Shown: piece by piece, positions 1-64,000 of the stretch
Numbering within the stretch: the first letter of the stretch is position 1
How the letters are laid out: the number at the start of each line of letters is the position of its first letter
Origin: Verrucomicrobiales bacterium
GTDB taxonomy: Bacteria > Verrucomicrobiota > Verrucomicrobiia > Verrucomicrobiales > DEV007
Reading direction: 5' to 3'
Assembly (NCBI GenBank): GCA_029212615.1
Contig: JARGPJ010000005.1
Span: 124,001-188,000 of the forward strand
Length of the DNA: 64,000 bases
Notes under the pieces: model-generated
The model's database searches: none
What the model was told of the DNA's origin: nothing
Seen by the model: only the letters and a program-made list of their open reading frames with translations
Made by a program: the position numbers and the translations under genes

Positions 1-192
1 CACATCTGTCAGCGGAAGGATCCCGAACACCAGAATTGCCCCCAGAGCCGAAAGCGCGACAACATCGGGAGAACCCCACTCCCGGAAGAAGGCGAGGACA
101 ACGGCAATCAGGATCACATAGATCGTGATCACCCCGAGATCGACGGAGGGAATAAGCGGCTGAATAAGGTCAATAATCACGAAGGTGATCAT
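1..192 (-). CDS. SLC13/ArsB-type membrane permease, N-terminus only (truncated by window edge)
   Basis: Reverse-strand translation MITFVIIDLIQPLIPSVDLGVITIYVILIAVVLAFFREWGSPDVVALSALGAILVFGILPLTDV, a hydrophobic N-terminus typical of SLC13-family permeases; open to the window edge. Confidence 0.6.
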   Translation of the reverse strand, partial: MITFVIIDLIQPLIPSVDLGVITIYVILIAVVLAFFREWGSPDVVALSALGAILVFGILPLTDV

Positions 193-259
193 ACTGACGG
201 CAGGACGGAAACCAAGTCAGCAATTGCACGCCGCCCTTCTTTTCGTTAGGCTCACCGGA

Positions 260-595
260 ATGGAATTGCACCGCCCCCCGACAGAGTTTGAGCGCAAGGT
301 CTTCGACGCGCTGCACCTCATCCCGCGCGGGAAGGTCACCACCTACAGTCAGCTGGGGAAATACATCAACTGTCGCTCTCCTCGGGCGATCGGCCAGGCC
401 TTGAAGCGAAACCCCTTCGCTCCCGAAACGCCCTGCCACCGTGTCGTCAGCGCCGATCTGAAAATCGGTGGATTCGGCGGACAGCGCGACGGGGAGCCGA
501 TCGATCGAAAACGCCGCCTCCTCGAAGGCGAAGGGGTTACTTTTGCCCCCGACGGCTCCATCGCCCCGGAATGTTACTACTCTTTCGATGAATAA
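260..595 (+). CDS. MGMT/alkyltransferase-like DNA-binding protein (methylated-DNA-cysteine methyltransferase family)
   Basis: FERKVFDALHLIPRGKVTTYSQLGKYINCRSPRAIGQALKRNPF...PCHRVV motif; start at MELHRPP. Confidence 0.85.
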   Translation: MELHRPPTEFERKVFDALHLIPRGKVTTYSQLGKYINCRSPRAIGQALKRNPFAPETPCHRVVSADLKIGGFGGQRDGEPIDRKRRLLEGEGVTFAPDGSIAPECYYSFDE

Positions 596-857
596 ACCCG
601 GAGAAGAAATCGATCCGGCGGAGGCCATGAAGAAGGAGCTCGCTGACAATCTCGCGGACCTCGAAGTCTACCGGATGCCCTTCGGTCGCTACATCAATCG
701 CGGCATTCACACGCTTCCCTACGAGTACCTCCACTGGTTTGTCGAAAGGCAGAATGGATTTCCGTCAGGACGCCTCGGGGAGCTCATGGAATTTGTCTAC
801 CACACCAAGGCCGCCGGAGCTGAGATCGTTTTTTCAAAGATCGGAAAACGAAACTGA
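588..857 (+). CDS. DUF3820-like small protein
   Basis: MPFGRYINRGIHTLPYEYLHWFVER...GRLGELMEFVY pattern; start overlaps the preceding stop. Confidence 0.7.
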   Translation: MNKPGEEIDPAEAMKKELADNLADLEVYRMPFGRYINRGIHTLPYEYLHWFVERQNGFPSGRLGELMEFVYHTKAAGAEIVFSKIGKRN

Positions 858-882
858 AGAACGCCCCGATCGGGACCACAGC

Positions 883-1512
883 CTACCTCGCAGTCGGATC
901 CAGGACCTCAACCGCACAGCCCACCGCCTTCAAGAGTCGATCGATGCGGACCGGCTTACTGATCGTGTCCTTTACCCTGACGTCGCGCGTCAATTCAGTG
1001 GGAAGCTTCGGATCTCCGCTTTCCCGAATAAAAATCACGCCGGGGGCGAGACGCTTCGGCCCATGCCCCGTCGTGTAAGCTTTTGATATCAGCTCATAGA
1101 GCATCGGCCCGCTCAGCTCACCAGTCTGCATCCCGAAGACAAAAATCTCATAGGATTGCTGAAGGGCCAGTTCAAAGCCACGCAACGCATCTGAAGTCGA
1201 GACGACCTCCGCATTCGTAAAATTCTTGATCGTCTCCCGGATCAGTCGTGTCGTCGAAGCCACCGGCATGACGATGAGCACCCTCTCTTCCGGCTCCACC
1301 TCCACCGCGGCAGGCTCCTCCGGCTCACTTTCCACCACTTCCCCGGTCACCGGAGCCTCCCCTCCGTAATCGACAAATCGAATCGCCTCCTCGACTTCCT
1401 CGACTTCCTCGACTTCCCCGGGCGACAATTCCACGTCAGCACCTTCAGACTCCTCTTGCGGGGAGCCAATATGCCTTAATGTTTTCCATTTCCGTTCTGA
1501 CCGACCTTCCAT
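883..1512 (-). CDS. Degenerate response-regulator receiver (pseudo-receiver) protein with acidic N-terminus
   Basis: VLIVMPVASTTRLIRETIKNF...YEIFVFGMQTGELSGPMLYELI...DTISKPVRIDRLLKAV resembles a receiver fold but lacks the phosphoacceptor Asp; start MEGRSER at 1512. Confidence 0.6.
   Translation of the reverse strand: MEGRSERKWKTLRHIGSPQEESEGADVELSPGEVEEVEEVEEAIRFVDYGGEAPVTGEVVESEPEEPAAVEVEPEERVLIVMPVASTTRLIRETIKNFTNAEVVSTSDALRGFELALQQSYEIFVFGMQTGELSGPMLYELISKAYTTGHGPKRLAPGVIFIRESGDPKLPTELTRDVRVKDTISKPVRIDRLLKAVGCAVEVLDPTAR
1389..1415. repeat. 9-bp tandem repeat (cctcgactt) x3 inside the pseudo-receiver CDS, encoding EEVEEVEEV
   Basis: Exact repeats read directly. Confidence 0.85.
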
Positions 1513-4305
1513 ATGGGCGATAATGCTGTGATCAAAATTCAGGGAGCTCGACAGCATAACCTGAAAAACCTGAATTTGGAAATCCCGAGAAACCGCTTCG
1601 TCGTTATCACCGGCGTTTCCGGGTCAGGAAAATCCTCGCTCGCCTTCGACACGCTCTACGCCGAAGGGCAGCGGCGCTACGTCGAATCGCTCTCTGCCTA
1701 CGCCCGTCAATTCCTCGATCAGCTCGAGAAACCGGAGGTTGATTTCATCGAAGGACTCACTCCCGCCATCGCCATCGAGCAACGAAGCTCGCAACCGAAC
1801 CCCCGCTCAACGATCGCGACGGCAACGGAGATATACGATTATCTGCGGATTCTCTACGCAGCCCTCGGCCAGCCCCACGACCCCGAAACCGGCGCGCCCC
1901 TCGTTCGCCACACCGTCAAAGACATCGTCGATACGCTCACAGCCCATGCGGAACGGACAAAAATCATCCTCCTCGCACCGATCAAGGTGGAGAAGGGCGA
2001 AACCCTCAAAGACGTTCTCGAACGCTATCGGGCTCAGGGCTTTCTCCGTGCCCGCCTCAATGGGGAAATCATCGAAATCGAGGAAGCCGGGGAGAAACCG
2101 AAAGCAAAGAAGGCCGAGATCGTGATCGACCGGCTCGTCATTCGTGAGGACATCCGGAGTCGACTCGCCGACTCACTCGAAATCGCCCAGAAACTTTCTG
2201 AGAATCACGTCTCCGCTCTCGTCCAGACACCCGGGAGCGAGAACTGGGAGCCACACGATTTCACCTTCAACTTCACCAATCCGGAGACCGGGTTCAGCCT
2301 CCCGAAACTGACGCCGAAGCATTTTTCCTTCAACAGCCATCTCGGAGCGTGCCCCACCTGCCACGGCCTCGGAACCCGACTCGTTCCCGACGGGGAACTC
2401 ATGGTTCCAAATCCCGGAAAAAGCATTCGCGAAGGCGGGATCAAAACCTGGTGGACCGGATCAAAAACCCGCAAAGGATACCATCAGCGAGCCATTGAAG
2501 GGCTCGCCAAGACCTATGATGCCGATCTCGACCTGCCGATCAAAGACTTGCCTCACGAGTTTAAAAAGGCGCTCCTCTACGGAAACGACGACTTCGAAGG
2601 GCTGGCGACGCAGGCGGTCCGCCTCCTCGAAACGAGCAAAAGCGAAGTGACCAAGCGGAATGTTCGTCGCTTCATGAGTTCAAAGCCCTGTCCTACCTGC
2701 GAAGGGAAGCGGCTCAAGGACGGGATCCTTTCGATCACCCTGAATCATCATCTCACCCCACTCTCGATCGAAGGCCTCACCTCCCTCAGCATCGGCCGCG
2801 CCCTGGACTGGATCGATGACGTCATCCTCACGGAAACGCAGGCAACCTATGCCACCGAAGTGCTCAGCGAAGTCCGGAAGCGCCTTTCCTTTCTCAATAC
2901 CGTCGGCCTCGGCTACCTTTCTCTCGACCGTCAAAGCGGCACTCTTTCCGGCGGCGAAAGTCAGCGGATCCGTCTCGCGACCCAACTCGGCGCCGGGCTC
3001 GCCGGGGTTCTCTATGTGCTCGATGAACCCAGCATCGGCCTCCATCAGGCCGACAACGAGAAACTCATCGAAACCCTGAAGAATCTGCGCGACGTCGGAA
3101 ACACTGTTATCGTGGTCGAGCACGACGAAGACACGATCCGCGCCGCCGACTACCTTCTCGACCTCGGCCCTGAGGCAGGGGAGAATGGCGGACGCCTCCT
3201 CGCGATGGGGACGCCGGAGGAAGTCATCGCCCACCCCGACTCCATCACCGGGGCCTACCTCTCCGGACGAAACGCCATCGAGCCGCAGCCCCCCGCCCTC
3301 TTCGATGCCGACCCGCGCGAGCTCGTGGTCCGCGGCGCACGGGAACACAATCTCAAGAACATCGACGTGAGTTTTCCGATCGGACAGTTCGTCTGCGTTA
3401 CCGGTCTCTCCGGAAGTGGGAAATCGACGCTCGTGGACGACATCCTCCGGCGCGCACTTTTCCGCCATTTTCACCAAAGTAAAGAAAAGCCGGGCGAGCA
3501 CGACTCCATCGAAGGAATCGAACACGTCGACAAGGTCATCGTCATCGATCAGGCCCCGATCGGACGGAGCCCGCGTTCAAACCCCGCAACCTACATCGGA
3601 GTCTTCGGGCCGATTCGTGATCTCTTCTCTCAGCTTCCCGCCTCGCGTGCCCGTGGATACGAACCGGGACGCTTCAGCTTTAATGTCACGGGAGGACGGT
3701 GCGAAGCCTGCCAGGGGGACGGCATGATCAAAATCGACATGCACTTCCTCAGCGATGTCTACGTCTCCTGCGAATCCTGCAACGGCCGCCGCTACAATCG
3801 CGAAACTCTCGATGTCACCTACCGGGGAAAGAGCATCGCCGATGTCCTCGAAATGACCGTCGATGAGGCCGTGACATTCTTTCAGAAAATCCCCAAAATC
3901 AGCCAGCAGCTCAAAGCCCTGCGCGACGTCGGGCTCGGCTATGTCCGGCTCGGCCAATCCGCGACAACCCTCTCCGGAGGAGAAGCTCAACGCATCAAAC
4001 TCGCCGCCGAGCTCGGGAAAACCGCAACTGGAAACACCGTCTACCTTCTCGACGAACCCACGACCGGCCTGCACTTCGCCGACATCGCGACGCTCCTCGA
4101 AGTCTTCTACCGGCTCCGCGACCAGGGCAACACGCTTATCGTCATCGAACACAATCTCGATGTCATCAAATGTGCCGACTGGATCATCGACATGGGCCCG
4201 GGCGGCGGTGAGGAAGGCGGCGAAGTCATCGCCACCGGCACCCCCGACGCGATCGCCTCCACGAAAAATTCCCTCACGGGCCACTATTTGAAGCGCTCCC
4301 GGTAA
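1513..4305 (+). CDS. uvrA: Excinuclease ABC subunit A
   Basis: [58 protein letters not shown], two ABC signatures ([16 protein letters not shown]), zinc-finger CxxC motifs. Confidence 0.98.
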
Positions 4306-4320
4306 GATGAGTATTCCACG

Positions 4321-4349
4321 GGGAAGACCGTTTCCACGGTCTGATTCCC
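4321..4349 (+). terminator. Hairpin downstream of uvrA, possible terminator (no clear T-tract)
   Basis: gggaagaccgtttccacggtctgattccc: GACCGT/ACGGTC stem plus outer GGGAA/TTCCC. Confidence 0.4.
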
Positions 4350-4448
4350 GTCGCCGCCGGAGCACGGTGATCCTGCAGCCCCCTTCCTCCGCGTCCCTAC
4401 GGGCCAACTAATTCGAAACCTTTTCACGGTCCACGGGTTTACTCAGAC

Positions 4449-5525
4449 ATGAAGCGACTCATCCTCCTCACTCTCTCAAGCCTTGCGCTGATTGGTTCCT
4501 CTTTCGGCCAGGGGTCCCGCCCCACCGATATCGGGGCCTCGACTCAGCCCATCGGCGATGCCGGAATCATGTGGTATACCACCTGGGACACGGCCCTGGA
4601 GGAAGCAAAGCGCTCGAACCGCCCCATCTTCTTCATGTCGGCTGCGGCGACCTGTTCCGGGATATCGGGTGTCTTCTGACCGGGTTACACCCACACGCAG
4701 AACAGTTTGTTCTCGACTAAAGAATTTATCGAAGCCTCCCGGGAATTTGTTTGTGTCCGCCTTGAGACCTTTGAAAACAAAGAACATCAAGCCCTCGTCC
4801 GGAGAATTCTGAACGGAAGGTTTGAAAACACCGCCTTCTGTCTACTGGCCCCTGATGGCGAAACGCCGCTCACCCGGTCGAGTCGCAGCCCGCAGAATAT
4901 CCTCGGCGCGCACGGAAGGGGCCCCTCGGCTGAACCCGGATCGAATGAAGAGGTCATCGCGGCAATGAAAGAAATCGCGGACGATTACTCCCCCAGGGGG
5001 AAAGTTGACGAAATGGTCCTGCAGGACTTTCACTCCTTTCGTCAGGCTCTGAACGTGGCCTCGGGTGACCAACGGCTCCTTCTCTTTGTCGCCGCCTCAC
5101 CCGGTGATGTTGAGCGATGCCGGGACACGCTTCGACCTGTCTTCGCACACGATGAAATCATCGGCCGTTTTCATCTCGATTTCGGATCCGCGGCGACCGA
5201 TGCCTCCTGGGCGGAAAACGTTTCCGATACCTGGGCCAAATCCGGCTACTTCATCATCCAGGCGGACGCCTTCGGGCAGAAAGGGAAGGCAATTTCCCAA
5301 CTCCCCCTCACCGCCGGCAAATCGGACATCGCTAAAGCACTCCTCGACGCGAACCGGCTTTTCGCGGAAACCGAGGAACGAAAAGTCTATTCCTCCCATG
5401 TCGCTGAAGGGCGCAGTGAGAATATCTTTTTCGAGAATGAAATCCCCTATGGAGAGGATCACGATGGTGATGGCGAAGTCGATACCCGCCGAAGCGGTAA
5501 GGGTAAGGGCAAAGGAAAAGGGTGA
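4449..5525 (+). CDS. Secreted thioredoxin-like protein with in-frame TGA; candidate selenoprotein (otherwise a nonsense-interrupted gene)
   Basis: ORFs 4449-4679 and 4707-5525 are in the same frame, separated by one TGA at 4677-4679: ...RPIFFMSAAATCSGISGVF[TGA]PGYTHTQNSLFSTKEFIEASREFVCVRLETFENKEHQ.... Signal peptide MKRLILLTLSSLALIGSSFGQ; hairpin downstream of the TGA. Confidence 0.6.
4696..4715 (+). promoter_or_regulatory. Candidate bacterial SECIS hairpin
   Basis: CG-(C)-AGAACA-GTT-TGTTCT-CG: 6-bp perfect upper stem, GTT loop starting with G, loop begins about 25 nt after the TGA. Confidence 0.5.
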
Positions 5526-5588
5526 TTCGTCCAAGAAAAGAGGCAGGCCACCCGTAAGAAGAGAAAGCCCCCCGCGTCTCAAGCAGTC

Positions 5589-6305
5589 ATGAAACTCACC
5601 TCCCTCCTCCTCTCCACCTGCTTTCTCTCACTTTCCTCCGTCTACGCGGAGGAAGAATCCCTCGCTGCAGTCATCGAAGCTAAAAAATCAGCAGGACGTG
5701 CCAACGCCGATCCTGAAAAGCTCAAAGCCTACGCCGAAGGAATCCAGGCGGTGAAAGACGCTGAAACCGTCAAAGCAGCAATTCAAGAGGGGGAAATTGC
5801 ACCTGACTTCACTCTGCCCAACGCCTCCGGCACTGAAATAACCCTCTCGGAGAAGCTCAAGGAAGGCCCCGTCGTTCTCGTCTGGTATCGCGGCGGATGG
5901 TGCCCCTACTGCAACCTTCAGCTTGCGGCCTATCAGAAGATCCTTCCTCAAATCGAAGAGCTCGGCGCTCAGATGATCGCGATCTCACCGGAAGTTCCTG
6001 ACAAGTCACTCACGACCACTGAGAAAAACGGCCTGCGCTTTGAAGTCCTTTCCGACGCCAATCTCGTCGTTTCGAAAGAATACGGTCTGGTCTTTGAGCT
6101 CACCCCTGAAGTGGAAAAATACTACAGCGAATTTTTCGACATGAAGGAATTCAACGGCGCTGACGCGGCCACAAATGAGCTTCCTCTCGCCGCGACTTAT
6201 GTCATCAAACCTGACGGCACTGTCACCTGGGCCTTCCTCGATGCCGATTATACCAAGCGCGCCGAGCCCCGCGACATCCTCGCCGCGCTCGACGGCCTGG
6301 AGTAA
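5589..6305 (+). CDS. Secreted peroxiredoxin-like (AhpC/TSA family) protein
   Basis: Signal peptide; APDFTLPNASGTEITLSEKLKEGPVVLVWYRGGWCPYCNLQLAAYQ. Confidence 0.9.
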   Translation: MKLTSLLLSTCFLSLSSVYAEEESLAAVIEAKKSAGRANADPEKLKAYAEGIQAVKDAETVKAAIQEGEIAPDFTLPNASGTEITLSEKLKEGPVVLVWYRGGWCPYCNLQLAAYQKILPQIEELGAQMIAISPEVPDKSLTTTEKNGLRFEVLSDANLVVSKEYGLVFELTPEVEKYYSEFFDMKEFNGADAATNELPLAATYVIKPDGTVTWAFLDADYTKRAEPRDILAALDGLE

Positions 6306-6374
6306 GCTTTTCCACGGCAGCGGAATCCGGAAGGATTCCGCCCCGGAAGAAGATCCCCGGCCCTTTCCGGCCCC

Positions 6375-7748
6375 TCACTCCCCGGCCCGAAGTCTCTCGT
6401 CACCAAGATCGAGTCGGTAGAGAATCTGATTGTAATCATGCCTCGGAGTCGGCTCCGAAGCTTGTGAAAAGCTCGCGGTGTAAGTGCCTTCGAAGTAGAT
6501 GACCTTTCCGTCGTCGCTCGCGAAGTAGGGATGCTGCTTCGGATTGTAGAAGGAATAGCGGTCGTGGGTGACGACTTTCACGCAGCGGTTCCACGGGCCG
6601 AAGGGAGTCGCAGCTTCGGCATACCACACTTCTCCCAGTTGAGACGGGGCGGTGTCTTCCTTTTCGATTCTCGTTTCGGTGAAGATCATGACCCATCGCT
6701 CCCGATACTGGTTCCAGGCCAGCGATCCGCGGTGAGGGACCACCTCACGCCCTTCGTCATCGACGAAGTTCGATCCCGTTTCGAGTCGCTCATACTGCCC
6801 GGGATCCAGCCACGCTTCGTAGCGCGCGGGAATTTTTACGGTAGGCAGAGGGTCGGCGTAGAGAATCCATTCTTCGCCGTTTTCATCTTCGTACGGAACC
6901 GGATGCCCCAGATGTTTCAGCTCCATTGCCGGATCGAAGGGGAAATGTTGTTTAAACGTTCCCGTCTCATCATCGAACTCACAGAGGCCCGTTTCATAGA
7001 GTTCCAGAAAACCTTTCACTTTCTGGTACATGGCACCGAGATGCTCCCTGCCGTTCTTGTCCGAAAGCACCGTTAATCCCGTCAACCAGGTCGGCCCTTC
7101 ACCCGGCATCTTCGCGACAGATCGAACGAAACCCTCCCCGTTTTTCAGGTACTGCAGATCGATTCCCCGCTCCGGATCCCGGGGGAGTTCCGAAGTCGCG
7201 CCGGTGGCATGGAAGTTTCCCAATGGATAGCTCAGTCGTTTCGTGTCGCCCCAGACCCATATCAGTTTACCCTTGTAGACGGCATTGAGAACACTGTCGC
7301 AACCGAGCACGCCTCCCCTGAGGCCCCGCCGGAAAGGTGGAATCTCCAGGCCTGCTTTCTGCGCGTGAATAAACCGTCCGCCGCCCGTGACACGGTAGAG
7401 GCGCTCGGCGATATTGAGACGCGTCACCTTAATCTCGGCGCGCCCCCCGGGGACCAGCTTCAATTTCCTGCCCGTCATTCCAAACGCATCTGGAGGGAAC
7501 GTGTAGCCGTGACTCTTCACAAAGAAGAAGACCTCCTCATTCAAGCACTCGGGATCATCAATCGCAACGACCCCGAGGTTGTCCGTTTCATAACGAACGT
7601 GATGAGTCGTTCGCAGTTCGACGAGAGGGACAGGGCGGCCGCTCACTTCATCGACAACATGAATCGTAAACGGGTCCAAGGCCATCGCGGCCCCCGGCAG
7701 GGCCGCAGCTGCGAGGATGAAAATCAGGCAGACAGATCGAAGCTTCAT
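6375..7748 (-). CDS. Secreted beta-propeller-like protein (DUF4185/glycoside-hydrolase-like)
   Basis: Signal peptide MKLRSVCLIFILAAAALPGAAMA; GKLIWVWGDTKRLSYPLGNFHATGATSEL, EVWYAEAATPFGPWNRCVKVV. Confidence 0.55.
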   Translation of the reverse strand: MKLRSVCLIFILAAAALPGAAMALDPFTIHVVDEVSGRPVPLVELRTTHHVRYETDNLGVVAIDDPECLNEEVFFFVKSHGYTFPPDAFGMTGRKLKLVPGGRAEIKVTRLNIAERLYRVTGGGRFIHAQKAGLEIPPFRRGLRGGVLGCDSVLNAVYKGKLIWVWGDTKRLSYPLGNFHATGATSELPRDPERGIDLQYLKNGEGFVRSVAKMPGEGPTWLTGLTVLSDKNGREHLGAMYQKVKGFLELYETGLCEFDDETGTFKQHFPFDPAMELKHLGHPVPYEDENGEEWILYADPLPTVKIPARYEAWLDPGQYERLETGSNFVDDEGREVVPHRGSLAWNQYRERWVMIFTETRIEKEDTAPSQLGEVWYAEAATPFGPWNRCVKVVTHDRYSFYNPKQHPYFASDDGKVIYFEGTYTASFSQASEPTPRHDYNQILYRLDLGDERLRAGE

Positions 7749-7928
7749 TCCTTTGATCCTATCCTCTTCGATCACCAGCAGAAGCTCAAAAGGCTCATCA
7801 AATGCGTTAACACCTCCGGAGAGATCCCCGGCGTCGATTACCCGTCCGGCCCCTTACATAGCGTCAATGGGGAGAATTTCCCACTGGAACAAACGTTTGC
7901 GCTCTCTACATTATTTGTCCTGAAATCA

Positions 7929-9380
7929 ATGAAACGCCTTCCACTGAATCTTCTTTCCACCCTCTTCCTCCTCTCTTCGTTTGCCCTGCAGACGGCGGTG
8001 GCGGCAGAAACCTCCCGGCCAAACATTCTCTTCATCGGATTTGATGACATGCGTCCTCTCATGGGTTGCTATGGCGACCCTGTCGCGAAGACGCCGAACC
8101 TGGACGCGTTCGCAAAACGCTCCGTTCTCTTTTCAAACGCCCATGTCCAGCAGGCGGTCTGCGCCGCGTCGCGGGCCAGCTTTCTCACCGGCTGCCGTCC
8201 GGAGACTACCGGCGTCGACTACCCCTACACCAAAGAGTTTGAGACCACCTTTATCAAAGATCACCCGACGATCACGACCCGCTTTCACGACGAAGGCTAT
8301 TTCACGAGAGTGATCGGAAAAATTCATCACGGCAGCCTTGACGAACCTCTCTCAGCCCCCATCTACAAGCGCTTCACCCTGCACGGTCACATTCTCCCGG
8401 AAAACAAGAAGCTGCGACAGGGACAACGACAGCCCTTCGAGCACCCTGAAGTCGCCGACAACGCCTATGCCGATGGGCTCCTCGCAGATGAAACCATCAA
8501 GACGATCCGTCAGCAGAAGAAGAATGAAGATCCCTTCTTCCTCGCGGTCGGGTTCTTTAAACCACACCTCCCCTGGAACTGCCCGAAGAAATATTACGAC
8601 CTCTATCAAACCAGCGAAATGCCGCTCGCGAAGGTCCGGGAACTGCCGGTGGACGGATTTCCCTGGTCGACTTACCACGTCGCGGTCAACGCCTACGCCG
8701 GTCCGGATCCGTCAAATGAGAACATTCTCAAGGACAAACGTTCCCGCCAGCTGATCCACTCCTACTACGCCTGCATGAGCTATGTCGACGCTCAGTTCGG
8801 ACGGATCATCGACGAGCTCGATCGACAGGGTGTAATGGACGATACCATCATCGTTGTCTGGTCCGATCACGGGTATCACCTCGGTGAACAGGCGATGTGG
8901 GGAAAATCCGCCAACTTCTTTCTCGATACCCATGTCCCTCTCCTCGTTTACACCCCTACGCTGAAGACGGCCGGGGAAACCAGCCCCGCCCTCGTCGAGT
9001 ATGTAGACCTCTACCCCACCCTGACAGAACTGGCCGGTCTCGGCACCCCTGACTACCTCGAGGGAACAAGCCTCACCCCGCTCCTCGAAGCACCCGACCG
9101 TGAATGGAAATCCGCCGTCTTTGCCCAGTACCCGCGTCATGACCGGGAGGGCTTCGTCGTTCAAACAAAAGACTACCGTTATATCGAGTGGCGGGAACGC
9201 TCGGAAGGTGGCCCCATCGGAGAAATCCTCGGTCGCGAGCTTTACGACCATCGGACCGACCGATACGAAGCGCGAAACCTCGCCGGGGAAGCCGACTTCC
9301 AGGCAGTCGTTTCGCAGATGTCTCAACAACTGGCCGATGGCTGGAAAAGCGCCCTTCCACCCGTTTCCGGAAAAGAGTAA
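7929..9380 (+). CDS. Sulfatase (iduronate-2-sulfatase-like)
   Basis: RPNILFIGFDDMRPLMGCYG...AVCAASRASFLTGCRPETTGV; signal peptide. Confidence 0.92.
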   Translation: MKRLPLNLLSTLFLLSSFALQTAVAAETSRPNILFIGFDDMRPLMGCYGDPVAKTPNLDAFAKRSVLFSNAHVQQAVCAASRASFLTGCRPETTGVDYPYTKEFETTFIKDHPTITTRFHDEGYFTRVIGKIHHGSLDEPLSAPIYKRFTLHGHILPENKKLRQGQRQPFEHPEVADNAYADGLLADETIKTIRQQKKNEDPFFLAVGFFKPHLPWNCPKKYYDLYQTSEMPLAKVRELPVDGFPWSTYHVAVNAYAGPDPSNENILKDKRSRQLIHSYYACMSYVDAQFGRIIDELDRQGVMDDTIIVVWSDHGYHLGEQAMWGKSANFFLDTHVPLLVYTPTLKTAGETSPALVEYVDLYPTLTELAGLGTPDYLEGTSLTPLLEAPDREWKSAVFAQYPRHDREGFVVQTKDYRYIEWRERSEGGPIGEILGRELYDHRTDRYEARNLAGEADFQAVVSQMSQQLADGWKSALPPVSGKE

Positions 9381-9382
9381 CG

Positions 9383-10840
9383 ATGAAAATTCATTCGCTC
9401 TCCATGATCGTGACCACTGGAAAGAAATTCCTCGCTCTTTTACTCATCGTCGGAAGTCTTTCAGCGGTGTCAGCAAAAGACGGTGATCATCCCAATATCG
9501 TCCTCGTCATGGCTGATGACCAGGGCTGGGGACAGGTTGGCTACAATGGCCATCCGACCCTCAAGACACCGAACCTCGACGCGATGGCGGCTGCGGGTAT
9601 ACGCTTCGACCGCTTCTACGCAGGAGGCTCAGTTTGCTCGCCGACCCGGGCCACAATCCTCACCGGGCGCACCCACACAAGGACAGGCGTGACCACCCAC
9701 GGGGACAACCTTTGCCTCCAGGAAAGAACCCTGCCTCAGGCACTGCAGAAAGCCGGCTATGCCACCGCTCATTTCGGGAAATGGCATCTCAACGGAGTCC
9801 ATGGCCCCGGCGTTCCCGTGCTCGCAGACGACCCCAACCACCCCGGCCTCTACGGGTTCGATGAATGGCTCACCTCGACGAACTTCTTTGATTTGAATCC
9901 ACTCTTGAGCCGGGAGGGGGATTTCGAGGAGTTTAAAGGCGACTCCTCCGATATCCTCGTCGCCGAAGCACTCGAGTTCATCCAGCGGCAGAAAGAAGCC
10001 GCGACCCCGTTTCTTGCCGTGGTCTGGTACGGATCCCCCCATGGTCCCATGCACGCGCTGGAGCAGGACCGGGTCGAGTCCGAGGACGAAGAGCTGGGTC
10101 ATCACCTCGGGGAAATTGTCGCGATTGACCGCAGTGTCGGCGCGCTGAGGCGGGGCCTTCGTGACCTCGAAATCGAGAAAGACACCCTCGTCTGGTATTG
10201 CAGTGACAACGGCGGACTTCGCATCGATCCTGACGCCTGCGGAACGCTCCGTGGCAACAAAGGCGACTTCTTCGAAGGCGGCATTCGTGTCCCCGCCATC
10301 CTTGAATGGCCCGGTCAAATCGAAGCGGCGATCGTCGACGCACCCGCCACGACTATGGATATCTTTCCCACCCTCGTCGAGCTCCTCGACCTCCCCGGCG
10401 ATTCACTCCTGCCCCTTCATGACGGGGAAAGTATCTTACCCCTGCTCAAAGGTGAAGAGCTCCCGCGCACCCACACGATCCCCTTCTCTTTCCGGGGCAG
10501 AACCGCCCTCATCGACGGTGAGTTCAAGCTGGTGAACAACAGCCGGAAAGGCCCCGAAGCCTGGCAACTCTTCAATCTCGAAAAAGACCCTTCAGAAAAG
10601 CGGGATCTATCGGAGAAACTCCCCGTCCGTTTTCGAAAAATGAGAAAAGAAGCCGATCGTGTCAACGCATCGGTCGAAGCAAGTGCCGCGGGGAAAGACT
10701 ATGCAGAAAGCCAAGTCATTCAGCCTCCTCGTGGTGAATACTGGTACGAGATGAAAGCCTACCAACCCCACTTCGAAGAATTCTTTCAACGCAGGGAATT
10801 CAAAAAATACGAAAACCGGGTCCCACCGGCCCTCCGCTAG
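9383..10840 (+). CDS. Sulfatase (arylsulfatase family)
   Basis: HPNIVLVMADDQGWGQVGYNGHPTLKTPNLDAMAAAGIRFDRFYAGGSVCSPTRATILTGR. Confidence 0.94.
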   Translation: MKIHSLSMIVTTGKKFLALLLIVGSLSAVSAKDGDHPNIVLVMADDQGWGQVGYNGHPTLKTPNLDAMAAAGIRFDRFYAGGSVCSPTRATILTGRTHTRTGVTTHGDNLCLQERTLPQALQKAGYATAHFGKWHLNGVHGPGVPVLADDPNHPGLYGFDEWLTSTNFFDLNPLLSREGDFEEFKGDSSDILVAEALEFIQRQKEAATPFLAVVWYGSPHGPMHALEQDRVESEDEELGHHLGEIVAIDRSVGALRRGLRDLEIEKDTLVWYCSDNGGLRIDPDACGTLRGNKGDFFEGGIRVPAILEWPGQIEAAIVDAPATTMDIFPTLVELLDLPGDSLLPLHDGESILPLLKGEELPRTHTIPFSFRGRTALIDGEFKLVNNSRKGPEAWQLFNLEKDPSEKRDLSEKLPVRFRKMRKEADRVNASVEASAAGKDYAESQVIQPPRGEYWYEMKAYQPHFEEFFQRREFKKYENRVPPALR

Positions 10841-10885
10841 TTCAGCAAAAACTCTTCCCCGACCCTGCCGGGGACATCGAATCCG

Positions 10886-10909
10886 CCGCCCCCGCAGCTT
10901 CGGGGGCGG
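10886..10909. terminator. Strong GC hairpin between convergent genes (possible bidirectional terminator, no T-tract)
   Basis: ccgcccccg-cagctt-cgggggcgg, 9-bp perfect stem. Confidence 0.5.
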
Positions 10910-10956
10910 TAATTCACGCAGGAAGGAAAGAAGCCCTCCCGCCCCGTCGCCGCATC

Positions 10957-12072
10957 TTACTCAGCAAGATGCCCCGCGATAAAATCAATCTGCTGAACCC
11001 GCTCCGCTGCCGGAGTATCTTCAAGAACGAGGGCGCAGGAGGCACCCGCTTCATCACAGGTTTCCTTCAGGACAATACTGTGACGCGGATGGTGCACGAT
11101 ATCGCCCGGAATCTCATTGGCACGTGGATTGATCAGCAGAACCGGCGAATCATCCTTATCGATCATCTGCAGCATATCGATACTGGCACGAAGAGCGCGC
11201 CCCTCTTCGGAATCCAGTTCGCTCACTTCAATCCCCAGCCACTCGGCAAAGTCTTCGCGGCTCTTCAGCGCCGTCACCTCAGCCTCTTCCACGCCGACAA
11301 TTTCGTGCCACTGCAGTTGATCGTAGGTCGCCTGAGTGCTCAGGGCGACCCCGCAAACCGGCTTGCTTGACTCCCTCGCGACCGGATCATCAGAATCCGG
11401 ATCCGCAAGGTCATCGTGGAACGAAGCCCACAAGGTGATGCCCGCCCCCGAGGAACCTCCAAACATCGCGATCCGCTCCTTGTCAATCCGGTAGCGATCG
11501 GCGTGGTGACGCAGGAACTGAATCGAACGCAGGGCAGCCGGAAACACCTCCGGCCAGAGAACCTGATTCTTAAACGGGTAGTTGATCGCGACAAAAGTGA
11601 TGCCCTTTTCCAGATACTGCTCGACGGAGCGTCGCACGAGAGCTTTGTCTCCACCGATGAATCCCCCACCGTGGATCGCAATCACCGCAGGAGCCGGACT
11701 TTCTCCATCACTGTCCGCGAGCCAGATATCCATGACACAGCGCTCATGATCGCCGTATTTCACCCCGGCATAGTCAGGCTCAGGCCCCGTGCCCGCCCCT
11801 GGGCCGGGAGTGCCCCCGGGAGTGGGACGACCTTTTTCACGGCTGGCGAGAGCGATCAACTCCTCACGATCGAGGAAGCCATCCTCATTCTTGTCGAGAC
11901 GCCCGAAGGCCCGCGCCAGCGCCGGCCCCGCCTCAGTCTCCGAGATTTTACCGTCCTCATTCGTATCACGGAGATTTAAAAATTTATCGAGTCGCGTCTC
12001 TTCGGCCATGAGAAAGCAGGACACAAAGAGCAGGGAAACGTAGAGAAAACGGGAGAAGACGGTTGTATTCAT
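10957..12072 (-). CDS. EF-hand domain + alpha/beta hydrolase (carbohydrate-esterase-like)
   Basis: Two EF-hand loops (DTNEDGKISETE, DKNEDGFLDREE), then PAVIAIHGGGFIGGDK, FGGSSGAGITLW. Confidence 0.88.
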   Translation of the reverse strand: MNTTVFSRFLYVSLLFVSCFLMAEETRLDKFLNLRDTNEDGKISETEAGPALARAFGRLDKNEDGFLDREELIALASREKGRPTPGGTPGPGAGTGPEPDYAGVKYGDHERCVMDIWLADSDGESPAPAVIAIHGGGFIGGDKALVRRSVEQYLEKGITFVAINYPFKNQVLWPEVFPAALRSIQFLRHHADRYRIDKERIAMFGGSSGAGITLWASFHDDLADPDSDDPVARESSKPVCGVALSTQATYDQLQWHEIVGVEEAEVTALKSREDFAEWLGIEVSELDSEEGRALRASIDMLQMIDKDDSPVLLINPRANEIPGDIVHHPRHSIVLKETCDEAGASCALVLEDTPAAERVQQIDFIAGHLAE

Positions 12073-12235
12073 AGCACTGTCAGAAAATCAACCCCGCAGA
12101 ATGGAAAAGTTGCAGGGTTCTTTAAGGCCCGTGAGAAACTGAGGGCGAAAACTCAGGTGCCTTTCTTCCGACACTCTCAAAACCATCCAATGGACTCTGC
12201 ACCCCCAGCCCGTTCGTCCCAATGCACAGAATGCA

Positions 12236-12262
12236 CAGGGACAGGTTATCTATCGCGGTTAT
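12236..12262. repeat. REP-like half repeat (gggacaggttat) with tandem ggttatctatcg
   Basis: cagggacaggttatctatcgcggttatctatcg shares gggacaggttat with the palindromes at 14.9, 15.05 and 18.04 kb. Confidence 0.6.
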
Positions 12263-12469
12263 CTATCGAGCCCTCACGCTTCTCATGATGTGACTCTATT
12301 CCATATTGTTTCAAAGCAGCGAACATCGACTCGGCCCCGACGAACAAAGCAATCTTCCTCCTGCCTGAGAGCGATACTCTCTCAATAGGGCAGCCCTCAG
12401 CCACCTCAGTCGCACCGGAACAGACGCCCGGGCACAGGTATCCCCGGAAGTGCTCTCTCTATCCTCTTC

Positions 12470-12622
12470 TCAACCGATCCGGTCCACCGTAAGATCGCGC
12501 ATGACATGAAGTCCCTCCCAGGCGGGGCCTTTCATCCTCCTCGCTCCGGTCTTTCGCTTCAGTCCGTGTTTTTCCCTTTGATGCGCGAAGATTCGATTCA
12601 CAAAGTCAGCGCTGCCAAACAA
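12470..12622 (-). pseudogene. RAYT (REP-associated tyrosine transposase) C-terminal remnant
   Basis: Reverse-strand translation FGSADFVNRIFAHQREKHGLKRKTGARRMKGPAWEGLHVMRDLTVDRIG*, matching the RAYT C-terminal xKRKTGAR(x)M(R/K)G..W..L...RDL pattern; no N-terminal transposase domain upstream. Confidence 0.7.
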
Positions 12623-12624
12623 TA

Positions 12625-12640
12625 AATAACCTGTCCCTTC
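12625..12640. repeat. REP-like half repeat, inverted (ataacctgtccc)
   Basis: aataaataacctgtcccttc, inverted relative to the copy at about 12238. Confidence 0.65.
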
Positions 12641-12690
12641 TTCGGAAGTGCCCCCTGGGACGTTGCAAGCGGCGGGCTGGCGATTCGCGG

Positions 12691-12996
12691 GTTCTGGAGG
12701 GTTATTTGGGCATGCTCAATCATTTTACCCGCCCGTATGCCATCCCGTATCGAATTATGATTCCGCTGCATGTCGACGGATTAATCGTTCCGGTTGCGGC
12801 TTCGACAACTCATGTGGCGTATTCGTCGATTCGGATGGAACCAACCTGGATGGCGCCGGGGCAGGTCGCCGGTGCGGTCGCCGCTCTTTCCATAGAGTAT
12901 AGCGGTGCACTTCGCTCCATTCCGATCCCCGTTTTGCAGAAAAACATGAAAGAGGCCGGGCAGATTCTTGAACCCGCGCTGGAGGCCTGTTACTAA
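12691..12996 (+). pseudogene. FAD-dependent oxidoreductase, C-terminal fragment only
   Basis: YAIPYRIMIPLHVDGLIVPVAASTTHVAYSSIRMEPTWMAPGQVAGAVAALS; no N-terminal FAD-binding domain upstream. Confidence 0.7.
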
Positions 12997-13009
12997 GTCC
13001 CGTCTGAAG

Positions 13010-14848
13010 ATGGTTGATATGGAAGATTTAAAATTTCGAAATTTCACTGAATGCATTTGCATTGGTAGAAGCCGGTTGATTGCCGCGATACTCATAATGC
13101 TTCTATCTGCAGGGGGCAGTATTTGGGGGGAGAACCCGTCTGTTCAGGAGGGCACCTCTGCCTATGGGGAAATCGATGTAAAAGATCCCCGGATTCAGAT
13201 TCCGCCTTCTGTTTATCCCTTGCTGGATATCTATATGAGAGATACGCAGGTTACCCGAGGTCGGGATGGCTGGTTTTTCATGACGGGGTCGGTCGCTGCG
13301 GATGGCCAGCCCGATGCATCGCTTTGGAAGTGGAATGATGGACTCCGGGTCTGGAGATCCCGCGATTTAAAAAAGTGGGAGCCGCTGGGGCTGGTGTGGC
13401 CGCTGGATGACTGGGACGGGTGGCAGAAAGACTTCTATGTGTATCCACCGGGAGAGGCCAGTTATACCTTGGCTCCAGATGAGTTCCACCAGGCGGAATT
13501 GCCCTCTGGAACCGAGGTGCGGCGGTCGGTCTGGGCGCCTGAGATTCATTACCTCCCTCTCCAGGATAATTATTTCCTGGTCGCATGCATGAACCACAAC
13601 ATGCTCCTTCGAGGACACGAGGTTGTTGGGCACGGACTCAAGGGCGCGACCTTTGTGCTCCGGAGCACGACCGGCGAGCCGGAGGGCCCCTATGAAGACA
13701 TCTCCCCCGGAGCGCCATTGACGGCGCAGATCGATGCGAATCTTTTTGAGGATGATGACGGCAAAATCTATCTGGTCTACCAGAATGGTAAAATTGCCAA
13801 GCTCAAAGATGATCTGACCGGACTGGCCGAAGAGCCGCGGCTGTTGACTCAACAGCCCTATCCGCAGGAGCCGTATATCGAAGGAACCTTTTTATTCAAG
13901 CGCGATGGGAAATATATCCTGTCGAACACAATCTGGTCGACTCCCGATCCCGACCAGCCCGGGATGTTCCATTACGCGCGTCAAAAGAAGGGCGTCTACA
14001 GTTATGATGTCGTGATTGCTTCGTCCGATTCAATCTATGGTCCATACGGGAGGCGGACAACCTCGTTGATTGGCGGTGGGCACGGAAACTTTTTTGAGGA
14101 TTTTGAGGGACAGTGGTGGGCCTGTATTTTTTGGAACCCTCGCGGTCAGTTCGCTCATACATGGGGCCATACCTGTCGGCCGGCTGTCGTTCCGATGACG
14201 TGGAAGGGAGAGCAGATGTTCCCGGATTTTAATGCGGCGGCAGAGTTATACGATGACAGAAAAGGCCCGGACCATTCGGTGTCGGTTATCGGACATCCGG
14301 CAGATCAAGAGATTGGAGAAGATGGCAGTCTCAGGAATTCGCAGTATTTCGGAGTTGGCGACTTCAAGGCTATCGACCTCTGCGGGGCTCTCTTATTTGA
14401 ATTGCCTGTTCTTCCTGAAGGCGAGGTCGTTACCAATGCCCATCTTTCATTCTATACTCGAGTTGTGGGGGACCCGGATTTTGACGTCGATTTGTATGGC
14501 ATCGGTTTTGCTCCCGAAGCGGTCGTCGACAGCTCCAACTACTATGCGGGTGACTTTTTGGACGACGAAAAAGGGCATGGCGGCTTGCAGGATGGTGTTT
14601 TGACCTCGTCGGATGGCGAAGGCGTTCATACCTCCGGTGACGTTTCGGCATGGTTGCAGAGTTATTACACTGCAAACCCGGGTTATTCCGGAGGAACCTA
14701 TGCGGTTTTCCGGTTCAATGCGGATGTTGAGGCGGTTCCGACAAATAGTCGCTATGAAATCGGTCAGGCCAATAATGCAGAGCCAGGACGTCGGCCGAGT
14801 TTGGTTCTTAAGAAGGGGCTTCCCGGGGCCGGGAGACCCGCGCGATGA
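13010..14848 (+). CDS. Glycoside hydrolase family 43-like secreted protein with C-terminal DNRLRE-like beta domain
   Basis: YMRDTQVTRGRDGWFFMTGS, VWAPEIHYLPLQDNYFLVACMN, IDANLFEDDDGKIYLVYQNGKIAKLKDDL, EGTFLFKRDGKYIL; C-term ...NAHLSFYTRVV...GDVSAWLQSYY. Confidence 0.8.
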   Translation: MVDMEDLKFRNFTECICIGRSRLIAAILIMLLSAGGSIWGENPSVQEGTSAYGEIDVKDPRIQIPPSVYPLLDIYMRDTQVTRGRDGWFFMTGSVAADGQPDASLWKWNDGLRVWRSRDLKKWEPLGLVWPLDDWDGWQKDFYVYPPGEASYTLAPDEFHQAELPSGTEVRRSVWAPEIHYLPLQDNYFLVACMNHNMLLRGHEVVGHGLKGATFVLRSTTGEPEGPYEDISPGAPLTAQIDANLFEDDDGKIYLVYQNGKIAKLKDDLTGLAEEPRLLTQQPYPQEPYIEGTFLFKRDGKYILSNTIWSTPDPDQPGMFHYARQKKGVYSYDVVIASSDSIYGPYGRRTTSLIGGGHGNFFEDFEGQWWACIFWNPRGQFAHTWGHTCRPAVVPMTWKGEQMFPDFNAAAELYDDRKGPDHSVSVIGHPADQEIGEDGSLRNSQYFGVGDFKAIDLCGALLFELPVLPEGEVVTNAHLSFYTRVVGDPDFDVDLYGIGFAPEAVVDSSNYYAGDFLDDEKGHGGLQDGVLTSSDGEGVHTSGDVSAWLQSYYTANPGYSGGTYAVFRFNADVEAVPTNSRYEIGQANNAEPGRRPSLVLKKGLPGAGRPAR

Positions 14849-14908
14849 GCGAGTGGTCTATCGCAAGTTGACCCGTTCCCGATCCGCAAGGCCGGGAGCG
14901 AATCTACA

Positions 14909-14996
14909 GGGACAGGTTATTAGTCGCGATTAGTCGCGTTCTTTGCTGCGATCCGTCCATCGATAGCGGGAACGCGGTCAACAGATAACCTGTCCC
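14909..14996. repeat. REPIN-like palindromic repeat, copy A (10-bp internal duplication)
   Basis: gggacaggttat...ataacctgtccc termini with inner cgcgttc/gaacgcg; near-identical to copies B and C. Confidence 0.9.
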
Positions 14997-15049
14997 TTGG
15001 GGACTACGATTCGAAAGGGCGGGAGCGAATCTACAGGGACAAATCTACA

Positions 15050-15127
15050 GGGACAGGTTATTAGTCGCGTTCTTTGCTGCGATCCGTCCATCGATAGCGG
15101 GAACGCGGTCAGCAGATAACCTGTCCC
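15050..15127. repeat. REPIN-like palindromic repeat, copy B (78 bp)
   Basis: gggacaggttattagtcgcgttctttgctgcgatccgtccatcgatagcgggaacgcggtcagcagataacctgtccc. Confidence 0.92.
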
Positions 15128-15361
15128 TTGGGGAAACTTAGTTCACAGGACTGCTAGAGTTACGCTCCTGAAGACTAACACGGCACCATTTTTCTCTTTT
15201 TAAACTCGGTGAGGCATTGCTATGCCCAAATCGCTGCTCTGAAAAAAGATGATATCTCCCCTTGATCTCATCTGATGCTTCTGACCCTCTGCCACCACAA
15301 GCGGGATTTGAGCAAATCATCTCGACAATCATAAAGTAATATTGCAAATATCCACGCAATA

Positions 15362-18032
15362 ATGAAAGCGCGAGATTTAACGGAAAGATTAGGTGGGAAG
15401 AAACAGAAGTCGGTTTTGGATCTAGCGAGATTAATTGATAACGGCAACGAAAACATGCCAAATTTCTCACTTCTTATTGGAGCTGGGGCTTCTCGACCAA
15501 GTGGTATTCGAACTGCAGCAGAAATGATCGAGAAGTGGCGTTGGGAAATCTTCTGCGAAATAGAAAATGCGCCGACGCTTTCGCGGGATGAGCCCGACGA
15601 AATTAGGAAGTGGCTAACAGAGAACGAAAAAAGTTGGTATCAACCAGATTCAGAATACTCAAGTTTGATAGAGAAAATATACCCGGTTCAACGATCGCGC
15701 CGGCTGTTCATCGAGTCGGAGGTTGAAGGAAAGCTGCCTTCAATCGGATATTCATATCTCGTCCGACTCGCAGAAAACAATAAAATTAACAGCATATTTA
15801 CTACCAATTTCGATGACTTATTAAATGAAGCATTTTATCAGTTTTCGACTGAACGACCAATCGTGTGCGCACACGACTCGTCAGTTAACAGCATAACAGT
15901 GACCTCAAGTAGAGCAAAAATAATAAAGCTCCATGGCGATTACCTATTTGACGACCTTAAAAACACGTCGAAGGAAACACAGAATTTAGCAGAGAATATG
16001 AAGCTAAAATTCAGGGAGTTTTTAAAAGAGTATGGACTAATCGTCTCTGGTTACTCAGGCGGAGATCAATCGGTTCTTTCTCAGCTCGATGAAATGATCG
16101 ACACTCCAAATTTTTTACAAAATGGTCTCTACTGGGTCTTTCGCGAAGATGATAACGTAAGCTCAAATGTGCTCCAGCTGCTTGAAAAAGATGGATCATT
16201 TTTCGTTCTGTCAGAGGGGTTTGACGAACTTTTTGCAGGACTATACGAGAAATTGGTAAACAAATCGGCGCCATTCACTTCTCGAGTCGCTAGCGACAGG
16301 GCAGGAGAGGTAATTGAGAGCTACCTCACAAATCCAATCCTCACAAATTCAGGTTCAAAAACTATTTCGAGACATTTGGAAGAACTCCGTGCCGATCGAA
16401 ACAGCTTCCTTGTGACAGATGCGATAAATGAGCTTTCATCCGAGAATGAGGAAGATGTGAGATTAAAAGATGGGGAGGTCCTTGTTTTCCTTGAGGTCGA
16501 AAAATTAATTCGGGCGAGGAGCATGCAATCCGCTTTCGATTCAATACAAAATCGAGTCGAGAATTGCGAAGGAAAGATATTGAAAAAGCTGCTTCTGCGT
16601 AAGGCGTTTGAATGTGCTGTAAGCCTAAATAGAAGAAAAGAAGCACTCTCGTTTGCCGATCAAAGCATCGAACTCGACCCCGAAAACTATTTTATCCATC
16701 TTCGGAAAATCCAGGTGGTAGAGAATCGGGATGAGCGTCTATCAATTCTCGAAAGCGTCATGGCCCGGTCTCCATTCGACGAGGTAGTAGTCAACCGATA
16801 TGCCAAAGAATTGTGGGCGAAATTCAAGGGGCCGAATGAAACCGGCGACCCAGTAAAATTAGAAGATGTCGAAGATGCTTTTCGGAAATCGATAAATCTC
16901 AATCCAAGTATAGAGAACTACGCATACAGACAATTGTTCGATTTTCTTTTAGAGAATCAAGACCAGATCGACAACTACAAGGAGAAACTAATAGAAGTTT
17001 TAGACGCTCACCTAGTCCAAGACGCCTTCAATTCAAGCACAACCTCTCTAATGTTTGACTATGGGAAGAATGAGCAGAAAACCGAATTCCGTGGTAAAGA
17101 AATCATCGACTACGTAGTGGACGGATTCAAAATGCACTACCCGAAGAATTACACCTCCCATCTTTCAAATCTAAAAGAGGCTTGTACATTATTCTCGAAC
17201 TTTAGCCAGTTCCGTAGTGCGCTTTCTATTTGTGAAGGAATCGAAGAGCTAAAGCATGATGACCTATATGTTTACCTCAAGATGACAATTCTCTACGACA
17301 ATTCTCTACGACAATTGCCGCGATATTTATGCCGCTATTGAATTGGGTGAACGGTATATCAAAGGCCGAAAATCGGTAAGGGTTGAGAAGTATCTTGTAA
17401 ACTTGCTTTGTCGAGCTGGAAGCATTGAGAAAGCTAGGACTAGATTAGAAGCGCTAAAGGGAGGGTTAAGTCTTCGGCAATACTTCGAGCTAAAATCCGA
17501 AATACTTGAGTTTGAAGGGCGTTTTGCTGATGCTATCGATGCCATCTATTCGATTCCGGATCGGCTTGAATTTACTGAAGACTACACAACGCATCTTACG
17601 TATTTGTATATGAAATCGGAGCAGTTTGAGAAAGCTTTTGAAATTTCGAGTTCATTCCTGAAAGATAGAAATTATAACCCTAATTATCGGGCTGATATAA
17701 TCAATCGGGAGTTCTCTAAGAAAAAGCTTGGTCGAAATCCTAAGGTTCAAAACTTAAATAGAATAGTCGAAAATTCAGCATCTGATCCAGACTGCCGTGC
17801 GGGGGCACTACTTGTTTTAGGTGAGCATGACCAGGCTTATGAAATTTTCAGATCTGAATCAGATAATGATTTCTCAAAGCTGGAAGGTTATTTAAGATGG
17901 CCGATAGCGCAGGTAATTTCCGACAAACTCGCGGCTCTACGCGATTCTTTGACTTCATCTAAGCGAACGTTGGATGAACTGGTATCAATTGAAAGCGGCT
18001 CGAAAATTTCGGGGTCAGGCGACATTTCCTGA
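15362..18032 (+). CDS. SIR2-like NADase domain + C-terminal TPR-like repeat protein (defence-type), split by a frameshift near 17.3 kb (ORFs 15362-17341 and 17343-18032)
   Basis: FSLLIGAGASRPSGIRTAAEM, IFTTNFDDLLNEAF, IIKLHGDYLF, GLIVSGYSGGDQSVLSQL are SIR2_2-type motifs; Leu/Ala-rich helical repeats follow; deleting one 13-bp repeat copy joins the two ORFs. Confidence 0.85.
17285..17310 (+). repeat. Exact 13-bp tandem duplication (acaattctctacg x2, followed by partial acaatt)
   Basis: Read directly from sequence; sits at the ORF junction. Confidence 0.97.
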
Positions 18033-18039
18033 ATCTACA

Positions 18040-18117
18040 GGGACAGGTTATTAGTCGCGTTCTTTGCTGCGATCCGTCCATCGATAGCGGGAACGCGTTC
18101 AACAGATAACCTGTCCC
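18040..18117. repeat. REPIN-like palindromic repeat, copy C (78 bp)
   Basis: gggacaggttattagtcgcgttctttgctgcgatccgtccatcgatagcgggaacgcgttcaacagataacctgtccc; differs from copy B at two bases (gcgg/gcgt, cagc/caac). Confidence 0.92.
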
Positions 18118-18402
18118 TTGAGGAAACTCTGTCCCTTGGGGAAACTCGCACGGCCCCCAAGGGCATGAGCACTCGCATAACGAAGAGTAGCGAATTCGTC
18201 CGAGTGTTCGGGGTGAGCCCGGCTGATTCTTTCGGTGTGGCCGGCTTGCCCGGTTAAAAGGTAGAGGATGTATTCCGCAAAATTCCGGGGCCGAGTTCAT
18301 TCGCGCCTGTCGAGCGGGCGAGCTGACCCTGTTGCGTTGGTGAAGTGACACAAGAATCACAAGGGACAGGTCCCGAAAAGTTATTAGCTTCCGAAAATCA
18401 AA

Positions 18403-19296
18403 TCAACGAAGCAACCAAAGCGCCGGGACGAGGACGACCAGCAGTGAGGCGGCGAGTCGCCATCGGTCGGCGGTGGTTTCGATCCGGGAACATTCTTCGG
18501 TCCAGTAGGGAATGCGGAGCGGGAGATAGAAGATCAGGAACAAGAGGACCGCGAGAAAACCATTCAGCGCCGTCAGGACCGGATGCCCGCCGTTAATCTT
18601 CATATTCACGGTGATCGCGCTCCAGGTCGCGGAGTAGGCCAGGCAGGCGTAGCCAACCAGAATGACATCGGCAATCCACTCCCGTGTCGAGGGGCGGGCG
18701 TAACGGGGATGGTCGGTTTCGGTGTGGTCGGGAGATTTGGAATCGTCGGATCTATCTGAGAGGAGAAAAGCACCGAAAACCAGTTCCTTGATCACCGAGA
18801 GTGGAATGAGCAGTCCGAGCCACCACGGAAAAGGCTTTTCGGGTTCCAGGCCGACTTTCACGCCGAAACAACCGGCGATTTGGAAGAGCAGGATGATGGA
18901 AATGACGGCATGAAAGATCCACAGGTAAAACACCCCGGCAGTCACCTCCTTTTCCCGACCAATCGCCTGCCTCACAAACTTCATTTTCACGGGAAACGCC
19001 CAGACTTCCCCCAAACAAACCAGCGCGAGGGCGACCCCCAGCCATACGAAAGTCGCCTCGGGATCCCGCATCGCCTTGTCGCCCGCGTCCACCACGACCG
19101 GAGCGATCCAGAGGAAATAGCCGGCGCAAACCAGGTTGAACCACAACCCGTTCCGGATGGCAGCGGGTAAACTGAATTTCCTGTTGGGTTGGGGAAGGGC
19201 GTTCTTCATCAAAAAGGTAGGGTCTTCCAGTTCGACGTTCGTCAGTTCAGGATTGCCGTGGCGTCGAGAGAAAAGTAGTGAACTGGTTCGCTCCAC
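18403..19296 (-). CDS. Multi-pass membrane protein of unknown function
   Basis: Several hydrophobic segments (GLWFNLVCAGYFLWIAPVVV, LGVALALVCLGEVWAF, LAASLLVVLVPALWLL); start may be at 19209. Confidence 0.6.
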   Translation of the reverse strand: MERTSSLLFSRRHGNPELTNVELEDPTFLMKNALPQPNRKFSLPAAIRNGLWFNLVCAGYFLWIAPVVVDAGDKAMRDPEATFVWLGVALALVCLGEVWAFPVKMKFVRQAIGREKEVTAGVFYLWIFHAVISIILLFQIAGCFGVKVGLEPEKPFPWWLGLLIPLSVIKELVFGAFLLSDRSDDSKSPDHTETDHPRYARPSTREWIADVILVGYACLAYSATWSAITVNMKINGGHPVLTALNGFLAVLLFLIFYLPLRIPYWTEECSRIETTADRWRLAASLLVVLVPALWLLR

Positions 19297-20253
19297 TCAG
19301 TCCCGGGCTTCGATCGCCGCGATGGCCTGCTTCGCCGCCTCCTTGTGCTCACCCGTCACCGAGTTGAGCAACGGAATTTCGAGTGGACCGCCAGCCTCTC
19401 CGAGCACCTGGATGACTTCGTCGGTTCGTTCGCGGGATAGGATCGCATTCTTCAGGCGGGTTCGAACGTCCTCGCGGAAGTCACCCTTTCCAGCGAGGAG
19501 GAGCGCTGCTTCCAGAGATCGCGGCGTATAGTACTCGTCCAATGCCTCCATCGCGTTTTCCGGGGTGACGGGTTCGCCGGCACTTTCCTCTTCCCCAACG
19601 GCTGCCGCTGTCGCGGAGCCGTCTGTCATCGGTTCGGCGACATCCTGTGCGTTTTCAGCCAAACGCATCGCCTCGGCAGCCTCCAGCCCCACCTTGAGGA
19701 GAGAACGAATGGTATCGGCACTCGTCACTCGCCCGGATTTCCGCAGCTGCCAGGTCACTCCATCCAAAGTCCATCCCGCATCGGTCGCCGCGAGGATGGC
19801 AGGTCGAGTCCCGGCGTTGAGTCGCGGCAACAGATCGCCCGGTTCCCCTTCGACCAAAACCGCCTTGTCGAAATCAGCGTCACCGGTGTCCAGCCATTCC
19901 GAATCCTTCATGCCACCGATCAGCTTCTGCCGGATGCCGGCACCCACGATGCGGCCGTGCGGCTGATCCGGCGCGTAGAGTTTGAAGTCCGTGAACCATT
20001 TGGTGTCCCCTCCCCGATTCTCTGTCGTCGTCTCCACCGCGACTCCGATGTCGTCGATGCGCCCGCGAAGTTTCCGGCGTTGACTCACCTCCTCATATTC
20101 CAATCCGAGCTCCATCGCCACCTCGCGCATTGCATTTCCGCTTTCGGAGGTCAGCCAGTGGTAGAGACCTCCTCCGAAGACAAGGCCCGCCAGCAACAAA
20201 GCGACGCGGCGCGGTCCACCCAAGGTTTCGAGAACAGTATGCTCTTCTTTCAT
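19297..20253 (-). CDS. Hypothetical protein with N-terminal transmembrane segment
   Basis: MKEEHTVLETLGGPRRVALLLAGLVFGGGLYHWLTSES...; upstream ORF extension rejected because it runs through a tRNA. Confidence 0.6.
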   Translation of the reverse strand: MKEEHTVLETLGGPRRVALLLAGLVFGGGLYHWLTSESGNAMREVAMELGLEYEEVSQRRKLRGRIDDIGVAVETTTENRGGDTKWFTDFKLYAPDQPHGRIVGAGIRQKLIGGMKDSEWLDTGDADFDKAVLVEGEPGDLLPRLNAGTRPAILAATDAGWTLDGVTWQLRKSGRVTSADTIRSLLKVGLEAAEAMRLAENAQDVAEPMTDGSATAAAVGEEESAGEPVTPENAMEALDEYYTPRSLEAALLLAGKGDFREDVRTRLKNAILSRERTDEVIQVLGEAGGPLEIPLLNSVTGEHKEAAKQAIAAIEARD

Positions 20254-20376
20254 ATCGGTTCGATCTTCAGCTCCTGATGATATGATCCAGTGACATACTT
20301 TCCGGCTTTGCGCCCCGGATACAATGATAAACAGAAGGAGCAAGCGGCGGAATAGAAAACCTGCTCCGCGAAAAAA

Positions 20377-20448
20377 TACACCCACCAGGAATCGAACCTG
20401 GACCTTCGGCTCCGGAGGCCGACGTAATATCCATTTTACTATGGGTGC
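20377..20448 (-). tRNA. tRNA-Arg(CCG)
   Basis: Reverse strand GCACCCATAGTAAAATGGATATTACGTCGGCCTCCGGAGCCGAAGGTCCAGGTTCGATTCCTGGTGGGTGT: acceptor GCACCCA/TGGGTGT, anticodon loop CTCCGGA, T-loop GGTTCGATTCC. Confidence 0.93.
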
Positions 20449-20622
20449 CTGTTCCCGCCGGACAGTCCGAAGAGGGACTGCGACTGGCAGGGGCGCGTAA
20501 GATGTTCCTTCCCGGCCTAAATCGCAAGTCCTATCCTCACCCCGGACCCCGGAAACTGCCGCTTTACACCCCCTCCGCGCCGCCATATTGTCCGCCCCGT
20601 CGCCTCAACGGCGGCATTTTCG

Positions 20623-21411
20623 ATGATGGGAGAGTCAACAACAGGGAAACGAGTGGTTATTAAAATCGGCACCGGCGTCCTCACGCGGGGTTCCGGGGGG
20701 GAAGTGCATCATGCCATGCTCGCCCGCCTTTCCCAGGCCATTGCTGATCTCCGCGCCGCCGGAAACGAAGTCGTGGTCGTCTCTTCAGGAGCTGTCGGCG
20801 CCGGTCTCTCCACCTTCGGGCTCGAAAAAAGGCCGACTGAAATCGAGATGCTCCAGGCCTGCGCCGCCGCAGGGCAGGCACGCCTCATGCATCTGTATGA
20901 AACCCAGTTCAGCCATCACGGCCTCAAGGTCGCCCAACTGCTGGTGACTCATGATGACCTCAGGGACGAACGCCGGAGCGCCAATGTTCTCGCTACGGTG
21001 AACGCGATTCTCCCCCATCCTCTTGTCATTCCGATCGTGAATGAAAACGATTCGGTATCGGTTCACGAGCTGAAGGTGGGCGACAACGATGTCCTCTCCT
21101 CAATTCTCGCCCGCATTATCGACGCCGATTTACTTGTCCTTCTCACCAGCGTGCGCGGCCTCATGGGACCGGACGCCACCTCGGACGAAGACATCATCCC
21201 TTTTGTCGACAATATCGAGACGGTGCTCGATTTTGCCCGCGACGAAAAAGGGGAACTTTCCGTCGGCGGCATGGCAAGCAAGCTTCAAGCGGTGAAAGAA
21301 GCTGTCTCCGCCGGCGTCGAAACAGTGATCGCCAGCGGTCTGCACCCGGAACAGCTCGGCGAGATCGTCGCCGGTGCCGGCATCGGAACCCGCTTTCCGG
21401 TATCCTCCTGA
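20623..21411 (+). CDS. proB: Glutamate 5-kinase (short form without PUA domain)
   Basis: RVVIKIGTGVLT, VVVVSSGAVGAG, IPIVNENDSV, GDNDVLSSILARIIDADLLVLLT, GGMASKLQA. Confidence 0.95.
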   Translation: MMGESTTGKRVVIKIGTGVLTRGSGGEVHHAMLARLSQAIADLRAAGNEVVVVSSGAVGAGLSTFGLEKRPTEIEMLQACAAAGQARLMHLYETQFSHHGLKVAQLLVTHDDLRDERRSANVLATVNAILPHPLVIPIVNENDSVSVHELKVGDNDVLSSILARIIDADLLVLLTSVRGLMGPDATSDEDIIPFVDNIETVLDFARDEKGELSVGGMASKLQAVKEAVSAGVETVIASGLHPEQLGEIVAGAGIGTRFPVSS

Positions 21412-21461
21412 ATCTGCGGCCTCAGCGTCGCGATCCGACCCCTCATTCCCCCCCCGACATC

Positions 21462-22727
21462 ATGACTTCAGAAGAAATCTGCGAACAGGTTTGGCAAATG
21501 GGCAAACAGGCCCGCGCCGCGTCTCATGCCCTCACGAAACTCTCCACGGAGGAGAAAAACGCAATTCTCCTCGCGATGGCTGAGGGGATCATGGCGCAGG
21601 AGGCTGAGATCATCGCCGCCAACGAGAAAGATCTCGCCGCGGCCGATGAGATGGGTCTCACTGACGCGATGAAAGACCGTCTCCGGCTCGATCACGATCG
21701 CATCTCAGCGATGGCTCAAGGCGTCCGCGAGGTCGCGGAACTGCACGATCCCAACGGTGAAATCATCAAGGAATGGACCCGGCCCAACGGCCTCAAGATT
21801 CAGAAGAAACGCACCCCGATCGGCACCATCGGGATCATTTATGAAAGCCGCCCCAACGTCACCGCAGACGCCGCGGTGCTCTGCTTCAAAACCGGCAACG
21901 CCACGATTTTGCGCGGAGGCAAAGAGGCGATCCACTCAAATCGCGCCATCGCAGCGGCCCTCGCCGCAGGGGGAAAACCGGCGGGCCTTCCCGACCACAG
22001 CATCCAACTGATCCCCTTCACAGACCGGGAAAGCGTTCGCCATCTTTGCGAGATGGATACCTATCTCGACCTGATTATTCCGCGGGGCGGAGCAAGCCTC
22101 ATCGAAGCCGTTGTCGGGATGGCGCGAATGCCGGTGATCAAGCACTACGACGGCATCTGCCATGCTTTCGTGGACCGGGCCGCAGATTTCAAGATGGCGG
22201 AAGCGATCGTGATTAATTCTAAGTGCCAGAAGCCTTCGGTCTGCAACGCACTCGAAACCCTGCTCATTCATCGTGAGATCGCGGCGGAATTTGCGCCACA
22301 GATCGCGAAAAGCCTGGCAGCGGAAAAGGTGGAGATCCGGGGCGATGAAGCCTTCGCCGCGCTTGCCGGCATCGATACCGTTCCCGCGACGGACGAAGAC
22401 TGGAGCACCGAGTATCTCGATTACATCCTCGCAGTGAAAGTCGTCGACGATCTCGATGCGGCGATCGCCCACATCAATCAATACGGTTCAAAACACACCG
22501 ATACGATTGTCACCGCAGACGAAGCCGCCGCCTCCCGCTTTCAACTCGAAGTCGACAGCTCCTGCGTTTTCTGGAATGCCTCGACCCGCTTCAATGACGG
22601 AGCAGAGTTCGGATTTGGCGCTGAGATCGGAATCAGCACCGACAAGCTTCATGCCCGCGGTCCCATGGCTCTGGAGGAACTCTGCAGCTACAAGTACCTC
22701 GCCTACGGCACCGGTCAGGTGAAGTGA
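21462..22727 (+). CDS. proA: Gamma-glutamyl phosphate reductase
   Basis: PIGTIGIIYESRPNVTADAAVLCFKTGNATILRGGKEA; follows proB. Confidence 0.97.
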   Translation: MTSEEICEQVWQMGKQARAASHALTKLSTEEKNAILLAMAEGIMAQEAEIIAANEKDLAAADEMGLTDAMKDRLRLDHDRISAMAQGVREVAELHDPNGEIIKEWTRPNGLKIQKKRTPIGTIGIIYESRPNVTADAAVLCFKTGNATILRGGKEAIHSNRAIAAALAAGGKPAGLPDHSIQLIPFTDRESVRHLCEMDTYLDLIIPRGGASLIEAVVGMARMPVIKHYDGICHAFVDRAADFKMAEAIVINSKCQKPSVCNALETLLIHREIAAEFAPQIAKSLAAEKVEIRGDEAFAALAGIDTVPATDEDWSTEYLDYILAVKVVDDLDAAIAHINQYGSKHTDTIVTADEAAASRFQLEVDSSCVFWNASTRFNDGAEFGFGAEIGISTDKLHARGPMALEELCSYKYLAYGTGQVK

Positions 22728-22894
22728 GCGAAAATAGCAGAATGGCTGCACACAGGCACCCCTTGAAAAAGGCGCAGCCCCGCCACCGGGCACCCTCAAC
22801 AAAGGGCCGGGAAAGCAGCGCTACCGGGGAAAAGCCTCCCCCGCGGCGCAATTGAGCCGATTGCGAAACGGCCTTTTCGGAGCGATATTGATCC

Positions 22895-24184
22895 ATGAGC
22901 TTTGCCAAGTCATCACCTTCCCGGCGCCACTTTTTGAAGTCGATCGGAGCGACCCTCTCGCTGCCGGTAATGCCCTCTCTTTTGCCAAACGCATTGGGTG
23001 CAGGCAATGCTCTCGGCACGACCGTCGCCGAAACATCGATCCCCTCACGAATGGTCGCCGTCGGAAACCTCCTCGGCTATCAGCTCGACAGCCTTTTCCC
23101 GAAGACACCCGGTGCAGATTACGAGTCGACGAGACTGCTCAAACCCTTCGAACCGGTCCGCGATCAGATGACGGTTTACCGAGGCCTTGACCACGGCGTC
23201 AAAGGAGGGCACTTCGCGGTTCACTCTTTCCTCAGCGGCGTTCTCACCATGGATGCCAAAGGTCGCCCCGACGGCAACATCAGCCTCGATCAGCTCGCAG
23301 CCGAGTCCGTTCGCGGACGGACCCGCTTTCCCTCCCTCACGATCGGTTCTGAAGGCGGTATTCACGGCGGTTGCCAAATGAGCTGGACTCGCAGCGGCAC
23401 TCGTGTCCCCCCGATTCCCGGGCCCAAAGAACTGTTCGACAGACTCTTCGTTGGTGAACCCGCCTCCCGACTCAATTACGTCAAAGACCGCCACTCCCTC
23501 CAGGGGTCCATTCTTGACGCCGTCTCCGGCGATGCCAAAAGCCTCGGAAAACGCCTTGATTCCGAAGACCGGGACAAGCTCGACGAATACCTGAATTCAG
23601 TGCGTGAAGTCGAGCAGCAGCTTCAGCTCAAAGAGCAATGGGTCGAAGTTCCCAAGCCGGAAGCGCCTTTCGATGAACCGAAGAACGTTAATCTTGTCGA
23701 AGACCTGCCATTGATTTACGACCTCATGGCTCTCGCCCTGCAAACCGACTCGACCCGCATCGCGACTCTCGAAATCGGGGGCGACTTCCTACCGCAGCAT
23801 CTCGGCATTGAAAGCGGCTATCACAGCCTATCTCATCACGGCAAGAAGCAGGAAACGATCGATAAACTGCTGGTGATCGAAGAATATCAGATGCAGCAGT
23901 TTTCCCGATTTCTCCAGAAACTCGACTCGATCAAAGAAGGCGACGGAAGTCTCCTTGATCACACCACTGCTCTGCTCGGAAGCGGGATGGGAAATGCCAA
24001 TGCCCACACCAACCACGACCTTCCGATCCTGCTTGCCGGCGGCGGTTTCGACCACGGCACCTTCAAACAAGTGCCGCAAAAAGGCCCCGGGAAAGTTCCT
24101 CTTTCCAATCTCTACCTGAGCCTTCTCCAGCGTTTCGGTGTCGAGCGGGACCATTTTGCAAACAGCACGGGCACCTTCATTTGA
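22895..24184 (+). CDS. DUF1552 domain protein
   Basis: SSPSRRHFLKSIGATLSLPVMPSLLP, DYESTRLLKPFEPVRDQMTVYRGLDHG, SGMGNANAHTNHDLPILLAGGG. Confidence 0.9.
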   Translation: MSFAKSSPSRRHFLKSIGATLSLPVMPSLLPNALGAGNALGTTVAETSIPSRMVAVGNLLGYQLDSLFPKTPGADYESTRLLKPFEPVRDQMTVYRGLDHGVKGGHFAVHSFLSGVLTMDAKGRPDGNISLDQLAAESVRGRTRFPSLTIGSEGGIHGGCQMSWTRSGTRVPPIPGPKELFDRLFVGEPASRLNYVKDRHSLQGSILDAVSGDAKSLGKRLDSEDRDKLDEYLNSVREVEQQLQLKEQWVEVPKPEAPFDEPKNVNLVEDLPLIYDLMALALQTDSTRIATLEIGGDFLPQHLGIESGYHSLSHHGKKQETIDKLLVIEEYQMQQFSRFLQKLDSIKEGDGSLLDHTTALLGSGMGNANAHTNHDLPILLAGGGFDHGTFKQVPQKGPGKVPLSNLYLSLLQRFGVERDHFANSTGTFI

Positions 24185-24189
24185 GCACG

Positions 24190-26691
24190 ATGCGTTTTCG
24201 CTCCACTTGTTTCTCTGCCGCTTTAATCAGCTGTCTTTCCGGCTCCGCTGTCTCATTGCAGGCGGACAATGCCGGGACTGCCTTCCAGTTCATCGGCAAC
24301 AGTTGCCTCGAATGTCACGATGAGAGCATTCAGGAAGGGGAGCGCAACTTTGAAGAGATCACCTTTCCGATCGAGGATGAGATGGGAATCATCGCGGTTC
24401 AGGAGATCATTGATCAATTGAATCTCGGAACAATGCCGCCCAAAGACGCGGATCAACCCGGGCACGCAGCGAAAGCGAAGGCAATCGCGGCCCTCACCGC
24501 CGAGGTCGCTGATGCTCATGCCCGGCTCAAGAGCACCGGCGGGCAGACGATCCTCCGACGCCTCAATGAACGGGAATACCTGAACACCCTGGAAGATCTC
24601 TTTTCGCGCCGCGTCGACACCTTTGCACCCACCTCGACGTTTCCGACGGATCAAACAGACGGTCACATCGACACCATCGGAGACACCCTCGTGACCTCCG
24701 GATTCCTCCTCGACAACTATTTTGAGGCGGCTGACCTGGTCGTTGAGAAGGCTCTCGGCAAACGAACGAAACCGAAAGTCCGGACCTGGAAGTTCACCGA
24801 CAACTTCACGCAGGGTCAGGAGTTAAGCTTTCCGCACCGAAGCGTCTACAAAAACGAATTCCTCTGCGTTTACGAAGTTCCCAATACAACCAATCACGAA
24901 GGGGGCTATGCCGGGCTCGAGCGATTTCCTGAGGGCGTTCATGAGGCCGGATTCTACGAAGTCAAAGTGCTCGCCCACTCGATGCACCGCGACACCCCCT
25001 ACGATCCGAATATTTTCCGAATGGATCTAAGTGAGCCCTTCCGTCTCGGCATCGTTTCGGGTGATGCGCGAATCGGGGAACTTCATCATCCCCAACCGAT
25101 CGAACCTCAACTCGACGAAGTGACCGTCGCGGACGGAGAGCCCCAATGGTACACGATGAAAGTCTGGCTCGAAAAAGGTCAGCAACCCCGCTTCATTTTT
25201 CCGAATGGCATGGCGAACTGCCGCCAGGCATTTGCAAAGATCGCAAAAGAGTATCGGGATCACTGGCCCGCCGACGAGAGAGAGGAAGCATCCGGCATTT
25301 TCCAGGCACGCCGCATCGTCCTTACGTATGGGAAAATGCCGCATATCCGCATGCACGAAGTCGAAATCAAAGGCCCTCTCTACGACACCTGGCCACCGGC
25401 ACCGCACCGTATCGTCTTCGGCAAAGAGGGGTTTCAAGCAAAGAATAAACATGAGATTTTACACCGCTTTGCAGAAAGGGCTTTTCGCCGCCCCGTCAGC
25501 AACAATGAGATACAACGCTTTATCGACCTGACAGACCATCGCATTGAGGAGGGACATAGCTCCCGCCAGGCGACGCTCGACGGAATCAAAGCAATCCTTT
25601 GCGCTCCGTCTTTTCTCTATTTCGATGAAGCCGCTGAAGAACAGAAGGGCCGCCTCAACGCGTGGGATCTCGCGAGTCGCCTCTCATACTTTCTCACCGC
25701 AAGCCTTCCCGACGAGCCTCTCAGAAAACTCGCTGCGACCGGTGAAATCCTGGAGAAAGACGTCATACGCTCAGAAACAAGACGCCTCCTCGATTCGCCG
25801 CGCTCAGATGAATTCATTGAAGGATTCCTCGAGAGCTGGCTCAACTACCGCGCGCTTGGAGATCAGCCGCCTGATCGAAATTCCTCCGCAGCCTACTACT
25901 ACGACGATCTCGAAGCAGCGATGAAAACGGAAACGCAATACTTTCTGCGGGACCTTATCTCGACCGACGGATCGATCGTCAACCTTCTCGACAGCGACTA
26001 TACCTTTCTCAACCGTCCTCTCGCCAGGCTCTACCGGATCGACAACGCCCCCTTCAACGACGAAAATGCCTACCACTTCAAGCGTGTCAGCCTCCCGAAC
26101 AGCAGGCGCGGCGGCCTTCTCGGCATGGGAGGCGTTCTCACCGTGAGCGCAAACGGTATCGAAACATCCCCTGTCGTCCGCGGGGTCTATGTCATGGAGA
26201 ACATTCTCGGCACGCCACCTCCTCCCCCGCCGGATGATGTGCCCGCCCTGGAACCTGATGTCCGCGGTGCCACCTCGATCCGGGATCAGCTCGCGAAGCA
26301 CCGCTCGCTCGCAACCTGCGCCGATTGCCACCGGAAGATCGACCCTCCGGGTTTTGCCCTTGAGAACTTCGACCCCATCGGGCGCTGGCGCAGCAGCTAT
26401 CCTCAGACCGGGAAAAAAGTTCCCGCAGTGAAAATTGATTCATCGGGGGAACTCTACGACGGGAGCCAATTTACCGGGATCGATGAGTTCAAAGAGCTTC
26501 TCCTCTCGAAGAAGGATCAGTTCACGAAAAACCTGGCGGAGCGCCTTCTCAGCTACGGAGCAGGTCGACGAATTGAACTTCTCGACCGTCCCCGTGTCGA
26601 CAAAATCGTCGCCGCGGCGAAGAAGAAGAACTACGGCATGCGGACCCTTCTTGAGGAAGTTGTCACCAGCGAGATATTTCTCTCTCGTTAA
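24190..26691 (+). CDS. DUF1592/DUF1588/DUF1585 planctomycete-type cytochrome c-like protein
   Basis: NSCLECHDESIQEG, LRRLNEREYLNTLEDLF, SRLSYFLTASLPDEPL, TCADCHRKIDPPGFALENFDPIGRWR. Confidence 0.92.
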   Translation: MRFRSTCFSAALISCLSGSAVSLQADNAGTAFQFIGNSCLECHDESIQEGERNFEEITFPIEDEMGIIAVQEIIDQLNLGTMPPKDADQPGHAAKAKAIAALTAEVADAHARLKSTGGQTILRRLNEREYLNTLEDLFSRRVDTFAPTSTFPTDQTDGHIDTIGDTLVTSGFLLDNYFEAADLVVEKALGKRTKPKVRTWKFTDNFTQGQELSFPHRSVYKNEFLCVYEVPNTTNHEGGYAGLERFPEGVHEAGFYEVKVLAHSMHRDTPYDPNIFRMDLSEPFRLGIVSGDARIGELHHPQPIEPQLDEVTVADGEPQWYTMKVWLEKGQQPRFIFPNGMANCRQAFAKIAKEYRDHWPADEREEASGIFQARRIVLTYGKMPHIRMHEVEIKGPLYDTWPPAPHRIVFGKEGFQAKNKHEILHRFAERAFRRPVSNNEIQRFIDLTDHRIEEGHSSRQATLDGIKAILCAPSFLYFDEAAEEQKGRLNAWDLASRLSYFLTASLPDEPLRKLAATGEILEKDVIRSETRRLLDSPRSDEFIEGFLESWLNYRALGDQPPDRNSSAAYYYDDLEAAMKTETQYFLRDLISTDGSIVNLLDSDYTFLNRPLARLYRIDNAPFNDENAYHFKRVSLPNSRRGGLLGMGGVLTVSANGIETSPVVRGVYVMENILGTPPPPPPDDVPALEPDVRGATSIRDQLAKHRSLATCADCHRKIDPPGFALENFDPIGRWRSSYPQTGKKVPAVKIDSSGELYDGSQFTGIDEFKELLLSKKDQFTKNLAERLLSYGAGRRIELLDRPRVDKIVAAAKKKNYGMRTLLEEVVTSEIFLSR

Positions 26692-26807
26692 TTCGCAGTT
26701 AGTCATACTGCTTTTAATTGAATTTCCCTGCCAGCGGCTCTTCAGTCAGTTTCTCTGGAAAGCGCCGCATTCGGCAGACATTCTGCTTCCCTGAAAAGCC
26801 ATCTATC

Positions 26808-29525
26808 ATGCCTTCATCCTCTTCCGCCGACTCATCCAAAGTGCAACTCCTCACGAGCGGCCTGGAATCCCTCGACTCCGAAGTGCGGGAGATCATGACC
26901 TGCCTTCAGGAAGTGCTCCGCTCAACCGGCCAGTCCCACCTCGCTGAAAAGCTCCCCTGGCTCGGAGGGGAAAGTGCCGAAGCAGCGATGGAGGAACCTC
27001 AACAGACCTCTGAAGTCTACTCGATCGCCTTTCAGCTTCTCGACATGATCGAGGAACAGGTCTCTCTCGCCACGAGAAAAGAACGCGAAGTCCTCTTCGG
27101 CCCTGAGACGGAAAAAGGGCTCTGGCCGCGGGTTCTCAAGTCCCTCAAAGATTCCGGCTTCGAAGAGAAAGCAATCGCAGAGGCGATGCAATCCGTCCGC
27201 GTCGAGCCGGTCTTCACAGCCCACCCGACGGAAGCGAAGCGCGCGAGCGTTCGCGAACGGCATCGCGACCTCTATGACCAGCTCCTGAGACTCGAAGAAC
27301 CGGGTCAAACCCCGCATCAGAAAGCGGAAGCACGTGAGGACATGCTCACGGCAATGGAAGCGCTTTGGAGCACCGGGGAGATTCACACGGAACGGCCGAC
27401 GATTCAGCGGGAACTGAGAAATGCGCTCTTCTATCTGCGTGAAGTTTTTCCTGAAACGCTCGAGAGAATGGATCGTCATCTCGAACATGCGTGGGAAGCA
27501 GCCGGGTTTGATCCGGCGACGCTGAGAGCTGCCGACGGAGGTCCGCGTATCCGCTTCGGTCTCTGGATCGGCGGTGACCGCGACGGGCACCCTTTTGTGA
27601 CCGCCGATGTCACCCGCGACACTCTCACCGAACTTCGCCGCCAGGCCTTGAAACTCTATCGTCGCGAACTCCGGGAAGCGGCCTATCAGCTCACTATTTC
27701 CTCTCCATCGCACCCGGCACCGGAAGCGCTCACCGCGAGGATCAGCGAGCTCATTGATGCCCTCGGCGAAGAAGGTGCCTACATCCGCGACCGGAACCCG
27801 GAAGAGCCGTGGCGCGCCTTCGGCTACCTCCTTCGCGCCCAGCTCGGGAGCGACCTCGACCTCACTCCCGAAGGCTTTCTCGCAGACCTCAAACTCTTCC
27901 ACAGCTCCCTCGTTGAAATCGGAGCGAGCCGGCTCGCAGAGCGCTATGTGCGCCCCATCCAGAGAAAGTTTGCCGCCTTTGGTTTTCATCTCGCTGAACT
28001 CGATATCCGCCAAAACAGCGCCTTCCATGACAAGGCCGCCTCCCAGCTCCTCGAAGCTGCCGGTGTCGAAAACGGCGAGTCGTTCGCAGAATGGAGTGAG
28101 GAGAAAAGAGTCGCCTTTTTGACGGAGGAACTCGAATCGCCGCGCCCATTCCTTCATATCGATCAATCAGCGGGCCCGGAAGCCGATGCGGTGCGCGAAT
28201 GCTACCGCGTCCTCGTCGATCACCGTCGCCAGCGGGGTCCCGGAGCCGGATCTCTGATTGTCAGCATGACCCGCCAGCTTTCCGATCTGCTTCTCATCCA
28301 CCTCTTCGCCCGCGAATCCGGTTTGAGTGAGCCTCAGGGGGAAAGTTTTGTCTGCCCGCTTCAGGTCGTCCCCCTGTTTGAAACCCTCGACGACCTCGCC
28401 AACGGCGCGGGTATTGTTGATGACTATCTCTCTCACCCTGCCGTAAAAGCGAGCCTCGAAGTGTCCGGCGGCACCGGCACAAAGAGCCAGCAGATCATGC
28501 TCGGCTACAGCGACTCAAACAAGGACGGCGGCATTCTTGCGAGCCAGTGGGCCCTGCACGACTCTCAGGAATCAATTTCCGCCGTCGGCAGAAAGCACGG
28601 CATCGAACTGCGATTCTTCCACGGCCGGGGCGGCACGATCAGCCGTGGTGCCGGACCCACAAACTGGTTCATGCGCGCCCTCCCCCACGGTTCTCTCACC
28701 GGCGATTTCCGCATGACCGAACAGGGCGAAACCATCGCCCGAAAGTATGCCTACCCTGACAGCGCTGTTTATCATCTCGAGAGCCTTCAGGCATGTGTCA
28801 CTCACGCCACGGTGCGTCACCGTATCGGCGAACCGATCGAAGATCCCGGAATTGATCTGATTCCCGCTCTCGCGGAGTGGAGTACCGAAGCCTATCGCGA
28901 CCTCCTTGAGACCGAAGGCTTCATCGCTTTCTACCGTCAGGCCACCCCGATCGATGCCCTCGAGCAGACGCAGCTGGGATCCCGCCCCTCGCGCCGAACC
29001 GGAACCGCCAGTCTCGACGATCTCCGGGCGATCCCGTGGGTCTTCAGCTGGACTCAATCCCGTTTTTATCTCCCCGGTTGGTACGGAGTGGGATCAGCCC
29101 TTGACCGACTTCATCGCGAAGCCCCTCAGGATTTCCAACGCCTTGCTGACACCATTTCAGCCTCCACCCTGCCCCGCTATATTTTCACCAGCGTAGAGAC
29201 CAATCTCATGAGCGCCAATCTCGAACTCATGAAAGCCTACGCCGACCTCGTCGAAGACGAAACCCTGCGTCAGACCTTCATGGGTAAGATCGAGAACGAG
29301 TTCAACCTCGCCCGCAAGCACCTCGGTCAGCTCTTTCCCCGTGCCATTCACGAACGTCGCCCCCGCTACGCCAAAACACTGGGACTCCGCGACGAACCGC
29401 TCAACGTGCTTCATCGCCAGCAGATTGAACTGCTCCGCGAATGGAGAAAGACCGAGGAAGATCTCCCGAGAAACCTGATCTTTTCAATCAGTGCGATTGC
29501 GAGCGGGCTGCGAACAACGGGGTGA
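26808..29525 (+). CDS. ppc: Phosphoenolpyruvate carboxylase
   Basis: VFTAHPTEAKRASVRERH, LWIGGDRDGHPFV, IMLGYSDSNKDGG, FFHGRGGTISRGAGPT. Confidence 0.97.
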   Translation: MPSSSSADSSKVQLLTSGLESLDSEVREIMTCLQEVLRSTGQSHLAEKLPWLGGESAEAAMEEPQQTSEVYSIAFQLLDMIEEQVSLATRKEREVLFGPETEKGLWPRVLKSLKDSGFEEKAIAEAMQSVRVEPVFTAHPTEAKRASVRERHRDLYDQLLRLEEPGQTPHQKAEAREDMLTAMEALWSTGEIHTERPTIQRELRNALFYLREVFPETLERMDRHLEHAWEAAGFDPATLRAADGGPRIRFGLWIGGDRDGHPFVTADVTRDTLTELRRQALKLYRRELREAAYQLTISSPSHPAPEALTARISELIDALGEEGAYIRDRNPEEPWRAFGYLLRAQLGSDLDLTPEGFLADLKLFHSSLVEIGASRLAERYVRPIQRKFAAFGFHLAELDIRQNSAFHDKAASQLLEAAGVENGESFAEWSEEKRVAFLTEELESPRPFLHIDQSAGPEADAVRECYRVLVDHRRQRGPGAGSLIVSMTRQLSDLLLIHLFARESGLSEPQGESFVCPLQVVPLFETLDDLANGAGIVDDYLSHPAVKASLEVSGGTGTKSQQIMLGYSDSNKDGGILASQWALHDSQESISAVGRKHGIELRFFHGRGGTISRGAGPTNWFMRALPHGSLTGDFRMTEQGETIARKYAYPDSAVYHLESLQACVTHATVRHRIGEPIEDPGIDLIPALAEWSTEAYRDLLETEGFIAFYRQATPIDALEQTQLGSRPSRRTGTASLDDLRAIPWVFSWTQSRFYLPGWYGVGSALDRLHREAPQDFQRLADTISASTLPRYIFTSVETNLMSANLELMKAYADLVEDETLRQTFMGKIENEFNLARKHLGQLFPRAIHERRPRYAKTLGLRDEPLNVLHRQQIELLREWRKTEEDLPRNLIFSISAIASGLRTTG

Positions 29526-29549
29526 AAAGGGCCACCACTATCGCACCGT

Positions 29550-30776
29550 TCAAAGCACCATCCATCCCGCCACTCCGGCGGCGATGACGACAGCCCAGGC
29601 AGGAATTTTCAGCACAAGAAGGACGGCAGCAACGCCAATGAGGAAGACTACATCCTCAGTCGAACGGACCGACCCGATCCAGACCGGCTCATAGAGCGCC
29701 GCTCCCAGCAGGCCCACTACCGCTGCGTTCGCCCCGGCGAGTGCCGCGCGAGCTGAAGGCTGTGCCACGATACGGTGCCAGAACGGCATCACGCCGAGAA
29801 CGAGTAGCCAGGCCGGCAGGAAGATTCCCACGAGGGCCACCGCCGCCATTCCCCACGCCCCCCCCGGGCCTTCAATGAGCGATCCGAGGTAGGCGGCGAA
29901 CGTAAAGAGGGGGCCCGGAACCGCCTGGGCCACTCCGTACCCGGCGAGAAACTCCTCCCCGCGCACCCAAGCGGTATCGACTACTTCGCGACTCAAAAGC
30001 GGCAGAACGACATGGCCGCCGCCGAAAACGAGTGAACCGCTGCGATACATCGCACTGAACGTTTCCAGGGCCGCCGATCCCGGAACCAATTTTACCGCGA
30101 ACGGGAGAGTAAGGAGAAGAGCAAAAAAGGCAATGAGACAGGCAATTCCGGGAATACTGGCGGACTTAAGAGGGTCAGGTGCCTCACTTAACCCTCTTGA
30201 GTCTGTCTCTTTCTTCAAAAAAACCAGACCCGAGACCGCTCCCAACGCAATCACCACAAGCTGCATCCATGCTGACGCGGTCGCGAGGATGACCGCCGCC
30301 ACGACAAGAGCAATGAGTTTCCTCCTCCGGTCAGGACAAAGCGAGGTCCACATCGAAACAACGGCACCGGCAATGACCACCACCACCGCGATCTGAAGCC
30401 CGCGCAACCATCCCGCCTCAGGATCAAGTCCCCCTCCAAATGTCGTCAGACCGATCCCGAAGAGGACCATGAGAATCGCAGACGGGATCGTGAAGGCAAG
30501 CCAGGCCGCAAAAGCCCCGCCCCACCCTGCTTTCCTCCATCCGATCGAGAGCCCGAGCTGACTACTCGCGGGACCGGGAAGAAACTGACAAAGTGCGAGG
30601 AGATCCGCAAACTCGGACTCCGTGAGCCACTTTCTGTCGCCCACAAAGCGTTCCCTGAAAAAGGCGACGTGAGCAGTGGGGCCGCCGAAGGAAGTGAGCC
30701 CGAGGATGAAAAATTCACGGAAGACCTGGAGAAAAGATTTCATGAAGCCTCTCGATGGTTCGTCTTTCATGGGCAT
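29550..30776 (-). CDS. chrA: Chromate transporter (two-domain ChrA)
   Basis: LGLTSFGGPTAHVAFFRERFV, LCQFLPGPASSQLGLSIG, SGSLVFGGGHVVLPLL, VAQAVPGPLFTFAAYLG. Confidence 0.93.
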   Translation of the reverse strand: MPMKDEPSRGFMKSFLQVFREFFILGLTSFGGPTAHVAFFRERFVGDRKWLTESEFADLLALCQFLPGPASSQLGLSIGWRKAGWGGAFAAWLAFTIPSAILMVLFGIGLTTFGGGLDPEAGWLRGLQIAVVVVIAGAVVSMWTSLCPDRRRKLIALVVAAVILATASAWMQLVVIALGAVSGLVFLKKETDSRGLSEAPDPLKSASIPGIACLIAFFALLLTLPFAVKLVPGSAALETFSAMYRSGSLVFGGGHVVLPLLSREVVDTAWVRGEEFLAGYGVAQAVPGPLFTFAAYLGSLIEGPGGAWGMAAVALVGIFLPAWLLVLGVMPFWHRIVAQPSARAALAGANAAVVGLLGAALYEPVWIGSVRSTEDVVFLIGVAAVLLVLKIPAWAVVIAAGVAGWMVL

Positions 30777-30928
30777 ACAATGGCTGATACGAGGATAAAT
30801 GATTCCGTCACCGCATAAAGAATGAACAAGCTGTTGCGGGGACGGTCTGAAACGGTCTCAACGACTCTTGCATCTTTCTATATTTCCCGACAGATTAAGT
30901 TTCCCCCGTTTTGTTCGTCCCATCCCTC

Positions 30929-33064
30929 ATGAATTTCCCTACCCGTCTCTTCTACGCCTTTCTCGCCGTCTCGATATTCATTCCGCTCTCTCTCAGGGCC
31001 CAGTCCGAAGAAGTCAGAGACAACTACGTCGTTGCCCAGCTGCTCTCCGAGCAAGCAACGATCACCGCCGGTGAGCCTTTCAAACTGGGGTTAAAATTCA
31101 CGATCGACCCGACCTGGCATACCTACTGGATCAATCCCGGTGAAACCGGCCAAGCGACAAAGCTGGCGCTAACCCTTCCAGAAGGATTCACTGCCGGCGA
31201 ACTGGAATTCCCTGTCCCGAAGCGATTTGTGACTGATTTCGGTTATGACATTCTCGAAGCCGGTTTCGGTTACGAAGGCACCGTCATTCATACGCTTACG
31301 ATAACACCTCCGGATAATCTGAAAGCGGGTGATGAGATCACCATCTCCGGTAAAGCCAGCTGGCTCATGTGTGACCCGTCCACCTGTGTCCCCGGAAAAG
31401 CCGATCTTTCAATCACCTTACCGGTGGGAGATGCCGCCGAAAAGTCCACTGACTCTGCCGCGATCTCTTTCTATACAAAAAAACTACCGAAGCCTGTCGA
31501 TTGGAATACGGAAGTCTCCCTCGACGAAGGGCTTGTCATGGTCACGACGACGGTTCCCGCTGACACCATTCCCGAAGGAGCCGCGCTTCACCTCCACCCC
31601 TTCGAATCCCGGATTTTCGACCAACTTTCCGAGCCCGAAATCCTGCAGGAGAACGGCAAGATTAGCTTCGTTTTTAAAGGGCATGAAGACCTTACCACCG
31701 CCCCGGAAGCATTCGCGGCAGTATTGGTAGCGGAAACCGATACCGGAAAGACAGGCTACGCGATTTCAACCGGCGGAGTCGCCTCTCCCGGCGTGACTGA
31801 AACCACCGACGAGGCGACACCGGTCGCCGCACCTGATGCCCTGCCCTTTGGCGGAGGCTTACTCGGGATTCTTTTTGCCGCCTTTCTCGGAGGCATCATC
31901 CTGAACATCATGCCCTGCGTTTTCCCGGTGATTTCGCTGAAGGTGATGTCATTCGTTGGCCAGGCCGGCGAGGACCGGAAAAAAGTCCTCGCTCACTCCC
32001 TCATGTTCGCCCTCGGCATACTCGTTTTCTTCTGGCTTCTCACCACTGCGATGCTGATCCTCCGTGCCGTCGGCAGCGACGATGTCGGCTGGGGGGTTCA
32101 ACTCCGCCAACCCGGCTTTGTGATCGGACTCATTTTTGTGATGGTGCTCGTCGCTATGAGCCTCTTCGGCATCTTTGAAATCGGTGCCTCGATGACAGCG
32201 GTCGGTGGCGACCTCGCGAACAAATCGGGCTACTCAGGCAGCTTCTGGAGCGGGGCGCTGGCGGTTCTACTCGCCACTCCCTGCACCGCGCCACTCATGG
32301 CTCCGGCGATCGGTTTCGCGCTGGTGCAACCTGCCCCGATCATGTTCCTCGTCTTCACCACGCTGGGGCTCGGTCTTGCGGCGCCTTACTTCGTCTTCGC
32401 CATCTTTCCGAAGCTGCTCGATGTAATCCCTCCTCCCGGCGCCTGGATGGACACCTTTAAACAATTCATGGGATTCCCAATGCTGGCCGTCGCCGTATGG
32501 CTTATCGGGGTTCTTTCGAAGCAACTCAACGTCGGCGGCCTGCAGTGGGCCTTAGGAGCAGTTCTCCTCCTCGCGATCGCCGGATGGATACTCGGTCGCT
32601 TCACCGGGTTTGAGCGCTCCGCCCCGGCCCGCATGAGAGGTCGCATCGCTGCGATCCTCGTCTTTCTTGCCAGTATCAGCGTCGCGTGGCAGGCCTCCGG
32701 CAGCCGCGCGGAGCTCAGCAATGTCGACATTCGTGACGTCATTGCCTCCCACCAGGCAGCCGGTAAACATGTCTTCGTCGACTTCACCGCAGAATGGTGC
32801 GTCACCTGCAAAGTGAACGAGCGAACCACCATCAAAACCGACAAGGTTCAGCAGATGCTGAAAGACAACAATGTGGAGTTTGTAATTGCCGACTGGACGA
32901 ACGAAGACCCCAGTATCACGGAAGTCCTCAAAGAGAACGGCCGCGCCGGAGTCCCCTTCTACCTCATCTATCCCTCGGATAAATCAGCAACCCCGATCTC
33001 GCTTGGCGATGGCATCATCACCCCGGGCGATATCCAGGAAGCGATCGACAAGCTGCCTAACTAA
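30929..33064 (+). CDS. dsbD: Thiol:disulfide interchange protein DsbD-like
   Basis: N-terminal DsbD-alpha-like domain, NIMPCVFPVISLKVMSF, LATPCTAPLMAPAIGFAL, VFVDFTAEWCVTCKVNE. Confidence 0.9.
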   Translation: MNFPTRLFYAFLAVSIFIPLSLRAQSEEVRDNYVVAQLLSEQATITAGEPFKLGLKFTIDPTWHTYWINPGETGQATKLALTLPEGFTAGELEFPVPKRFVTDFGYDILEAGFGYEGTVIHTLTITPPDNLKAGDEITISGKASWLMCDPSTCVPGKADLSITLPVGDAAEKSTDSAAISFYTKKLPKPVDWNTEVSLDEGLVMVTTTVPADTIPEGAALHLHPFESRIFDQLSEPEILQENGKISFVFKGHEDLTTAPEAFAAVLVAETDTGKTGYAISTGGVASPGVTETTDEATPVAAPDALPFGGGLLGILFAAFLGGIILNIMPCVFPVISLKVMSFVGQAGEDRKKVLAHSLMFALGILVFFWLLTTAMLILRAVGSDDVGWGVQLRQPGFVIGLIFVMVLVAMSLFGIFEIGASMTAVGGDLANKSGYSGSFWSGALAVLLATPCTAPLMAPAIGFALVQPAPIMFLVFTTLGLGLAAPYFVFAIFPKLLDVIPPPGAWMDTFKQFMGFPMLAVAVWLIGVLSKQLNVGGLQWALGAVLLLAIAGWILGRFTGFERSAPARMRGRIAAILVFLASISVAWQASGSRAELSNVDIRDVIASHQAAGKHVFVDFTAEWCVTCKVNERTTIKTDKVQQMLKDNNVEFVIADWTNEDPSITEVLKENGRAGVPFYLIYPSDKSATPISLGDGIITPGDIQEAIDKLPN

Positions 33065-33837
33065 TCGGTCAGTTTCAGCATTTTGTCAGGGTAGTCGGTG
33101 ATAATCCCGTCGATGCCCCTCGCAAGCCATTTCGAAACTTCGGCTTTCTCGTTCACCGTCCAGAGGCCGACGAGGAAGCCCTCTTCTTTCAGAGAAGTAA
33201 ACACCTCTTCGCTTAAATCGCTGAACTTCCAGACGACCCAGTCAGGGTTAAGCGCTTCAATCTGCGCTCTCTTTTCCGGACTCAGTTCCTTACTCCCCAG
33301 CGCCCCGATCTTGAGATCCGGACTGAGCTTTTTCATCTCATGTAGAAAAGTCCAGTTGAAGCTCTGGACAATCACTGAGTCAATCACCTCAAGAGACTCG
33401 AGCACCGCCATATAGTTCGCGGCTGCTCCGGTTTTATGTTCAATCAATGGCGTCACCCCGTTTTCGAGACATACTTCCACTGCCGCCTGAAATGAAGGAA
33501 TCTTTTCCCCGGAGAAGTCACCGCCACCGAACCATGAGCCGACATCGAGGGCGTCAACCTGCTCCAGATTCAGTGATTCGATCGTTCCTTTCTCACCGGT
33601 AAGCCGGGGGAGTTCAGCGTCATGAAAGAGAACCAGGGCTCCGTCGGATGTTTCCCGAACATCGAACTCAATCACTTTTGCGCCCATCTCAATCGCCAAC
33701 TTGATCGAAGACAGCGTGTTCTCAGGAGCCGCAGCGGAAGCGCCGCGGTGCGCCATGATCATCGGGTCTGCGTTTGCATTCATGGAGAAAATTCCGGCCA
33801 GAAAGACGAATACGGGGATGGGGGTTTTGACTTTCAT
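33061..33837 (-). CDS. Glycerophosphodiester phosphodiesterase
   Basis: MIMAHRGASAAAPENTLSSIKLAIEMGAKVIEFDVRETSDGALVLFHD. Confidence 0.93.
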   Translation of the reverse strand: MKVKTPIPVFVFLAGIFSMNANADPMIMAHRGASAAAPENTLSSIKLAIEMGAKVIEFDVRETSDGALVLFHDAELPRLTGEKGTIESLNLEQVDALDVGSWFGGGDFSGEKIPSFQAAVEVCLENGVTPLIEHKTGAAANYMAVLESLEVIDSVIVQSFNWTFLHEMKKLSPDLKIGALGSKELSPEKRAQIEALNPDWVVWKFSDLSEEVFTSLKEEGFLVGLWTVNEKAEVSKWLARGIDGIITDYPDKMLKLTD

Positions 33838-33938
33838 CCGGTGAAACTATCTCAAATTTAAAACCCCGACAATCTTTCGATTTCCGGCTTGGCGGTTGAT
33901 CATTTGCCCCGCGCGATCGAAGATCGGATATCCTCCCC

Positions 33939-34880
33939 ATGGCTGTCTTCTTTGATATCTTCCTTTCGGTTTGCCTTCCCATCCTTGTCCTCGCCGGTCT
34001 GGGATGGGGAATGGACCGGATCTTTGATCTGGACTTGAAGACCCTCGTCAAATTAAACATCTACCTCTTCGTTCCCGCTTTCATCCTGACACGACTTTCC
34101 AGCACCACGCTGGAGGGCGGGACCGGACTCGCCGTGGTCGGATTCACCATCGCAGTGATCCTCACGATGGGCGCGATGAGCTGGATAGTCTCCGCAGCCA
34201 CCGAAATCTCTCCGGCTCAGCGGTATTCGATGAAATTGAGTACCATGATCTACAACTGCGGGAATTGGGGAATCCCTCTCATGACGCTCGCTTTCGGCGA
34301 GTTGGGAGGTGTGATCCAGGTTTTTGTCCTTGCGACAATGAACGTGACCAGCTTCTCGCTCGGCGTCATCCTCGCCAATGCGGGAAGCCGGGATCGCAAA
34401 GGCTGGCTTCTTCCTATCCTGAAGCAGCCCTCCCCCTGGGCAGTCGCCTTCGCCCTGACTTTCCGGCATTTCGGAAATCCAATCGAGGAAGTGAATTTTA
34501 TCTGGGTGCCGCTGGACTACCTCGCCAACGCCCTCATCGCCTTTGCCCTGATTACCCTCGGGGTACAACTCTCAAAAACCAAACCTCCCGGCATCCGCGG
34601 CCCCCTTGGACACGCCCTTCTCATCAGGCTGATTGGAGGTCCTGCTGCGGCAATTCTCTTTACCTGGTGGTTCGGCTTTGACGGTCCTGTCGCTGCAATT
34701 CTGATCCTTGGTGCCGCCGCCCCCACGGCCGTGAATACCGCCCTTCTTGCCCATGAGTTTACTGCCGACAGTCGCTTTGCGGCGGCGGCAGTATTCTACT
34801 CGACCCTTGCCGCCTCCATCGTGGTCACGGCCATCCTTACAGTGCTCCGGGCCGGATGGATCCCGTGGGCGATTCCCTGA
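33939..34880 (+). CDS. AEC-family transporter (auxin efflux carrier)
   Basis: NIYLFVPAFILTRLSS, MIYNCGNWGIPLMTLAFGELG. Confidence 0.85.
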   Translation: MAVFFDIFLSVCLPILVLAGLGWGMDRIFDLDLKTLVKLNIYLFVPAFILTRLSSTTLEGGTGLAVVGFTIAVILTMGAMSWIVSAATEISPAQRYSMKLSTMIYNCGNWGIPLMTLAFGELGGVIQVFVLATMNVTSFSLGVILANAGSRDRKGWLLPILKQPSPWAVAFALTFRHFGNPIEEVNFIWVPLDYLANALIAFALITLGVQLSKTKPPGIRGPLGHALLIRLIGGPAAAILFTWWFGFDGPVAAILILGAAAPTAVNTALLAHEFTADSRFAAAAVFYSTLAASIVVTAILTVLRAGWIPWAIP

Positions 34881-34883
34881 GGA

Positions 34884-35150
34884 TCACTTCTTCTTTCCGA
34901 GGATCAATCGATAGAGAAGGAGAATAATGACAACGCCCACCACCGATACCGCGATACTACGGAGATCAAAAGCGTTGCCGGCATTTGCGGTTCCGATGTC
35001 GAGAAGACCGGCCACATATTTTCCCACCACCGCGCCCGCGATACCTAATAGCGTCGTGATGAGACACCCCCCGGGATCTTTACCCGGGATGAGGAATTTT
35101 CCCAGGGCACCTGCAACAAAGCCAACAGCAATCGTGATTAACCAACTCAT
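34884..35150 (-). CDS. GlsB/YeaQ/YmgE family membrane protein
   Basis: AVGFVAGALGKFLIPGKDPGGCLITTLLGIAGAVVGKYV. Confidence 0.88.
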   Translation of the reverse strand: MSWLITIAVGFVAGALGKFLIPGKDPGGCLITTLLGIAGAVVGKYVAGLLDIGTANAGNAFDLRSIAVSVVGVVIILLLYRLILGKKK

Positions 35151-35211
35151 GTCATCATCATCACCAATCCCGCTCCGCCTGTCGAGTCACGAATGTGAAG
35201 CTGGAACAGCT

Positions 35212-35946
35212 TTACCACTTCATGACCTTCTCGAGAAAGCATGACACCGTCTCTGTCGCTGGGGACTCAAAGAGATCCTTTGAGGGGGCATCTTCGATAC
35301 ACCTTCCCTCAGCGAGGAAGACAACGTGATCCGCAGAGCCTTTCGCAAAACCCATTTCATGAGTGGATAGAATAATCTGCTGACCGCTTTCACACAGCTC
35401 TGCGATGAGATCGAGGACTTCCGCCTTCATCTCCGGATCGAGAGCTGAAGTCGGCTCATCAAGCAGCAGAAGAGCCGGATCGTGGGCCATGGCGCGGGCA
35501 AGAGCGATACGCTGCTGCTGCCCCCCGGAGAGCTGACCGGGCTGCTTACGGACGTGATCCGTGAGACGAAATCTTTCGACCACTTCTTCAGCTCGCTCCG
35601 TGGCCTGAGCCCTGCTTCGACCGTATACCTCGGCGAGCGGAAGCACGATATTTTCCAGGGCAGTGAGGTGCGGAAAGAGATTGAACGATTGGAAGAGAAA
35701 CCCGTTGCCCCGCCGGACTTCCCGCAGCCCCGCCTCCTCAGAAGGCAGTGGCTGCCCATCTATTTTCACGATCCCGGTCGTGGGTACTTCGAGGCCGCCG
35801 ATGAGCCTCAGAAAAGTTGATTTTCCACTACCGGAAGGCCCGATCATAGCCAACACCTGCACGTCTCCCTCAAGCGACAGCGAGACACCGTCGACTGCCT
35901 TCGTCGCGCCGTAAGTCTTGCTCAGTTCAACGGTTTCAATTTTCAT
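35212..35946 (-). CDS. Polar amino acid ABC transporter, ATP-binding protein
   Basis: MIGPSGSGKSTFLRLIGGLE, LSGGQQQRIALARAMAHDPALLLLDEPTSALDPEM. Confidence 0.92.
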   Translation of the reverse strand: MKIETVELSKTYGATKAVDGVSLSLEGDVQVLAMIGPSGSGKSTFLRLIGGLEVPTTGIVKIDGQPLPSEEAGLREVRRGNGFLFQSFNLFPHLTALENIVLPLAEVYGRSRAQATERAEEVVERFRLTDHVRKQPGQLSGGQQQRIALARAMAHDPALLLLDEPTSALDPEMKAEVLDLIAELCESGQQIILSTHEMGFAKGSADHVVFLAEGRCIEDAPSKDLFESPATETVSCFLEKVMKW

Positions 35947-36670
35947 AGGCGAAATGCTTTTCGAGAGCCCGGCTCAGGACCGAGATCGGAAAGGTAAGGA
36001 TGAAGTACCCCAGGATGAGCGGGAGGTAGGACTCGAAGGTCGCATAGGTGTTCGCATTCGTCTCCCGCGCCTGCATCGTGAACTCATGAACGCTGATTAC
36101 GAAGAGCAGGGACGAGTCCTTGATGAGGTTGGCAAACTGTCCTGCTGAGGCCGGCAGGACCCGTCGGATCGCCTGCGGGATGATCACATGACGGTAAGTC
36201 TGAAACTCAGAAAACCCGATCGCCTTAGCGGAGAGCCATTGCGACTTCGGGATCGACTCGATCCCTCCCCGAAAAATCTCGGCAAGATAGGCTGCTGAAA
36301 AGCAGGAAAGAATGACGAGGCCGACCCCGAAACGACTGTCCCAACCGATTGTGTCGGCGATGAGGTAGTAACCAATCAGGATCTGGGTGAGAAGGGGGGT
36401 TCCCCGGATAATCTCAATAAAAGTGCGGGAAAGGAGACGGGGAATCCGATGAGGCAGGAGCTGCCCGGCGGTGAGAAGCGCCCCGATAACAATACTCAGG
36501 ACGAGGGCACCGGCAGAGATGAGAAGAGTCGTCGACCAGCCGTTGAGGAAGTTCCTCCAGTAGGGGGCAATCGCGGACCACTGATATTCATGGGACGCGA
36601 CGACCCAGAAAACGAAGCAAAAAGTTGCTCCCAGCAGGATCGAAACCGTCAAACTGATGAATAACTTCAC
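35936..36670 (-). CDS. Polar amino acid ABC transporter, permease
   Basis: EIIRGTPLLTQILIGYYL, AAYLAEIFRGGIESIPKSQWLSAKAIGFSEFQTYRHVIIPQAIRRVLP. Confidence 0.92.
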   Translation of the reverse strand: MKLFISLTVSILLGATFCFVFWVVASHEYQWSAIAPYWRNFLNGWSTTLLISAGALVLSIVIGALLTAGQLLPHRIPRLLSRTFIEIIRGTPLLTQILIGYYLIADTIGWDSRFGVGLVILSCFSAAYLAEIFRGGIESIPKSQWLSAKAIGFSEFQTYRHVIIPQAIRRVLPASAGQFANLIKDSSLLFVISVHEFTMQARETNANTYATFESYLPLILGYFILTFPISVLSRALEKHFAYEN

Positions 36671-36676
36671 GATAGA

Positions 36677-37810
36677 TCAGGTGGCGGTATCAGCAGTGAT
36701 GCGATGAGTCGGAACAGGCATCCCGGGGCGAAAATGCTCGAGATGCGCAATACGGAAGAGAAGCCCGCCGTCCTCGGCGATGACTTTCTCGAGGGCTTTG
36801 TCAGCGGCTTCCTCCAGGGTATCCGGGTCGACCTCAGCGCGAATATTGAGAAGTAGCTCCCCGTCATCAATCGGCTCGTAGAGGTGATGGGACAGCTCCG
36901 GATCGGAGTCCCCCCTCACGAGGTTGATCGCCGCGATCTCCATCGGATCACCCATCGGATTCAAAGTCATCTTGAGATGAGCAACCTCCGCCCCCGCCTC
37001 GTCGAGCTTTTGACGCAAGGTCAGGGCTACCGCTTTGAGTATCTCGTTCCCGTCAAACTCATCGATTGGCCCGCGATCGTCACAGCGGATCTCCACCGTC
37101 GCATTCAGCCACCCTAACAAAGCTTCACCTTCCCCGTAGCGTTCGTAGTCAATTTCCAGAAAGCGACCGACGTTCATCTCAGCATTGAGGGTTGCCTCGA
37201 ACCATGCTTCGCACCCGGTTCCCTCCCTTGCCGAGATTTCAAAAATTTTCGCCTCGGGAAACTCCCGGGCCATCGCATCACGCAGCGCCGAGAGTCCTTC
37301 CTCATCCATGAGGTCCAGTTTGTTGATGACAATGAATTCCGCCTCCTCGAGCTGTTTCCGATAAATATAGGTCACATTCTCGGAGAACTTTCTCCCTTCA
37401 ACCAAGCCCAGAATCTGACTCGCCCTGATTGGATCAACGAGGACACTCATGGGGGAAACCAGATAATCCTCTCCGTATATCTTCTGTAGAGGCAGACTCA
37501 CCGTGGCAACAAGATCGGTGCAGCTGCCGACCGGCTCTGCCAGAAAAACTTCAGGCCGGGTCTCAGCCGTCAAGGTCGTGGCGGCATCGATCAATGAATT
37601 AAAGCGACAGCAGAAACAACCACCGGAAATCTCCTCCACCGGGAATGAATTAGATCGACCGATCGCGGAATCGACGAGCCCTGCTCCCTGATCGTTGGTG
37701 ATCAATCCGACCCGCTTACCCCGTTCATCGAGATAGCTGGCAAAACGCTGAATCACGGTGGTCTTTCCTGCGCCGAGGAAGCCGCCAATCATGAGGTATC
37801 GTGAAGGCAT
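36677..37810 (-). CDS. CobW/G3E-family GTPase (metallochaperone-like)
   Basis: YLMIGGFLGAGKTTVIQRF, GGCFCCRFNSLI, EFIVINKLDLMDEE. Confidence 0.88.
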   Translation of the reverse strand: MPSRYLMIGGFLGAGKTTVIQRFASYLDERGKRVGLITNDQGAGLVDSAIGRSNSFPVEEISGGCFCCRFNSLIDAATTLTAETRPEVFLAEPVGSCTDLVATVSLPLQKIYGEDYLVSPMSVLVDPIRASQILGLVEGRKFSENVTYIYRKQLEEAEFIVINKLDLMDEEGLSALRDAMAREFPEAKIFEISAREGTGCEAWFEATLNAEMNVGRFLEIDYERYGEGEALLGWLNATVEIRCDDRGPIDEFDGNEILKAVALTLRQKLDEAGAEVAHLKMTLNPMGDPMEIAAINLVRGDSDPELSHHLYEPIDDGELLLNIRAEVDPDTLEEAADKALEKVIAEDGGLLFRIAHLEHFRPGMPVPTHRITADTAT

Positions 37811-37898
37811 GGGGAACGCTCCGCGTTCAAGGTCGAACTTTCAACTTACAACTTTCACCCTTGAAGGTTCAGGGAGGCACGCATGGTGCGCTCCGCGA

Positions 37899-38348
37899 TC
37901 AGTACCCTTCCTCCTGCATCTTTTCGATAAGTTTACTGAGGTGCTCAACATAACCGTCAACATCGACACTGGTCGCTTCGGGTTCGCCCTTAATCGAATA
38001 GAGCCACCCGTCTTCGTAGGGCGAACTTTTCACGATACAGGCGTCCTCTTCGAGAATGGGATTGCCGCGCACAAAAGAACCTTCCATCACACAGAAGAGA
38101 TCACTTGCCGCTTTGAATCCCTCTACATAGCCGATTTGCTGCCCGGAAGTCACGGATCCCCCTTCGGGAACTTCGTAGCGTGCTTCCACCAATTCACCGA
38201 GCATTCGAGTCGCAAACTTGGTGAAACCAACGCGCCAGATGCCGGGGGTTCCCTGTTCTTCTTTCATCCAGTAGTGACTGAGAGAGTAGGTGTAGTCCAC
38301 CGGAAGCCTCGCAGAAAAGCGGGCGTGTTTGAATCGAACAAATTCCAT
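37899..38348 (-). CDS. Glycine cleavage H-like lipoyl-domain protein
   Basis: YSLSHYWMKEEQGTPGIWRVGFTKFATRMLGELVEARYEVPEGGSVTSGQQIGYVEGFKAASDLFCVMEG; candidate lipoyl Lys in EGFKAASD. Confidence 0.8.
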   Translation of the reverse strand: MEFVRFKHARFSARLPVDYTYSLSHYWMKEEQGTPGIWRVGFTKFATRMLGELVEARYEVPEGGSVTSGQQIGYVEGFKAASDLFCVMEGSFVRGNPILEEDACIVKSSPYEDGWLYSIKGEPEATSVDVDGYVEHLSKLIEKMQEEGY

Positions 38349-38349
38349 C

Positions 38350-39189
38350 TTAAGCTAAAAATTTTGCCCGGAGAAATTCAGCTATCATCCGGGGCTTCGT
38401 GAGGCGATACCGCTTTTCAAAGACGCGATAACCGTCGCTTTCCATTTCTTCAAGAATGCGAAAATAAATACGTCGCATCAATTCAGCAGAACGCATGGAT
38501 TTGCGATCCCCCTCTGGAAGTGCCGCAACGGCCCGGGCGTAGAACTCCCGCGCAACCTGACTCTCATGCTTCATGAGTCGCTCAAAGCAGGCCCGGTCTG
38601 GCTGTCCTCCGAGGATATCCTCTTTCGACAATCCAAAGCGGACAAGATCTTCGAGCGGAAGAAAGACACGATCCTCTTCGGCATCCTCACCGACATCACG
38701 CATGATATTGGTCCACTGCAGAGCGTAACCTAACTGCTCAGCATACTCGCGCGAGGCAGGTTCTTCCGCTCCGAATAGTCGAATACTGACGAGGCCAACC
38801 GCGCTCGCGACAAGGTAACAGTACTGCATCAAATCTTCGCGTGTCTCAAAATCACGGGGCGTGAGATCCGTCTCGACGCCGTCAACGATCGCCTCCAACT
38901 CACTGGCATCAAGGTCCCGTCTTCTCTGCAATTCTACCATCTCGGTCTCGATCCCGGGGCGAAAATCAGATGCCTCGCCCCTGATCAAGGTGCGCCATCT
39001 CAAGAGACCTTTTTCTCTCACTTCGTCACTCAGGCCCGGCTCATCGGCAAGATCATCGACGACACGACAGAATGCGTAGAAGACGCGCATGTCGTCGCGC
39101 TTCGACTTTGGTAACACGGCAAGGGCAAACGCCAGGTTCGATCCGCTGCGATGGACGATCTCAGTAGATGTGGCGTTGACGAGGTCCAC
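38350..39189 (-). CDS. Squalene/phytoene synthase family protein
   Basis: DDMRVFYAFCRVVDDLADEPG, QLGYALQWTNIMRDVGEDAEEDRVFLPLEDL. Confidence 0.92.
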   Translation of the reverse strand: MDLVNATSTEIVHRSGSNLAFALAVLPKSKRDDMRVFYAFCRVVDDLADEPGLSDEVREKGLLRWRTLIRGEASDFRPGIETEMVELQRRRDLDASELEAIVDGVETDLTPRDFETREDLMQYCYLVASAVGLVSIRLFGAEEPASREYAEQLGYALQWTNIMRDVGEDAEEDRVFLPLEDLVRFGLSKEDILGGQPDRACFERLMKHESQVAREFYARAVAALPEGDRKSMRSAELMRRIYFRILEEMESDGYRVFEKRYRLTKPRMIAEFLRAKFLA

Positions 39190-39216
39190 AACAAACGGCG
39201 GGAGGACAATGGAATT

Positions 39217-40425
39217 CTATCGGACTTTACCGAAATGATGACCTAAGGGATAGTAGACCACCGCAGCGCGGCCGACGATATTCTTCTCCGGCACGATGCC
39301 CCAACTCCTGGAATCAGAGCTGTTGGCACTGTTGTCACCCATGGCCCAGTAGGACTTTTCAGGAAGCGTGATCGACTGTTTTCCCTGCCCCGTGTATCCC
39401 ACGTATGGCGCGGTCTGCTCCATCACGCCAACGATTCCCGGTTCGGTCGCAACCTCACCGTTCACCAGGAGCCTGGGCGGTTTGATCTCGAGGGTATCCC
39501 CGGGGAGCCCGGTGAGTCTCTTGATATAGTGCTGCGACCCCTGACGAGGATCGAGCGTGCGCTGGATGTAACTGATGTCCTGAGTATTAAAGACAAAGAC
39601 CTCGCCGCGGGTCGGCTTCTTCCAGTGATAGACAAACTTATTCACGACCAGTTGGTCACCGGTATCGACATAGCCCTGCGCAATCACCTGCCCTTTCTTG
39701 ATCGGAACCGTTTTGATAAAACCCGGGTTCGCACTGAGCTGGCGGTTGAGAAGATTGATGATCCGAGAGTCAGTTCCCGGAGCACTGAATTTGTGGCCGT
39801 TTTTAGTAATCAGGTAGGTCCGCGGGAAAAAGATAAAGTGGGTTTTCCCGTAGAAATGTTTCTCATCGAGGATAAGCGCGTCATCCTCGGTCGCAATCCA
39901 CTCGACGTGGCTTCGCCCGTACCAGAACTTATCCCACAGGAGCTGAGGAATTCCCGGCTTCTCATAGTCATCCGGCGCATGGTAGCGCGCATTCGGATTC
40001 ACCTCTTTAGTGGGATAAGCGATGATGCCGTTCAAGGTCGGCTGCATTGAGCCGGTCGGTATTTTAAACTGCTGGATAAAATAAGCCCGGATCCCCATCG
40101 CGATGACAACCGCCACGAAAATCACTTCAATGTTCTCTTTCCAGGCCGACGCGCTGTAGCTCTTCACCGACTTCTTACACGTTTCCGTGAGGTCTTTAGC
40201 CAACTCCTCGAGGTCTTTCCGCTTCGACCCCTTGTCTGCGAGAGCCGTCGTGAAGGCTTCATTTTTCTTCACGATGAGTGACTTCTTCTCATCCGTGATG
40301 AGGTCGTCGTTATAGCGAAGGAATTTCCGGACCCCCTTGAGAAGGGCCAGCCCCTCTTTGATCCCCTTCTTATCAAGAGGCAACTCAGCGAGTTCCTCCT
40401 TAGAGAGTTTCTTGAACATGAACAT
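39217..40425 (-). CDS. lepB: Signal peptidase I
   Basis: FKIPTGSMQPTLNG, YIKRLTGLPGDTLEI, YWAMGDNSANSSDSRSWG. Confidence 0.94.
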   Translation of the reverse strand: MFMFKKLSKEELAELPLDKKGIKEGLALLKGVRKFLRYNDDLITDEKKSLIVKKNEAFTTALADKGSKRKDLEELAKDLTETCKKSVKSYSASAWKENIEVIFVAVVIAMGIRAYFIQQFKIPTGSMQPTLNGIIAYPTKEVNPNARYHAPDDYEKPGIPQLLWDKFWYGRSHVEWIATEDDALILDEKHFYGKTHFIFFPRTYLITKNGHKFSAPGTDSRIINLLNRQLSANPGFIKTVPIKKGQVIAQGYVDTGDQLVVNKFVYHWKKPTRGEVFVFNTQDISYIQRTLDPRQGSQHYIKRLTGLPGDTLEIKPPRLLVNGEVATEPGIVGVMEQTAPYVGYTGQGKQSITLPEKSYWAMGDNSANSSDSRSWGIVPEKNIVGRAAVVYYPLGHHFGKVR

Positions 40426-40440
40426 GGGCTGTAAAATGGG

Positions 40441-42237
40441 TCAGTCTGTTTTGAGGACTTTGATGAATGCATCCTGCGGGATATTCACCCGGCCAATGGC
40501 CTTCATCTTTTTCTTTCCCTCTTTCTGCTTCTCAAGAAGCTTCCGCTTTCGGGAAATATCACCGCCATAACACTTCGCGGTCACATTCTTTCGCATCGCG
40601 GTGATCGATTCACGGGCAATAATCTTACCGCCGATCGTCGCCTGAATCGCAACGGTGAACATCTGCTGCGGGATCACTTCCTTAAGCTTAGCCGCCAGAT
40701 GACGTCCGCGGTACTCAGCCTTGTCGCGGTGGACGATAACCGAAAAGGCATCGACCGATTCACCGGCAATGAGCATGTCCATCTTCACCAGCTTACCGGG
40801 TTGATAATCGGCATGCTCATAATCCATGCTCCCGTAACCCCTGGTCATGCTTTTGAGGCGGTCGTTAAAATCGACGAGAATCTCATTGAGCGGAAGAATG
40901 CAGGTAAGCAGAACCCGTGTCGCGTCGAGGGTCTCGGTGTTGAGCAACTCCCCCCGCTTCTCAGCAACAAGTTTCATCATGTCGCCAATGTAATCATTCG
41001 GCGTCATGATATACGCCTTCACCGTAGGCTCGAGAATCTCCGTGATGTGCTGCGGCTCGGGAAGGTAGCTTGGATTGTCGACTTCAAGTTCCTCGCCATT
41101 GGTCTTGATCACCTTGTAAACCACCCCGGGATAGGTCGAGATTACATCCATGTTGAACTCGCGGCGCAAGCGCTCCTGCACAATTTCCATGTGTAGCAGA
41201 CCGAGAAAACCGCACCGGAAACCAAATCCCAAAGCGGTCGAACTTTCCGCCTGATAGCTGAAAGCCGCATCGTTGATCTGGAGCTTACCCATCGCCAACT
41301 TGAGTTGCTCAAAGTCGTCCGTCGAAATCGGATAGATTCCGCTGAAGACCATTGGCTGAATATCTTTAAACCCGGGAAGCGGCTTATCAGAGGGATTGCG
41401 GGATTCTGTGATCGTGTCGCCGATTTTCACCTCACTCGAGGTTTTCATGTTTGCGATAAGATAACCGACATCTCCTGCTTTCAGGGAATCGCGGGGACTC
41501 TGCTTTGGTGTAAACACCCCGACTTCCTTAACATCGTAGGTTTTTCCTGTCGCCATCGTGCGCATCCCCGTGCCCCGCTTCACCTCGCCACTCATGACGC
41601 GAACGTAGCTGACCACGCCGCGATAGGCGTCGAAAACGGAGTCAAAAACGGAAGCCCGCAAAATCTCGTCTTCAGGCTCTGCCGGTGGCGGAATGCGTTC
41701 GACCACCGCTTCAAGAATTTCCTGAATCCCGATTCCCATCTTGGCGCTAGCCTCGATCGCCTCTTCGCCGGGGATAGCAAGAATGTCCTCAAGCTGCTTT
41801 CTGACCGCCTCAACATCAGCATTAGGAAGATCGATTTTATTGATCACGGGGATCACTCTGAGGTTGGCTTCATTCGCAAGATGAACATTGGCAACCGTTT
41901 GGGCCTCAACTCCTTGAGCAGCATCAACAAGAAGAAGTGCCCCTTCGCAAGCGGCGAGACTGCGGCTCACTTCATAGGAAAAATCAACGTGGCCCGGCGT
42001 GTCGAGAAGGTTTAACTTATAGGTCTTCCCGTCCGATGCAGGATACATCATCGTCACCGGGTGGGACTTGATTGTGATGCCCCGCTCGCGCTCCAGATCC
42101 ATGGAATCAAGCTGCTGAGCCTGAGAATCGCGCATCGCGACAGTTTGCGTTGATTCAAGAAGACGATCCGAGAGGGTCGTCTTCCCGTGATCAATATGAG
42201 CAATGATCGAGAAGTTACGTGTCAATTCAATAGCCAT
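40441..42237 (-). CDS. lepA: Elongation factor 4
   Basis: NFSIIAHIDHGKTTLSDRLLE, LLDTPGHVDFSYEVSRSLAACEGALLLVDA. Confidence 0.98.
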   Translation of the reverse strand: MAIELTRNFSIIAHIDHGKTTLSDRLLESTQTVAMRDSQAQQLDSMDLERERGITIKSHPVTMMYPASDGKTYKLNLLDTPGHVDFSYEVSRSLAACEGALLLVDAAQGVEAQTVANVHLANEANLRVIPVINKIDLPNADVEAVRKQLEDILAIPGEEAIEASAKMGIGIQEILEAVVERIPPPAEPEDEILRASVFDSVFDAYRGVVSYVRVMSGEVKRGTGMRTMATGKTYDVKEVGVFTPKQSPRDSLKAGDVGYLIANMKTSSEVKIGDTITESRNPSDKPLPGFKDIQPMVFSGIYPISTDDFEQLKLAMGKLQINDAAFSYQAESSTALGFGFRCGFLGLLHMEIVQERLRREFNMDVISTYPGVVYKVIKTNGEELEVDNPSYLPEPQHITEILEPTVKAYIMTPNDYIGDMMKLVAEKRGELLNTETLDATRVLLTCILPLNEILVDFNDRLKSMTRGYGSMDYEHADYQPGKLVKMDMLIAGESVDAFSVIVHRDKAEYRGRHLAAKLKEVIPQQMFTVAIQATIGGKIIARESITAMRKNVTAKCYGGDISRKRKLLEKQKEGKKKMKAIGRVNIPQDAFIKVLKTD

Positions 42238-42345
42238 TTCAGAGAGGCCGGCCGTGCAAAATCACCGGGCCGAAACCTAGTGTGATCCTGCTGAATGTAA
42301 ACGGGTTTCCGCCCCCCGGAGAGACGGTCCCGACAATGAAATGAC

Positions 42346-43350
42346 TTAAAGGGAAATGCCTTCCTGAATCAGCACTTCAGAAAGAGCGTTTTCCATGCGG
42401 GAGCGACACTCAGCGGTAGTGCGGTGGAGAAAGCCGTGAAGTGCCGCGTCCTCCGGGCTCCTATCCTCGCACTGCTCACTGTAGCGTTCAAAAGCCGAGA
42501 GATCGGAAAGCAAACTCGTGAGGTGCTGAGGGCACTCGCACTTCACGAGAGCAGACCTTGCCGCAATACGAACCAGCTCCTCATCGGAAAATTTTCTCGG
42601 CGGTATATCATCAACAGAGGGACGTTCAAAATGGGGTCCGGCATTCTCTAACTCCGGGTCGTCAGTGACCTCCCCGGTACGCAACGCAAGCTGGATCTCG
42701 ACATGACACGCCATCTGGATCCCGGTGGAATCCACCGGACCGCGAAGAGCAGCGATCTTCTTTAAATCGAGCTGTTGAATGAGATCCTCCTGAGCAAAGC
42801 GATAAACAAGAATGGCCCGTCTGACATTCATTTTCGAGACCGCCTCCTGAAGTTCACGGATCTCGTCTTCAAAAAGAGTGGCATACTCGACGATCAACAA
42901 GTCAATCGACCCGGGCCGAAGCGCCTCCAGGAGTTCGGTCAGAGTTGTGAATTCCCCCACCACTCTCAGGGCATTGGTGTTATCAGCCGCCTCTCTCACA
43001 GCCTGTCTCACGATTGTCCCGACCAAACCAATCCGACAGGCACCGACTGGCGAGACCTCCTCGAGTGCCTCAACTGCGCCACTGGATGCCATGACACTGG
43101 CGAGTCGCTCCTCAAGTTGAGACGTCGTCAATCCGGCTACACTGCCGATGGAATGCCCGTTATCGACTAATGTTTTCAACAAAGAGAGCCGTCGGATGTC
43201 TAACTGATTGTACTGACGGCGCTTGCTGTCACTTCGACGAGGTTCAACCACATTATAACGCCGCTCCCAAACACGCAGAACATGAGAAGAAATGCCGGTA
43301 AGCCTTGCTACAGCACTGATTTCAAAAATTTCTTCATTTTGATTTTCCAT
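42346..43350 (-). CDS. MerR-family regulator with C-terminal B12-binding-like region
   Basis: FEISAVARLTGISSHVLRVWERRYNVVEPRRSDSKRRQYNQLDIRRLSLLKTL. Confidence 0.88.
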   Translation of the reverse strand: MENQNEEIFEISAVARLTGISSHVLRVWERRYNVVEPRRSDSKRRQYNQLDIRRLSLLKTLVDNGHSIGSVAGLTTSQLEERLASVMASSGAVEALEEVSPVGACRIGLVGTIVRQAVREAADNTNALRVVGEFTTLTELLEALRPGSIDLLIVEYATLFEDEIRELQEAVSKMNVRRAILVYRFAQEDLIQQLDLKKIAALRGPVDSTGIQMACHVEIQLALRTGEVTDDPELENAGPHFERPSVDDIPPRKFSDEELVRIAARSALVKCECPQHLTSLLSDLSAFERYSEQCEDRSPEDAALHGFLHRTTAECRSRMENALSEVLIQEGISL

Positions 43351-43478
43351 GAAATAAAAAACAGATTTTCAGGGGTTACGCCCCTCAAGACGCCTTCACC
43401 TTAAATTGGAAAATAAACTTGTCGATATCTTGTAAATAGACAATAATTAGACGCGAACAATAAAAAACTCGACAACTC

Positions 43479-44102
43479 ATGGACAAAAAAACCAACCGAA
43501 AACAGGATCGGCGCGCTGAGGCAGCCCTCATGGAGCGTGTTGCAGCAAAAGACGAACGCGCCTTTGCCGAGCTTTCCGAGAAGTATTCCGCTCTCATTTT
43601 CTCCACCGCATTCAAAGTGCTCAACCACTATGAAGACACTGAAGACGTCATGGCTGAAGTGCTCAATACAATCTGGAAGAAGGCGGACACCTATCATTCA
43701 AAGAAGGGAAGTCTCGTCACCTGGATTTGCACCACCGCCCGCAATCGGGCGATTGATCGCGTCCGCAGCGTCCAGCGACGGAGTGCTCTTTACGACAAGT
43801 TTGAGGAAAAGGTCGAAGGCGAAGCGCCCGAGAAGCGAACGACAGGACGTGAAGATCTCTACAAATCAGATGCCCGCAGAGTCCTTCAATCAGCCGTTGT
43901 TTCGCTCTCACCCGAACAGCGTGAAGTGATCGAACTAGCCTACTTTGAAGGCCTGACTCAGAAACAGATCGCCGAGCGCATCGACAGCCCGCTTGGCACA
44001 GTCAAAGCAAGAATCCGTCGCGGAGTTGATCGCTTGAGGCTCTCAATCAACGATCGACTGAAAGGGGAAGGTCAACTTCTCCTCTCCAGTGTGACCGACT
44101 AA
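43479..44102 (+). CDS. ECF-type RNA polymerase sigma factor
   Basis: FAELSEKYSALIFSTAFKVLNHYEDTEDVMAEVLNTIWKKA, LSPEQREVIELAYFEGLTQKQIAERIDSPLGTVKARIRRGVDRLR. Confidence 0.95.
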   Translation: MDKKTNRKQDRRAEAALMERVAAKDERAFAELSEKYSALIFSTAFKVLNHYEDTEDVMAEVLNTIWKKADTYHSKKGSLVTWICTTARNRAIDRVRSVQRRSALYDKFEEKVEGEAPEKRTTGREDLYKSDARRVLQSAVVSLSPEQREVIELAYFEGLTQKQIAERIDSPLGTVKARIRRGVDRLRLSINDRLKGEGQLLLSSVTD

Positions 44103-44182
44103 TTTTTGTCCAGCTTTACTTCTAGCCGTTTACCTTCGAGGAGAACCGCTGAACCGGAGACCAATGATGATTGATCCGTTCT

Positions 44183-44905
44183 TCAGGTATCCTGCCGGGC
44201 AAGCGCCGTGAGAACCCCGTGAAGCAGCTTGATCTCCTGCGGAGTCGCTCCCGCTTTTGAAAAGAGTGTGCGCAGTGATTGAACGCTGTGAGGTTTCATT
44301 TCCGCTGTGAGGAAAAACCCTCTCTCATCAAGCGTCTCATTTAAGCGGTTCAGAAATCCCTCCAACTCATCCCGCGTCGCCTCCTCCTTCGCCGGAATGA
44401 TGAGTTCTTCACCGGCAACACGACGCCATTCCCAACCGAGAAGCAATACAGCCTGAGCCAGGTTCAGCGAACTGAATGCAGGGTTCGTGGGAAAACGAAC
44501 CAGGGTATCAGCCCTCGCGATCGATTCCCCATCAAGCCCGGATGCCTCCGGCCCGAAAAGCACGGCGACTCCCCCCTTAGTTCCTGCGGCGGCGGCCATC
44601 TCCCGGGCCGCCACTTCCGCGGTCATGACCGGCAAGGTTTGGGACCTGTCCCTTGCCGTCGTCGCAAAGACGCGGTGACAATCTGCGACCGCCTCATCGA
44701 GACGACTGAATACTTCGGCTCCGTCGATGACGAGGTCAGCGTCAGCTGCCGTTGCCCGGGCGGTGTCCTGGGGCCATCCATCCCGCGGATTCACGAGGCG
44801 CAGGCGAGTCAGCCCGCAGTTCAGCATTGCACGAGCGCACATTCCTATATTCTCCCCCATCTGCGGCTCGACGAGAATGATAACGGGGTCTTGATTGCCT
44901 GACAT
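44183..44905 (-). CDS. TrmJ/TrmH-type SPOUT RNA methyltransferase
   Basis: IILVEPQMGENIGMCARAMLNCGLTRLRLVNPRDGWP, LFGPEASGLDGE, FSSLNLAQAVLLLGWE. Confidence 0.93.
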   Translation of the reverse strand: MSGNQDPVIILVEPQMGENIGMCARAMLNCGLTRLRLVNPRDGWPQDTARATAADADLVIDGAEVFSRLDEAVADCHRVFATTARDRSQTLPVMTAEVAAREMAAAAGTKGGVAVLFGPEASGLDGESIARADTLVRFPTNPAFSSLNLAQAVLLLGWEWRRVAGEELIIPAKEEATRDELEGFLNRLNETLDERGFFLTAEMKPHSVQSLRTLFSKAGATPQEIKLLHGVLTALARQDT

Positions 44906-44931
44906 GTCTGAATGTGCGAGAGTTTAATGAA

Positions 44932-45177
44932 ATGGAAGTCCCTGAAAAGATTGTCTGTGTGGACTGCGGTCAGTCGGCACACCGTCTCACTTACCCCCCT
45001 GAAGAAGGCTGGGAAATCGGAGACTATGTCGCGTATCGATGCTCCGGATGCAACGACCGTTGGGATCTTGTCGTGAGCGAAGAGGACGCAGGTGAAACCT
45101 CCACCCACTCCTTTGCTGCTGAAGCCCGCGCCATTCTTGAGGCTCGGCGTGACGCTCAAACAGACGCTGAAAACTGA
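44932..45177 (+). CDS. Small zinc-ribbon-like protein
   Basis: CVDCGQSAHR...YRCSGCNDRWD: two CxxC pairs. Confidence 0.65.
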   Translation: MEVPEKIVCVDCGQSAHRLTYPPEEGWEIGDYVAYRCSGCNDRWDLVVSEEDAGETSTHSFAAEARAILEARRDAQTDAEN

Positions 45178-45178
45178 T

Positions 45179-45589
45179 ATGGACACTACCCGGGAAAAAC
45201 ACATTCTCCTTTTCGACAGTGACTGTCCAATGTGCACCTTCCAAAGCCGGACCTTGAGTTGGCTTGACTGGTTTCATCAGGTGGAAATGGTTCCTTTGAA
45301 AGATCCCCGAACCGCGGAGATCGCTCCGGATATCACCCGTGAGAACCTGCTCGAGGCGATCCACTGCATCACCCCTTCTGGCGAGATTCACCGCGGGGCG
45401 CGAGCCTTTCGTTTTCTCGGCCTGCGAATCCCGCTGCTGGTTCCCGTCGGGCTTTTTCTCTGGCTCCCCGGGGTCATTTGGATCGCGGAAAAAATCTACG
45501 CCTGGGTTTCAAAAAACCGGCACCTCCTCAGCAGGCTCTTCGGCTGCAAAGGAGCCTGCACTATTCTACCGGAAAAGAAGGAGAGCTGA
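45179..45589 (+). CDS. DCC-family (DUF393) thiol-disulfide oxidoreductase-like protein
   Basis: HILLFDSDCPMCTFQSRTLSWLDW. Confidence 0.85.
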   Translation: MDTTREKHILLFDSDCPMCTFQSRTLSWLDWFHQVEMVPLKDPRTAEIAPDITRENLLEAIHCITPSGEIHRGARAFRFLGLRIPLLVPVGLFLWLPGVIWIAEKIYAWVSKNRHLLSRLFGCKGACTILPEKKES

Positions 45590-46589
45590 TCACCTGAGGC
45601 GTCCCCGTTATTTCTTTGACCGGAATCTTTTCAAGAGGCGGTCCAATTTCCACTTTAACCATGACAGCTGAGCGACCGGCATAGGGATCGCGAGCACCGA
45701 AGAAGCGATTGTTAAACTCATCGCCCGCACCGGTGAATCCGTAGGCACGTCCGACTTTCTTATCGTTGACAATCAAGGTGGTTTTGAACTGTCTCAGATC
45801 GATTTCCACCGGATCGTATTGCGGTTCGCCCGCCGTGTTCTCCCCTCTAATTCGCAATCGCGGAATCATATCAAGGTTTACTTTCCCCGGCTCAACCCGC
45901 GGCCGGATCACGATAGAGGTGGAAACGCGGGTAGTCGAAACAATCGGTAGCGGCATAGCCCCGGCGCGAATATAACCCGCAAAGAAAACGGGGTTTTCCA
46001 CCGCGCCGGTGACCGGTATCACGCCAACGCCACCGGACGAAAAGACGGCAACACCGTAATCACTGAATCCGTCGAGGGATCGGTTCTCCACGGTTGTATC
46101 AATCGTGATCGAGCCGTCGGGACTGATAGAGTGTGCCGTATCGCTGAAAAACTCGAACCCTTGCGTTTCAAACCTTGTCGGGACCGCGGGAATAAACGTA
46201 TAGCCCCCGTAGGGTCTGACCAGAATCGTGGGCGGAACATATTCGACCGGCAGAGGAACTTCCTGACCAACCGTGATCTGAGTGCGTTTTGTCGGAAGCC
46301 CGTTGACGAAGCGAAACCCGAGCGCAACCGATGGCTCGTCAAAATCAGCCGCAGCAAGCGCGGCCTCGGCCGCGGCAATGCCTGCCGGGGTATCAATCAC
46401 GAGAACACTCCCCTTCTGTGAAAGGAGCACAAATTTTCCGGCAGGGCTGAGAATACCTTCAAGAATCGGCCTGACCTCCTCGAGATCGGCAAAGGAAACG
46501 TCGATCTCTTTTTTGATCGTTTCCTGGGCGCAAAGCGCAATCCCAACAGCCAGTATCAGGCAAACACAGATCAATCGCTTCACCGCCAT
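45561..46589 (-). CDS. Secreted secretin-domain-like protein
   Basis: Signal peptide; IKKEIDVSFADLEEVRPILEGILSPAGKFVLLSQKGSVLVIDTPAGIAAAEAAL (N-domain-like); C-terminal STSIVIRPRVEPGKVNLDMIPRLRIRG. Confidence 0.5.
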   Translation of the reverse strand: MAVKRLICVCLILAVGIALCAQETIKKEIDVSFADLEEVRPILEGILSPAGKFVLLSQKGSVLVIDTPAGIAAAEAALAAADFDEPSVALGFRFVNGLPTKRTQITVGQEVPLPVEYVPPTILVRPYGGYTFIPAVPTRFETQGFEFFSDTAHSISPDGSITIDTTVENRSLDGFSDYGVAVFSSGGVGVIPVTGAVENPVFFAGYIRAGAMPLPIVSTTRVSTSIVIRPRVEPGKVNLDMIPRLRIRGENTAGEPQYDPVEIDLRQFKTTLIVNDKKVGRAYGFTGAGDEFNNRFFGARDPYAGRSAVMVKVEIGPPLEKIPVKEITGTPQVISSPSFPVE

Positions 46590-46624
46590 GATGGCAGTCT
46601 AGCAGGAAAGAAGTGATAGCGGAA

Positions 46625-46658
46625 AACAAAAAGGCACCCCGGTGAAAGGGTGCCTTCT
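46625..46658 (-). terminator. Rho-independent terminator of the MFS gene
   Basis: Reverse strand: aaggcaccctttcaccggggtgcctttttgtttt, GC stem followed by T-tract. Confidence 0.9.
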
Positions 46659-46683
46659 GCGTAAAATGTTCTGTGCGGGAGGA

Positions 46684-48276
46684 TTACACCTCGTCGATAC
46701 GAAGCGCCCGGTATCCACCCTTCGCTTTGAAGTAGAAGAAGAGGAGCAGATAAATGCCTGCCATGATCATCGGAATCGTCGCATCGGCCCGGAGCGTCTT
46801 GCGATCCCCTTCGATACTGGCGGCCTGAGCGGCAGCCTCGTCAGCAGTAAGTTCCGCTCCACTGTCGAGCTTCTCCTTAATGACGCCCATCTTTCTTCCA
46901 TCCAGTGCATTACTCTCAAGGAAAAGGAAGGAACTGCGAGTTTCTTCTCCATCAGCGTCCACTGCCTTGTACTCGGCATAAGCAGCGGGGTTACTCTCCT
47001 TGAGCGCTTCTGTCGAAAACATATCCTTGGCAAACCCGAGGCCAACTGAACCGATGAGCCCTGCCGACAACATACCGATACCGCCCATGAGAGACATCGC
47101 GACAGCTCCGGACTTCGGGAAACGATCACCCACCACCGCCAACATCGTCGGCCAGAAGAAGGTCTTGCCGAGCGCATAGACCGCGAGTGCCGCAAACGCG
47201 AGACCGAAGCTGGTGATGTTACTGGCGAGGTTCAAACCGATCACAGCGAGAATCGAGCAGACAAAAAGAAGGCCGATCGGAGAAAGACCAAGCTTGTTCT
47301 CAATGAAGTCCGCAGAAAAGCGAAGACCGAACATGATCAATGAAGTGAACACAAAAAGGATCTTACCCTGTTCAGCCGTGAGAATGTTCCCCGTGATATT
47401 CTGAATCCAACCGTCCGTTCCCAACTCAACCGCACCAACGAGAGTGTGAGTAATAAAGAGAACAAAAAGGAGAAACGCACCAATCGAAAATTTTGTGATC
47501 ACCGCAATACCTATGATAGCGGCCACACAAACAACCCAGCCAATCCAGCTCGGAAAGTCAGGTGTAAAAATACCACCGGCGAAATTCACAAACATCCCAA
47601 TGAGAAGACAGACGACAAGGCCGGCGAGAATCCCGACATCCTTGAGCATTTCTCCAAAGCTGAGACCTTTTTCAGAGGCTTCAGACTTGGGCATTTTCTG
47701 CCCCATGAACATGAAGCCATAGGCAAGCGTCGGGACGAGAAAGAGTGCGAGCTGAATCTTCCAGTCCAGCGCTCCCAGAGTCCAGCCGATCAGTCCGCCG
47801 AACACGAGGCCGAGAGGCCAACTTGCATGGAGAATGTTCAGGTAGTGAGTACGCTTACTTGGGAACAATGTAGCAACGAGCGGGTTTGAAACCGCTTCGA
47901 GAACGCCGTTAGCAATAGCAAAAGTGAAGGTGCCCCAGAAGAGAAACTGAAATGCGACTTCCTGCGGTTGGTCGGCCATCGCGCCGAAGGTCACGAAAGC
48001 TGAAAGAACGTGAAAGAGGAAGGCTGCGAAAACGAGCTTTCCATAGCCAAGTTTATCGACGACGAGCCCCCCCAGAATAATACCGGGACAGAAACCGAGT
48101 AAACCAGCTGCACCGATCGAACCAAGTTGCGCTCCGGTAAAGCCGAACTCTGAAGCCCAGTTGGCGAGAATTCCGCCCCGGACCCCGAAGCCCACACCCG
48201 CGGCGAGAATGGCAGTGAAACCTGCCCAAAGGAGGCGGCCGGCATTATCAACAATACCGTCTTGCTTAATGTTCAT
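46684..48276 (-). CDS. MFS transporter
   Basis: 12-TM-like hydrophobic pattern; [43 protein letters not shown]. Confidence 0.85.
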
Positions 48277-48564
48277 AGAATAATAGATCGTTGGTTGGTT
48301 TTTAACCCCTGAAAAATCAGTTCAGATTGGTCAGAGATCCCCGCGGAAAGTTAGTGAGACCCGCGAAGGAAGTGGGTTTCATAACAAACAGGAGAGGTTC
48401 CACAAGCATAAATCACATCGGAATCGCGGCACACCCGCAGGCAAAATGAGCAAATTTCCGGGGTCCAACGGATGAATTAAACCTTGCACCGATTATCATA
48501 AATATAAAAACTTGCAGCTTTGAGATTATTATTTGATAATTAGAGAAGCTACTGCTGTTAGAAA

Positions 48565-50730
48565 ATGCGAAACCAATCTCACTCTACTGAGGGATCTGCC
48601 AATCCGTTTGTCGATGACATCTATCTGGATCACCCGGACCTACTTCCCGGTGTGACACGAATCCATCATCGCGCTTTCGATCATATCGTCGAGTCAGTCG
48701 AGTCACTCGTTTCGAAACCGGACCGTTTTACCCCGTTCGAGGCGATTGGGCGGACCATTCTCGTGACCGCACCCCGCGCAGGCTATGGGAAATCCCATCT
48801 CGCGGCCCGACTCCGTCATCATCTCAGCCCTTCCGCAACCACCCTGACGCTCCCACTCGATCCTTCGCGGCCCATTTCATGGCCCGTCGCACTCTCGTCA
48901 ATTTTACGCCAATACCTGAATGAACCGGGACACCAATCTTCAGAACGGAGTCTTGTTGCTGAATCCGGCCACTTTCTTCTTTCACAATTGATCCTGAGCC
49001 ATCGTCATAACGGGTCGCTCAAATCCGGTCAATGCCCGGTCGACGATGAAACGCTCCGGTCTAACTTTCACCAACTCTTCGAACAGGGATCAGAACTCCT
49101 GAATTGGACCGATGCTCAATCACGCGACCTCACCCGCCGGGCGGATAGTAGCTTCCTCCATGCCCTGAGCTTAGGCGCCAACGAACTCGGGTTCTGGGTC
49201 CGCCTCATTATCGATTTTACACTCCGCGGCGATACCGCCCTGGAATCGCTCCGCGGACTCTCAAACGGGGAAGCAAGGGAACGTCTCCTGCAATGGTTGC
49301 GGATCGCAACCTTCTACCGCCCGTCGCTTATCGTTGCGGACGGGCTCGACGGTTTCTTTCGCTCCGAAAGCGCCGGCATGGAAATCGCAGGGCTCATTAC
49401 CGGCATTCGTGAGTCGGTCCCCCGGTCAATCACACTCGTCTGTCTGAATGAGGATATTTGGAAATCCGTTTTTGAAGAGAAACTTCCATCAGCCTGGTTG
49501 GACCGCCTCACCGGGGAAACGGAAAAACTCCGGGCCATCAGTCCTGAAACGGCAGCTGAACTCATCACCGAACGCCTGAAAGAGACCTCACTGTCCCCTT
49601 CACGAACCGGACAGTTTGTTGATCGCCTGCGAACGGATCACCTTTGGGTTGATTCGGAGGCCCGCCTGTTCCCCAGGGCCGTGATCCGGCAGGCGAGAGA
49701 ACTCTGGGACAAAGAATCGTCTAAGTTCCTTGCTCCGGCAGAGGGTGAACCGGAAGCGACCGAACAAGAGCCACCCCTATCGTCGATCACAGACAAAGTC
49801 GCCTTTTTCGAAGCCCTCTCAGAAGACCGCCCCCTCCCCCTGTCAGCGCCTTCAAAAGAAGAAACCACCGAGGCGACTCAGGAGTTTTCCTTTCCCCCTC
49901 CCTCCAAAGAGGAGCCCATTGAAAATCCTTTCTTCGCGCCACCGGAGCCAGCAAGAGACTCAAAGCTTGTTGGTATCGATTCGATCATTGACGATATCCG
50001 CGGATCCGGAAAAACCGTCGTCAGTGAATCGGCTCAATCAATCTCCGGCTTTACCGCTCCCTCACAGGAAAAACCGGAAACCGGATCGCTTTGGGAAGCA
50101 GGAGAGCTGCGACTTCGCTCCGCTGACGATCAATCAGAAGCCCGCGTTTCGCCTCCTCCACCTCAGTTGCTGCCGAAACCAATGACTCCTTCTCCGGAGA
50201 GAAAACCGGATTGGGTCAAGATACTGAAAACGAGAGAAACTGCCTTGATGGCAAACGAAGGACTCACTCTGAATCTCGAGAAAGTGGAAGAGTTTATCCG
50301 ATTGATTGGCAGAGAGCATCCCGGCCTCAGTCAAAGTGAAGAGAGATTTCCGAGCAGCCGCACCGTATGCGTCCGTTGGAATGTACGCGGAGAATCGGTT
50401 CTTCTCGGGTTCGAATCCCCGCAGAACGTCTACTTCTGGAACAATCTCCTGCAACAGTCTTTGGCATCGAACCGTCGTGAAAAGCTCGCCGCATTTTCCC
50501 ATCGAACAGAGCCTTTCAATCCAAATCTGTTCTCCAGTTTCGGCTTCAGCCCTACCGTCATCAAAGATCGCATCGACATCATCGAAATGAATGACCGGGA
50601 GCTCGCGATGATCTTTGCCGCAGACTCAATCATTTCTGAATCACAGGGCACCGACGAAGCTCCTGCAGCGATTCAGATTGCCATTCGCTATCTCGACCCT
50701 CTTTGGAGAAGGATCAGCAGACCGGTGTAA
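48565..50730 (+). CDS. Large P-loop ATPase-like protein of unknown function
   Basis: ILVTAPRAGYGKSHLAARL (Walker A), SLIVADGLDGFF (Walker B-like), Pro/Ser/Glu-rich linker, conserved-looking C-terminal domain. Confidence 0.65.
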   Translation: MRNQSHSTEGSANPFVDDIYLDHPDLLPGVTRIHHRAFDHIVESVESLVSKPDRFTPFEAIGRTILVTAPRAGYGKSHLAARLRHHLSPSATTLTLPLDPSRPISWPVALSSILRQYLNEPGHQSSERSLVAESGHFLLSQLILSHRHNGSLKSGQCPVDDETLRSNFHQLFEQGSELLNWTDAQSRDLTRRADSSFLHALSLGANELGFWVRLIIDFTLRGDTALESLRGLSNGEARERLLQWLRIATFYRPSLIVADGLDGFFRSESAGMEIAGLITGIRESVPRSITLVCLNEDIWKSVFEEKLPSAWLDRLTGETEKLRAISPETAAELITERLKETSLSPSRTGQFVDRLRTDHLWVDSEARLFPRAVIRQARELWDKESSKFLAPAEGEPEATEQEPPLSSITDKVAFFEALSEDRPLPLSAPSKEETTEATQEFSFPPPSKEEPIENPFFAPPEPARDSKLVGIDSIIDDIRGSGKTVVSESAQSISGFTAPSQEKPETGSLWEAGELRLRSADDQSEARVSPPPPQLLPKPMTPSPERKPDWVKILKTRETALMANEGLTLNLEKVEEFIRLIGREHPGLSQSEERFPSSRTVCVRWNVRGESVLLGFESPQNVYFWNNLLQQSLASNRREKLAAFSHRTEPFNPNLFSSFGFSPTVIKDRIDIIEMNDRELAMIFAADSIISESQGTDEAPAAIQIAIRYLDPLWRRISRPV

Positions 50731-50807
50731 GACCGGAATACTTAAAAGGAGCAATGTGGCACCACCCATTGCGAGGGGACAAACCTTTATGACCTGCCGG
50801 AGACAGA

Positions 50808-52247
50808 CTAGCCACGTGCCATCGCTTTCCGAATCGCCTTCTTTTCGCTATCGTGGTCGAACTCCGGGTTTAGCTCAGTTGGAATATCAGCGCCGGTCTC
50901 CTTCCGCCAGCCGTCCAAGTCACTCTTCAGCAGTTCCAGCTTCTCAACTTCCGTCCCACTGAGGTCATCCTCCTCACCGATATCAGTCTTAAGATCGTAA
51001 AGTTCAAACTCTCCACTTTCGTAAAACTCAAGCAGCTTCCAGTCACCTTTCCGAATGACACTGCAGGGACGTGATCGAAAGAGCGGGTCTCTCTGTTCAG
51101 GAGCAGCTCCTTTTCCAAAAGACTGAAGGTAAGCAGGAAAATGCCAGAAGAGCGCCCGGTCCGTCACTTCTGAAGCCCCCCCTTTCAAAAGAGGCATCAG
51201 ACTAACTCCGTCGAGAATCTGCCCTTCCGGTCCTTCGACATCCAGCATCTCACAGAAAGTGGGAAAGAGGTCCACTCCGATAATAGGTGAATCATTCGTC
51301 GTTCCCCCCTCAACTACCCCGGGCCAGTTGACAAAAAACGGTACGCGGATCCCCCCCTCGTAGTAGGTGCCTTTATAGCCTTTCAAAGGCGCCATGTCAG
51401 TCGCCGGCCCATAGCCTCCGTTATCGGAAAAGAAAACGATGATCGTATTTTCCCGGGTGCCCGTCTCTTCAAGGGCCTTCACTATCCTGCCAACCCCCTC
51501 ATCGACAGATTGAATCATCGTCGCCATCGCCACATGATCATGTAACTCTCCCGGCTCCTTGTTCTCATATTTTTCGACGTATTCCTTCTTGGGATTAAGC
51601 GGCGTATGAACAGCAAAGTGAGTCAGATACAACATCCAGGGACTCTCCCTATTCTCCCTGACAAACTGCTCAGCACGGTCACTCAGGGTGTCGGTGAGAT
51701 ACTCATCATCGGAGTAGTCCCCGAGGCCGGGAACCTTCGGATGCGGAGGGTAATACCCTGCGGGCGGACCACCTGAATGTGTTCCCGCCACATTCACTTC
51801 GAACCCGTAAGGCAGTGGATCATCACTGAGATGCCACTTCCCCATCGTCGCGGTCAGATAACCCGCTTCCTGAATACAATTCGCCCAGGTCGTGATCGAA
51901 GGGTCGAGAACATCGACTCCTGGAACATGCAACAGTCGACGATGCTTTGCTTTGCCACGTGGCCCGGTCCCGACATTATAAATCTTATGACGCGGCGTGT
52001 ATTGACCGCTTAAAAGAGAAGCCCGTGCCGGGGCACAGTTAGCAGAAGCGGAATAGGCATTCGTGAAGACCATGCCTTCTTCAGCAAGCGCATCCAGGTT
52101 TGGCGTCTCATAGAAATCGGATCCCATGAAACCTGTGTCCTTCCACCCAAAGTCGTCGAGATAGATGAAGAGAAGGTTCGGCCGCTCCTCCCCGAAAAGA
52201 ACTGGCACCGAAAACAGCAACGCACAAAAAATAGCAGGGACTCGCAT
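50808..52247 (-). CDS. Sulfatase
   Basis: RPNLLFIYLDDFGWKDTGFMGSDFYETPNLDALAEEGMVFTNAYSASANCAPARASLLSGQ. Confidence 0.95.
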   Translation of the reverse strand: MRVPAIFCALLFSVPVLFGEERPNLLFIYLDDFGWKDTGFMGSDFYETPNLDALAEEGMVFTNAYSASANCAPARASLLSGQYTPRHKIYNVGTGPRGKAKHRRLLHVPGVDVLDPSITTWANCIQEAGYLTATMGKWHLSDDPLPYGFEVNVAGTHSGGPPAGYYPPHPKVPGLGDYSDDEYLTDTLSDRAEQFVRENRESPWMLYLTHFAVHTPLNPKKEYVEKYENKEPGELHDHVAMATMIQSVDEGVGRIVKALEETGTRENTIIVFFSDNGGYGPATDMAPLKGYKGTYYEGGIRVPFFVNWPGVVEGGTTNDSPIIGVDLFPTFCEMLDVEGPEGQILDGVSLMPLLKGGASEVTDRALFWHFPAYLQSFGKGAAPEQRDPLFRSRPCSVIRKGDWKLLEFYESGEFELYDLKTDIGEEDDLSGTEVEKLELLKSDLDGWRKETGADIPTELNPEFDHDSEKKAIRKAMARG

Positions 52248-52340
52248 ACGCCGATCCTAGCGAGTCACCACTCCACTGCAAAGACTTGATTACGTGCCTG
52301 TACCCGCCGAAAGACAGAGCATTCCTCTGATCTGTCTTTC

Positions 52341-53666
52341 ATGCCTGCCTGGTCTCCTGACTTCCCCATCTCCCCCCGGCGCGCTCCATTCTTCTACGGA
52401 TGGATTATCGTTGCCGTAGCAACGCTTGGGATCGTTTTTTCCATTCCCGGCCAGACAATGGGATTCAGTGTCTTCACTGATATTCTGATCCGCGAACTTG
52501 GACTTTCCCGCGTCGAACTCAGCACAGCCTACTGCGTCGGCACGGTTTTAAGCGGGTTTACGCTTCCCTGGCTCGGAAGGGTTTTTGATCGATTCGGGGC
52601 ACGCAAGCTCATTGTCGGATCAGCTGTTTCAACCGGACTGGTACTCTATTTTCTCAGCACGGTTCACCGACTCACTGAGTGGCTCGAAACAGTGCTCCCG
52701 TTTCTCACCGGTTCGACCATTGCCTTCATCGTCATCTCGTTCGGCTTCTATCTGATCCGGGTATCAGCGCAAGGAGTCCTCACCATGACTTCTCGCAATG
52801 CGATCGGAAAATGGTTCGATTATCATCGTGGCACGGCACTCGCGATCAGTGGAACGTTTACCTCCTTCTCTTTTTCGATCGCCCCCAAAATTCTCGACGA
52901 AATGATCAATTCCTTTGAGTGGTGGGGTGCCTGGATCGCTCTTGGCACTGCCAGTATTTTCGGAATGGCCCTCCTCGGGTGGGTTTTTCTTCGAGACAAT
53001 CCCGAGGAGTGCGGCCTCGTCATGGATGGCACCCTTGACGCATCAAAAAAACGGAAAGCTCACGCCGATTCCATCACTCATCGTGACTACAGCAGAAAGG
53101 AAGCAATCAGTACCGCCGCCTTCTGGATGTTTAACCTGTCATTCTCATTTTTCGCCCTCTTCACCACTGCCGTAACCTTCCACATTGTGTCGCTCGGGGA
53201 AGCATTTGGCAGACCAAAAGAAGATATTCTGAACTACTTCATCCCCATGGCGCTTCTGAGCGTTGCGACCAATCTCTTATTCGGCTGGATCAGCTCGCAA
53301 ACCCGACTGAAGTATCTCCTCGCTGTCATGAACCTCGCCGCTTTGGCCGGAGTCCTGGGCACCCTCTTTCTCGCCGATGGACCGGGACTTCTCGCCTACA
53401 TCGTCGGAAACGGCATCTGCGGGGGCGCATTTGCCGCACTCGGCGGTATTGTTTGGCCCAGGTTCTTTGGAAGACAAAATCTCGGCGCCATTTCCGGCAT
53501 CAGCATGTCCAGTATCGTCATCGCAAGCGGTATCGGCCCTCTCCTTTTCAGCCTGTCCTTTGTCTCCGCCGGAAGCTATGTACCCATCCTCTGGATTTCA
53601 GCCCTCATTCCCGCCGCACTCGTCGCGGGCAGCTTCCGGGCGGACAATCCCCAGCGACAAGGCTGA
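52341..53666 (+). CDS. MFS transporter
   Basis: YGWIIVAVATLGIVFSIPGQTMGFSVFTDIL; ELSTAYCVGTVLSGFTLPWLGRVFDRFGAR. Confidence 0.9.
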   Translation: MPAWSPDFPISPRRAPFFYGWIIVAVATLGIVFSIPGQTMGFSVFTDILIRELGLSRVELSTAYCVGTVLSGFTLPWLGRVFDRFGARKLIVGSAVSTGLVLYFLSTVHRLTEWLETVLPFLTGSTIAFIVISFGFYLIRVSAQGVLTMTSRNAIGKWFDYHRGTALAISGTFTSFSFSIAPKILDEMINSFEWWGAWIALGTASIFGMALLGWVFLRDNPEECGLVMDGTLDASKKRKAHADSITHRDYSRKEAISTAAFWMFNLSFSFFALFTTAVTFHIVSLGEAFGRPKEDILNYFIPMALLSVATNLLFGWISSQTRLKYLLAVMNLAALAGVLGTLFLADGPGLLAYIVGNGICGGAFAALGGIVWPRFFGRQNLGAISGISMSSIVIASGIGPLLFSLSFVSAGSYVPILWISALIPAALVAGSFRADNPQRQG

Positions 53667-53771
53667 ACAGCGAGCCGGCAGAGGTGACACGGGAAACGGA
53701 AATCACCACTCCGTGGTTGAAATTACTTTAGAATTCTTAAATACTGAAGTAATTCTAATTCTTCTCACGTC

Positions 53772-55664
53772 ATGGCAGCAGATTACAATGAAGAGCATAT
53801 TCGCTCGCTCGAACCTCGAGAGCATATCCGCCTGCGTCCGGGAATGTACATCGGAAAACTGGGAGACGGCACCTCGCAGGATGATGGCATCTACATTCTC
53901 CTCAAAGAAGTGATCGACAACTGCATCGATGAGTTTGTCATGGGCAACGGAAAACAGATCGACATTGAGATCGAGGAATCCTTCGTGCGTGTTCGTGACT
54001 ACGGACGTGGCATTCCACTCGGCAAGCTGAAGGATTGCGCCTCGATCATCAACACCGGCGCCAAGTACGACAGCGAAGCATTTAAAAAATCAGTCGGGCT
54101 CAACGGAGTCGGTATCAAAGCAGTCAACTTCCTCTCGGAGTTTTTCGAAATCGCCGCCTTCCGCGATAAGCAAACGAAAGGGATCACCTTTGCTCATGGC
54201 CTCATCACCGAGGAAATGAAGAGAGCGGCCAAGTCGGCCGAACCCAGCGGCACGATGGTTTCATTCGAGCCGGACCGTGAGATTTTCGGAGAGTATTCGT
54301 GGAACCTCGAGTTCGTCGAAACCATGTTGAGGAACTACGCCTATCTCAACACCGGTCTCACCCTTTCTCTCAACGGGAAAAAGTTTAAGTCCAAAAACGG
54401 CCTCCTCGACCTTCTCACCGAGAATCTCGAGGGAAACGAAAAGCCGATCTACCCCATCATCCATCTCGCGGATACCGACATCGAGATCGCCTTCACTCAC
54501 ACTGAACAGACCGGGGAAGAATACTACAGTTTCGTCAACGGCCAGCACACGACAATGGGAGGGAATCACCTCGCCGCCTTCCGCGAAGCGCTCGTCACCA
54601 CGGTTCGAACCCACTTCAAAAAACAGTACGACGCCCCCGACGTCCGCTCGGGAATCGTCGCGGCGATCAGCGTCAAAGTGGAGGACCCCATCTTTGAATC
54701 TCAAACAAAGACCAAACTGGGCTCCACTCACATGGCGCCGGAAGGTGAAACGATCCGAACTTTCGTCGGAAATTTCGTCGGGCTCCAACTCGACAACCAT
54801 CTGCACCGGAAGAAAGAGATCGCCGATGCCATGATCGAAAAGATCCTGCGTTCCGAACACGAACGGAAGGAGCTCAAAGGAATCAAGAAGCTCGCCCGCG
54901 ACCGGGCAAAGCAATCGAAAGTTCATAATAAAAAACTCCGCGACTGCCGCGCCCATTTGAACTCAAAACACAAGCTGGCCCTCGAATCCACCTTGTTCAT
55001 CACCGAGGGGGATTCCGCGAGTGGATCGATCACGAAAGCTCGCAACGTCGACACCCAGGCAGTCTTTTCGCTCCGCGGAAAACCGCTCAATTCCTACGGC
55101 ATGTCGCGTAAGGTTGTGTATCAAAACGAGGAGTTCAACCTCCTCCAGGCCGCCCTCGGCATTGAAGAGGGAATCGAAAACCTGCGCTACAACAAGGTCG
55201 TTCTCGCGACCGATGCCGACGTCGACGGGATGCATATTCGCCTTCTCGCAATGACCTTCTTTCTCCAGTTCTTCCCTGATCTGATCAGAGAAGGTCACCT
55301 TTACATTCTCGAGACCCCGCTTTTCCGCGTCCGGAATAAGAAGGAGACCCGCTACTGCTACACCGAAGAGGAGCGCCACTCCGCCCTCAACGAGGTGAAG
55401 AGTCCCGAGATCACTCGATTCAAGGGGCTCGGCGAGATCTCACCCGACGAATTTAAATTTTTCATTGGTGAAAATGTTAGACTGGCCCCCGTCGAAATCC
55501 CTGCCAAGCCGAAGATTATTCAGGATCTCCTGGCCTTCTACATGGGCAAAAACACGCCGGATCGCCAGGAGTTCATCATTAAAAATCTGAAGGTCGAAAC
55601 AGATATCATTGAAGAGGAGGAAGAGGATCCGGCTGAGGTGAAGGCTAAAGCGGCCGCGGCCTGA
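53772..55664 (+). CDS. parE: DNA topoisomerase IV subunit B / GyrB paralogue
   Basis: [57 protein letters not shown]. Confidence 0.9.
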
Positions 55665-55762
55665 AGCCCCCCCCTTCATTCACGGTAGGGAAGCAGGAGT
55701 TACCCGGGACCCGGCGAAGAGAGGGAACAGGAAGACAATAGAGAACAGGAAGAAGAACGAAA

Positions 55763-57892
55763 ATGCCTGAGACAACACCACAACAGCCCCTCAAGGGCAT
55801 GTATTCCGACTGGTTCCTCGACTACGCGAGCTATGTCATTCTCGAGCGGGCCGTCCCTCACCTCAATGACGGACTCAAGCCGGTGCAACGGCGCATCCTC
55901 CACTCGCTTAAAGAAAAAGACGACGGGCGCTTCAATAAGGTCGCGAACATTATCGGCCACACGATGCAGTATCACCCGCACGGCGACCAGTCGATCGGGG
56001 ACGCGCTTGTCAACATGGGACAAAAGGAAGTGGTTGTCGATACGCAGGGAAACTGGGGAAACATCCTCACCGGTGACTCGGCCGCAGCCCCCCGATATAT
56101 CGAGACCAGACTCTCAAAGTTCGCAAATGAAGTTCTCTTTAACCACAAAACGACGACCTGGGCGGCGAGCTACGACGGTAGGAATAAAGAACCCGTCACC
56201 CTCCCCGCCAAGTTCCCTCTCGTCCTCGTTCACGGCGCAGAAGGCATTGCGGTGGGACTCGCCTGCAAAATCCTGCCTCACAATTTCATTGAACTCATCG
56301 ATGCATGCATCGCCGTCCTGAAGAAAGAGGAATTCACCCTCTACCCGGATTTCCTGCAAGGGGGTACTGCCGACATGTCGGACTACAACGACGGGCTTCG
56401 CGGTGGACGCATTCGTGTCAGGGCGAAAATCGAAAGAGCCAAGGCGCGCCATCTCATCATCCGGGAAGTCCCTTTCGGCACGACCGCCACAAGTCTCACC
56501 GATTCCATTCTCAAGGCAAACGAACAGGGGAAAGTGCGGGTGTCAAAAATCGAAGACTGCACCGCCGAATTTGTTGAGATCCACGTCTTTCTCCCTGCCG
56601 GCGTCGACACCGACCAGACCCTTCAGGCACTCTACGCCTTTACTGATTGTGAGGTCAGCATCTCGCCGAACTCCTGTGTCATTCAGGATGACAAACCGAA
56701 ATTTCTCGGTGTTTCCGAGATCCTGCGCCACAGCGCCAAACAAACCCGGGCCCTTCTCAAGCAGGAACTTGAGATCAAACTGGGTGAACTGGAGGAACGC
56801 TGGCACTTCTCCAGCCTTGAGAAAATTTTCATCGAGAAACGCATCTACCGCCGCATCGAGGAATGCGAAACCTGGGAAGCTGTTATCGCTGAAATCTGGG
56901 AGGGGCTCCGCCCGTATCTCAGTATGTTTGTCAGGGAGGTAACAGAGGATGATATCGTCCGCCTCACCGAGATCAAAATTAAACGCATTTCGAAATTTGA
57001 TTCCTTCAAAGCCGACGAGTTTATCCGCGGCCTCGAAGATCAAATCAAAGAAACGAAACGCCATCTAAAACGGCTCACTCAGTTCACAATCAAGTGGTAT
57101 GAGAGTATCAAAGAGCGTTATGGAAAAGGTCGCGAGCGGAAAACTGAAATCGCCTCCTTTGATCGCGTTGAAGCCAAACAAGTCGTCGTTGCGAATGACA
57201 CGCTCTACGTCAATCGGAAGGATGGCATGGCCGGCTATTCATTGAAACGGGACGAAGCGGTCGGGAAGTGTTCACGCCTCGACGACATCATCGCCTTCTC
57301 CCGCGATGGCACCATGCGCGTCGTCAAAATTTCCGACAAAGTTTTCATCGGAAAAGACAATCTCCTCGTCCACGTCTTCAACAAAGAGGAGCCGAAGGTT
57401 TACAACATGATCTATCGGGACGGACGTGGCGGCAGAACCATGGTGAAACGCTTCCAGGTCAGTGGCGTGACCCGGGAAAAGCTCTATGACCTCACCAGCG
57501 GTAAGGCCGGAACCCGCGTCCTCTGGCTGAGCGAACATGACACCGAGGAAGAAGCGAACATCATTGTCCGGGTCCATCTCAAATCCGATCTCGGTCTGCG
57601 GAAGCTGCAGATAGATTACCGCTTTGCCGACATCGGAGTCAAAGGCCGCGGCGTGAAGGGCAATATCCTCACGAAGAACCCTGTCGACCGGGTTTCGAGA
57701 ATCCCGAAAGCGGAGCAGGAGGAAATCGTCAGTAGCGACTCACCTCCCCCCGCCTCCGTAAAGGCAGCGCCGGCAAAGAAAACTCCAGCCACTAAGAAAG
57801 CCCCTGCGAAAAAAGCGGCAACGAAGAAGACTGCCGCCGGGAAATCGCCTTCCAAGAAGGCGGCAACAAAGAAATCGCCCCGACGTAAGTAG
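55763..57892 (+). CDS. parC: DNA topoisomerase IV subunit A / GyrA paralogue with Lys/Ala-rich C-terminal tail
   Basis: DYASYVILERAVPHLNDGLKPVQRRILHSL, YHPHGDQSIGDALVNMGQ, GNWGNILTGDSAAAPRYIETRLSKFA; tail APAKKTPATKKAPAKKAATKKTAAGKSPSKKAATKKSPRRK. Confidence 0.9.
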   Translation: MPETTPQQPLKGMYSDWFLDYASYVILERAVPHLNDGLKPVQRRILHSLKEKDDGRFNKVANIIGHTMQYHPHGDQSIGDALVNMGQKEVVVDTQGNWGNILTGDSAAAPRYIETRLSKFANEVLFNHKTTTWAASYDGRNKEPVTLPAKFPLVLVHGAEGIAVGLACKILPHNFIELIDACIAVLKKEEFTLYPDFLQGGTADMSDYNDGLRGGRIRVRAKIERAKARHLIIREVPFGTTATSLTDSILKANEQGKVRVSKIEDCTAEFVEIHVFLPAGVDTDQTLQALYAFTDCEVSISPNSCVIQDDKPKFLGVSEILRHSAKQTRALLKQELEIKLGELEERWHFSSLEKIFIEKRIYRRIEECETWEAVIAEIWEGLRPYLSMFVREVTEDDIVRLTEIKIKRISKFDSFKADEFIRGLEDQIKETKRHLKRLTQFTIKWYESIKERYGKGRERKTEIASFDRVEAKQVVVANDTLYVNRKDGMAGYSLKRDEAVGKCSRLDDIIAFSRDGTMRVVKISDKVFIGKDNLLVHVFNKEEPKVYNMIYRDGRGGRTMVKRFQVSGVTREKLYDLTSGKAGTRVLWLSEHDTEEEANIIVRVHLKSDLGLRKLQIDYRFADIGVKGRGVKGNILTKNPVDRVSRIPKAEQEEIVSSDSPPPASVKAAPAKKTPATKKAPAKKAATKKTAAGKSPSKKAATKKSPRRK

Positions 57893-57904
57893 CCGCTCCG
57901 CCCC

Positions 57905-58582
57905 ATGCCTCATCAGAAACGAGTTCTCATCACCGGGGTCTCTCGCGGACTGGGACTCACGATGGCGGAAGGCTTTATCGAAAGAGGGCATCGCGTTGCG
58001 GGATGCTCCCGAATGAAGTCCGCGCCAGCCGGATTCACCGAAGGCGGGCACCACTACACCCGGGTCGATCTCAGCAACGACGAAGCGGTGCGGGAATGGT
58101 CGGTACGAGTCATCGCGGAATACGGCGTACCTGACCTGCTCATCAACAATGCCGCACTCATGAATCGCAGTGCGCCCCTTTGGGAAATCAGTGAGGCGGA
58201 GTTCACCGGTCTGATCGAGGTAAACATCAACGGCATTGCCAGGGTCATTCGACACTTCACCCCTCTCATGATTGAACGCGGCAGCGGTATCATCGTGAAT
58301 TTTTCCAGCGGATGGGGTCGATCCACCGCTCCTGAGGTTGCCCCCTACTGCGCCAGCAAATGGGCTGTCGAAGGCCTCACACAGGCACTGGCTCAGGAGC
58401 TCCCCCACGGCGTCGCCGCGGTCAGTTTTAATCCGGGCATCATTAACACCGTGATGCTGCAGAACTGCTTTGGAGAGGAATCCCGACACTACCCCGGCCC
58501 CGATGAATGGGCGAAACGAGCAATCCCGTTTCTTGACGAACTCGATTCAAGTGAAAACGGTAAAGCGCTCAGCTGCCCCTGA
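57905..58582 (+). CDS. SDR-family oxidoreductase
   Basis: KRVLITGVSRGLGLTMAEGF, LLINNAALMNRS, YCASKWAVEGLTQALAQEL. Confidence 0.92.
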   Translation: MPHQKRVLITGVSRGLGLTMAEGFIERGHRVAGCSRMKSAPAGFTEGGHHYTRVDLSNDEAVREWSVRVIAEYGVPDLLINNAALMNRSAPLWEISEAEFTGLIEVNINGIARVIRHFTPLMIERGSGIIVNFSSGWGRSTAPEVAPYCASKWAVEGLTQALAQELPHGVAAVSFNPGIINTVMLQNCFGEESRHYPGPDEWAKRAIPFLDELDSSENGKALSCP

Positions 58583-58593
58583 TTCCTCCTGAA

Positions 58594-59349
58594 ATGAAAA
58601 CAGAACTTCCTCCCTCAACTGCCCGGGTCCTCGCGCCCAACCTCGCTGCTTTCGTGATCGGGCTCGTCCTCGCCTGGTTTCTCCGCTGGGAAACCACGGA
58701 TCTCGTCTGGAGCCTCTGGCTCAGCAGCCTCGTGATCGGATACGCCACCATTCTCATTCGGCTTGGATACGGATCCGTATTAGGCTGGAAGGCGATACAT
58801 GACGATCGCGTTTCCGCCTCTCAACGCCGCACCCTTCTTTTCATAGGCATCGGCTTTGCCCTTTTTCTCCTCGTTTTCTTTTCCCTTCATTTCTGCGGGT
58901 TCCACGCCGGACATTCCGTTTTCCTAAATTCATTTTTCCCCCTCGACGGACTTCCTGAAGAGGGCTTCATCAGGGCCTTCATGAATCCACTCCTCCTTTG
59001 GAAGCTTGTTTTCCAATACCTCATGATTCCCTACGGGCTATTCATCATTCCCACAGTGATTGCCGAACGAAAAGCGATATTCAAACCCTTTCGGGAGGCT
59101 CTTCCAGACTCAGCGGGCGACATCGAAACCGGGGGAAAACGACTGCAGCATGACCTCCTCAAAGACATTTTTGCCGGTCCCTACAAAAATGTTGTCCGCA
59201 TGCACCTTTTGATCTTCTTCTTTGCGGGATGCCACTTCCTTAAAATCGAATCCTTCCTCGTCTACGTCGTTGTCAGCGCCGTCTATTTTCTGCCGTGGAA
59301 AGAGTTAAAGGAACTTTCACTCTTCTCAAAAAAGCCCCCCGAAAACTGA
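58594..59349 (+). CDS. Multi-pass membrane protein of unknown function
   Basis: Hydrophobic segments; LIRLGYGSVLGWKAI, LLFIGIGFALFLLVFFSLHFCGFHAGHSVFL. Confidence 0.65.
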   Translation: MKTELPPSTARVLAPNLAAFVIGLVLAWFLRWETTDLVWSLWLSSLVIGYATILIRLGYGSVLGWKAIHDDRVSASQRRTLLFIGIGFALFLLVFFSLHFCGFHAGHSVFLNSFFPLDGLPEEGFIRAFMNPLLLWKLVFQYLMIPYGLFIIPTVIAERKAIFKPFREALPDSAGDIETGGKRLQHDLLKDIFAGPYKNVVRMHLLIFFFAGCHFLKIESFLVYVVVSAVYFLPWKELKELSLFSKKPPEN

Positions 59350-59354
59350 TCCTC

Positions 59355-60047
59355 TCAGGACTTCAACTTCTCCCGATAGGACTCCTTAACGCCTTTCCCC
59401 CAGAAGAGAACAACGCAACCGTGAACTTCGACATTGAAGGTCTTGAAACGCGTTGAAAGAGCTTCCATGATCGCTCCGAGAGAATCCTGCGTATTGGAAA
59501 AAATTCCCTTCTTGTTGTAGTGCTTCATCAGCAGCGTCGCCGGGATCGGACGCTTGATGTCGGCACCCAGAATGGTCGAGCCGAACAGGGTTCCTCTATC
59601 GTGCAAATAGGGCGCGAGATGATCGATGACTTTACCGGCCTTAGTTTCCAAACTCCCCGGAAGGCAGTGCAGAAGATAGTTGATCGCCATCGAATCATAG
59701 CCCGCTCCATGCAGCACCATGGGCTCAAGAACATTCTCCTGATGAATCTCAGGGCGATAATCACTGATGCGCGAGTTGGCGACTTCGAGGCAGTCACGGT
59801 TAATGTCGAGCAGGGCGATCCTCGGCCCTCCCTCCGGGAGAAGTTTTTCGAGGTAATAGCCGGTTCCCACACCCACCTCCAAATGATTATCCGAAAGATG
59901 CTCCCGGTAGAGTTCCAGAATCTCTTCAGTTGGACACTTCCAGAACAGTTTATTTGAGATGCCCAATACCCACCAATCATAGAAAGCGAGACTCCGCCGG
60001 GTATAGGCGACGTATCCCTTTTCAAGATCAGTTAGTTCGGCTTTCAT
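59355..60047 (-). CDS. Class I SAM-dependent methyltransferase
   Basis: NHLEVGVGTGYYLEKLLPEGGPRIALLDINRDCLEVA. Confidence 0.88.
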   Translation of the reverse strand: MKAELTDLEKGYVAYTRRSLAFYDWWVLGISNKLFWKCPTEEILELYREHLSDNHLEVGVGTGYYLEKLLPEGGPRIALLDINRDCLEVANSRISDYRPEIHQENVLEPMVLHGAGYDSMAINYLLHCLPGSLETKAGKVIDHLAPYLHDRGTLFGSTILGADIKRPIPATLLMKHYNKKGIFSNTQDSLGAIMEALSTRFKTFNVEVHGCVVLFWGKGVKESYREKLKS

Positions 60048-60124
60048 AGAATTTTGCTATTCAATAGGGTATAGTTCCTGAGTCAACCCTGTTTCCTCCC
60101 CCAAGGCAACGGGTTTTCCGATCA

Positions 60125-60526
60125 ATGGAAAGGCCTGACGCTATCATGGATTCCCTCGAACAGCGCATGAAACACTGGAAGATCTTCGAAGAGGATCTCG
60201 AAGAACGTTTCGTGCTTGGCTCCGGTGCGGGAGGACAGAAAATCAACAAAACCTCCTCCTGCGTCTATTTGAAACACTTGCCGACAGGAGCAGAAGTAAG
60301 CTGTCAGGAGACCCGGTTTCGCGAACGCAACCGTGAAATGGCAAGGAGCCGGCTCTGCGATCATTTTGAAGAGAAAGCGCGCGAAGATAAATTGATCCGC
60401 GCAAAAGAACGCGCCAAAAAACGCTTTCAGAAGCGGAAACCTTCCCGCGCCGAAAAAGCAAGACGCCGGCGCACCAAAGAACTCCGTAAAAATAAGAAGC
60501 AAATGCGGGGTCGGGTCCGGGACTGA
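60125..60526 (+). CDS. Release-factor-like protein (GGQ domain only)
   Basis: LGSGAGGQKINKTSSCVYLKHLPTGAEVSCQETRFRERNREMARSRL plus basic C-terminal tail. Confidence 0.9.
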   Translation: MERPDAIMDSLEQRMKHWKIFEEDLEERFVLGSGAGGQKINKTSSCVYLKHLPTGAEVSCQETRFRERNREMARSRLCDHFEEKAREDKLIRAKERAKKRFQKRKPSRAEKARRRRTKELRKNKKQMRGRVRD

Positions 60527-60609
60527 GTCTAACGATAGAGCCACAAAATCTCACTTGGCGTTAGCAATGAAAGGTCGATAGTTGCTCAAACCTGCCTTTT
60601 ATTACCTTT

Positions 60610-62592
60610 ATGGGATCCCTGAAAAAATTCCCCGCCAACGACCGCCCTGCCTCGGTCGTGATATCCAATTTGTCTCCTATCGTTGAAGGAGGACGCTATC
60701 CGGCGAAACGGGTCGAAGACGAATTACTTGAGATCGAAGCCGACATCTTCAAAGACGGCCACGATGTTGTCATCGCGATCGCCGCCTGGAAAGAAGCAAA
60801 AGGGGACAGTTGGACTGAATTCCCTCTTAGTTCCCGCGAAAATGACCGCTGGGGCGCCGCCCTCGCATTTTCCGAAATGGGCACCTACGAAATCAAAGTG
60901 ACCGCCTGGGCTGATGACTTCCTGACCTGGCTTCACGACTACGAACGGCGACTCACCGGTGATCAGAAAGATTTCTCCACCGAGATCGAGGAAGGTCGCG
61001 TCATCCTGAACAACGCTGCGATCCGCGCCGCGAGAGGAAAATCCCATGATGATGCCGAAGCGATCGAAGACCTTACGACCGCGCTCATGAAAGCGGAGTC
61101 AACCGCCGTTCCGGGGTTGATGAAACACCCTGAGGTCCTGGCCCTGCTCGCCCGCTGGCCCGATCGCACCCTCGCCACGACTTCGGAGGAGAGCATCCAC
61201 CTCGTCGTCGAATCAAAACAATCCTCCTTCTCAGCCTGGTATGAGTTTTTCCCCCGCTGCGCCGAAGGCATTGAAGGGAAGCACTCCGCTTTTCGGGACT
61301 GCCTGCCCCGCATCGAAGACGCAAAGGCAATGGGATTTGATGTCATTTATTTTCCGCCTATCCATCCTATCGGGGTTTCCCATCGCAAAGGGAAAAACAA
61401 CACCGTGACCTGCGAGCCCGGCGATGTAGGCTCCCCCTGGGCGATTGGCAACAAAGACGGCGGTCACCGCTCCGTCGAACCTCAGCTGGGAACCATCGAT
61501 GACTTCGTCTGGCTCCTCGAGGAAGCACGCGACCGGGGCATGGAAATAGCGATCGATTTTGCGATCAATTGCTCCCCTGATCACCCCTACGTGGAGGAGC
61601 ACCCCGAGTGGTTCTATCACCGTCCCGACGGATCCATCAAATACGCGGAGAATCCCCCGAAGAAGTATCAGGATATTTATCCGCTGAATTTTCACTGTGA
61701 CGAATGGCAGGAGCTCTGGCAGGAGCTCTGCGACGTCGTTCTTTTCTGGGTGGAGAAAGGGGTTCGCATCTTCCGGGTCGATAACCCGCACACCAAACCG
61801 GTCGTCTTCTGGGAGTGGCTCATCGCTGAGGTTCACGCGGTGGATCCGACGGTCATCTTCCTCAGCGAAGCCTTCACGCGACCCAAAATGATGCAGACAC
61901 TGGCGAAGGCCGGATTCACCCAGAGCTACACTTACTTCACCTGGCGCGAGTCACGGGAGGAATTAACCGGCTATGTAACCGAACTCACGAAAGGTCACAT
62001 GCGGGAGTATTACCGGGCCAACTTCTGGCCGAACACTCCTGACATCCTCCCTTTTCATCTTCATGACGCTCCCCCTTCTGCGTTTAAAATCCGGGCCGCC
62101 CTCGCTGCAACCCTTTCCTCCTCGTGGGGCATCTACTCCGGTTACGAGCTCTGTGAAAACAAAGGCCTCCACGGCCGCGAAGAGTATCTCGACAGCGAGA
62201 AATATCAGCTCAAAACCCGGGATTGGGATAAACCGGGCAACATCAAACCTTTCATTGCCCGTCTCAACAAAGCCCGCAAAAGCAATGCCGCGCTGCAGAG
62301 CTATGCCAACATTGAGTTCGTCCCCTGCGACAACGATCGCCTCATCGCTTTTTACAAATGGTCCGATGACCGTTCGAATTTAGTCCTCGTGGTGATCAAT
62401 CTCGATCCAGATACGAAGCACGATTCCAACATCCACCTGCCTCTCGCGGCGATGGGAATTGAAGAGGGAAGAGAGTTTCAGGTGAAGGATGTGATCTACG
62501 AAGAGACTTACACATGGCGTGAATCCACCAATTTCGTGTCTCTTGACCCGCGGACGAAGCCAGTCCACCTGTTTTGTGTGGAGAAATCTTAA
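60610..62592 (+). CDS. glgE: Alpha-1,4-glucan:maltose-1-phosphate maltosyltransferase
   Basis: GFDVIYFPPIHPIGVSHRKGKNNTVTCEPGDVGSPWAIGNKDGGHRSVEPQLGTIDDF, GVRIFRVDNPHTKPVVFWEWLI. Confidence 0.95.
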   Translation: MGSLKKFPANDRPASVVISNLSPIVEGGRYPAKRVEDELLEIEADIFKDGHDVVIAIAAWKEAKGDSWTEFPLSSRENDRWGAALAFSEMGTYEIKVTAWADDFLTWLHDYERRLTGDQKDFSTEIEEGRVILNNAAIRAARGKSHDDAEAIEDLTTALMKAESTAVPGLMKHPEVLALLARWPDRTLATTSEESIHLVVESKQSSFSAWYEFFPRCAEGIEGKHSAFRDCLPRIEDAKAMGFDVIYFPPIHPIGVSHRKGKNNTVTCEPGDVGSPWAIGNKDGGHRSVEPQLGTIDDFVWLLEEARDRGMEIAIDFAINCSPDHPYVEEHPEWFYHRPDGSIKYAENPPKKYQDIYPLNFHCDEWQELWQELCDVVLFWVEKGVRIFRVDNPHTKPVVFWEWLIAEVHAVDPTVIFLSEAFTRPKMMQTLAKAGFTQSYTYFTWRESREELTGYVTELTKGHMREYYRANFWPNTPDILPFHLHDAPPSAFKIRAALAATLSSSWGIYSGYELCENKGLHGREEYLDSEKYQLKTRDWDKPGNIKPFIARLNKARKSNAALQSYANIEFVPCDNDRLIAFYKWSDDRSNLVLVVINLDPDTKHDSNIHLPLAAMGIEEGREFQVKDVIYEETYTWRESTNFVSLDPRTKPVHLFCVEKS

Positions 62593-62638
62593 CCTCTGTT
62601 AGAGACTTTCTTCGCCTTTCAGGAACTCACCCCCACAA

Positions 62639-63994
62639 ATGCGTCAGCGCTTCATCCCCTTCGTCATCCTTGGACTCTTTCTCATTCTCCTTGCAGAGTG
62701 GAATGTCAGCACACGGAAACTCGCTCCTCTCAACCAACTCAGCGATCTCTGGCTCGAGTTTTGTATCGGCAATGCCGGCGACAAACTGACCGACCCTGCT
62801 GTCACTGTCGTCCGGATCAATGACAGCTACGAGCCGCTGACGCTGGGAGAAGACAATCCCTCGGCCGCCGATGGCAAACTCTCCCGCCTCGACTACGCGA
62901 CAATTCTCGGTTTCATTGGAAAATTGAACCCGAAATCAGTCGCTTTTCTACCAACTCCGGATTTCGACGAGAGCCTTGTTCTCAATCAAACCGACATTGT
63001 TCCCCTGAAAGATGCCGCGATGCAGCTGCCACGCATCACCGTCGCCGCTAACGTCTCCAATGACGGCGAACAGGCAAAAGACGCCAAACCGATTAAATAC
63101 CCTGCAATCGCCGTCGAAGGCGATGCTTCAGATCTCCTCTCTTTCACGAGAACCGTTCGCCGTCCCGACCCGCAAATCCTCGCCAATGCGGATCCAGCGT
63201 TCAAAAGCATCGAATCAGCCCGTGATCTGATCACAGATGACACGATCCGCGTCCCTCTCGTCGCCCGATACAAAGACCGGATCGTTCCCTCAGTCATCCT
63301 TAGGTCTGTCGCTCATCACGCCGGGGTTTCTCTCGATGAGGTCATCCTCGATCTCTCGGGCAGACCTGTTATCCGGCTGGGTGACAAGCGGGAAATCCCC
63401 ATCCTCAAAGACGGCACCTTCGTCTTTCCGGCACACGCCGGGGTTCGTCGCGGCATGAAGAGCCTGCGTCGAAATGAAGCCGGCGAAATGGAAGAAGTTC
63501 ACCACTTCACTTCACTCACCGTTGAGGAACTTGCCTACACCGGCGGTCAGGACGATGAAGTCGCCAAACGTATTCTTGCGAGCTTTCAGGAGAAATTCAG
63601 ATCCGTCAGCGAAAACCTCGTAGTGGTCGGATTTGATCGCACCGCCGATCGCCGCATCGAAACGGCTACCGGAGAGTCAATTTCCGAAACGCTCCTTCTC
63701 TCCCGCATCATGGCGGTGATTCAAAGCGGGCGCTTCATTGAGCAGTGGCCCGCCTGGGTGAGATGGCTTTCCATTCTCGTGATTGCCGGCATTGCTGCTG
63801 TCTTGTTCAAACTGCCGCGTCGCAAATTCCTCCCGCTCTGGGGGCTTTCGACGCTCCTCTTTTTCGGAGCCTGTGTCGTCGCCTTTCACAGCACGCTGTC
63901 GTGGACGCCTCCCTTCTACGCTTTCGCCCTCTTCGGACTCATGCTCCTGATCGGGTTACTCGTTCCTTTGGCGAAGAAAAAGGAAACGGTCTGA
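62639..63994 (+). CDS. CHASE2-like extracytoplasmic sensor/membrane protein
   Basis: N-terminal TM, VVRINDSYEPL...SRLDYATILGFIGKLNPKSVAFLP, two or three C-terminal TMs. Confidence 0.6.
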   Translation: MRQRFIPFVILGLFLILLAEWNVSTRKLAPLNQLSDLWLEFCIGNAGDKLTDPAVTVVRINDSYEPLTLGEDNPSAADGKLSRLDYATILGFIGKLNPKSVAFLPTPDFDESLVLNQTDIVPLKDAAMQLPRITVAANVSNDGEQAKDAKPIKYPAIAVEGDASDLLSFTRTVRRPDPQILANADPAFKSIESARDLITDDTIRVPLVARYKDRIVPSVILRSVAHHAGVSLDEVILDLSGRPVIRLGDKREIPILKDGTFVFPAHAGVRRGMKSLRRNEAGEMEEVHHFTSLTVEELAYTGGQDDEVAKRILASFQEKFRSVSENLVVVGFDRTADRRIETATGESISETLLLSRIMAVIQSGRFIEQWPAWVRWLSILVIAGIAAVLFKLPRRKFLPLWGLSTLLFFGACVVAFHSTLSWTPPFYAFALFGLMLLIGLLVPLAKKKETV

Positions 63995-64000
63995 GTCCCC

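Follow-up and report, generated by a model that had tools for sequence, protein, structure and literature searches.

The open reading frame at positions 4449-5525 on the forward strand of the stretch of Verrucomicrobiales DNA analyzed here (64,000 nucleotides in full, hereafter the window) is very probably a genuine selenoprotein gene, the product of which carries selenocysteine (Sec) where an in-frame TGA interrupts the frame; Sec incorporation is inferred, there being no protein or selenium measurement. The protein behaves like a redox protein of thioredoxin fold that uses selenium, but its family stands outside both the VPGUxxT and the Trx7/PDZ selenoprotein families, and is very probably one that has not been described before. 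Recoding follows the usual bacterial mechanism; the novelty lies in the family itself, the layout of its active site and the absence of a cysteine form.

Conservation of the In-Frame TGA

The gene is laid out as the original prediction described it: only the TGA at 4677-4679 interrupts the frame, and the gene encodes 358 residues including Sec77 before a terminal TGA at 5523-5525. A scan of GTDB genome contigs identified 10 Verrucomicrobiales relatives (57-81% identity) that cover the internal codon, all of which carry TGA. Plain sampling across the phylum recovered the family in only 3 of 390 genomes, and dedicated searches at the level of order and class were consequently needed. A profile search of 388 Verrucomicrobiales genomes located the family in 74 genomes spanning 16 genera and three taxonomic families, and the homologous codon, read individually in each, is TGA in 74/74. 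A wider profile applied to 385 genomes of the class contributed seven more genes in six genomes from two further taxonomic families (a divergent family that accounts for five of these genomes, and a second family represented by G952). TGA is present in 7/7, such that all 81 genes checked (74 + 7) agree at this codon and retain the hairpin signal that follows it. None of the three profile searches (phylum, order and class) turned up a member that encodes Cys or a different amino acid at this site, and the TGA-less matches that these returned were fragments not covering the codon and remote Trx_7 proteins with Cys, and nothing else. The question raised by the original prediction, whether homologues carry Cys or UGA at this position, is thus answered by UGA in every case and by no Cys homologue.

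The residues around the TGA conform to the motif [TQ]C-x4-GxFUPGY, which in the divergent clade takes the form GVWUPGK (QCxxVPGVWUPGK). Pro-Gly follows Sec, and the Cys eight residues before it (Cys69, codon 4653-4655) is invariant in 74/74 genomes and in the seven further genes. The spacing is therefore Cys-x7-Sec (C69, U77) and not Cys-x6-Sec, as had been proposed. On both sides of the TGA, non-synonymous substitutions are far fewer than synonymous ones (dN well below dS; for example, 0.05 vs. 0.56 after the TGA in one pair), and from this we infer that the downstream part is translated and useful. Genome G926 (L130) harbors the divergent GVWUPGK form twice in tandem, with a separate TGA and hairpin in either copy, and in G240 (L031) an extra TAG lies in the matched frame of the family member in addition to the conserved TGA.

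A Covarying SECIS Hairpin

The hairpin CG(C)AGAACA-GTT-TGTTCTCG occupies exactly the position at which it was predicted, 4696-4715 (+ strand), and is the minimum-energy structure in RNA folding, at -10.3 kcal/mol. A core stem (4700-4703 with 4709-4712), extended by the pair 4699/4713, encloses the loop AGUUU at 4704-4708, the G of which (4705) falls 26 nt past the TGA, close to the roughly 25 nt originally given. The published bSECIS model (PMC13188914) allows 3-9 nt in the loop and 4-16 bp in the stem, and it requires that one of the first two loop nucleotides be G, that the element lie 16-37 nt from the UGA and that the minimum free energy (MFE) be no higher than -7.5 kcal/mol. The window hairpin satisfies all of these constraints, the energy limit included, and its stem covaries across the family, which bears out the SECIS-like nature that had been attributed to it. 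Taken as a single sequence, the fold is unremarkable (z = -1.2, with 26/200 shuffles as good), and because single-sequence folding is weak in this regard, covariation was used as evidence instead.

When 71 distinct sequences are compared, 97.5% of the cells for the four core pairs are paired, and each of the four shows two-sided changes; none of 500 shuffles reaches the observed values (0/500), and slid controls pair in at most 49%. Adding the divergent clade yields 24 double-change cells, compared with 2.2 expected by shuffling. These shuffle controls leave shared ancestry in; the stem changes are spread over several separate clades. Compensated stems include AGAAC-AGTTT-GTTCT, GTAC-CGTGA-GTAC and GGACAGG-AGTTT-CCTGTCC. 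In every family sequence, without gaps, the hairpin starts 17 nt and the loop 25 nt past the TGA (24 nt between), and the loop comprises 5 nt of the form NGUNN (AGUUU, CGUGA, GGUCU, and others), with one NGGNN exception, CGGGA. The core stem is present in 54/71 family MFE folds, and only 40/71 of the hairpin regions (45-nt stretch) have an MFE at or below -7.5 kcal/mol.

The coding sequence itself bears the imprint of the hairpin. Third positions of codons +7 to +11 have an entropy of 0.10-0.28 bits, against mostly 0.8-2.0 in neighboring codons, and this freeze coincides exactly with the hairpin, even as the residues encoded there vary. Serine at codon +9, for instance, is written AGT in 53/53 cases, compared with 13% AGT elsewhere in the family genes. 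A covariance model of the hairpin recovers the window site as the only strong match in the genome. Its next match, a would-be second SECIS in the window at 60923-60969 (12 bits), was dismissed as chance, as it sits inside an open 660-aa ORF with its TGA out of frame. No SECIS family in Rfam matches the hairpin. Our annotation of 4696-4715 as a bacterial SECIS element thus rests on fold, covariation, frozen third codon positions and the covariance model.

Selenocysteine Machinery and Rival Readings of the TGA

The machinery whose presence in the genome the original prediction singled out as a check is all there. The source genome encodes a tRNA-Sec with anticodon UCA (61.5 bits, above the Rfam cut-off), selB (297 bits) and selD (370 bits), the last with an in-frame TGA of its own within a CGGU motif; selA was recognized from its ORF, not by profile, in the same gene cluster beside selD and selB. 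Between selB and selA (L033:7261-15313, G000:C18, outside the window) lie four phosphonate-type ABC transporter genes, named by sequence as PhnE, PhnE, PhnC and PhnD-like, and the transporter could serve as an importer of selenium compounds. Adjoining tRNA-Sec (L021:9230-13449, G000:C18, likewise outside the window) are genes for an IscS-like desulfurase and a SelU/YbbB-like protein (2-selenouridine synthase), which suggests two uses of selenium in the organism.

The family and selB also occur together. Across the 388 genomes, 63 possess both the family and an over-cut-off selB, 11 the family only, 45 selB only and 269 neither (Fisher p = 1.5e-31); the genomes are related, and the p-value is accordingly indicative only. 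Partial selB is carried by three of the 11 family-positive genomes that lack an over-cut-off selB, and tRNA-Sec exceeds its cut-off in 6/8 of those without even a partial selB. The remaining two of these eight, assemblies whose completeness is 54 and 86%, show neither selB nor tRNA-Sec over the cut-off.

A single stop within one ORF is usually caused by a nonsense mutation or a sequencing error, which would make the locus a pseudogene or two separate genes. A nonsense mutation was indeed the main alternative in the original prediction, and two homologues do contain a further TAG or TAA. We nevertheless give this explanation practically no credence, given that the identical TGA recurs in 74/74 genomes and seven more genes and that the codons following it are under purifying selection; the comparative data rule it out. 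Readthrough of the UGA without Sec machinery, whether as plain stop readthrough or through a suppressor inserting Trp or Cys, retains only slightly more room and is very improbable. It draws on the fact that Sec incorporation into the family protein is inferred without measurement, and on the two genomes with neither marker over the cut-off, but it would leave unexplained a covarying bSECIS-type hairpin at constant distance from the UGA and the strong co-occurrence with selB, and no homologue has Trp at the Sec site. A global reassignment of UGA is likewise ruled out, because the window gene itself ends in TGA. That the UGA is read as Sec, as originally proposed, is strongly supported by conservation, hairpin and machinery, with incorporation remaining an inference.

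Protein Fold and Active Site

The protein begins with a putative secretion signal peptide (residues ~1-21, MKRLILLTLSSLALIGSSFGQ, 4449-4511), assigned from sequence. Its positively charged start and hydrophobic run are conserved among homologues, and AlphaFold places a helix at residues 2-20; the typical character of this sequence accords with the earlier description of the protein as secreted. The AlphaFold model (46 aligned sequences; pLDDT 90.6, pTM 0.87) contains tandem thioredoxin-like domains after this signal-peptide-like start. The first of these (residues ~42-135, 4572-4853) holds the active site and is supported by the model, by a profile-profile match and by weak matches to the Thioredoxin_7 profile. 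In it, a strand (60-65) leads into a loop with Cys69, and Sec77 stands at the start of a helix (78-85). The profile-profile match, with a Prob of 95.9 and an E of 5e-9, pairs residues 33-146 with a Trx_7-type family and sets Sec77 on the active Cys of that family. In alignment with a Trx_7-type protein bearing WCPPC, Sec77 takes the place of the first Cys and Tyr80 (codon 4686-4688; Lys in the divergent clade) that of the second; Cys69, a candidate resolving thiol, belongs to an insertion of seven residues that immediately precedes the active-site helix. The second CxxC position is occupied by Tyr or Lys in all members (UPGY/UPGK). By fold, the protein thus meets the criterion for the thioredoxin-like superfamily, with a chalcogen in the catalytic position at the start of helix 1, but it does not meet that for a dithiol thioredoxin (CxxC, UxxC or CxxU), owing to the Tyr/Lys at the second position.

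A second thioredoxin-like domain, which lacks cysteines, follows at residues ~197-308 (5037-5372) and is recognized from the secondary structure of the model and from Foldseek alignments that extend over two Trx domains. The best Foldseek matches are thioredoxin-like, with PDB matches including PDI, ERp44, QSOX1, calsequestrin and AGR2; a sequence search of the PDB with the family protein gave nothing significant. The original call of a thioredoxin-like protein is therefore sustained by the AlphaFold and Foldseek results together with the weak Thioredoxin_7 matches. Near the C-terminus, the motif DHDGDGEVD (5457-5483), within the conserved columns G335-D345, resembles an EF-hand calcium loop, and calcium binding is inferred; the DxDGDGxxD pattern is kept in the main clade and absent from the divergent clade.

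Directly downstream, at 5589-6305, is a gene for a secreted peroxiredoxin-like protein (AhpC/TSA, WCPYC). A homologue of it follows the family gene in three loci only, and the flanking arrangement of uvrA and the peroxiredoxin-like gene recurs in few relatives. Comparison of gene neighborhoods across the family revealed no conserved partner and no pointer to a substrate.

Relation to Known Families

The family was put forward as undescribed, and we could not find it in the resources consulted. Neither Pfam nor NCBIfam (release 20.0, June 2026) has a model that reaches its cut-off for the family, none of the 119 prokaryotic selenoprotein families in a 2026 inventory has the present motif, and the open-licence literature in PubMed Central yielded nothing on the family by UPGY motif or by phylum. 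The reviews searched within that same literature make no mention of selenium use in Verrucomicrobiota.

The best NCBIfam matches are to VPGUxxT (OS_HP5; NF041382/NF041383) and Trx7/PDZ (NF041199), all far below cut-off, and it must be asked whether the present proteins are simply diverged members of one or the other. The VPGUxxT family shares with them a secreted-type N-terminus, a Thioredoxin_7-like domain and Sec at the first Cys of CxxC, and the profile-profile match noted above is to members in the phylum found with NF041382, with Sec77 falling on their VPGC cysteine. Similarity to VPGUxxT-type proteins is nonetheless limited to residues 33-146, leaving the C-terminal half unmatched, and the active sites differ (VPGUxxT or VPGCxxC there, C-x7-UPGY here). 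The present protein scores 14.9 bits with NF041382 against a cut-off of 350 and does not meet the VPGUxxT motif. VPGUxxT proteins in the phylum are mostly Cys forms, whereas the present family has none. The two types also coexist: genome G243 encodes a VPGUxxT-type selenoprotein (VPGUGPC, with an in-frame TGA; L115:1-2384) alongside a member of the present family. The VPGC Cys form of the VPGUxxT-type protein was seen in eight other genomes of the phylum. Trx7/PDZ, for its part, has a Trx7-type domain with a Sec form in common with the family, but its selenoprotein motif is CxxU (Table 1, PMC13188914) and its catalog entry includes a PDZ domain, as opposed to C-x7-U and a second domain that is thioredoxin-like; the NF041199 score is 12.2 bits against a cut-off of 300. 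Membership in either family is accordingly very improbable, if not quite to the degree of the readings of the TGA rejected above.

More distant kinship is evident with Thioredoxin_7 (PF13899) and DUF255/Thioredox_DsbH (PF03190), both of which score the family under the gathering cut-off. These share the active-site strand-loop-helix, and the WCPPC of Trx_7-type proteins aligns to FUPGY; relative to them, the present family has lost the second Cys, carries the 7-residue insertion with Cys69 and has Sec where they have Cys. PDI-type tandem proteins (ERp44, the QSOX1 oxidoreductase fragment and PDI b'-a') align over two consecutive thioredoxin-like domains (Foldseek, E 4.6e-5 and weaker), but with ~10% identity, pair TM-scores of 0.2-0.4 and another domain orientation. 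They are without Sec, and no equivalence of active and inactive domains has been established.

Proposed Function and Significance

We propose that the ribosome reads the UGA at 4677-4679 as Sec by means of tRNA-Sec and of SelB acting on the SECIS hairpin, and that the product would then be exported and fold as two successive thioredoxin-like domains. Sec77 would most likely attack a disulfide, a peroxide or another oxidized substrate in the periplasm, and Cys69 may resolve it as a selenenylsulfide; both steps are inferred. By analogy with the b domains of PDI-type proteins, the cysteine-free second domain probably binds a substrate or partner. This redox mechanism could, in its details, as easily prove wrong as right, the enzymatic reaction being inferred and not shown.

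With marginally greater conviction, we favor the view that these proteins constitute a selenium-obligate family of Verrucomicrobiota, defined by a periplasmic tandem of thioredoxin-like domains with Sec at the first CxxC position and Cys in an insertion eight residues upstream, and catalyzing a reaction that needs selenium. Such a need would account for the lack of any lineage in which Sec has been replaced by Cys. A family without a Cys form is hard to detect and would tend toward annotation as two fragments or as a pseudogene. Its recognition adds to the bacterial selenoproteome a family covered by no library searched, extends the use of selenium in Verrucomicrobiota and offers a test case for which reactions truly need selenium.

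Follow-up and report, generated by a model that had tools for sequence, protein, structure and literature searches.

A SIR2 Gene Interrupted by a Tandem Array

The window, by which we mean the whole 64-kb stretch of DNA analyzed, carries two consecutive frames, ORF1 and ORF2, with an exact tandem array close to the end of the first (Table 1). TRF describes the array as 33 nt with a period of 13, 2.5 copies, and a 100% match, and thus as a non-triplet repeat inside the ORF of the SIR2 gene. The exact back-to-back 13-bp duplication that the earlier note on this DNA had claimed at 17285–17310 was recovered by TRF as well as by exact match search: the 13-mer ACAATTCTCTACG is present in two adjoining copies, 17285–17297 and 17298–17310. 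The pair occurs nowhere else in the window and in 0 of 100 shuffled controls, and the chance expectation for an exact run as long at one shift is ~3e-7 per 400 kb.

Table 1. Features of the SIR2 locus in window coordinates
Feature	Position	Strand	Description
97-bp REP/BIME-like element, left copy 1	14911..15007	+	79% identity
97-bp REP/BIME-like element, left copy 2	15042..15138	+	Reference copy
ORF1	15362..17341	+	659 aa; SIR2-like NADase-type domain (~30–300) and first part of helical (TPR-like) solenoid
Codon of N149 in FTTNFDD	15806..15808	+	Conserved SIR2 asparagine; invariant in 15 homologues (N147 in reference row)
Codon of H191 in KLHGDY	15932..15934	+	Conserved SIR2 histidine; invariant in 15 homologues (H189 in reference row)
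Exact tandem array, the lesion	17284..17316	+	(GACAATTCTCTAC)x2 + GACAATT; +13 bp, +1 frame
ORF2	17343..18032	+	229 aa; rest of solenoid in native frame; TTG start nominal only
97-bp REP/BIME-like element, right copy	18032..18128	+	97% identity; starts on the final base of the ORF2 stop codon

The number of 13-bp units determines how far the frame runs. With zero, one, two (as found), three, and four units, it has 663, 885, 659, 676, and 898 codons, respectively, so that four units restore the frame just as one does. Scored against the nearest homologue, the one-unit form fits best, at 1762 compared with 1417 for the form found, and the ~885 codons contain no further stop or frame break. The earlier claim that dropping one 13-mer rejoins about 880 aa thus stands, refined to 885 codons, and so does the frame offset attributed to the duplication, as ORF2 continues the protein in its native frame. 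Residues 1–647 of ORF1 are native and its final 12 are out of frame, ending in MTILYDNSLRQLPRYLCRY and the stop; the shift by 13 bp hence adds 12 foreign residues and a stop codon, leaving a SIR2 domain with about half its solenoid. The lesion strips ~238 C-terminal residues, the family's invariant positions among them. A programmed frameshift was considered and rejected: no homologue needs one, and inspection by eye, without scoring, showed no good slippery site from the array to the stop.

Evidence for a Single Ancestral Gene

Relatives of similar length encode the protein in one piece. All 32 relatives of 840–920 aa, some of them near-duplicates of each other, are single ORFs, among them Pantoea WP_031590801 with 869 aa. 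The nearest relative, from a Verrucomicrobiaceae MAG of the same order (L002/L036), is a protein of 868 aa that is 43% identical in the N-terminal part and 34% in the C-terminal part. We assigned ORF2 to the solenoid by tblastn of residues 633–867 of this homologue onto the second frame and by conserved columns. The family-invariant C-terminal positions, IN-E (N774) and W-P (W838; nearest-relative numbering), both fall within ORF2, and none of the aligned relatives carries an insert at the lesion site. A plasmid search using ORF2 alone gave no match, as expected for a fast-diverging solenoid. As the long relatives are all single ORFs and the C-terminal invariant residues all lie in ORF2, the origin of ORF1 and ORF2 as one gene is well supported by sequence comparison, in agreement with the earlier proposal of one gene split by a tandem duplication. 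The ancestral state would have been single-copy, judging from homologues at ~40% identity.

This comparison bears on two other readings of the frames. That they are two independent genes we reject, given that every relative this long is a single ORF. A working split pair, in which ORF2 is translated after ORF1 by termination–reinitiation and the two parts assemble, would draw on the spacing of the ORF1 stop and the ORF2 TTG, which lie 1 nt apart (TGA-A-TTG, 17339–17345), and on a second frame open across 229 codons. The TTG is, however, a native leucine codon with no Shine–Dalgarno-like sequence seen ahead of it, full-length relatives are uninterrupted, and the comparison with homologues that the earlier note had suggested turned up no two-ORF relative with matching parts. 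We regard a split pair as very improbable.

The gene is patchily distributed. Any match was found in 7 of 96 related genomes, its own included, and just one other genome matches most of the query, a pattern that fits an accessory gene. Further relatives were found on plasmids and in prophage-like contigs. Vibrio phage 10N.286.45.B12_PE001 (L033) has a SIR2-domain gene flanked by a CI-like repressor and a P2/186-type integrase, a position where accessory genes typically sit in P2-like prophages. The GC content of the gene is 42%, compared with 55% for the window.

A Putative Defense Protein

ORF1 matches the Pfam family SIR2_2 (PF13289) with E = 3.8e-14 and 53.4 bits, against a curated cut-off of 24.5, and retains both the asparagine and the histidine of the NADase site, N149 and H191 aligning with N147 and H189. 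PADLOC matches in ORF1 are to the SIR2 models of SIR2-pAgo and PDC-S65. In the AlphaFold2 model of an intact relative (L036; mean pLDDT 83.7), the SIR2 fold spans residues 1–300 and helices continue to residue 857, and the break maps to approximately residue 645–650. Together, the domains make the product probably an anti-phage defense protein of SIR2 plus TPR-like architecture, an assignment made by homology.

Its resemblance to known defense systems is partial. The nearest solved SIR2 domain, both by sequence (E = 2.6e-25) and by fold, is the SIR2 subunit of SPARSA (PDB 8jkz, 8in8); SPARSA, however, has an APAZ/pAgo part, whereas the gene studied has a helical solenoid at the C terminus instead. 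The PADLOC matches to SIR2-pAgo are confined to the SIR2 region, with one model reaching residue 421 and none extending beyond. We reject the identification as SPARSA, as the APAZ domain and an adjacent pAgo gene are both missing. DSR2 likewise has a SIR2 effector at its N terminus and a long helical sensor part after it, and its chains ranked second in the fold search, but global similarity is low (TM ~0.2, 9–12% identity) and DSR2 is absent from the PDB sequence matches, for which reasons this identity was also rejected. PDC-S65, a candidate SIR2 defense protein in PADLOC, matches with E = 1.1e-32 in the SIR2 region alone.

Flanking Repeats and Neighborhood

Direct repeats of 97 bp, each containing an imperfect palindrome, bracket the SIR2 gene (14880–15138 and 18032–18147). 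The full element has three copies in the genome, all of them at this locus, while its first 20–30 bases recur in genomes of the same genus; 16 copies of GGGACAGGTTAT were counted in 1.6 Mb of the genome. Eight Y1-transposase-like genes (PF01797), mostly in frames of ~350 aa, are found in the same genome (L095–L102) and may act as partners of the REP-like repeats. Tandem duplications of 10, 14, and 18 bp lie within the flanking repeats at 14919–14938, 15028–15055, and 18111–18147, bringing the short tandem duplications in the ~3.2 kb around the gene to four; a scan of 400 kb gave four exact non-triplet arrays whose period is 10 bp or more, and three of them lie here. The stop codon of ORF2 (18030–18032) overlaps the right-hand repeat, its TGA being inside CCTGAATCTACAGGG, and the final residues of the protein may therefore be repeat-derived or altered. 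Truncation of the C terminus by this repeat was rejected: the repeat affects no more than roughly the last dozen residues, and the conserved W-P motif is kept.

Neighbors of the SIR2 gene are a GH43 gene and an ORF with no Pfam match. In a comparison aimed at an empty site, the downstream neighbor was found encoded in relatives, and in the short loci covered the other five window neighbors examined did not lie next to it. A promoter and terminator scan gave nothing exceeding chance.

Origin and Age of the Duplication

Replication slippage typically uses a short direct repeat as its template. The single-copy form of the gene would read GACAATT-CTCTAC-GACAATT, that is, a 7-bp direct repeat with a spacing of 13 bp, and mispairing of the two GACAATT copies during replication would duplicate one 13-bp unit. 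For a junction formed independently of microhomology, the probability that a simple 13-bp duplication would be followed by 7 further matching bases by chance is ~5e-4. Such repeats are themselves ordinary: across 400 kb of the genome, pairs of 7-bp repeats at distances of 8–30 bp have a density of 2.1 per kb, by which measure the SIR2 gene, with five, is not special.

We compared the array with others in the genome. A scan of 1.6 Mb found 24 exact arrays with periods of 8–80 bp that are not multiples of three, and the SIR2-gene array is the only one of these whose collapse gains at least 100 codons. A triplet-period array (L156) also passes the 100-codon threshold, but solely by switching to another frame, on the opposite strand. 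Two exact duplications inside long ORFs, of 13 bp at L146:5263 and of 11 bp at L157:4410, have two copies as the in-frame state; collapsing either shortens the frame, marking these non-triplet arrays (period at least 11 bp) as native. Tandem arrays as such are thus not rare in this genome, and a frame-breaking one is.

The earlier note had also allowed for an assembly or culture artifact. An assembly, amplification, or polishing error, with the organism itself having one copy, is conceivable in a single assembly that is a draft (21 contigs, 93.84% completeness). Against this, a blunt join error has no need of the extra 7 bp, common reads are all longer than the array, at 33 nt, and 1.6 Mb of the genome holds no other array of this sort breaking an ORF. 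The microhomology speaks for a slip of biological origin rather than a blunt join made in assembly, without amounting to proof, and makes an artifact less likely; we consider it unlikely.

The absence of a second stop or frame break in the ~885 codons suggests that the event was probably recent. By a rough estimate, neutral drift to 1% divergence would leave the frame free of nonsense mutations with a probability of 0.24, and drift to 2% with a probability of 0.06. The probable history would start with the horizontal acquisition of a single-gene SIR2 plus TPR-like defense protein of ~885 aa, which a single slippage step in a living cell would recently have inactivated. The truncated protein would no longer work as an anti-phage sensor, and the lesion may persist since the loss of a costly defense gene is tolerated. 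The identity between the repeats is now 20 bp, which would permit reversion through the same slippage, as a by-product of the lesion rather than as a sign of an evolved switch.

Broken Genes in Relatives and the Question of a Switch

The gene is not the only one of its kind to be broken. Three other relatives carry three types of lesion, namely a poly-A slip, multiple frameshifts, and a transposase insertion. In the first (L068), a poly-A tract has a length of 8 compared with 7 in an intact counterpart (L064; 97–99% identical), both being SIR2-TPR genes on viral contigs. The second (L038) has at least two frameshifts. In Desulfospira joergensenii (L040), ~1.4 kb with a transposase ORF, which by its protein motif looks IS256-like, interrupts the homologue at about 6830–8209. 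That several relatives are independently broken suggests that the protein has been lost repeatedly, and repeated loss via varied lesions would fit costly accessory defense genes.

A reversible contingency switch, in which the 13-bp unit usefully expands and contracts and the population keeps both on and off cells, would explain the same array differently. The array is a suitable substrate, its unit not being a multiple of 3 and its repeat identity being 20 bp, and it is plausible that a suicidal NADase would be subject to such a switch. There are also published precedents in the reversible in-ORF duplications of pneumococcal capsule genes (cited in PMC4243769), and in the tetranucleotide slippage of icaC (PMC4117637). 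If a switch were kept, however, relatives should retain the repeat and alleles should appear, and neither was found. None of the 17 intact relatives has a non-triplet tandem array with a period of at least 8, on which ground a conserved switch motif was rejected; the nearest relative has no repeat at the lesion site, repeat pairs like that of the single-copy form are commonplace, and other broken relatives have unrelated lesions. The 96 related genomes, a first scan of genome contigs, and a search of viral contigs by exact DNA yielded no close relative and no second allele. We therefore consider a maintained switch improbable, and give slightly less credence to a specific form of it, in which slippage turns a single-gene NAD-depleting defense protein on and off, the duplication represents one of the two states, and the switch is retained because being on is costly and being off leaves the cell phage-sensitive.

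The earlier note had offered three readings, of which recent loss of function is best supported. For the reversible off-switch no positive evidence was found, the repeat being unconserved, no second allele having turned up in the genomes and contigs searched, and relatives breaking by unrelated lesions. What we see looks like an ordinary recent mutation that broke the gene and might be undone by chance; of an evolved on/off switch there is no sign. On balance, we find it probable that the duplication is a recent slippage-driven loss-of-function mutation in a costly accessory defense gene, revertible in principle. It would be a clean example of an accessory defense gene silenced by one slippage event with a one-step path back remaining; at present the case is that of a single broken gene, alongside several relatives that were broken independently. 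If populations with mixed one-copy and two-copy forms exist, they would tie abortive-infection genes to phase variation.

Comparison with Known Phase-Variable Genes

Two systems with frame-altering repeats allow comparison. Spontaneous sequence duplications in the pneumococcal capsule genes cap3A, cap8E, and tts are reported to cause high-frequency phase variation (Waite et al. 2001, 2003; cited in PMC4243769). There, as in the SIR2 gene, a tandem duplication inside the ORF turns the product off and is reversible in principle; reversion and phenotype were shown by experiment for the capsule genes, whereas the SIR2 gene is represented by one sequence of a putative defense effector. In icaC of Staphylococcus aureus, tetranucleotide slippage with RecA-independent reversion has been shown (PMC4117637). 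Both icaC and the SIR2 gene undergo, or appear to have undergone, frame-shifting slippage in a costly gene, but icaC has a short unit in several copies, whereas the SIR2 array consists of two copies of a 13-bp unit and a 7-bp remnant and is unconserved.
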